Origin: a virus
IMG/VR virus record: IMGVR_UViG_3300025138_000324
Coordinates: 1 to 25,093 of that record
Direction: 5' to 3' (one strand)
Length of the DNA stretch: 25,093 nt
Position numbers and translations under genes: made by a program. Positions 1-25,093 of this stretch are shown in pieces. Every line of letters starts with the position of its first letter. Position 1 is the stretch's first letter. Below the pieces are notes generated by a model. It worked only from the letters and a program-made list of their open reading frames with translations, had not been told where the DNA came from and did no database searches.

Positions 1-252
1 ATTGCCACCATCACAGACAACAAAGTATTGCTCACTGCTGTCTCTGTTTACATGATGCACAAAAAAATCATTAGGCACTGAGCCATTGATTAGCTTCTTT
101 ACATATTCAGTTGGGGGACGTTTAAGTAACCCTTCAACAGGACTTGAGATGGCATTCTCTTGTGTTTCACACTGGTTCACCAACCTCATTGAGTCTGGCT
201 GCTGGCTAACACCACCAGTCAGGTTAGGTATGTCAGTTGAAATAAGTGCCAT
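1..252 (-). CDS. Tail tubular protein B (T7 gp12-like), N-terminal part
   Basis: This is the start of the large tail-nozzle protein that closes the podovirus tail. Translation from the ATG at 252 begins MALISTDIPNLTGGVSQQPD and later has LLKRPPTEYVKKL, the typical opening of T7 gp12-type proteins (NLxGGxSQQPD followed by GLxKRPP). Only about 84 codons lie in the window, and the frame is still open at base 1. The ATG overlaps the TGA of tail tubular protein A by one base (TGATG), and a purine-rich GAGCAGGA lies upstream, so the two are probably translated in tandem. The place right after gp11 matches T7 order. The family assignment is firm; the rest of the protein cannot be seen. Confidence 0.9.
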   Translation of the reverse strand, partial: MALISTDIPNLTGGVSQQPDSMRLVNQCETQENAISSPVEGLLKRPPTEYVKKLINGSVPNDFFVHHVNRDSSEQYFVVCDGGN

Positions 253-890
253 CAGTATCCTGCTCCTCGAATGCTTGACCCTCTGTTGATAATGTTAAAC
301 ACACTACTGTGATCAAAGATTGTACGGTCAGCAGTATCACCCTCAAACTCTTTGAGGACTGCCATTGCTTGCATCTCATCCTGCATCGTATACATATGAC
401 CCTTCTGAGAGCCAACCATACGGTCTTGGAATACTCGGGCAGCACGTATGTTTACATACCGTCGAGCTGGCTCTGGTAACTCTTCAAAGTTATAGAGGTG
501 TACCAGAGTCACTCGCACGGCAGAGGAAAAAGTGAAGGTGTTATTAGTCTTATCATATAGCTTGTCTCCACGCTGTATGACTTCACGAGATTCAACCGAA
601 CTACCGAGGGTTGAGATTGATTGCGTTCCTTGGGCCGTTGGATCGTTATCAACGCGAAGGACTTCATCAGCCAACACAATTTCATTGGATGAGTTAGGGG
701 AAAGTGTTTGATTAAAGAAGGTATTGAAATTCCATCCTTGGTTCTGAACTTCACGGGAGATCTCAGTTAAGATGTTTCTCGCAATAGTGGCATCAGCACC
801 CTGTTGTCCAGTGAGGCTATTAATGGGTGGTTCACCTACGGTGGACAGAATGGTATTGACGGCCTCTAATTCAGTTGTCTTAGCTGGCAT
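252..890 (-). CDS. Tail tubular protein A (T7 gp11-like)
   Basis: This 212-residue protein should form the adaptor ring between the head-tail connector and the tail nozzle. The N-terminus, with ELEAVNTILSTVGEPPINSL and later QNQGWNFNT, is the family signature (T7 gp11 has ELSAVNDILASIGEPP and QSRGWTFN). The C-terminal half has LPEPARRYVNIRAARVFQDR, matching the conserved MPE-YW-ASRQF region. Its length fits the family (about 196 in T7). The gene begins after an intrinsic terminator downstream of the capsid gene, with AAGGAG upstream of the ATG, and its stop overlaps the next start. Tail genes are therefore probably expressed at a lower level than the capsid, by read-through of that terminator. 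Confidence 0.93.
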   Translation of the reverse strand: MPAKTTELEAVNTILSTVGEPPINSLTGQQGADATIARNILTEISREVQNQGWNFNTFFNQTLSPNSSNEIVLADEVLRVDNDPTAQGTQSISTLGSSVESREVIQRGDKLYDKTNNTFTFSSAVRVTLVHLYNFEELPEPARRYVNIRAARVFQDRMVGSQKGHMYTMQDEMQAMAVLKEFEGDTADRTIFDHSSVFNIINRGSSIRGAGY

Positions 891-902
891 TTCTACTCCT
901 TA

Positions 903-936
903 AGTAAAAGAGGTGAGACACCCGAAGGTGTCCCAC
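903..936 (-). terminator. Intrinsic terminator after the capsid gene (T-phi position)
   Basis: On the minus strand a 10-bp stem (GTGGGACACC pairing with GGTGTCTCAC, with one G-U pair) closes a UUCG tetraloop, and CTCTTTTACTT follows. It lies between capsid and tail tube A, where T7 has its major late terminator T-phi. The structure is read directly from the sequence; the termination role is inferred from form and position. Confidence 0.85.
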
Positions 937-965
937 CCCGAAGGGAGACTCAAGATCTCTAATTA

Positions 966-2069
966 TCAAGCAGTGATAAGCTCGAAGCAGCATTCTTCAC
1001 GAAGAATACCGTGACCCATAGCGTACTTAGCAAGCATCAGGGTTCCGAGACGATCCATTTGGTATTCAGATTCAACACCGAGGTCGAGGAGCTTAACAGT
1101 TCCTACAGCTTCGGATTGGAATGCAATACCAGCAGTGTTGTATGCTGCTGTTGCAGAATAACCGTCACCAATCTGAGTACTTGCTGCTGGCTCGTGAGTA
1201 TCATAAACATCATTGTTGATGCCGCCATCTTTGAAGATAGAAGTACTGGCATCAGATCCCGAAGGAATATGGTTAGACTTCATAAGACGGATACCCGCAA
1301 CCTGTGCAACTTCACCAGTAGCGATTGAACCCATGCCACCGAAGTCACTGTTAATAGCAGCACTACCACTAGAAACTAATGTGTAATAGTGTGCTGGGGT
1401 TAGGATGCAGTAACGTCCTTCAGTAGGTACGTTCTTTTCATCCATTTTCTGAGCAATATCAGCAATAGATGCGATGAGTTCTACGGCATCATATTCAGTG
1501 TTGTTAGAACCAGTACCATCAACCTGCTCACCAAGGAACTGGTTATCAGTGCCGCCAAAGCGGTCTTTATCACCACGAGCACCCGCGATAACAGTACGAA
1601 TAAGTGCACGGTCAGTGTGATAAGCAAGCTCACGACCAATTTGACTGGTGTAAGCAGAACGAACGTCCCAGTGATTCTTTGCTTCATCAATGTCTGCAAT
1701 GAATGCAGTTGATACAAGCATGTCATCAATGCTGATAGTACGTTCAGCGTGCTTGACGCTGGAAAGGTACTTGTTAGCTGATGTCTGAGCTAAGGTGTTA
1801 GGTGTACCTTCACTCAGAGTATTTGTAACATTCTGCTGCATCACTGACTCACCGGGAGTGTGATACTTAGCAGATGCAACACCTACAACTGGGAAAGTTG
1901 CGGTCTTGCCATTGCTGATGTTACGGGTTTTGGTAAGAGGGAGCATAAGGTTAGCTTCCTCGAACACGCTAATAATTTCTCCACTGAAGACTTTCAGGAA
2001 CAGAGCATCGGCATCGCCAGCTCCATTCACTTGCCCAAGTCTTGAGGGCTGTACGCCAAATTGTGACAT
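966..2069 (-). CDS. Major capsid protein (T7 gp10-like)
   Basis: This is the main shell protein of the icosahedral head, with an HK97-type fold. The 367 residues include DADALFLKVFSGEIISVFEE, HAERTISIDDMLVSTAFIAD and HWDVRSAYTSQIGRELAYHT, which align with T7 gp10 (LALFLKVFGGEVLTAF, KVITIDGLLTADVLI, MNHYDVRSEYTSQLG). Length is close to T7 gp10A (345). The start is supported by TAGGAG seven bases upstream. The gene is followed by a strong terminator. It is preceded not by the scaffold gene, as in T7, but by a small lysis cassette and a leader of about 70 bp, which could carry its own promoter. Confidence 0.96.
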   Translation of the reverse strand: MSQFGVQPSRLGQVNGAGDADALFLKVFSGEIISVFEEANLMLPLTKTRNISNGKTATFPVVGVASAKYHTPGESVMQQNVTNTLSEGTPNTLAQTSANKYLSSVKHAERTISIDDMLVSTAFIADIDEAKNHWDVRSAYTSQIGRELAYHTDRALIRTVIAGARGDKDRFGGTDNQFLGEQVDGTGSNNTEYDAVELIASIADIAQKMDEKNVPTEGRYCILTPAHYYTLVSSGSAAINSDFGGMGSIATGEVAQVAGIRLMKSNHIPSGSDASTSIFKDGGINNDVYDTHEPAASTQIGDGYSATAAYNTAGIAFQSEAVGTVKLLDLGVESEYQMDRLGTLMLAKYAMGHGILREECCFELITA

Positions 2070-2137
2070 AGTTTAACTCCTAGTTAATAATTAAAATTAG
2101 ATACGGTTTGATGGTCAGTATCGGTAACTAAGAGTGT

Positions 2138-2446
2138 TCAGTTATCCACCGCAGCGGGCCGGGTATCTTTCGATTCCTCAACATCGCCATCAATAGATCC
2201 TGCATACCAACCTTCAGGAAGGTATACAGAACTTGCGGAACGGACCCAATTAGATCCATCCCAATAGTAGACATGGCCGCGAACATCGTCGCCAAGTCTT
2301 ACGAGTCCATCGGACTCAGGAACGAAGACTACTCTTGAACTTCCGCACCCGCTCAGCCCACCGCTCACGGTTGGGAGGAGGAGGAACATCAGTAGCAGTA
2401 GTCTTATGCTTCTGGAGAAACGCCAAGAAAGGCGTAAGTATTGCAA
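2138..2446 (-). CDS. Small lipoprotein, probable outer spanin-like lysis protein
   Basis: The frame encodes a positively charged stretch, a hydrophobic core (LLLLMFLLLPTV) and a lipobox LSGC, which suggests export and lipidation by signal peptidase II. The mature part has GLVRLGDDVRGHVYYWDGSNW and LPEGWYAG, a pattern I associate with small phage lipoproteins near holins. The start is uncertain. The frame is open to an ATG at 2497, which lies inside the holin gene and lacks a ribosome-binding site. The TTG at 2446 (about 102 aa) gives the most natural signal peptide, and an ATG at 2389 is also in frame. It overlaps the 52-aa membrane protein in another frame, as Rz and Rz1 genes do. The outer-spanin role is inferred from context only. 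Confidence 0.6.
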   Translation of the reverse strand: MQYLRLSWRFSRSIRLLLLMFLLLPTVSGGLSGCGSSRVVFVPESDGLVRLGDDVRGHVYYWDGSNWVRSASSVYLPEGWYAGSIDGDVEESKDTRPAAVDN

Positions 2447-2474
2447 TGATGATTGCCGGTAAGGCTTCAAGCAT
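2316..2474 (-). CDS. 52-aa membrane protein overlapping the lipoprotein gene
   Basis: This small gene is supported by AGGAGTGAGCA directly before the ATG and by a start three bases after the holin stop. The product opens with a hydrophobic segment (residues 4-20, ALPAIIIAILTPFLAFL), then has a proline run (PPPP at 31-34) and a basic tail (NRERWAERVRKFKSSLRS). That is consistent with one N-terminal membrane helix and a charged exposed end. Most of it is read in a different frame from the lipoprotein gene on the same strand. The pair after a holin resembles an inner/outer spanin arrangement, but 52 residues is short for an inner spanin with a coiled coil. It could instead be a second holin or antiholin. 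Coding is likely; function is not established. Confidence 0.65.
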   Translation of the reverse strand: MLEALPAIIIAILTPFLAFLQKHKTTATDVPPPPNRERWAERVRKFKSSLRS

Positions 2475-2477
2475 TGC

Positions 2478-2690
2478 TCACTCCTGTTCATCTTCATAGC
2501 CAGTCTCAGCTTGCTTCAAAGTGAGACGAGCACCTGTGTAGCCCAGAGCAACTAATGCTGCTGATACAATACCAACAACCTGTGCCCAAGGTCCATCCAC
2601 AGGGAGTACATTAGCGGCCACTAAACCACCGACTATTGCGGCAGCAGTGCTAAGCCAAAATTCTGTAGTTTTATATCCGGGTTTCTGCAT
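2478..2690 (-). CDS. Holin-like protein, two membrane segments
   Basis: This 70-residue protein begins MQKPGYKTTEFWLSTAAAIV and shows two hydrophobic segments, about residues 13-29 and 35-52, joined by a short loop (PVDGPWAQ), then a charged C-terminus ending EDEQE. Size, topology and the GYKTTEFW opening fit class II phage holins, which open the inner membrane at the end of infection so that muralytic enzymes can act. AGGAG lies upstream of the ATG, and the gene begins nine bases after the scaffold stop. It is followed immediately by the 52-aa membrane protein and the lipoprotein, so these three look like a lysis cassette. In T7 the holin lies near the terminase genes, so this site is unusual. 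Confidence 0.78.
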   Translation of the reverse strand: MQKPGYKTTEFWLSTAAAIVGGLVAANVLPVDGPWAQVVGIVSAALVALGYTGARLTLKQAETGYEDEQE

Positions 2691-2699
2691 GTGAATCTC

Positions 2700-3473
2700 C
2701 TAAATAGCGGTTGAGTTCTGAAGTCTACGATAGACCTCTTCACGATAAGCTGAGTCTTTAGTGTATCGAGGGTCATTCATTGCTTCAACAACCTGAGCAC
2801 GGGACTGGAATGTAGAACCGTTAGGGATGTTGCTGCCAGTGTCACCCTGCATAAGAGGCTGAGTGGGTGCAGGAGCTTTAGACTGACCTGACTGACTATA
2901 TCGAGCGTTAAGTCCGTTGATTGCCATCATCATTTCGTCTTTCGACCCAGCAACCATATCATTGAATAGGTTAATCTCAGACTCAGGGAGCGTATTCGAT
3001 GCCCAACTGAGCATCTGCTGGTAAGACTCTTCTCCACCAACAGTGTCATAGACTTGCTTTATTGATGCTTCTGCAAGCTGCTTCTGCCCATCAACATACT
3101 CATCAATGAACTCACGAGGTATGCCGGTAGCCGCAAGACGTTCCCGAGACATCTCTGAAACATCCCCGGTCGAGTTGAACTCATCTGTAAGAGCATCAAA
3201 TGTTTCTCCGGTAAGCCCTGTGGGCGTATCCGTAGTTTCTTCTGTGGATGCTTCTTCACCCTTGGATTGTGTGAACTCTTTCTCAAGCTGAGAGTACGCA
3301 TATGCGAGTGCCTCAGGTGATTGGAACTTCTCAGGTAACCAATCGGGTCGTTCAGAGGTAGGTTCTGCCGCTTGACTTTCTTGCTGGGCTTGTGGCTCAC
3401 TAGCTGCAATCTGCTCCTCAGTAAAGGCAGGGGTTTCGTCCCCTTTAATTTCAACGCTTTGGTAATCAGCCAT
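2700..3473 (-). CDS. Capsid assembly scaffolding protein (T7 gp9-like)
   Basis: This 257-residue, strongly acidic protein is rich in Glu, Gln, Ser and Thr. It contains PDWLPEKFQSPEALAYAYSQ near residue 43, a common motif in T7-type scaffolds, and a C-terminal basic/helical segment (DPRYTKDSAYREEVYRRL) like the capsid-binding end of gp9. Scaffolds guide prohead assembly and leave before DNA packaging. Its ATG lies inside the last codons of the connector gene (8-bp overlap), the usual gp8-gp9 neighbourhood, which supports the call more strongly than sequence similarity alone. Confidence 0.88.
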   Translation of the reverse strand: MADYQSVEIKGDETPAFTEEQIAASEPQAQQESQAAEPTSERPDWLPEKFQSPEALAYAYSQLEKEFTQSKGEEASTEETTDTPTGLTGETFDALTDEFNSTGDVSEMSRERLAATGIPREFIDEYVDGQKQLAEASIKQVYDTVGGEESYQQMLSWASNTLPESEINLFNDMVAGSKDEMMMAINGLNARYSQSGQSKAPAPTQPLMQGDTGSNIPNGSTFQSRAQVVEAMNDPRYTKDSAYREEVYRRLQNSTAI

Positions 3474-4983
3474 CTACTTGTTCTCCTTGAGTCATTTGGT
3501 CCATCATTTGTGGAGCCATTTGTTGGGCCATCATCTGTTGTTGTTGTGCCTGCTGCATCTGAGCAAGCTCTTCAGGTGATCGTACCAAACCTTTGATGTC
3601 TATGCCTAAGGCAAGTGCCCTTCTTTTCAAATATTCACTTACGTCAATGTAAGTTTGAAGCACCTCGGGACCGAGGATCTGTCCGATTCCTGCGAGATAT
3701 GTGTCGAGACGGTTGAGGTCATTTCCTCGCCCGAGGGCTTCAATTCCTGTAATAATCACTGGTTTAATCTTGTCATCAGGGAGGTTCGGTAAGGAACCAT
3801 CAGCCTTCATCTTGTTCATAACCAAGGTGACCATTGGTAGACTTAGCTCTCTACTGAGAATGCTATATATACCACCCAGTTGTCGTTCAACAGCCTGAGT
3901 GACCAGTCTTATTTCTTCAGCCGTAACCCGATCTGCATTACGAATTGATCCCTCAACGAGTAGAAATGCATACGCAAGACGCTCTTGTATGGTGTTGATG
4001 GTACTTTGTGCAACAGAGAAATCCGCCGCTTTCTGGCTTTGCAAAACGCTGACATCATTTGCTGACCCTTCTCTAATAGCACCGTTAGGTGACTCACTAA
4101 GTGTTCGTGCACGGGTAGTGCCGTTGGGGTTGACAAGGAATAGGATCTTAGCGGCGGCAGCACTGCCTTCAACAATAGCTTTAGTTAGACCTTCAAGTGA
4201 TTGAAGGTCACCTATGTACTGTTCCACATAACCTCGGCCATAGTTTTCACCATCAACACGGGCCATTCTAAGAGGGATAAAGGGTGAATCTTCAGGATCC
4301 ATAATCCGTCTTGAACCCTCAATCTCTTTACCATCTACCTCTTGGAAGACTTCTACTTGACCATCATTCCGGGTGAACATACCCGTGTATAGATCAATAC
4401 TGTCCTCGTAAGATGTTTCATCACCTACTTCAGGACGTATTTCTTCTGGGAGCATGGAGGGAGATACGCTCTCTAAGAGAACTACAGTCCTGACGTTACC
4501 TAGTGGGCATCGCTTTACAACATATCTGTTGAGGTGAACTACACGCATGTTGCCCCCATCAGGGAAATACAGCATTGCGTTACCTACAACAACAAGGTGT
4601 CGGACAGCATCAAATAGTCCCGTACGTACGCCTGACCGTTCGATCTCATCCATAACTGAGCGTTCTACGCTGGCTAGGGAGTCCTCAACTTCAGTCCTAA
4701 TCTTCGGGTCCATTTGCTCAAGCTCACGTTCAGTCTCTTCATCTAATTGGAGACGAAAGAACGGAGCATTTGGGGGCAGCAGAGACAGTAATAGTGCTGC
4801 TGATAGGTTGTTCACACCACGAGCACCCACAGATTGGTAGGGGGTACTGAATTTAGTTGATGATGTGGTCCCTTCATCAGGCATCAGGCTGGCAATAGTC
4901 AGTGAACTAGAGTCTCTACCTCTTTCGAGATACTGAGTACGCTCACCTGAGCACTTGAGATATAAGTTCTTTAAGGTTTCCAT
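3466..4983 (-). CDS. Head-tail connector / portal protein (T7 gp8-like)
   Basis: The 505-residue product is the ring at the special capsid vertex through which DNA enters and leaves. The N-terminal half has KFSTPYQSVGARGVNNLSAA and LLPPNAPFFRL, equivalent to T7 gp8 (PYQSFGSRLVNNLASKL, LFPP). The middle has VEGSAAAAKILFLVNPNG and a segment on residue-rich helices (RNADRVTAEEIRLVTQAVER) typical of this family. The C-terminus is Gln/Met-rich (QMMAQQMAPQMMDQM), also common in these connectors. Length is close to T7 gp8 (536). Its ATG overlaps the stop of the gp7.3-like gene by one base (TAATG). Confidence 0.95.
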   Translation of the reverse strand: METLKNLYLKCSGERTQYLERGRDSSSLTIASLMPDEGTTSSTKFSTPYQSVGARGVNNLSAALLLSLLPPNAPFFRLQLDEETERELEQMDPKIRTEVEDSLASVERSVMDEIERSGVRTGLFDAVRHLVVVGNAMLYFPDGGNMRVVHLNRYVVKRCPLGNVRTVVLLESVSPSMLPEEIRPEVGDETSYEDSIDLYTGMFTRNDGQVEVFQEVDGKEIEGSRRIMDPEDSPFIPLRMARVDGENYGRGYVEQYIGDLQSLEGLTKAIVEGSAAAAKILFLVNPNGTTRARTLSESPNGAIREGSANDVSVLQSQKAADFSVAQSTINTIQERLAYAFLLVEGSIRNADRVTAEEIRLVTQAVERQLGGIYSILSRELSLPMVTLVMNKMKADGSLPNLPDDKIKPVIITGIEALGRGNDLNRLDTYLAGIGQILGPEVLQTYIDVSEYLKRRALALGIDIKGLVRSPEELAQMQQAQQQQMMAQQMAPQMMDQMTQGEQVDG

Positions 4984-5219
4984 TAAGCATTCACCGATCC
5001 GCCAGATGCGTTCATAGGTATCTTAAGCATTCCCTTACCCCTTGCTGTTTTCCTTGCACGCTTCTTACGGTAAGGATTATCAGGTCGAGCCTGTTCATTT
5101 TTAAGCTCAGGCATCTGAGCCATTACAGGAGCAGCCTTTACTACTATCTTTGGGGGAGGTGGAGGAGGAGTAGCCGCAGCCATAGGGGGTGGCATTGCTG
5201 CTGATTGTCCCATACACAT
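4983..5219 (-). CDS. Small virion protein, T7 gp7.3-like
   Basis: This 78-residue protein has an Ala/Pro-rich N-terminal half (PPPMAAATPPPPPP) and a basic C-terminus, KKRARKTARGKGMLKIPMN followed by ASGGSVNA. T7 gp7.3, a tail-associated host-range protein encoded just before the connector, ends in a similar basic stretch and SGGGINI. The shared position and C-terminal pattern suggest equivalence; the rest is low complexity and gives no support. AAAGGAGTGACGTT before the ATG is a strong ribosome-binding site. The stop overlaps the connector start. Confidence 0.65.
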   Translation of the reverse strand: MCMGQSAAMPPPMAAATPPPPPPKIVVKAAPVMAQMPELKNEQARPDNPYRKKRARKTARGKGMLKIPMNASGGSVNA

Positions 5220-5223
5220 AACG

Positions 5224-5412
5224 TCACTCCTTTATAAGGTTATCTTCTTGCATTTTTAGTTCGGAAATAAGAAAGTTCACGAGTTCTCGCTTGCCTACAT
5301 ACATCCATATTTCACGCTCTGACCAGCTAGGGTCAGGACATCGTTCAGGTATACGCTCATTCAATGTTTGAATAAGACTGGGATCGAGTGTAGGTATTAT
5401 CCTCATAGTCAT
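5224..5412 (-). CDS. Hypothetical small protein before the gp7.3-like gene
   Basis: I do not recognise this protein. From the chosen ATG it runs MTMRIIPTLDPSLIQTLNER, then PERCPDPSWSEREIWMYVGK and a helical, acidic end (FLISELKMQEDNLIKE), about 62 residues. AAGGAAAGG lies directly upstream of this ATG. An upstream ATG at 5430 has no ribosome-binding site, and another ATG at 5406 is also possible. The start lies inside the end of the preceding gene (shared bases 5357-5412), and the stop is a few bases before the next start, so it belongs to the same tightly packed transcript. Confidence 0.65.
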   Translation of the reverse strand: MTMRIIPTLDPSLIQTLNERIPERCPDPSWSEREIWMYVGKRELVNFLISELKMQEDNLIKE

Positions 5413-5737
5413 CCTTTCCTTGCCGCTCATGCTCTATAAAGGCATAGAGAAGTATACTGTAGTTGATCAAATCGAGGATGGTATCTTCTACCTTTTCGTC
5501 AGGTACCTTATATACACCAGTGTCAATGAAGGTGATTAGGCGAGAGATCTTGTCAGTCAGTCTGACCATGAACCCCCGTTTAGTGTCCGTTATCCCTAGT
5601 TTCTCTACTCGGGTGAAGTTCAAGAAGGGGTCTTCAGCACTCTTACCCCCACTGTAATCGTGATTTTTCTGGTTCATCAAGTGCCTTGCTTGACCGCATA
5701 GGCGTTCATGGATGTTCAATAGCTCATCTCTGTTCAT
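5357..5737 (-). CDS. Nucleotide-metabolism-like protein (DUF1599-type)
   Basis: The 126-residue protein has KNHDYSGGKSAEDPFLNF at about residues 24-41, RLTDKISRLITFIDTG near 80-95 and DEKVEDTILDLINYSILLYA near 100-119. This pattern of an N-terminal HDYxG, a central RxxDKISRL helix and a C-terminal DTxxDLINYSxL helix is typical of a phage and bacterial family (DUF1599, a nucleotide-modification-associated domain) related in shape to all-alpha MazG-type pyrophosphatases. The acidic residues in the two helices could bind metal. Family membership is likely; the substrate is unknown. Its ATG overlaps the exonuclease stop by four bases (ATGA), so it is probably co-translated with a DNA-degradation gene. 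Confidence 0.7.
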   Translation of the reverse strand: MNRDELLNIHERLCGQARHLMNQKNHDYSGGKSAEDPFLNFTRVEKLGITDTKRGFMVRLTDKISRLITFIDTGVYKVPDEKVEDTILDLINYSILLYAFIEHERQGKDDYEDNTYTRSQSYSNIE

Positions 5738-6498
5738 TCTTCAGGCTCCCATAGCTTTACTTTATCGGTGTCATAGTCATAATCTGACTGGTGCATTATG
5801 CGAGCAACTCGTGCTTGTTGAATTGCGTCTTCTTCATTCAAGCCAGCATCTTCATATGCCTGCTTGACTGTGGCCCAGCTTGGATCAACCTTGAGTAGCT
5901 TTTCAGCAGTCTTAGGCCCAATGCGGGGGCATCCTGAGTACCCATCAACAGCGTCCCCTGTCAGGGTCTGATATAAGAAATTGTAATATCCGTCTTCTAC
6001 ACTCACCTGCGATATACCCTCCTCAGGGCGGTTAGGGTTGTAGTGAAAGCCGGGTATTTGAAGCAGGTCTTTGTCAGTGGTGACAATCACCTTCTTTGAC
6101 TTTGGGTTCCACATCTTTGTGCCCATCAGCATCCCACATACATCATCAGCTTCAAGGGTAGGATATTCAAATGTCTTATAAGTGTCCCTTACGTACTCCT
6201 TCATAGCGAAGAAGACTACGGGCTTCCTAGACTTCTTCCTATTTGATTTGTAAGTTGGGAGTACTTCTTTACGCCAGTTGTTAGGTCCACTCAGTGCAAT
6301 CACTATTGATGTTGCATTGAGCTTCTCCTTCAATGACGCGAAGGCTATGTCTAATCTAAGCCTTGCTTCCTTCGCATCTGCATGCAAGGTCCACAAGTCA
6401 TCACCCCAGTCTACAGATTTCTCGCAGGCTAGGCAGCATTCCCAAAGGAATATGTCTCCGTCAATCGCTAGGGCCGTCTTCATCATCACTGATTCCAT
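5734..6498 (-). CDS. 5'-3' exonuclease (T7 gp6-like)
   Basis: This 254-residue protein matches the FEN/PIN-type exonuclease that removes RNA primers and degrades host DNA in T7 infection. Visible elements in order: ALAIDGDIFLWEC with the first metal-binding Asp, the basic YKSNRKKSRKP arch segment, YPTLEADDVCGML, VIVTTDKDLLQIPG, and GDAVDGYSGCPRIGPKTAEK, the helix-three-turn-helix DNA-binding motif with its acidic residues. Length is close to T7 gp6 (about 300). Two Met codons at residues 5 and 6 are alternative starts. The 5' end overlaps the preceding small gene by about 38 bases. Confidence 0.93.
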   Translation of the reverse strand: MESVMMKTALAIDGDIFLWECCLACEKSVDWGDDLWTLHADAKEARLRLDIAFASLKEKLNATSIVIALSGPNNWRKEVLPTYKSNRKKSRKPVVFFAMKEYVRDTYKTFEYPTLEADDVCGMLMGTKMWNPKSKKVIVTTDKDLLQIPGFHYNPNRPEEGISQVSVEDGYYNFLYQTLTGDAVDGYSGCPRIGPKTAEKLLKVDPSWATVKQAYEDAGLNEEDAIQQARVARIMHQSDYDYDTDKVKLWEPEE

Positions 6499-6682
6499 TC
6501 ATTACTGCATGTTTACCAAGTTCGACCAGTCCAAGTATAGAATGGAATGGCCCCTCAAACGCAACAGTCACATCCTCGACATCATGAGTTCGATTACTTG
6601 CCGCCAAGAAGACCATAGTATCATGGCGTTTTCTAAGCTCTTTTAATAAGTTAGATGTAGGTATGTACTCTAAAGGTTCCAT
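6461..6682 (-). CDS. Hypothetical 73-aa protein before the exonuclease
   Basis: I do not recognise a defined domain. The protein reads LLKELRKRHDTMVFLAASNR in its first third and GPFHSILGLVELGKHAVMNG later, ending in an acidic DDEDGPSD. The pattern (short amphipathic helix, beta strand, Gly-rich turn, hydrophobic helix) looks like a folded cytoplasmic protein rather than random coding. The ATG overlaps the stop of the preceding endonuclease-like gene by one base (TGATG), and its end overlaps the exonuclease start, which supports it as a real gene in the replication block. Confidence 0.7.
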   Translation of the reverse strand: MEPLEYIPTSNLLKELRKRHDTMVFLAASNRTHDVEDVTVAFEGPFHSILGLVELGKHAVMNGISDDEDGPSD

Positions 6683-7086
6683 CAGTACCTCAGCTTTCTT
6701 AGATGGGACAGCCGGTCAACTTGTGATTGTCTCATGGCTGAGTTAGGTGGGTATTTACCCGCATGCACAACAATCTTTGCCTGTGCATCCTTGTACTTTA
6801 AATAAGGGATGATTAGTTCCAATACTCTCACCGCATTCTTCCCATATAAAGACCACCTAAATACTGATGCACCTTGCCGTTGATGGGTGGTTACTCTACC
6901 CCCCACTAACTCAGCAGGAACATAGGCAAGGCTGGGGGTCACTGACTCAACCTGAAGAATGGGTGTATTTGAAAAACTCACATAGCCCTCACCATCAACA
7001 ATACCTGCAAGCCATGCCAACTCAATGAGTGTCGGCCCAGCTGTTTCCGATTTTAAACTCTCCGTCAAGGGGACATCGGAAGTCAT
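6682..7086 (-). CDS. LAGLIDADG-type homing endonuclease, single domain
   Basis: The core reads LIELAWLAGIVDGEGYVSF, a clear LAGLIDADG motif (LAGxxDGEG) whose acidic residue coordinates the catalytic metal, followed by VFRWSLYGKNAVRVLELIIP and YLKYKDAQAKIVV, the standard strand-helix pattern of these enzymes. One motif in about 110-135 residues implies a homodimeric nuclease. The frame stays open far into the DNA polymerase gene, so the start is unclear. The ATG at 7086 has no good ribosome-binding site, and a TTG at 7020 is two bases after the polymerase stop. Free-standing homing endonuclease genes often sit beside phage polymerase genes and cut the uninvaded allele. Function is likely; the target is inferred. 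Confidence 0.72.
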   Translation of the reverse strand: MTSDVPLTESLKSETAGPTLIELAWLAGIVDGEGYVSFSNTPILQVESVTPSLAYVPAELVGGRVTTHQRQGASVFRWSLYGKNAVRVLELIIPYLKYKDAQAKIVVHAGKYPPNSAMRQSQVDRLSHLRKLRY

Positions 7087-8854
7087 ATGTTTGACCGCAT
7101 TCACGCATGGCTTGTACCGCAATCCTGCCGACATTGTGACCTTCACTTTCCATGGCCTCGAACTGAACTTCGTCATGTACATGCATGACTTGCTGTGCAA
7201 ATACTCCATCAGCTTTGATCTTCTCATTCATGAGTATCGTTGCCTTCTTCATAAGTATACTACCAGCAGACTGAAGTAACAGGTTAAGTGCTGAGTGTTC
7301 GGATCTAATCGGCAACCTGCGTCCGTCAATAGCAGGTAGCCAATCCTGTGTTTGAAGTCTGTTACTGATTGCTGACTTAAGTCTCTTGAGAGCAGGGATA
7401 CCATCCTCAAGCATTCTCTTCATAGTACTCCCTTCACGTCTTCCACCCCCTACGAGCTTACCTACAAGAGCATCCCCAGCACCATAGAGTGTGGCATACA
7501 TAATGCCCTTACCTACTGACCTAGACACTTTCATCTTGTCAGCATTGAACTGGTGTATGTCACCTTCCATGATCACTGATGCATATTCACCATCATCCCA
7601 CCTTGCCAGATAGTGGGCTAGGCAACGTAGTTCTAGTCCCGCCATATCACATCCAACCATAACCATGCCGGGTGTGGGTTTGAATAGTGCACGGCATTCT
7701 TCACCGAATGGGGATCCAATAGCAGGAACTTGTGCAAGATTAGGTCTTGAGTGTGAGCACCGAGAAGAGATAGTTCCAATGGTGTTGACATGCCCATGAA
7801 TGCGACCATCCCTAGATGCTCTGATCCATGACTCTTTGCCATCACTGAGCTGACCAATCCGCTTACATATAGTCAAGTAACGAGACAGTACCTTAGCTTC
7901 AGGGTAAGGTAAGTCAGATAATACTGACTCATCTACCTTTGCTCGCCCATCACCAGTCATCTCAGTAGGCTTCCATCCATACTGCTTGATGAGTGCATTC
8001 GCAATCTGCATACGACTGCCGGGGTTAAAGGGTACTACTCTCTTCTTCAATGGCCCCGGTATCAATCGACGTTGGATGTTGTAGGGTGCATCTTTCTTTC
8101 TGACATACTTAGCAGTAGTATCAGGGTCAGTGTAGAACTGGGGTGTCTTCATTGGTTCTTCTTGAGCAGGAAAGATCTCTTGGAGTTTCGCTTCAATCTT
8201 TGTCTTCTCACCGATGAGTGACGCATGCAATATAAAAGCAGCCTCCTCATCAAATTCGACACCAACGGCTTCCTGTTCAAGGATGATGTCTCGGAAGTCC
8301 CGCTCCATTTCGTAGACATCTGCATTGAATGTCCTCTCAATTAAGTGCCACAGCTTTGTGTTGACTAGAACATCTTTCTCACAGTAATCAGCCATCTGTT
8401 CTGTGAACTCTGACCAGTCTGTCTGTTTACCAAAGTCACCCTTATGGGATCCAAGACGATGGCCCCATGCCTCAAGAGAGTAACGGCCCCGTAAGTTGCC
8501 GGGCATCTTCTGGTTCTGAAAGTCTTTCTTCATGATGTCCGGGGCCATGATCCTACTGGCAAGTAAGGTATCTACACTTGCAGCATTATTCAGATTCAGT
8601 GAGGGATATAGCTTCTCAAGTGCAGGGATGTCAAACTTATCTATGTTGTGACCAATCAGCCTGTCAGCCAGACTGAGTTGGGCAAGAGCAGTCTTGATGT
8701 CGCGGCCATTGCCATAGCTGTCCGAGTAGATTGCTGAATCACCTGTGTCTGGGTTGAGCACAGCAATACAGTGAACAACCTCAAGGTCACTAAGTTCATC
8801 CCAATCCATAATCGCGTTCGTCTCAATATCAAATATCAGTTGGTACATAGCCAT
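7022..8854 (-). CDS. DNA polymerase, family A (T7 gp5-like)
   Basis: The 610-residue replicative polymerase has an N-terminal 3'-5' exonuclease domain (FDIETNAI near residue 8, LIGHNIDKFDIPALEKLYP near 85, DYCEKDVLVNTKLW near 155) and a C-terminal polymerase domain. Motif A is MVGCDMAGLELRCLAHYLA, motif B is KGIMYATLYGAGDALVG and motif C is VMHVHDEVQFEA, carrying the two catalytic Asp residues. It is shorter than T7 gp5 (704). I could not judge whether a thioredoxin-binding loop is present. The start lies 26 bases inside the preceding small gene, and the end is overlapped by the frame of the LAGLIDADG gene. Confidence 0.96.
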   Translation of the reverse strand: MAMYQLIFDIETNAIMDWDELSDLEVVHCIAVLNPDTGDSAIYSDSYGNGRDIKTALAQLSLADRLIGHNIDKFDIPALEKLYPSLNLNNAASVDTLLASRIMAPDIMKKDFQNQKMPGNLRGRYSLEAWGHRLGSHKGDFGKQTDWSEFTEQMADYCEKDVLVNTKLWHLIERTFNADVYEMERDFRDIILEQEAVGVEFDEEAAFILHASLIGEKTKIEAKLQEIFPAQEEPMKTPQFYTDPDTTAKYVRKKDAPYNIQRRLIPGPLKKRVVPFNPGSRMQIANALIKQYGWKPTEMTGDGRAKVDESVLSDLPYPEAKVLSRYLTICKRIGQLSDGKESWIRASRDGRIHGHVNTIGTISSRCSHSRPNLAQVPAIGSPFGEECRALFKPTPGMVMVGCDMAGLELRCLAHYLARWDDGEYASVIMEGDIHQFNADKMKVSRSVGKGIMYATLYGAGDALVGKLVGGGRREGSTMKRMLEDGIPALKRLKSAISNRLQTQDWLPAIDGRRLPIRSEHSALNLLLQSAGSILMKKATILMNEKIKADGVFAQQVMHVHDEVQFEAMESEGHNVGRIAVQAMRECGQTYDFRCPLDGEFKIGNSWADTH

Positions 8855-9026
8855 TCTCCATTAACCAGTCTCTAATCACTGGGTCCGATGCCAGTGCTTC
8901 TTTCAGTTTCGGAAGGATTAACTGCTCACCTTCATACTTTACTCTCGATGTGCGTTCTTTCTTGCCGGTCTTCTTCGACAACTCATTGGCCACATCTATC
9001 CAACTATTCTTACCTTTACGCATCAT
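8829..9026 (-). CDS. Hypothetical small protein between helicase and polymerase
   Basis: This short basic protein begins MMRKGKNSWIDVANELSKKT and ends DPVIRDWLMENGYVPTDI. I do not recognise a family. The composition is helical and charged. It could assist replication, given its place between the primase/helicase and the polymerase, but this is only position. The frame is open to an ATG at 9059, which would overlap the helicase gene by 44 bases; the ATG at 9026 was chosen because it reduces the overlap to 11 bases. Neither start has a strong ribosome-binding site. Confidence 0.6.
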   Translation of the reverse strand: MMRKGKNSWIDVANELSKKTGKKERTSRVKYEGEQLILPKLKEALASDPVIRDWLMENGYVPTDI

Positions 9027-10593
9027 TGAATGGGCTGCTATATTCGTGTAATCGACCAATGGTCGGGTTATATTCTAATGTTGCACACACCCCAGTGATG
9101 CCTGCATATCTATTCTTGAGCACACGCACAGTCGTATTCATTGCTTCAAGCTGGTCTTGCTGGTTACGTTCACATCCTAACACACTGTCACTGAGCTGAC
9201 CAATGGCTGAAGATCCACGTAGCTGACTGAGTGATGTTGCTGCACCTTCCTCATGGCCACGCCCATCAGGACGTTTGAGGTGGGACACCAACACACAGTG
9301 GATGTCAGTCTCCTCGACAAGTGAACGTAGCTTGGTCATAGTATTGTCAATCATCCTACGCTCATCACCCTCTGCTAAGGCAGACACAAGGATGGATAGG
9401 TGGTCGATGAATATGAACTTACATCCAAGTCCCTTGCACATGTATCTGACTTGACCAAGCAATCGTGATGGGTCTTGACTACCCCAGTGATCGTAGAGTA
9501 CCAAGTTACCATCACCCATTACCTCATCGAATGCACTCTTCTTCTCCTCGTCAGAAACGTCAGGCATCTTAGTATGTGGTATGTTCATATGCAAAGCCAT
9601 CAGACACTCAGCAGTTTTCTTCACTGACTCTTCGAGTGCAATGTATCCAACCTTATGTCCGTCGCGTACCAATGTGTAAGCTAGTTCACGACATACTGAT
9701 GACTTACCTATACCTGTACCAGCAGTAATAGTTACCAGTTCACCACCCCGCATGCCCATCAGTGATTGATTGAAACCTTCCCAAGGGTAGGGTACTGACC
9801 AACCACTCTCATCTTTACTGATGTGATCCCAAAGCTCATCACCAGCAATCACCCCATCAGGTCTGAATGTCTTAGCTTGCCAGATAGCTTGAGTTAGTTC
9901 CTCATGCTTTCCTTTCATTATGCATTCGTTAGGATCTTTCTCAGGTAGGCCATGCACAATCTTACACTTACCCGGTGTCAGTAAGTGGGCACATGAGTTA
10001 GCTGCCGCCTTGCCTGCTTCATCCTGATCGAAGCAAAGAACAATCTCTTGGAATGTTTCAAGCCACTCAATACTTCGAGTGATAGCCTTGCTTGCAGACG
10101 CGGCACCATTAGGTATTGAAACCACTGGCCACTTGTTGCCAAACACTTGACTGACTGACAATGCATCAATCTCTCCTTCGCACACAACAACACGCTTACC
10201 ATTAGTCTCCCATAGGTGTTCGCCGAATAAGTTAATAGACTTGGGTTCACCTAGCCATGTGAAGTTCTTCTTGGCATTACGTAACTTCTGAGCACGGAGT
10301 ACACCCTTACTGTCATGGTAGTTGGCAACTTGGACAGCCTGTCCGTTGTACGTACCCTGACCATACTTCCATTTCTTACACGTCTCTAGATTAAGACCCC
10401 GCTTCGTTAGCGGGATGTAGTCAACATCAATCAATCCCATATCAGTAGTCTCCATATCATGTGTGTCACCCTGCTTGTCTCCTTGATATCCGCAACCGGG
10501 AGAAAAGCAGTACTTACTTCCATCAGAATAGACAGCTAAGTTATTCTTGCTGCCACATTTATTGCACGGCTCATGACGCACAAACTCACCCAT
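9016..10593 (-). CDS. Primase/helicase (T7 gp4-like)
   Basis: This 525-residue bifunctional protein unwinds DNA at the fork and makes RNA primers. The N-terminal zinc site is visible as CNKCGS near residue 10 and YCFSPGCGYQ near 29. The TOPRIM primase core has VVVCEGEIDALSVSQ near 133 and IVLCFDQDEAGKAAA near 187. The helicase domain has Walker A in TITAGTGIGKSSVCRELAY and a Walker-B-like KFIFIDHLSIL, then CVLVSHLKRPDG and the QLRGSSAIGQLSD segment before the C-terminus. Length is close to T7 gp4A (566). GGAGG lies upstream of the ATG, and the gene overlaps the resolvase stop by eight bases. Confidence 0.96.
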   Translation of the reverse strand: MGEFVRHEPCNKCGSKNNLAVYSDGSKYCFSPGCGYQGDKQGDTHDMETTDMGLIDVDYIPLTKRGLNLETCKKWKYGQGTYNGQAVQVANYHDSKGVLRAQKLRNAKKNFTWLGEPKSINLFGEHLWETNGKRVVVCEGEIDALSVSQVFGNKWPVVSIPNGAASASKAITRSIEWLETFQEIVLCFDQDEAGKAAANSCAHLLTPGKCKIVHGLPEKDPNECIMKGKHEELTQAIWQAKTFRPDGVIAGDELWDHISKDESGWSVPYPWEGFNQSLMGMRGGELVTITAGTGIGKSSVCRELAYTLVRDGHKVGYIALEESVKKTAECLMALHMNIPHTKMPDVSDEEKKSAFDEVMGDGNLVLYDHWGSQDPSRLLGQVRYMCKGLGCKFIFIDHLSILVSALAEGDERRMIDNTMTKLRSLVEETDIHCVLVSHLKRPDGRGHEEGAATSLSQLRGSSAIGQLSDSVLGCERNQQDQLEAMNTTVRVLKNRYAGITGVCATLEYNPTIGRLHEYSSPFNDA

Positions 10594-10984
10594 ATTCAGT
10601 TACCTCCAATTGAATGCACGGTTCATCTCCATATTCTTTACGTGCAAGCACGCTGATTATTTGATCATCATCAAACCATAGGACTCTGTTCAGAACATCC
10701 AATGTCTTCAGGTAGTTGTCGATATCCCCACGAGGAGCGACCTTCTTTGTCTTCTTCGGACGAGGACAGAAGAAGGTCACATCCAAGTGAAGGGGACCGC
10801 TGAAGGGTAAGAGTTCTGAGAGTTCAATACCACTGAGAAACTCTGCTGAATCTGTTCTGAACTTAGTGTAGTTCTTCCCATAATACACATGGCCCCGCCT
10901 CGTCACCCGAGGGCGAGAAGCAGGGACAGGTTTAATGGGGAGAGTAAACTCAAAAGTCGCTATCGTGTTGAGGTTCTGGATCAT
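10586..10984 (-). CDS. RusA-type Holliday junction resolvase
   Basis: The conserved part opens FEFTLPIKPVPASRPRVTRR, the typical RusA beginning, and ends with PRGDIDNYLKTLDVLN and VLWFDDDQIISVLARKEYGD, which hold the clustered Asp residues that bind metal in RusA. These enzymes cut branched DNA during recombination and clear junctions before packaging. In T7 this map position (between ssDNA-binding protein and primase/helicase) is held by endonuclease I, an unrelated resolvase, so this looks like functional replacement. The frame is open to 11092, but the extra N-terminus overlaps the ssDNA-binding gene and lacks family likeness. The ATG at 10984 gives 132 aa and normal RusA length. Confidence 0.87.
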   Translation of the reverse strand: MIQNLNTIATFEFTLPIKPVPASRPRVTRRGHVYYGKNYTKFRTDSAEFLSGIELSELLPFSGPLHLDVTFFCPRPKKTKKVAPRGDIDNYLKTLDVLNRVLWFDDDQIISVLARKEYGDEPCIQLEVTEYG

Positions 10985-11555
10985 CGGAGGCTGTGTCTTC
11001 CTTGTGTTGTGATATGAATCCATCAACCTTACCGAAACCGAATGAGTCAAAGTCTGACCCACCAAACTCTTTGAGATCAATAACCTGAACACTCTTCAGT
11101 AGGAGTGTGATACCTGCACCCAGTGCTGGGCTGAACCAAGGGTTGATGTCGTACCCAACCTTGATGGTGCTGCCACTACCGATTGAAATATCATCAGGTT
11201 TGATCATGCCACCACGGCTGTCAAAGATGACTGGGCGTTGTGCCCACTTTGCACCGGGCTTACCTGCCTGTGCTTTCAGTGTGAACTTGAACTCGATCTC
11301 ACCAGTAGGTGCACCATCTTCTTCAACGTGCGTGATAGACAGGGGGTGCTTCTTAACAGTCTTACCCTGCTTCTTCTGTTCAAGATCATGGTGCTCTTCA
11401 TGGATCTGTTGAATGTGTTGAAGGAACTTACCTCCTTCTTCAGCATCCAGCCTGAGCTTAGTCTCATACGTACCCTCAGGATTGAATTTAGTTTCGGGCT
11501 TGGAGATCTTTGGCCAGACCGCCTTGCCTGCTGGTGATGCATAGTTCTTTGCCAT
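10950..11555 (-). CDS. Single-stranded DNA-binding protein (T7 gp2.5-like)
   Basis: This 201-residue OB-fold type protein should coat ssDNA and contact the polymerase and helicase. It begins MAKNYASPAGKAVWPKISKP, contains KVGYDINPWFSPALGAGITL, a conserved block in marine T7-like ssDNA-binding proteins, and ends in an acidic tail (DTASDDPEPQHDSDF) with a final Phe. The acidic tail plus terminal aromatic residue is the hallmark of gp2.5. AAAGGAATAAACA before the ATG is a good ribosome-binding site. It follows the RNA polymerase gene by 12 bases, as in a polymerase-led class II operon. Confidence 0.9.
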   Translation of the reverse strand: MAKNYASPAGKAVWPKISKPETKFNPEGTYETKLRLDAEEGGKFLQHIQQIHEEHHDLEQKKQGKTVKKHPLSITHVEEDGAPTGEIEFKFTLKAQAGKPGAKWAQRPVIFDSRGGMIKPDDISIGSGSTIKVGYDINPWFSPALGAGITLLLKSVQVIDLKEFGGSDFDSFGFGKVDGFISQHKEDTASDDPEPQHDSDF

Positions 11556-11567
11556 TGTTTATTCCTT

Positions 11568-13952
11568 TCAGGAAAAGTAATAGTGAGCCTGTTTAACTAG
11601 CGATATATCCAAATCGCCTTGGGGTGGTGGCTCAGGTAGGTCCACCCCAGATGGTACTAAATATTTGAGTTCGTTGTAGGTATCTTCGAGGACATTCCCA
11701 GAAAATAAATTGACTGTTGCCTGACGTGCAGCTGCTGCCATGATAGGGACGTTAGGTGCATGTACCTCATAGTTATCGTGGACCATCAGGTAGTCATTCA
11801 CGCCATTGTCTGCTGCGATGTTGATTGCCTCACCAAGTAACCCACCCATGCCGTCAAGACTATGCACCCAGTTAGGGGCCATTGAGTTGACTGACTTTCT
11901 CTTAGATGGTTCACCGTTGTCTTTACGAATACGTGTCTGTCTAATCACGCCGAAGACAGTAGTCTTAATGTTCAGATGTGATTGCTTCTCATAATGCATC
12001 CGTACTGGTAGACCCAGAGGTGTGGTCCATTGAGGAACAATGTCGTTGTCAATACAGATGGCAGCAACATCTTGAAGCCACTCCATACCTTGGCGTGCTG
12101 CATGCACTGACATTCCTATTGCTTCCCATATCTTCTCACCTAGCCAGTTACATGGCTTGTAAGTCTCGTCGCCGAAGGGATTCTCTTTACCTTTCTTTAG
12201 TTCGGCATAGAACCACTCAGCAGTGTAGTTTTTACATGAGAAAAGTTTAGAACCATATGGCTGAGTCATAGTCTGACGCTTGACTGACTTACGATCAAGG
12301 CCAAACTTCTGCCAGCCTGATGCATACTCATGACTACTGTTCTCAATAATCTTTAGAGTGTTCTCTGCAACCTGCCGGTATAGGTCATTGGGATGTTCGC
12401 AGGGTAGGCAGTTAGTTGCGGCTGCACTTGCAGGGTCACGCAGTGCTAATGCATAGAGCTGTAGTCCTTGGTTAGTTGCATCAATCCCAATAGGTAAAGT
12501 AGTCCTGAACTTAGGATTGTCATGCATCTGAGCGAACTCACCACATGCTGCGAGGAAGAACCAAGGTTCATCAGCTTCAGTCCAGTCCATGTAGGTGAGG
12601 GGATCTCTACCCACAGATAGTAGTATCTCTTTGTTGCGTTCAGTCCATGCAATGCGTTGGTCATAGCTTAACTTGTCATGGCCATAACTATTAGCTAGGT
12701 GGATCATCAGCCACTTCGCACCAGTCTCAGTCATCTCCATGCTGTTGGAGAAGCTAAGCAGTGAACGTGCATACGACGGGCCTTGTGGCTGTAAGAAGTA
12801 AGGCTGAGGATAGGCTCTGCCTCTGAAGTCTAGGGTCAGTGGGTAGTACACATCCTGATCTTTGAACTTGTCAGCTAGGCTGAGTACACGCAGGGCATGC
12901 AGACGTTGTGACCTCTGTCGCTCATTGTCAAAGTGTTGCTTAGCTGCACGTCTACGCCACTCCTTACGTGACTCTTTATTCGTTTTAATATCAGCAGGTT
13001 TAGCTGGTAGTGGCTCATCCTCAGAGGACACCAGTCCATCCACTGCTACACCCTTCTCCCAGCAATGCTTCATCACATCAAGAACAAAGTGATTTACTTT
13101 ATATGGTGTAGACTGCACAGCATTAACTGCACGGTAAACCTTCGGCATATCAGCAAGTGCAACGGTGTCTAGGTGTGTCTTATCTGTGGTTTTAATCAGC
13201 GGCCTACGTCTAGTAATATCAGTTGAGTAACCACCAATGAACACATTAGCCCACGCTAAGGGCCGCTCGATCATAGGAAGGAAGACGGGATCTAACCCTT
13301 CCATATATGCGTGAGCACCCTTGAACCAAGTGATCAAATCTTCGGTAGGATCAACCCACTGTTCAGCTTTACCGAATTGATTTTTACGGGCAACAATATC
13401 AATCAACCCTGTTGCCTGCCTCATGAGTTCCAGACACACAATACCTACTCGGATTCTTTCTTCAGTGTTCCACTTGGGAAGCACGATGTCATGAAACCTG
13501 AGAGTCTTGTCGATGAACTTGGCCTTGTTCTGAGTGGACTTGAACCTATCCAATACTCTATTCATCTGTGCCCAGAGGGTTGAGTACTCTTCCTTCAGTG
13601 TTCTATACTTGTACTCATCTTCAACTAAGTTACCTATATGTGCTGCTGTTCCAGTCATCTTCCTGCCACCACTGATTGCATCAAGCGTAGCTCTTGCAGT
13701 CAAGGCAGCTAGAACCTTCACAGGTATCAATTCAATATGATGTAGAGCACGATGCTTCTTACCTGCTGAGTGCTGGGCATGGTGAATCCAGTCCTTGAAG
13801 TGATCAGCCAGTAGCACAATGCTGTTCTGTAATAGCCGCTGACCTGCCGGGTGAGTTGACTCAATATTCAACTCGGTAGCACGAGATACCTTTGAGTGGT
13901 ATCTCTCTCTCCCTCGATCCAACATCTCTTGTTCAAGATCTTGTTGTCGCAT
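11568..13952 (-). CDS. Phage single-subunit RNA polymerase (T7 gp1-like)
   Basis: The 794-residue enzyme transcribes middle and late phage genes from phage promoters. Catalytic motifs are in order: motif A IGIDATNQGLQLYALALRD (Asp near residue 491), motif B KRQTMTQPYGSKLFSCKNY (Lys near 558) and motif C NWVHSLDGMGG followed by YLMVHDNYEVHAPN (Asp near 726). These correspond to T7 D537, K631 and D812. It is about 90 residues shorter than T7 RNA polymerase and ends YYFS rather than FAFA. GGAG lies five bases before the ATG. The gene begins 17 bases after the integrase stop, so it probably shares the early transcript with it. Confidence 0.96.
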   Translation of the reverse strand: MRQQDLEQEMLDRGRERYHSKVSRATELNIESTHPAGQRLLQNSIVLLADHFKDWIHHAQHSAGKKHRALHHIELIPVKVLAALTARATLDAISGGRKMTGTAAHIGNLVEDEYKYRTLKEEYSTLWAQMNRVLDRFKSTQNKAKFIDKTLRFHDIVLPKWNTEERIRVGIVCLELMRQATGLIDIVARKNQFGKAEQWVDPTEDLITWFKGAHAYMEGLDPVFLPMIERPLAWANVFIGGYSTDITRRRPLIKTTDKTHLDTVALADMPKVYRAVNAVQSTPYKVNHFVLDVMKHCWEKGVAVDGLVSSEDEPLPAKPADIKTNKESRKEWRRRAAKQHFDNERQRSQRLHALRVLSLADKFKDQDVYYPLTLDFRGRAYPQPYFLQPQGPSYARSLLSFSNSMEMTETGAKWLMIHLANSYGHDKLSYDQRIAWTERNKEILLSVGRDPLTYMDWTEADEPWFFLAACGEFAQMHDNPKFRTTLPIGIDATNQGLQLYALALRDPASAAATNCLPCEHPNDLYRQVAENTLKIIENSSHEYASGWQKFGLDRKSVKRQTMTQPYGSKLFSCKNYTAEWFYAELKKGKENPFGDETYKPCNWLGEKIWEAIGMSVHAARQGMEWLQDVAAICIDNDIVPQWTTPLGLPVRMHYEKQSHLNIKTTVFGVIRQTRIRKDNGEPSKRKSVNSMAPNWVHSLDGMGGLLGEAINIAADNGVNDYLMVHDNYEVHAPNVPIMAAAARQATVNLFSGNVLEDTYNELKYLVPSGVDLPEPPPQGDLDISLVKQAHYYFS

Positions 13953-13969
13953 CCTTGCTCCAATGGTGC

Positions 13970-14995
13970 TTATATTAGCAGATCATCAATGTTCGTGCAG
14001 GACTCCAGCTTACTGATGTCATCTTGCAGCCTCTCAGTATTCAGGTGAGTGTACCTTTGAGTAGTAGACAGATCTTTGTGACCAGCCAACTCCTGTATAC
14101 GCCTGAGATCTGAACCATTCTGACTCAACCGAGAACAGAATGTGTGTCTCATTGCATGAAGTATATCACCTTTACCCATGCCAATAGAGTTGCGTACACC
14201 ATGCCACTCCTTGCAGGCAGCATCATAGTTCATGCTGAAGTACCAGTTATTAGTATCAGTTGATGCCAACAACTTATGCACCCGGCTTGTCATAGGTATT
14301 GATCGAGCAGCATTGTTCTTAGTCTCACCTTCATGTAAGACAATCATGTTCTTGTCAAGGAACACATTGCCTCGGGTTAATCCAAGAGCTTCACTGATAC
14401 GCATGCCAGTATCAAAGAGGATAACAATCAACCTAAAGAACTCAGGATTATTGTTAGCCTTGCATGCTTCAAGAATCTTACGCTGCTCATCTTCGGTGTA
14501 CCAACGGAACCTAGTAGGTGGTTCACCTTGTCTAGGTATGTGAGGTACAGTTGTTAGATCCTTACGTCTTGCAGAGTGATGCAGTACTACAGAAATAATA
14601 CTCAGCTTTCTGTTGATAGTACCCGAGCTGTTACCCATGCGCTCAAGACTGATTACATACTGATCAAGTACATCTGTTGTTATGTCAGTAAGTAAAGTCT
14701 CATCACCGATGTCCGCACGTACCTTGTTAAGTCTGTTCTTCGTAGACCTAGCTGACTTCTGCTTAGACCATTTGAGTTGCCACACTGTGTCAGCAACAGG
14801 ACCAAATGATTTTCCCTGTATAGTTTCAGGTTCAGGATCAGGATCTACGTCAGGACTAAGACCCTTCATCACCCTAGCTTTAGCTTCAACCTCCCAAGCT
14901 AACGCTGCTTCTTTAGATGGTTTGTTACGCCGGTAACGCACACCACCATGAACAAAGTCCACCTGAAATGATGAACCTCTTACTCGTATAGTCAT
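13970..14995 (-). CDS. int: Tyrosine-recombinase integrase
   Basis: This site-specific recombinase would insert the phage genome into a host attachment site. The N-terminus (MTIRVRGSSFQVDFVHGGVR) looks like a small arm-binding domain, followed by a SAM-like core-binding domain (TDITTDVLDQYVISLERMGN). The catalytic domain has the first Arg in FDTGMRISEALGL, Lys in EGETKNNAARSIPMT, the HxxR box in HAMRHTFCSRL, the second His in ELAGHKDLSTTQ and the nucleophile in RYTHLN, so the R-K-H-R-H-Y set is complete. GGAGG five bases before the ATG at 14995 fixes the start, although the frame extends to 15040. Its place upstream of RNA polymerase matches integrase-bearing marine T7-like phages. No excisionase or repressor was recognised in this window. 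Confidence 0.93.
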   Translation of the reverse strand: MTIRVRGSSFQVDFVHGGVRYRRNKPSKEAALAWEVEAKARVMKGLSPDVDPDPEPETIQGKSFGPVADTVWQLKWSKQKSARSTKNRLNKVRADIGDETLLTDITTDVLDQYVISLERMGNSSGTINRKLSIISVVLHHSARRKDLTTVPHIPRQGEPPTRFRWYTEDEQRKILEACKANNNPEFFRLIVILFDTGMRISEALGLTRGNVFLDKNMIVLHEGETKNNAARSIPMTSRVHKLLASTDTNNWYFSMNYDAACKEWHGVRNSIGMGKGDILHAMRHTFCSRLSQNGSDLRRIQELAGHKDLSTTQRYTHLNTERLQDDISKLESCTNIDDLLI

Positions 14996-15008
14996 ATCTA
15001 CCTCCAGT

Positions 15009-15251
15009 TTAATGATCGTCCCCAACAAATACTTTGTCACTGTGCTTATCCATCAGCTCCATGAATGTGTCAAGCTGACCACACTTGTTTAACTGATAGC
15101 ACATCTCTTCAGCGAGATCTTCACACCCTTCATCGCACCAGTCTTGAACAAAGTGGCGTGCTATTACTCGTAGCTTACCTCTCTTCAGCCATCGCAAGCA
15201 TTCGTTGAGTGGTTTAGTTATAGATACTTTGTAGTCTTCAGGGTTCTTCAT
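15009..15251 (-). CDS. Hypothetical 80-aa protein upstream of the integrase
   Basis: No family was recognised. The protein begins MKNPEDYKVSITKPLNECLR, has a basic patch (LKRGKLRVIARHF) and an acidic, Cys-containing middle (DWCDEGCEDLAEEMCYQLNK), and ends in DKVFVGDDH. It appears helical and soluble. The ATG overlaps the stop of the 48-aa gene by four bases (ATGA), and the stop is 13 bases before the integrase start, so it is translated in the same chain. A regulatory or directionality role for integration is conceivable from position alone, with no sequence support. Confidence 0.7.
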   Translation of the reverse strand: MKNPEDYKVSITKPLNECLRWLKRGKLRVIARHFVQDWCDEGCEDLAEEMCYQLNKCGQLDTFMELMDKHSDKVFVGDDH

Positions 15252-15394
15252 TTGTTTTTCCTTTTCTTAAACCTTTTAAATGTGGTTGCTTTAGTACCTT
15301 CCTTATGTATTACTTTGTTCTGTTTTCCATGTATAAAACGCTGTAACCTTCTGTGTTCCACATCATTGATCATTTGGTTCTTCTTCCTTGTCAT
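15248..15394 (-). CDS. 48-aa highly basic protein
   Basis: This short gene starts MTRKKNQMINDVEHRRLQRF and ends KRFKKRKNK. About a third of its residues are Lys or Arg, so nucleic-acid binding is plausible but unproven. It is supported by ATGA overlaps at both ends: its ATG overlaps the stop of the 179-aa gene, and its TGA overlaps the ATG of the 80-aa gene. AAAGG lies about seven bases upstream. The frame exactly fills what would otherwise be a 140-bp gap in a gene-dense block. Confidence 0.65.
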   Translation of the reverse strand: MTRKKNQMINDVEHRRLQRFIHGKQNKVIHKEGTKATTFKRFKKRKNK

Positions 15395-15930
15395 CGATTA
15401 CCTTTCTGTTTAAATTTTTTAGCAGTAAATTTGCCGACAAGTTTAGTCTGTCCTGATCTATCTTGGATACGATCAACACCATCAATGCCACGCTGAGATG
15501 AGTTCGGTGCTTCAGGCATATAAGTGACGTTTCTTTCAGAAAAACCTAGTGGCATTTCAGAACCTTCAGGTAGAACAAAGAGATGGAATTGATTAGCTTC
15601 ATCTACCTTCCTTGACTCTTCAGGATATAACTCAATAGCTATCCGTTCTTCACCAGCTATTTGATTCTTGATGTCCTGAAACTCACGCCAGTCATGTCGA
15701 GAAGATCTATCTTCATTCCTGATGCTGATGTAAAGCCAACCAGTTTCATTTCGAGTGAGTCCCTTATCAGCTACTTGGATCAGATACTTACGTGATGCAT
15801 ACCACCTAAGTGTTTTCCTCCACTCATAATTAGGATCTTCGGGAGACAGCTCATCTTTCATAGCTTCCGTTATCTCTTCTAACTTACCAGCACAACCAGC
15901 AGTACGGTCACCATATTTATTATCCATCAT
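15391..15930 (-). CDS. Conserved phage protein of unknown function, 179 aa
   Basis: The middle block (residues about 65-125) reads GWLYISIRNEDRSSRHDWRE, then FQDIKNQIAGEERIAIELYP, ESRKVDEANQFHLFVLP and PLGF. I recognise this as a block seen in many phage hypothetical proteins (HDWREFQxIKNxIxGxExxAxELYPxESRxVDxANQYHLWV), of unknown function. The C-terminus is basic (KFTAKKFKQKGNR). AAAGGATCTA precedes two adjacent ATG codons (15930 and 15927). It overlaps the preceding gene by 11 bases and the following one by four. Confidence 0.8.
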   Translation of the reverse strand: MMDNKYGDRTAGCAGKLEEITEAMKDELSPEDPNYEWRKTLRWYASRKYLIQVADKGLTRNETGWLYISIRNEDRSSRHDWREFQDIKNQIAGEERIAIELYPEESRKVDEANQFHLFVLPEGSEMPLGFSERNVTYMPEAPNSSQRGIDGVDRIQDRSGQTKLVGKFTAKKFKQKGNR

Positions 15931-16273
15931 TAGATCCTTTCAGAAAATCTAAATTAACATCAAACGTCTTGATGTAATCTCCACGAGGGTAGGTAATGAT
16001 ATAGAACATACCATCCTCACTGAGCACGCGGTTGACTGTATTAAGTTCAGGTCTATCAGGAAGTAGTTCATAGATCTCATACTCTTTTACATTACTTACA
16101 CGTAATGTCCCATCACGAGTGGTCAGCTTGACCATACAGTCAGATGCCATTGGTAATTTTGATTTGAAATTACCGTCTCGCACATACTGCCAGCCACTCT
16201 CATAACCATTTGATACTTCATCCCATACATGAATAGGTGTGCCTTGAGGAAGGCGGTACTGCTTCTGCCTCAT
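15920..16273 (-). CDS. Hypothetical 117-aa early protein
   Basis: Not recognised. It starts MRQKQYRLPQGTPIHVWDEV and contains GWQYVRDGNFKSKLPMASD and EDGMFYIITYPRGDYIKTFD, a pattern of short beta strands suggesting a small beta-rich fold. The ATG overlaps the stop of the preceding 60-aa gene (ATGA), and its end overlaps the next gene. Together with the 60-aa protein (which also looks beta-rich, with KVGQSIAV and EGYIYVKYVDDF) it may form a functional pair, but that is only inference from adjacency. Confidence 0.75.
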   Translation of the reverse strand: MRQKQYRLPQGTPIHVWDEVSNGYESGWQYVRDGNFKSKLPMASDCMVKLTTRDGTLRVSNVKEYEIYELLPDRPELNTVNRVLSEDGMFYIITYPRGDYIKTFDVNLDFLKGSNDG

Positions 16274-16452
16274 GATGAAAGCTCCTGTATGTCAAACGAT
16301 GTTACTTCATACTTACTACCTGTATCTACATGCTTGACTATGTGGAAGAAGTCATCAACGTACTTGACATATATGTAACCTTCTTTGAACACATCACTGT
16401 CATCTTTAGAGACAGCGATAGATTGTCCTACTTTTAAGTGGGGTGCAGACAT
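16270..16452 (-). CDS. Hypothetical 60-aa protein after the 16.5-kb terminator
   Basis: Not recognised. The product reads MSAPHLKVGQSIAVSKDDSD, GYIYVKYVDDFFHIVKHVDT and TSFDIQELSS, which looks like a small SH3-like or other beta-barrel fold, judged only from strand periodicity. AAGGAATAATT before the ATG is a plausible ribosome-binding site. It is the first gene after the intrinsic terminator at 16466-16513 and therefore opens the block that leads to the integrase and RNA polymerase. Confidence 0.7.
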   Translation of the reverse strand: MSAPHLKVGQSIAVSKDDSDVFKEGYIYVKYVDDFFHIVKHVDTGSKYEVTSFDIQELSS

Positions 16453-16465
16453 AATTATTCCTTAT

Positions 16466-16513
16466 ATAAAAAGACCCCCGGCAGACTTTGGAGGTGCGTA
16501 TGTCTGCCGGGGG
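16466..16513 (-). terminator. Strong intrinsic terminator in the early region
   Basis: On the minus strand a perfect 12-bp stem (CCCCCGGCAGAC pairing with GTCTGCCGGGGG) encloses a 15-nt loop and is followed by TCTTTTTATATAA. It lies about 25 bp after the stop of the DUF932-like gene and just before the 60-aa gene. It probably limits early transcription into the integrase/RNA polymerase block. Confidence 0.9.
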
Positions 16514-16538
16514 CCACTGAAAGGGAGATGGATTGTGT

Positions 16539-17405
16539 TCAGAAGTCAGCAGTTGTCGTGCTGATATCTGTTGTCTTATCTGGTTGCGTGCCAACAGAAT
16601 CATACTCTAACATGCGGTCGGTGTGTGCGTTGTCGATATAATTATCAACAATATTTACCAGCTTCCTATGAGTACCATGACGGCGGAAGATGTTACGACC
16701 ACGGTCACGCTCAGTGAATGAATTGATAAGTGACCAAGCATTACGATCCTTGTACTCATCGTAGTTAGGTGTCGCCCAGTTGTCATACACTTCCTTGACA
16801 CCAGCAGGATTGACCACACCCTGACGCATGCACTCCATGATGATGTGATCAGCCATGAGGTTAGTCATCTCAGCATTCTGATATGTCACTACCTTATTGT
16901 CCTGCTCAATCAGGCCACCAAGGATGCGATCAATGCCACCATAGATCAGCCCATACAGGTTCTCGGCTACACGACGAGTCTGCTTACGCTTGACTCGACC
17001 CTCTACTTGCCCGAATGTCAGTCCATTGGAGCATATGCAGATGTTGAGTCCAGTCATGATGCTGATAGGTAATGACTTGTCATAGCTGTTCTGAATGAAC
17101 ACCTGACGATGGGCTTCAAGTCCACCCATCCTGTCAGATATCTTGTCATGCACCACGTTCATCACAGTCATGAACCTTGCTGGCCCTTCAGTCTTAGGGT
17201 TGTTAGCCACATAGTGCAGTGGCTCTGAGTGCTGAAACCCTGAGCGTTGTAAGCCATTGCTTACCATGTCAAATATATTGTGGTGATGTTGAGGCTTATG
17301 AGTCTCAGTCTCACGAGGAGGTGTGATACGACTTACTTGCTCTGTTGTGTACGCTTTGCCCCAGTTACCCATTACTGCTGAGGTTGGTGTAGGTATTGCT
17401 ACCAT
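16539..17405 (-). CDS. DUF932-like conserved phage protein
   Basis: From the ATG at 17405 the protein has 288 residues. Blocks include HHHNIFDMVSNGLQRSGFQH, ARFMTVMNVVHDKISDRMGG, SIMTGLNICICSNGLTFGQV and a basic stretch EGRVKRKQTRR. The phrase GLNICICSNGLTFG followed by a KRKxTR region is typical of the DUF932 family found on phages and plasmids, whose members are thought to act in DNA transactions but are uncharacterised. The start is set by AAAGGAGATTCAAC; the frame is open to 17468, but that extension overlaps the 51-aa gene and lacks a ribosome-binding site. An intrinsic terminator follows directly. Family placement is moderate; function is unknown. Confidence 0.8.
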   Translation of the reverse strand: MVAIPTPTSAVMGNWGKAYTTEQVSRITPPRETETHKPQHHHNIFDMVSNGLQRSGFQHSEPLHYVANNPKTEGPARFMTVMNVVHDKISDRMGGLEAHRQVFIQNSYDKSLPISIMTGLNICICSNGLTFGQVEGRVKRKQTRRVAENLYGLIYGGIDRILGGLIEQDNKVVTYQNAEMTNLMADHIIMECMRQGVVNPAGVKEVYDNWATPNYDEYKDRNAWSLINSFTERDRGRNIFRRHGTHRKLVNIVDNYIDNAHTDRMLEYDSVGTQPDKTTDISTTTADF

Positions 17406-17430
17406 GTTGAATCTCCTTTCAAAAGATTGT

Positions 17431-17586
17431 TCAGTCTTCTTCAAACCAACAAATGAATTCTTCGACATTACCTTCAGAATCTAAGCTCTTAATTAACTTC
17501 GCCTTATCATTGGCATTCATTCCATTAGAGCGAACGAAGTTATTGATAGCACTTACTAATCTCGTAGCTATTTCATCTGGATTCAT
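17431..17586 (-). CDS. 51-aa hypothetical protein
   Basis: This short gene starts MNPDEIATRLVSAINNFVRS and ends in an acidic tail with Trp (EEFICWFEED). GGAGACTCAAT before the ATG is a good ribosome-binding site, and the gene fills the gap between the Cys-rich protein and the DUF932-like gene. It is read in a frame different from the upstream extension of the DUF932-like ORF. The sequence looks helical and soluble. No function can be given. Confidence 0.68.
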   Translation of the reverse strand: MNPDEIATRLVSAINNFVRSNGMNANDKAKLIKSLDSEGNVEEFICWFEED

Positions 17587-17607
17587 ATTGAGTCTCCATT
17601 CAATTTA

Positions 17608-18357
17608 TTAGGAAGCATACGCTGCTTCCATCTTGCGATTAAAGTTCGTGACACCGAAGCCATGAACAGGGATAGCGATGTTGTACTTATGACTAGCACC
17701 ATTGCATAGTCCACAAGACATACATTTAATAAGATTATTTAAAAAGTTAGGACAATATATCTCATCATCTTCAGGCTCTTCACCTTCTTTCAGTACTCTA
17801 AAAGTACGGTAACCTAAGCTGTTAGCATAGTCTTTCTCTGCTAGTGTTTCAACTGATGCCATCAAGAACTTACTGAAACGTGCATCACACCACTTCCATT
17901 GATGAGTGTAGCCTGTCCACTTCATCCATCGACTGTGCATAACATCAGCAATAACATCAAAAGGAACAGCAGCAGGGTCACCATATGCACCAAGTCTAAG
18001 AGCACGGTAAGCTGAGTAATACTCAGAGAACTCAAGTGGGTTCACTTGCGTATACTTGCCAGCCTTCCATGAACGCCAGATAGCATTAGGTGCTTGACCT
18101 ACATTGACATAGCAGGATCTATCTTTACCATCCTTAGCTCTGTGCATACATCCACCACAGATACTCTCATCAGCACCAGACTTGACTGCCTCAACAGGAG
18201 TTTGATCCTCTCTCAGTATCCAAGTCTGTATCATGTTGTCAGTCTTGATGTTAGATGATTGGAGTGTAGCTAGTAAACCAATAGTTGACCCATCAATAAC
18301 AGATGGGCCACGCCATAGCTCCACACCTCCCATCTGAGGCAGGGTAGTTAGTCTCAT
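17608..18357 (-). CDS. Cys-rich conserved phage protein (GP88-like family)
   Basis: The product (about 249 aa from the ATG at 18357) contains NIKTDNMIQTWILREDQTPV, SICGGCMHRA, RSCYVNVGQAPNAIWRSW, RLGAYGDPAAVPFDVIADV, WTGYTHQWKWCD, EIYCPNF and CMSCGLCNG, ending with IAIPVHGFG. I recognise this arrangement as a widespread phage family of unknown function. The CxxC, Cys-Tyr and CxxCxLC groups suggest a bound metal or iron-sulfur cluster, and the GYTHQW and GAYGDPAAVP blocks are its most constant parts. The start was chosen because AAAGGAAG lies just before the tandem ATG codons; the frame extends to 18387. It sits in the early region between the 63-aa protein and the 51-aa gene. Confidence 0.82.
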   Translation of the reverse strand: MRLTTLPQMGGVELWRGPSVIDGSTIGLLATLQSSNIKTDNMIQTWILREDQTPVEAVKSGADESICGGCMHRAKDGKDRSCYVNVGQAPNAIWRSWKAGKYTQVNPLEFSEYYSAYRALRLGAYGDPAAVPFDVIADVMHSRWMKWTGYTHQWKWCDARFSKFLMASVETLAEKDYANSLGYRTFRVLKEGEEPEDDEIYCPNFLNNLIKCMSCGLCNGASHKYNIAIPVHGFGVTNFNRKMEAAYAS

Positions 18358-18367
18358 CATCTTCCTT

Positions 18368-18559
18368 TCAAGAGTGACAGTGTCCATCAGTCTCTATGCC
18401 TAGCGTCATACGCACACCAGTCTCATTACTACTCACCTCAACCATTACACAGTCATCGAAGGATAATGACCAAGGTTCAGATACATTGTCCCACTGTCCA
18501 CCATTACTTTTCTTGAGTGACTCAACCTTCTTAGCTTGCTTATCAGTCATCGTTGTCAT
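18368..18559 (-). CDS. Hypothetical 63-aa early protein
   Basis: Not recognised. The N-terminus is basic and helical (MTDKQAKKVESLKKSNGGQW), followed by strand-like segments (EPWSLSFDDCVMVEVSS, TGVRMTLGIET) and a His/Cys end (DGHCHS). Its ATG overlaps the lysin stop by four bases (ATGA). A second in-frame ATG is at 18550. It is coded tightly between two conserved genes, which supports it as real. Confidence 0.68.
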   Translation of the reverse strand: MTTMTDKQAKKVESLKKSNGGQWDNVSEPWSLSFDDCVMVEVSSNETGVRMTLGIETDGHCHS

Positions 18560-18939
18560 AGGTGCTTACTCACTTTCTTCCAGTATTTAAGTGTAGCTTT
18601 CTTCTTGTGACCATTAGGGCCACCATTCCATATGCGAGCTGCTGCTTCATCATATGGCATGCTGCCTATACGCTTAGGCTTTGCATATCTTGCAAGGTAA
18701 GCCCTGAATATCTTGAGTGAATATTCAAGGCCATCACAGTCAGAGTACTCTCCACCTATTGAGTCATTGTACTCCACTGCATCTGTCCAGCATCCTCGAT
18801 GGATCTGCATAGGGCCAATGGCATCACCATTATCACCCACAATACCTGATGCAGTACTCCCACTAGATTCCACCATATGTACTGCTTTCTCTAGTGGACT
18901 TAGATAGATTGCTGCTGCTGCTAGGAATATACCTACCAT
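18556..18939 (-). CDS. Secreted lytic transglycosylase-like lysin
   Basis: The 127-residue protein starts with a short hydrophobic stretch (VGIFLAAAAIYL, residues 2-13), then LEKAVHMVESSG with the likely catalytic Glu at residue 24, GDNGDAIGPMQIHRGCW, and later AARIWNGGPNGHKKKATLKY. The order Glu-Ser-Ser-Gly, GxxGPxQI, and (A)xRxWNGG is typical of goose-lysozyme/SLT-type muramidases that cut glycan strands. The N-terminus may be a signal-arrest-release anchor or weak signal peptide, and two Cys (HRGCW, YSDCDG) could pair in the periplasm. The start has AAAGGAGGTGAACC. No T7-type amidase gene lies between the resolvase and helicase, so this may be the endolysin. It lies in the early region, far from the holin, which is unusual. 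Confidence 0.8.
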   Translation of the reverse strand: MVGIFLAAAAIYLSPLEKAVHMVESSGSTASGIVGDNGDAIGPMQIHRGCWTDAVEYNDSIGGEYSDCDGLEYSLKIFRAYLARYAKPKRIGSMPYDEAAARIWNGGPNGHKKKATLKYWKKVSKHL

Positions 18940-19109
18940 GGTTCACCTCCTTTCAATCTATTATTCAATCTATCTATCAACCACACGGCAACAGATGCAT
19001 GAGTTTTTGCTTGTCTAATATCCTTCTCACTGAGTTCATATTCTTCACTATCTAAAGAACGTATGGCTTGATTTAGTTTTCTTACGGCTTGCTCTAAATC
19101 GTCATTCAT
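18933..19109 (-). CDS. 58-aa hypothetical protein before the lysin
   Basis: This short gene encodes MNDDLEQAVRKLNQAIRSLD, SEEYELSEKDIRQAKTHASV and AVWLIDRLNNRLKGG, a charged, heptad-like pattern that suggests a helical bundle or coiled coil. It starts by ATGA overlap with the preceding paralogue gene, with AGGAG upstream, and ends seven bases inside the lysin gene. Its last codons contain the lysin ribosome-binding site, so translation of the two is probably linked. Function unknown. Confidence 0.7.
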   Translation of the reverse strand: MNDDLEQAVRKLNQAIRSLDSEEYELSEKDIRQAKTHASVAVWLIDRLNNRLKGGEPW

Positions 19110-19357
19110 AAGTCATCTCCTACATCTATGAATGTTTTAGTGGAACCATCAGCAAATTCTATATCGAGAGTATCCTGACGTCCGGGGTATCCCGGTATTA
19201 CCCAACACTCTCCCAGTTCGATGCTCTTGATACCGTTCAGGATGCACGCACCATGGCCTACAATCTTACCGTCATCCCTTCTGATTGGTTCATGCATACT
19301 GAGGATAGCTTCCTCTAAAACCGATTTGTTTCTAAAGTATTTACGTATATCCTTCAT
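19106..19357 (-). CDS. Small early protein, tandem paralogue copy 2
   Basis: This 83-residue protein is a paralogue of the one encoded just upstream (19354-19581). Shared blocks are EEAILSMHEPIRR versus AEAILSLHRPIHR, GHGACILNGIKSIELG versus GYGECVLTGIKDITLG, and IEFADGSTKTFIDVG versus IVFADGSTKTFIDVG. The fold looks like one helix followed by beta strands. The family is not recognised. A 41-bp stretch at the end of both genes is identical at the DNA level (19117-19157 and 19365-19405), pointing to recent duplication or gene conversion. Its ATG overlaps the stop of copy 1 by four bases. Confidence 0.78.
   Translation of the reverse strand: MKDIRKYFRNKSVLEEAILSMHEPIRRDDGKIVGHGACILNGIKSIELGECWVIPGYPGRQDTLDIEFADGSTKTFIDVGDDL
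19117..19157. repeat. 41-bp direct repeat, copy A
   Basis: This is the 3' end of the second paralogue gene. It is identical, base for base, to 19365-19405, 248 bp away, in the same orientation. It codes the shared FADGSTKTFIDVG end and could promote recombination that deletes or amplifies one gene copy. Confidence 0.9.
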
Positions 19358-19581
19358 GAGTCACCTCCTACATCTATGAATGTTTTAGTGGAACCATCAG
19401 CAAATACTATGTCGATAGAATCCAGACGACCATCTCCCAGTGTGATATCCTTGATACCAGTCAAGACACACTCACCATATCCCGCAAGCGTGCCATTAGC
19501 CCTGTGGATTGGTCGATGTAGACTTAGGATAGCCTCCGCTAAAACCAATTCGTTATCTATTTCGTTATCTTTGCCATTCAT
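19354..19581 (-). CDS. Small early protein, tandem paralogue copy 1
   Basis: From the ATG at 19581 the product has 75 residues, starting MNGKDNEIDNELVLAEAILS. It shares the helix, GIKDITLG and FADGSTKTFIDVG blocks with the next gene. It lacks the ECWVIPGYPGRQ insertion that copy 2 has between the LG and LDIEF blocks. The start is set by AGGAGGTGTCTT; an open extension to 19611 lies over the preceding gene. No function is recognised. Duplicated small early genes in lytic phages often diverge as host-interaction factors, but this is only a general expectation. Confidence 0.78.
   Translation of the reverse strand: MNGKDNEIDNELVLAEAILSLHRPIHRANGTLAGYGECVLTGIKDITLGDGRLDSIDIVFADGSTKTFIDVGGDS
19365..19405. 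repeat. 41-bp direct repeat, copy B
   Basis: This is the second copy of the perfect repeat at 19117-19157, located at the 3' end of the first paralogue gene. Beyond its left edge the two copies differ by one or two bases, and then by more toward the gene starts. Confidence 0.9.
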
Positions 19582-19751
19582 AAGACACCTCCTGCATGGG
19601 CTGCTGCACAATAATCATCAGCGTCCATTAACAACGCCATAAAATCCTGAGCGCACGCTAGGTTTGCATAGACTTCACTCTCTACTGCACCGTTCCTACA
19701 GTTGACGACTACAAAGCCACCCCTTACTTCTTGAATTAAATACATCGACAT
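19578..19751 (-). CDS. 57-aa hypothetical early protein
   Basis: This short gene encodes MSMYLIQEVRGGFVVVNCRN, GAVESEVYANLACAQDFMAL and LMDADDYCAAAHAGG. It looks like a small alpha/beta protein: strands first, then an acidic helix. The ATG has GGGAGGTGCGTA upstream, and the stop overlaps the next start (ATGA). Three Cys are present but without a metal-binding spacing. Function unknown. Confidence 0.72.
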   Translation of the reverse strand: MSMYLIQEVRGGFVVVNCRNGAVESEVYANLACAQDFMALLMDADDYCAAAHAGGVL

Positions 19752-19861
19752 TACGCACCTCCCTCAGAATCTAAGAATAGTGGGATGATTACAGCCAATG
19801 ACATTAGGGCCACAATAGGTATACCAATGAATACGTATACAAATACTTCCAGTAAAAACAT
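19751..19861 (-). CDS. 36-aa single-pass membrane protein
   Basis: This tiny gene encodes MFLLEVFVYVFIGIPIVALM, SLAVIIPLFL and DSEGGA: one long hydrophobic segment (about residues 5-30) with a short acidic tail. TTGGAGGTGCGTA precedes the ATG, and the stop overlaps the next ATG by one base (TAATG). The leader sequence before the ATG (GGAGGTGCGTAATG) is repeated exactly before the next gene. Very small early membrane proteins in phages can act on the host envelope or exclude other phages, but no role is shown here. Confidence 0.65.
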   Translation of the reverse strand: MFLLEVFVYVFIGIPIVALMSLAVIIPLFLDSEGGA

Positions 19862-19887
19862 TACGCACCTCCAAGTGCTATTGGTTA

Positions 19888-19924
19888 AAAGAAAAAACCC
19901 CCACACCCGGTAGGGCATAGGGGC
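19888..19924 (-). terminator. Intrinsic terminator after the first early gene
   Basis: On the minus strand CCCC-T-ATGCCC pairs with GGGTGT-GGGG around a TACC loop (two G-U pairs and one bulge), followed by GTTTTTTC. It lies about 20 bp downstream of the 136-aa gene and would separate that gene from the small-gene cluster that follows, making the first early gene potentially the most abundant early message. Confidence 0.85.
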
Positions 19925-19945
19925 TTGAGTATTGATATTGTCAGA

Positions 19946-20356
19946 TCAGCCGTTGTATACACGTACAGACTTGGCATCAGCCTTATCAATTGCACCTGAT
20001 GCTTGACGTACAGCCGTGATCGGGTGTCCTGTAGTCTTATACAGAGTCAACCAACCTTGAGCATTTCGCTGGCTACCACCCGGATACCCACACCGAATAG
20101 AGCCTGACCCATCGATCTCAGCCAATTCAGTCAGTTCATCTACAGCCACCAACCACGAAGCGTGGACCTTGCTAAGTGTAGTCGCTGCCCCTTGCCAGAC
20201 TTCCTCAGGAACCTTCACACCAAAGGCCCTAAGAGCATCACACTTTACATTATCCGCCCACGCTTTAGCTAAAGCCTTGCCTAGATTGTCGGTAGACTTT
20301 ACAAACGTCTTAAGCTCTTCAGAAGTATGGACATTGTTATCAATTACAGTAGACAT
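19946..20356 (-). CDS. First early gene, 136-aa hypothetical protein
   Basis: This protein starts MSTVIDNNVHTSEELKTFVK, has a helical N-terminal half (NLGKALAKAWADNVKCDALR, EEVWQGAATTLSKVHASWL) and a Gly/Arg-rich C-terminal half (SIRCGYPGGSQRNAQGWLTL, ITAVRQASGAIDKADAKSVR). I do not recognise the family. It is the first gene after the noncoding control region and is bracketed by terminators on both sides (20405-20460 and 19888-19924), so it is a single-gene transcription unit. That place resembles T7 gene 0.3-type host-takeover genes, but there is no sequence match to support a specific role. AAAGGG is upstream of the ATG. Confidence 0.75.
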   Translation of the reverse strand: MSTVIDNNVHTSEELKTFVKSTDNLGKALAKAWADNVKCDALRAFGVKVPEEVWQGAATTLSKVHASWLVAVDELTELAEIDGSGSIRCGYPGGSQRNAQGWLTLYKTTGHPITAVRQASGAIDKADAKSVRVYNG

Positions 20357-20404
20357 ATTTACCCTTTCAGAGGTAACAGTATTAAAGACCTACCCACTAT
20401 GGAT

Positions 20405-20460
20405 AGAAAAAGACCCAGCCCCTAAGCCAAAGGTTTGGCATTATTAAAGGAGCCGGGCCG
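20405..20460 (-). terminator. Intrinsic terminator upstream of the first early gene
   Basis: On the minus strand GGCCCGGCTCC pairs with GGGGCTGGGTC (three G-U pairs), enclosing a second small stem (GCCAA/TTGGC), followed by TTTTTC. It lies only about 50 bp before the first early ATG and downstream of the possible promoters, so it either ends read-through from the packaging genes or acts as an attenuator on the leader. Confidence 0.8.
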
Positions 20461-20509
20461 CTTGAGTCTACGCCGTTCCATTAAGCGTAGTTGTTTATTT
20501 ATACAGGAC

Positions 20510-20532
20510 TCCCCTTTAGTACACCTACACCA
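20510..20532 (-). promoter_or_regulatory. Possible phage RNA polymerase promoter
   Basis: The minus strand reads GGTGTAGGTGTACTAAAGGGG then AG. The core TACTAAAGGGGAG resembles the T3 promoter core CACTAAAGGGAGA. It would give a transcript of about 110 nt ending at the 20405-20460 terminator. No second convincing copy was found in the window, so this is tentative. Confidence 0.3.
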
Positions 20533-20895
20533 TATAGGCTTAGATGCTTTATTGAAGTCTACGTACACGGTGCGCCATTGCTAAATGCATACCCGCTACG
20601 ATTACTCTGCCAGACCGCTCCCCTATTTATCGGGGTAGTCCTCACTGGTCAGAATAGGGGCTAGGTTCTACGCAAATCGGGAGCTACGAGCTAGCCAATA
20701 AGGGCATATATTTACCGTCTACACTGTCACGCAATTGCGTACCATGCTTGTTATTTTTCCTACTCTCAATCTCTGGTACACATTGCACGTCCTGAGTGCT
20801 CGCAATGCTCCAAAGTGGGGCCAACAATTTCGCCCGTCGTAGGTTTTCCGATCAGTGTTTGCCAGTCCGAATGACTGCCAATTACTACATCGGCA

Positions 20896-20924
20896 ATTAT
20901 CCGCGAAATACTTGAGCACGTAAA
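20896..20924 (-). promoter_or_regulatory. Possible host sigma-70 early promoter
   Basis: On the minus strand TTTACG (20924-20919) and GATAAT (20901-20896) are separated by 17 bases and point toward the early genes. The match to TTGACA/TATAAT is partial. Position, not strength of match, is the main support. Confidence 0.3.
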
Positions 20925-20959
20925 CCCACTTCACCGATATATATTTCGGAAAGTAACGT

Positions 20960-20982
20960 AAGTCCTTTGCTGGTAAGGACTT
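20960..20982. other. 8-bp stem hairpin next to an AT-rich tract
   Basis: AAGTCCTT and AAGGACTT form a perfect 8-bp stem around a 7-nt loop, directly followed by an AT-only run (20981-20993) and a further AT-rich part to 21002. There is no T-run in either direction, so it is not a standard terminator; it could be part of an origin or a processing signal. Confidence 0.6.
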
Positions 20983-21022
20983 AAAAATTTAAGATTTAAT
21001 ATGAGCGACCTACGTTCACAAG

Positions 21023-21055
21023 TTATCCACAAAGTTATCCACTGAATTATCCACA
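21023..21055 (+). repeat. Three DnaA-box direct repeats at 12-bp spacing
   Basis: TTATCCACA at 21023-21031, TTATCCACT at 21035-21043 and TTATCCACA at 21047-21055 all lie on the plus strand, with starts exactly 12 bp apart. Two match the strict DnaA-box consensus TTATNCACA and the third differs in its last base. An inverted degenerate copy (CGTGGATAT) is at 21076-21084, and an AT-rich tract lies about 20 bp to the left. The arrangement resembles an iteron or DnaA-dependent origin. Confidence 0.8.
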
Positions 21056-21182
21056 AAATGAGCGTAGTCTATCCGCGTGGATATTAGGTATATCAGCTCA
21101 TTGAGTGTATGTGGTGGAGTAGGGGCTATATGAGGGCGTCTGATAGTGAGTGAGTAAACAGCAACAAAACACCCCACCACAC

Positions 21183-21214
21183 ATTCAAACAAGCGTTTGA
21201 AACAAGTGTTTGAA
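21183..21214. promoter_or_regulatory. Operator-like dyad cluster, left
   Basis: TTCAAAC-aagc-GTTTGAA (21184-21201) is a perfect 7-bp dyad with a 4-base spacer. It overlaps a second dyad, TTGAAAC-aagt-GTTTGAA (21197-21214), with one mismatch. The 20 bases 21183-21202 are the exact reverse complement of 21339-21358. The form suits a dimeric helix-turn-helix regulator; CAAAC-N4-GTTTG resembles operators of TetR-family proteins such as PsrA. Confidence 0.6.
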
Positions 21215-21232
21215 TATGTGAGGAGTGTACAT

Positions 21233-21325
21233 ATGAGAATGAGTCTCAATAGCTATCGGTGGATCCGGTATCCGTTGGAAGGTCCGATAATGATGAAAGA
21301 ATGGACATATTGTTATCGGACGTGA
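21233..21325 (+). CDS. Possible 30-aa plus-strand peptide
   Basis: An ATG at 21233 is preceded by GAGGAGTGTACAT, a strong ribosome-binding site, and opens a 30-codon frame starting MRMSLNSYRWIRYPLEGPIM. It is the only plus-strand frame in the window with such a site, and it lies between the two operator-like dyad clusters. Its 3' part overlaps the inverted repeat TCCGATAA/TTATCGGA (21282-21320). It could be a leader peptide, a small regulator or chance. No good promoter was seen. Confidence 0.3.
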   Translation: MRMSLNSYRWIRYPLEGPIMMKEWTYCYRT

Positions 21326-21338
21326 CATCGGGCGTGAC
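21315..21338 (+). repeat. Tandem 12-mer repeat
   Basis: ATCGGACGTGAC (21315-21326) is directly followed by ATCGGGCGTGAC (21327-21338), 11 of 12 bases identical. The period of 12 equals that of the DnaA-box array. It abuts the right operator-like cluster and may be a protein-binding site. Confidence 0.6.
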
Positions 21339-21374
21339 TTTCAAACGCTTGTTTGAATCAAACGTTTGTTTGAA
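21339..21374. promoter_or_regulatory. Operator-like dyad cluster, right
   Basis: TTCAAAC-gctt-GTTTGAA (21340-21357) is a perfect dyad, followed by TCAAAC-gttt-GTTTGAA (21358-21374), giving two abutting sites. The first, with one flanking base on each side, is an exact inverted copy of 21183-21202. Two paired clusters about 150 bp apart would suit cooperative binding or looping. Confidence 0.6.
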
Positions 21375-21411
21375 TCGACCCCCTACGGGGAAAATTTGCC
21401 GGGACCCAATA

Positions 21412-21441
21412 ATTATACCCTGTCAGATTTTTTTATCTGAA
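21412..21441 (-). promoter_or_regulatory. Possible sigma-70 promoter with consensus -10
   Basis: On the minus strand TATAAT (21417-21412) lies 18 bases after TTCAGA (21441-21436). The -10 is perfect and the -35 is weak. It would start just after the last right-end gene and run through the control region toward the early genes, where T7-like phages keep their host-polymerase promoters. Confidence 0.3.
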
Positions 21442-21714
21442 TTATTGCGAGATGTTCTGGCAGGGATTACGGTCACAAATAGCAGTAACAGCAGTGACAC
21501 AGCACTTAGGTATAGAATTAACATTTCCAAATGTATCATCATCAACGTCCATGCTCCTTGTGCCAGCAACAACAATGTAGCTTTCACTGTCAAACAGCAA
21601 GTAACCAATAGTAACCATAGGACAGGGCTTCACATCAATGGCCTCATCTGAGGTCATCCATGCACTATCCCCATGTCCAACAGTATCAGTCCAGTGAACG
21701 AGTACTAAGTCCAT
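21442..21714 (-). CDS. Hypothetical 90-aa protein at the right genome end
   Basis: The protein reads MDLVLVHWTDTVGHGDSAWM, PCPMVTIGYLLFDSESYIVV, AGTRSMDVDD and FGNVNSIPKCCVTAVTAI. Alternating hydrophobic residues suggest a small beta-rich fold, and the GYLL...VVAG...IP-C-V pattern is one I have seen in short phage proteins of unknown role. The ATG overlaps the stop of the preceding gene by one base (TGATG). It is the last gene before the control region. In T7 the comparable spot after the large terminase has the small gene 19.5, but no similarity is claimed. Confidence 0.75.
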   Translation of the reverse strand: MDLVLVHWTDTVGHGDSAWMTSDEAIDVKPCPMVTIGYLLFDSESYIVVAGTRSMDVDDDTFGNVNSIPKCCVTAVTAICDRNPCQNISQ

Positions 21715-21920
21715 CAGTATTTAAGTCCTTTAAGTTCTTCTTCTTTCTTCTTCATCATCAGTGCTTTCTTAGGTCCACCCTTAGCAGCCTTACGTCTGCG
21801 ATTGCGTCTGTTCCTACTAGCACTCTTAGCTTCATTTTTAGCTTTCTTAGCAACAGCAGCAGCAATATTTATACTGCCATCTGATACTCCACCACCGGCA
21901 TCACCACGTCCTTTAGGCAT
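21714..21920 (-). CDS. Hypothetical 68-aa basic protein
   Basis: This protein begins MPKGRGDAGGGVSDGSINIA, then has a long Lys/Arg/Ala-rich part (KKAKNEAKSASRNRRNRRRK, KKALMMKKKEEELKGLKY). It is likely disordered to helical and may bind nucleic acid. AAAGGAGTTTAATT before the ATG is a very good ribosome-binding site, preceded by a T/A-rich leader that may hold a promoter. It follows the large hairpin behind the terminase gene. No family recognised. Confidence 0.75.
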   Translation of the reverse strand: MPKGRGDAGGGVSDGSINIAAAVAKKAKNEAKSASRNRRNRRRKAAKGGPKKALMMKKKEEELKGLKY

Positions 21921-21988
21921 AATTAAACTCCTTTATATATATTAATATAAACCCAATTAAGGGTTTGCTTTAGATCTTTATAGATCCT

Positions 21989-22030
21989 GAGGCCCCCCAA
22001 ACCCCCCATTGGGAAGTTCGGGAGGCCCTC
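21989..22030 (-). other. Very stable hairpin after the large terminase gene
   Basis: On the minus strand CCTCCCGAACTTCCC pairs over 15 bases with GGGGGGTTTGGGGGG (four G-U pairs) around a 3-nt loop, with a further GAGG/CCTC pairing outside. No U-tract follows, so it is not a textbook intrinsic terminator. It could be an RNA-processing or stabilising element, a pause site, or a DNA structure used near the genome end. Confidence 0.7.
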
Positions 22031-22100
22031 ATGTTGGCTTGCTTTGAGTCTTCATGAGTCCTTCGGCCCAGATGTTTTCTACATCCACATAGTCACCCAT
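22029..22100 (-). CDS. Possible 23-aa peptide after the terminase
   Basis: An ATG one base beyond the terminase stop (TGAATG) opens a short frame, MGDYVDVENIWAEGLMKTQS then KPT, that ends inside the large hairpin. Composition is protein-like, but there is no ribosome-binding site. It could be translated by re-initiation. Support is weak. Confidence 0.25.
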   Translation of the reverse strand: MGDYVDVENIWAEGLMKTQSKPT

Positions 22101-23765
22101 TCAGAACCATAGGTCTGGCTTGGGTTTACGACCGACCACTGAACCCATGAAATCCTCTAGTTCTCTCTTAAAAACCATATCCTTCCTTGATGCCATCTGC
22201 CGGTCAGCATCCTGAGCCATTTGTTCAGTCCAGTAGTTGACTGCCATTGCCAATACATCTAACCTATCATCATGAGCCAGTGAACCACGTTGTCGTGTAA
22301 TCCTGCTCATCTGGTAGAAGAGTTGATACTTAAGTGCCTTCTCAGGTGGTAGATGGCGGGTACTGTCATAGTCCTGTTCAATCACCTTCTTATTGATAAT
22401 CAGCTTATGCTGGTTCATAACCGGCTCTAAGGTATCAATAATCCGTCTTTCTTTCTGTGTACTGTGCCTAACTTCCTCAATACTGACCTTGTAAACCTTT
22501 GACAGTACAGGAGTTAGCAGTGCTGTGAACATACCATCACCGAAGTTAGACTCAATAAGTACCTTGTTGACCTGTTCCTTCTTAGCTATTTCGGACAACC
22601 TTTGAAGAGCTTTGTCCTCATATCCCCCTTCAATGCCACCGGCATCAGTAACCACTAGGAATCCATTGAGCATCTTGACAACAGCATACGCAGTTTCATC
22701 AGCACCTCTACCTGAGGGGTCAATAGCTAATACTGACCCAGTAAACTTCTGCCAACTGCCTGCCACCTCAAACGGCTCATAATACCTATCACCAGCTAGA
22801 CCTACACAGGGCACATCATTCAGTGCTCTATCCTTGTCAGCCATCCATACAACCTTCTCTGGCCCCATGTCACCGCTGATGTTCATCACAACAAGGTCAG
22901 AAAGCCTTAGTGGGTAACGACTTACGTCACTCAGGGTAGCATCCAGCATGAACTGTAGGGCAAAGCCGGTACGTCCATAGGAAGCCTCACGCTCTAATAG
23001 GTCTTCACTGTTGAATCGTGCGGGATCAACAGCATCCCCTCTAGAGGTCTCAGGCTGCTCTGTAAGAGCCTTGATGAGTGGAGATAGGGTTACACCCATT
23101 CTATTCTCTTGGCTCTCAGAAGGGATCCTAGCAGGCCATACACGAGTTTGATATCCTCTCTCAGTCAGGGAGGAGTAGATACTCATCTCAGTCTGAGGGG
23201 TTCCTAGGTAGATGATGTGACCATCAGGCTTGAGAACAGCATCAAACTCTTTAATTGCTTCTAATAGTTTATCTCTAGTAGTCTGAGTGGCCGAATTATT
23301 CAGGGACTCAATGTCATCAGCAACGATTAGGTCTGCCCGTGAGCCTGTAATCGCGGATGAAATTCCCTTCGATACAACTGATGGAGCATGGGATGCAGGA
23401 GCTGGTCCTACATCGAATGCAATCTTAGAGTTCCTCTGATCGTCATGAGGACGAAGATGCTCTAAAATGGCCATATCGTTGATCAACCTGAGGGTAAATG
23501 TCGAGAAATCATCCGATCTTGCTTTTGATGCAGACACCACCAAGATGTTCTTAGAGGGGTCTAGGAGAAGCTGGTGACAGACATATGCTGAAGTAATCCA
23601 AGACTTACCGACACCTCGGAAAGCCTGTACGACTCTACGCTTAGGCCCATTCTGCACATAGTCAGCAATGTCATATTGAACCGGCGTGGGGTCGGGTAAG
23701 TTCAGGTGCTTCCAGCACAAGTAGAGGAAGTTCCTGAAGTCCTTGAGTGTCTCCTGAGTGGTCAT
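22101..23765 (-). CDS. terL: Terminase large subunit (T7 gp19-like)
   Basis: The 554-residue packaging motor and nuclease has an N-terminal ATPase domain with RRVVQAFRGVGKSWITSAYV (Walker A, RGVGKS near residue 48), ADLIVADDIESL (Walker B with the catalytic acidic pair) and IIYLGTPQTEMSIYSSL (coupling motif). The C-terminal nuclease has VLAIDPSGRGADETAYAVVK, KVLIESNFGDGMFTALL and LAHDDRLDVLAMAVNYW with the metal-binding Asp residues. These match T7 DNA maturase B in order and length (586 in T7). It starts by ATGA overlap with the Q/G-rich gene. Confidence 0.96.
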   Translation of the reverse strand: MTTQETLKDFRNFLYLCWKHLNLPDPTPVQYDIADYVQNGPKRRVVQAFRGVGKSWITSAYVCHQLLLDPSKNILVVSASKARSDDFSTFTLRLINDMAILEHLRPHDDQRNSKIAFDVGPAPASHAPSVVSKGISSAITGSRADLIVADDIESLNNSATQTTRDKLLEAIKEFDAVLKPDGHIIYLGTPQTEMSIYSSLTERGYQTRVWPARIPSESQENRMGVTLSPLIKALTEQPETSRGDAVDPARFNSEDLLEREASYGRTGFALQFMLDATLSDVSRYPLRLSDLVVMNISGDMGPEKVVWMADKDRALNDVPCVGLAGDRYYEPFEVAGSWQKFTGSVLAIDPSGRGADETAYAVVKMLNGFLVVTDAGGIEGGYEDKALQRLSEIAKKEQVNKVLIESNFGDGMFTALLTPVLSKVYKVSIEEVRHSTQKERRIIDTLEPVMNQHKLIINKKVIEQDYDSTRHLPPEKALKYQLFYQMSRITRQRGSLAHDDRLDVLAMAVNYWTEQMAQDADRQMASRKDMVFKRELEDFMGSVVGRKPKPDLWF

Positions 23766-24124
23766 CCACCGCCACCTTGTAGATTAGTTGCTTGATTGCC
23801 GCCGAGACTTGCGTTCTGGACACTAGTAGAATTGCCGTGAGCACGTTGGAGTGTGTCCCTTGATCCTTGGGCCATGCCAGCAATACCACCTGATTGTAAC
23901 TGTTGAATCTGTAGACGTTCCATCAGGGCCTTAAGTTGTTCCTGACTAAACACCGGCATACTCTCAGGAGAATGCATAATCCCGGTACGTCTCAGCATGT
24001 TCTCATCAACATGGGTGGGTCCATAATAAGGTGTACCGTCTTGGAGAAAGTACTTGGCATCCTCATGCGGGCCTCGGTCACCTTCATTAATCTGGAGGTT
24101 TTCCATAAGTCTTTGTAGTATCAT
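23762..24124 (-). CDS. Q/G-rich 120-aa protein before the large terminase
   Basis: The first half has INEGDRGPHEDAKYFLQDGT and YYGPTHVDENMLRRTGIMHS, and the middle has FSQEQLKALMERLQIQQLQS; the C-terminus is Gly/Gln/Asn-rich (QATNLQGGGG). There is no membrane segment, so it is not a spanin as sometimes found here in T7 (gp18.5). I do not recognise a family; a virion or packaging accessory role is possible from place. AGGAACATAAACA precedes the ATG, and a second ATG lies at residue 7. Its stop overlaps the terminase start. Confidence 0.75.
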   Translation of the reverse strand: MILQRLMENLQINEGDRGPHEDAKYFLQDGTPYYGPTHVDENMLRRTGIMHSPESMPVFSQEQLKALMERLQIQQLQSGGIAGMAQGSRDTLQRAHGNSTSVQNASLGGNQATNLQGGGG

Positions 24125-24135
24125 TGTTTATGTTC

Positions 24136-24372
24136 CTATCGTTTGATTTTAAGCCTGCGTTTACCTGATGCTGTGATGGGATACTCAACTCTATCAGGGC
24201 CGGTTTTCTTCTTAGCCATACTGCGTTTCTGAGAGATGCTCATCTTGTCAGCAACAGCTTTAGGACGGCATGCTGGGTACTTACGTTTCGAGTTCTTAGC
24301 AGACTTCCTGCCACACTTCTCGCCGGTCTTGATGTCTCTCCAGTCCTCCTTGAACCACTTAGTAAGACTCAT
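24136..24372 (-). CDS. Small basic protein, KYPACRPK family
   Basis: This 78-residue protein reads KWFKEDWRDIKTGEKCGRKS, KRKYPACRPKAVADKMSIS and KKKTGPDRVEYPITASGKRR. The W-DIKTG-CGR...YPACRP pattern with two Cys is a conserved short phage family of unknown function, also resembling small basic proteins in algal viruses (possibly the DUF5872 type). The charge suggests DNA or RNA contact, maybe in the virion. Its ATG overlaps the stop of the 50-aa gene by one base (TAATG). Confidence 0.78.
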   Translation of the reverse strand: MSLTKWFKEDWRDIKTGEKCGRKSAKNSKRKYPACRPKAVADKMSISQKRSMAKKKTGPDRVEYPITASGKRRLKIKR

Positions 24373-24524
24373 TACTTTCCTACTTTCTTCTGGGTTTCTT
24401 TATGGGCCTGACTAAATGTTTTACCTTTAATCATAAGCCTCTGCATAAGAGCCATGTGCTTCTTTGAGTGGTGCTTCGAGTGGCGTTTCATTGTCTTATG
24501 TTGGCGTTGATTGAGTTTACTCAT
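24372..24524 (-). CDS. 50-aa His/Lys-rich protein
   Basis: This short gene encodes MSKLNQRQHKTMKRHSKHHS, KKHMALMQRLMIKGKTFSQA and HKETQKKVGK. It is extremely basic, with a His-rich first half and a helical second half. The ATG overlaps the TGA of the 56-aa gene (ATGA), and its TAA overlaps the next ATG (TAATG), so the chain of overlaps supports it. The KGxTFxQAHKxxxKKVGK end recurs in small phage proteins, in my recollection. Function unknown. Confidence 0.72.
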   Translation of the reverse strand: MSKLNQRQHKTMKRHSKHHSKKHMALMQRLMIKGKTFSQAHKETQKKVGK

Positions 24525-24691
24525 CTATACTTACCGCCTCTCTTCTTGTACTCACGTACAAGCCAAGCATTCGCGTATGCTGATGGGTAGACATCAAACT
24601 TCTTCTTTGCTGCTGACTTCACACTCGAATATAGAGAAGGATTAGCTGGTTTAGGACTACCTTTTTTAATCTTAAGTTTACTCTTAGACAT
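24521..24691 (-). CDS. 56-aa protein, YPSAYANAWLVREYKKRGG family
   Basis: The frame runs MSKSKLKIKKGSPKPANPSL, YSSVKSAAKKKFDVYPSAYA and NAWLVREYKKRGGKYR. The NPSLYSxVKxxAKKKFxVYPSAYANAWLV signature is a recurrent short protein of phages and some large viruses with unknown function. It is basic and probably binds nucleic acid or is packaged. Its ATG overlaps the stop of the small-terminase gene (TAATG), and its TGA overlaps the ATG of the 50-aa gene. Confidence 0.8.
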   Translation of the reverse strand: MSKSKLKIKKGSPKPANPSLYSSVKSAAKKKFDVYPSAYANAWLVREYKKRGGKYR

Positions 24692-24903
24692 TATCCAACC
24701 TCTCTTTCACCCGTGAATGGCAGAATCTTGGCAAGATTAGCGAGTGGATCACTCTGTTCAATAGTGCCATCAATGCCATTGTCCTTGAGGAACTGGCGGG
24801 CGACACTCAGTTCAGCACTGGATGCTTCCCCTGACAGTATCTTTTCAGTTAATTCTTGAGCCAAGAGGTCATGGAGTTTGTTTAGTATGTCTTTATTTTT
24901 CAT
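24691..24903 (-). CDS. terS: Probable terminase small subunit
   Basis: This 70-residue protein reads KDILNKLHDLLAQELTEKIL, SGEASSAELSVARQFLKDNG, then IDGTIEQSDPLANLAKILPF. The pattern LxxLLAxxLxxxLxSGEAxxxELxxxRQFLKDNxI is typical of small terminase subunits in marine T7-like phages: two helices followed by the FLKDN box. T7 gp18 is of similar size (89). It would recognise phage concatemers and hand them to the large subunit. The large terminase is separated from it by four small genes, which is less compact than in T7. The start overlaps the TGA of the preceding gene. Confidence 0.75.
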   Translation of the reverse strand: MKNKDILNKLHDLLAQELTEKILSGEASSAELSVARQFLKDNGIDGTIEQSDPLANLAKILPFTGEREVG

Positions 24904-25093
24904 CGTCTACTCTTAGCTCCACTGCATTTCCATCTCTTGCGAGAGAGGTTATTGGGTGAGTTAGGGTCACTAGCCTTTTCTTTTGAAAGTCTTTTCTTAA
25001 TGCCCAAAGAGCGAGCACAGTATGAGTTACCCTTAGATGTACCGGGTCTGACTCTAGCACCACCACTTTTAGCTTTACCGGCTTGTCCATAAG
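24900..25093 (-). CDS. RPGTSKG-family small protein (5' end outside window)
   Basis: The true frame here, cut by the window edge, reads GGARVRPGTSKGNSYCARSL, GIKKRLSKEKASDPNSPNNL and SRKRWKCSGAKSRR, 63 residues to the stop. The RPGTSKGxxYCARSxG...DPNSPNNLSRKRWKC pattern is a conserved short phage protein (similar to what is called DUF6321) with two Cys and a high positive charge. It ends by ATGA overlap with the small-terminase ATG. An overlapping frame (24893-25090) has an ATG, but its sequence is not protein-like. Function unknown. Confidence 0.82.
   Translation of the reverse strand, partial: YGQAGKAKSGGARVRPGTSKGNSYCARSLGIKKRLSKEKASDPNSPNNLSRKRWKCSGAKSRR

Follow-up and report, generated by a model that had tools for sequence, protein, structure and literature searches.

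We have found three DnaA boxes, set in direct orientation with their starts exactly 12 bp apart, in the non-coding late/early junction of a T7-type phage genome. T7-type phages are the textbook case of independence from the host replication initiator. Similar arrays stand at the genome ends of some lytic T7-type phages, and boxes at the same step occur at the ends of many T5-like phages. Tentatively, and with somewhat less than even confidence, we read the array as a docking site for host DnaA, active early in infection and placed at the leading genome end, and not as a replication origin. The presence of DnaA arrays at T7-type genome ends, in lytic phages suited to the laboratory and in this temperate one, hints that such phages make contact with DnaA as infection begins, a contact that has gone unrecognised.

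The late/early junction and its DnaA boxes

The window, by which we mean the whole stretch of DNA analysed (an IMG/VR record of 25,093 bases), is a T7-type phage genome with its genes on the minus strand, as judged from ORF and profile scans. We describe its source as a temperate, marine T7-type virus of bacteria. The genes that define it (the five with an assigned function come from the profile scans) and the junction are as follows:

7022-8854, minus strand: T7-type DNA polymerase
10586-11092, minus strand: RusA resolvase
11568-13952, minus strand: single-subunit RNA polymerase
13970-15040, minus strand: tyrosine integrase (Phage_integrase), adjoining the RNA polymerase
19946-20356, minus strand: first early ORF, the downstream border of the junction
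20357-21441, no strand: late/early junction, 1,085 bp, non-coding, containing the array; the last late ORF ends at 21442
22101-23765, minus strand: TerL with a T7 terminase RNase H-like domain

In a concatemer or a circularised assembly, the two genome ends are joined at this junction. TerL and two small late ORFs lie on one side of the array, and early ORFs without an assigned function on the other. The original prediction assigned the boxes to the terminal region of an integrase-bearing T7-type phage, and the map bears this out. No Rfam family and no tRNA was found in the window, and a search for T-loop fragments that could mark an attP site gave nothing convincing. Sigma70 and terminator scans of the junction returned a promoter count not above expectation, and a search for a phage-promoter consensus found none. 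Genomes searched by TerL for prophages gave distant matches only, with no clue to the host. Elsewhere in the window, a 181-aa ORF (6682-7227, minus strand) overlaps the end of the DNA polymerase ORF and contains IVDGEGYVSFS, which resembles a homing-endonuclease motif, with no Pfam match to the ORF; an ORF of the early region (18556-18939, minus strand) has a sub-threshold match to Destabilase (lysozyme-like).

The closest relative with a junction is locus L203 (IMGVR_UViG_3300030060_001692; 38,146 bp), whose RNA polymerase is 96% identical to that of the window. The array and its immediate surroundings comprise the following features:

20959-20983, no strand: hairpin with a 9-bp stem and a 7-nt loop, TAAGTCCTT-TGCTGGT-AAGGACTTA
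20981-21002, no strand: AT-rich run TTAAAAATTTAAGATTTAATAT, about 22 bp, with about 20 bp between its end and box 1; a weak candidate for an unwinding element
21010-21019 and 21058-21067, no strand: imperfect inverted repeat, CTACGTTCAC / ATGAGCGTAG, enclosing all three boxes in the minimum-energy fold
21023-21031, plus strand: DnaA box 1, TTATCCACA, perfect; no canonical counterpart in L203
21035-21043, plus strand: DnaA box 2, TTATCCACT, 8/9, 3 bp after box 1
21047-21055, plus strand: DnaA box 3, TTATCCACA, perfect, 3 bp after box 2; present letter for letter in L203, at the edge of the conserved block

TRF reports one 12-bp tandem repeat, at 21020-21057, and the only two perfect copies of TTATCCACA in the whole record are both within the array. 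With at least three near-consensus boxes at permissible spacing, the array qualifies as a predicted DnaA-binding-site cluster under the spacing rule of E. coli DnaA (PMC11317965). The AT-rich segment about 20 bp from the boxes and the hairpin that had been predicted to accompany them are both present, and L203 too has an AT-rich tract on the left-hand side of its one box. The region folds no better than shuffled sequences (z -1.0), and the inverted repeat around the boxes may be a chance occurrence. A degenerate inverted box had also been proposed at 21076-21084. The sequence there, ATATCCACG, is indeed a 7/9 match, but we give it no weight because it matches at 7/9 only and is absent from L203.

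Chance, coding status and close relatives

Under a first-order Markov composition with sites assumed to be independent, arrays of this quality are expected 1.1e-9 times per window. For any three boxes at exact 12-bp steps, each allowed up to one mismatch, the same model gives an expectation of 2.5e-7 per window, sites again being taken as independent, and one of 300 Markov sequences had any cluster of at least three boxes (at most one mismatch) in 120 bp. The predicted arrangement, three direct boxes of which two are perfect, is confirmed by its coordinates, by the TRF period of 12 and by the Markov expectation. Had slippage copied one box twice, the array would call for far less luck than the independent-site figures imply, and the spacers (AAG/AAG/GAA) are compatible with duplication of that kind.

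The array is non-coding. It is spanned by a 77-aa ORF with a TTG start (21016-21249, minus strand), and a coding reading was rejected on two grounds: L203 has a stop before the array, and the 20 differences between this ORF and L203 show no bias to the third codon position. The same two observations dispose of the earlier concern that the repeats might belong to a translated protein. Two further candidate explanations were tried and dropped. Import from a known phage found no source, as 20563-21060 matched none, and analogy with a plasmid replicon yielded weak plasmid matches only, many of them to non-mobilizable E. coli plasmids of ~110 kb.

L203 aligns with the window at 85-88% identity from 21038 onward and is unrelated to it left of the array until 20562. 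The conserved part of the junction has this extent:

21038-21290, no strand: non-coding block conserved with L203 at about 85%, starting within the array

Conservation in relatives had been set as a check on the original prediction, and the outcome was mixed. Box 3 is kept exactly in L203; boxes 1 and 2, together with the inverted box, are lost there even though one flank is kept, and no DnaA box was found at the junction of L329, of L331 or of L003/G001, the last a record with a TerL 86% identical to that of the window and with overlapping contig ends. Among 80 TerL relatives of the window-type family, DnaA boxes were not enriched downstream of TerL (0.208 per kb vs 0.226 elsewhere), and a conserved family feature was rejected on this ground. 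With one box in L203, none in the three others and no enrichment, the array is lineage-specific. In a separate T7-type, prophage-like locus of Endozoicomonas ascidiicola (L223), three boxes occur within about 110 bp (15735-15851), at a distance of about 4 kb downstream from TerL; one pair among them has an 11-bp step.

Terminal repeats of T7-type phages

The position of the genome end was predicted from a short motif, AAAAATCTGANNGGNTA. This motif stands immediately 5' of the annotated right terminal repeat in BA14 (39623). In the T7 record it stands immediately before 39778, which is the start of the right repeat if the repeat is 160 bp, the length we take it to have. The motif occurs downstream of TerL in most Studiervirinae tested. 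When one mismatch was allowed in its core, it was also located there in 36 of 85 other loci, the window and L203 included. Loci with the motif in this place are the window, L003, L004, L019, L021, L023, L026, L069, L072, L203, L216, L221 and others. The motif can hence be used to predict genome ends in uncultured T7-type phages. Its copy in the window is:

21416-21430, minus strand: predicted terminase cut-site motif AAATCTGACAGGGTA, the motif that directly adjoins the right terminal repeat of T7 and of BA14

From this motif, the terminal repeat is predicted to start near 21415 and to run towards the array, whose boxes are 360-392 bp from the predicted start. A cut-site motif 360 bp away would place the array in, or just beyond, the terminal repeat, upstream of the early genes. 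By analogy with T7, the array end is probably the genome end that enters the cell first.

A blastn search with the array matched three lytic T7-type phages of E. coli/Shigella in the genus Berlinvirus, namely A7 (Shigella), P483 and nasanit (Escherichia), and SEq315 (Enterobacter) was added to them. Their arrays, which are unannotated in their records, are built like that of the window from TTATCCACA consensus units that all lie on one strand, point against TerL transcription and fall in the non-coding stretch between TerL and the early genes. Twenty-two of the 30 box-to-box steps in the Berlinvirus arrays are 11 or 12 bp. The window agrees with these phages in place, strand and 11/12-bp steps but differs in copy number, with three boxes against their 7-9 within about 150 bp, and TerL is only about 44-47% identical between the two lineages. 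In A7 the array is found at both record ends and so lies within the terminal repeat, which is roughly 176 bp long there, and only tens of bp separate it from the cut site, whereas the array of the window is about 360 bp from its predicted cut. The gene table of SEq315, the only one of the four taken in full, contains no integrase. Like arrays in lytic phages, one of them without an integrase, argue that the array is not tied to an integrase or to a lysogenic origin, and the integrase of the window is probably irrelevant to it.

DnaA boxes are not a general property of these ends. BA14 and ErnstBeyeler, which belong to the same genus as A7 and P483, have CATAAGG repeats in place of DnaA boxes, most Studiervirinae have no DnaA array at that place, and no DnaA boxes were found at the genome ends of T7 and LUZ100. 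DnaA boxes are on this evidence dispensable for T7-type growth in general. This weighs on the idea that the array is a sink that titrates DnaA away from the host chromosome. Multiple consensus boxes on a genome that is amplified during infection could serve in that way, but there are only three per genome here, a lytic T7-type infection gains little from halting host initiation and congeners do without the boxes, so that we find a sink barely credible.

After the cut site, many T7-type phages (L244-L323) carry phage-specific units at 10-13-bp steps, such as CCTAAAG, CCTTATG, CTATCAG, CCTTGAG and CCTGCCG. The repeats at the end of T7 itself have CCTAAAG and its variants as their unit and are present in more copies than the boxes of the window. 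What the two share is a set of short direct repeats, stepped at 10-13 bp, next to the terminal repeat of T7 and beyond the predicted cut site of the window. Repeats of this sort are thus common beyond the cut site; their unit differs from phage to phage, seems to be exchangeable within a genus and is, in certain phages, a DnaA box. When 7-mers after the predicted cut site of the window were ranked, TTCAAAC came first with 4 copies, not above the control margin, and the box array was not outstanding. TTCAAAC belongs to palindromes of the form TTCAAAC-N4-GTTTGAA at 21183-21215 and 21339-21375, two copies being a 20-nt perfect inverted pair and their neighbours degenerate. These palindromes sit inside the predicted terminal repeat, the first one is kept in L203, and we take them to resemble operators of PsrA/FadR-type TetR-family regulators.

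The main rival to a docking site follows from these repeats. The array may be one more set of short repeats at a genome end that look like DnaA boxes by coincidence, a phage unit that happens to contain TTATCCACA having been multiplied by slippage and being neutral or of use in packaging only. Phage-specific units at T7-type ends, the exchange of CATAAGG in BA14 and ErnstBeyeler for boxes in A7 and P483, the single tandem repeat seen by TRF and the lack of conservation in relatives are all consistent with this explanation. The full DnaA consensus together with the preferred 2-3-bp gap is nevertheless found in two lineages with distant TerL proteins and again in T5-like repeats, which is unlikely for an arbitrary unit. 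A further point against it is that the window holds no more than three copies, which are inconspicuous among its 7-mer repeats. On balance we consider an incidental resemblance possible but rather unlikely.

A second rival assigns the array to the processing of concatemers, with DnaA bound at the junction holding back either the phage RNA polymerase or the packaging motor and so making terminase cut there. T7 concatemer processing involves pausing of RNA polymerase near the junction. The array does have TerL on one side and the early genes on the other, with the predicted cut close by, and that of A7 is within the repeat. Most relatives, however, cut at the same motif without DnaA boxes, and the distance from cut to array varies, from tens of bp in A7 to about 360 bp in the window. 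A role of this kind appears quite improbable.

Box spacing in Escherichia coli, T5-like phages and other viral contigs

In vivo, E. coli DnaA binds mainly to direct box pairs 2-3 bp apart, and one inserted bp weakens binding (PMC11317965). Steps of 11 or 12 bp leave gaps of 2-3 bp, so the spacing of the phage arrays matches the preference of E. coli DnaA. The E. coli double boxes upstream of purH and polA and in DARS2 are likewise direct, with a 3-bp gap (PMC11317965); they are chromosomal regulatory sites with measured DnaA binding, whereas the boxes of the window are predicted sites.

A search with an idealised array returned 329 phage records, many of them T5-like. The left terminal repeat of T5-like phages carries double boxes (12-bp step) and, at a distance of about 61 bp, a third box; in Spc35 this repeat is annotated as first-step-transfer DNA, entering the host first. 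The injection stop signal of T5 is described as carrying DnaA boxes, with the suggestion that these interact with host factors and that second-step transfer is blocked in this way (PMC13250531, citing Heusterspreute et al. 1987). The likeness to the window consists of double DnaA boxes 3 bp apart, which in the T5-like phages stand in the terminal repeat that enters first. T5 differs in that it belongs to an unrelated family, has a repeat of about 10 kb and enters in two steps with the A1/A2 proteins; profile scans recognised no A1/A2 genes in the window, whose gene set is T7-type.

Since the consensus and the spacing recur in independent lineages, host DnaA is likely to bind the array. We propose that DnaA molecules would sit side by side on boxes 3 bp apart at the end expected to enter first, and that the bound complex could form a roadblock or an anchor on the entering DNA, regulate early transcription by the host RNA polymerase, or both. 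A broader form of this proposal is that unrelated phages with terminal repeats (T7-type, T5-type and this temperate marine phage) have repeatedly placed boxes at 11/12-bp spacing at the first-entering end, where the host initiator would control entry, holding or first transcription and signal the replication state of the host. We put this forward as a speculation that is more probably wrong than right by a wide measure.

DnaA boxes at T5 ends and short-repeat arrays at T7-type ends are already known. The literature searched contained no paper on DnaA-box arrays at T7-type ends, an absence that is no proof of novelty. For the DnaA boxes long noted in the injection stop signal of T5, the T7-type arrays offer a second, simpler system. 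With E. coli as the recorded host of P483, nasanit and SEq315, it is open to direct testing, with BA14 and ErnstBeyeler as natural controls that lack the array.

Triples of DnaA boxes with a 12-bp period were found in at least 119 IMG/VR viral contigs, mostly non-T7 and some with 7-10 boxes; the reversed motif at the same period occurred in none. Among the matches listed, no close relative of the TerL or the RNA polymerase of the window was found in these triple-bearing loci (L083-L201). RusA and VapE/primase were the commonest known families among 96 proteins flanking the triples, which may well be origins or origin-linked elements, in a setting that is absent from the window.

These loci bear on a function that the original prediction had offered, a DnaA-dependent origin for a circular or low-copy lysogenic state. 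In its favour, the boxes of the window adjoin an AT-rich run, an integrase is encoded, and some triples in other contigs lie near RusA and VapE/primase. Against this, the array has no Rep or initiator gene nearby, more than 10 kb separates it from the polymerase and helicase genes of the phage, the AT-rich run is short at about 22 bp, the array is not conserved, and lytic Berlinvirus phages carry similar arrays. The proposal of an origin is not supported by these observations, and we regard it as very unlikely for the window. The triple-bearing contigs themselves form a sizeable unannotated class of probable phage origins.
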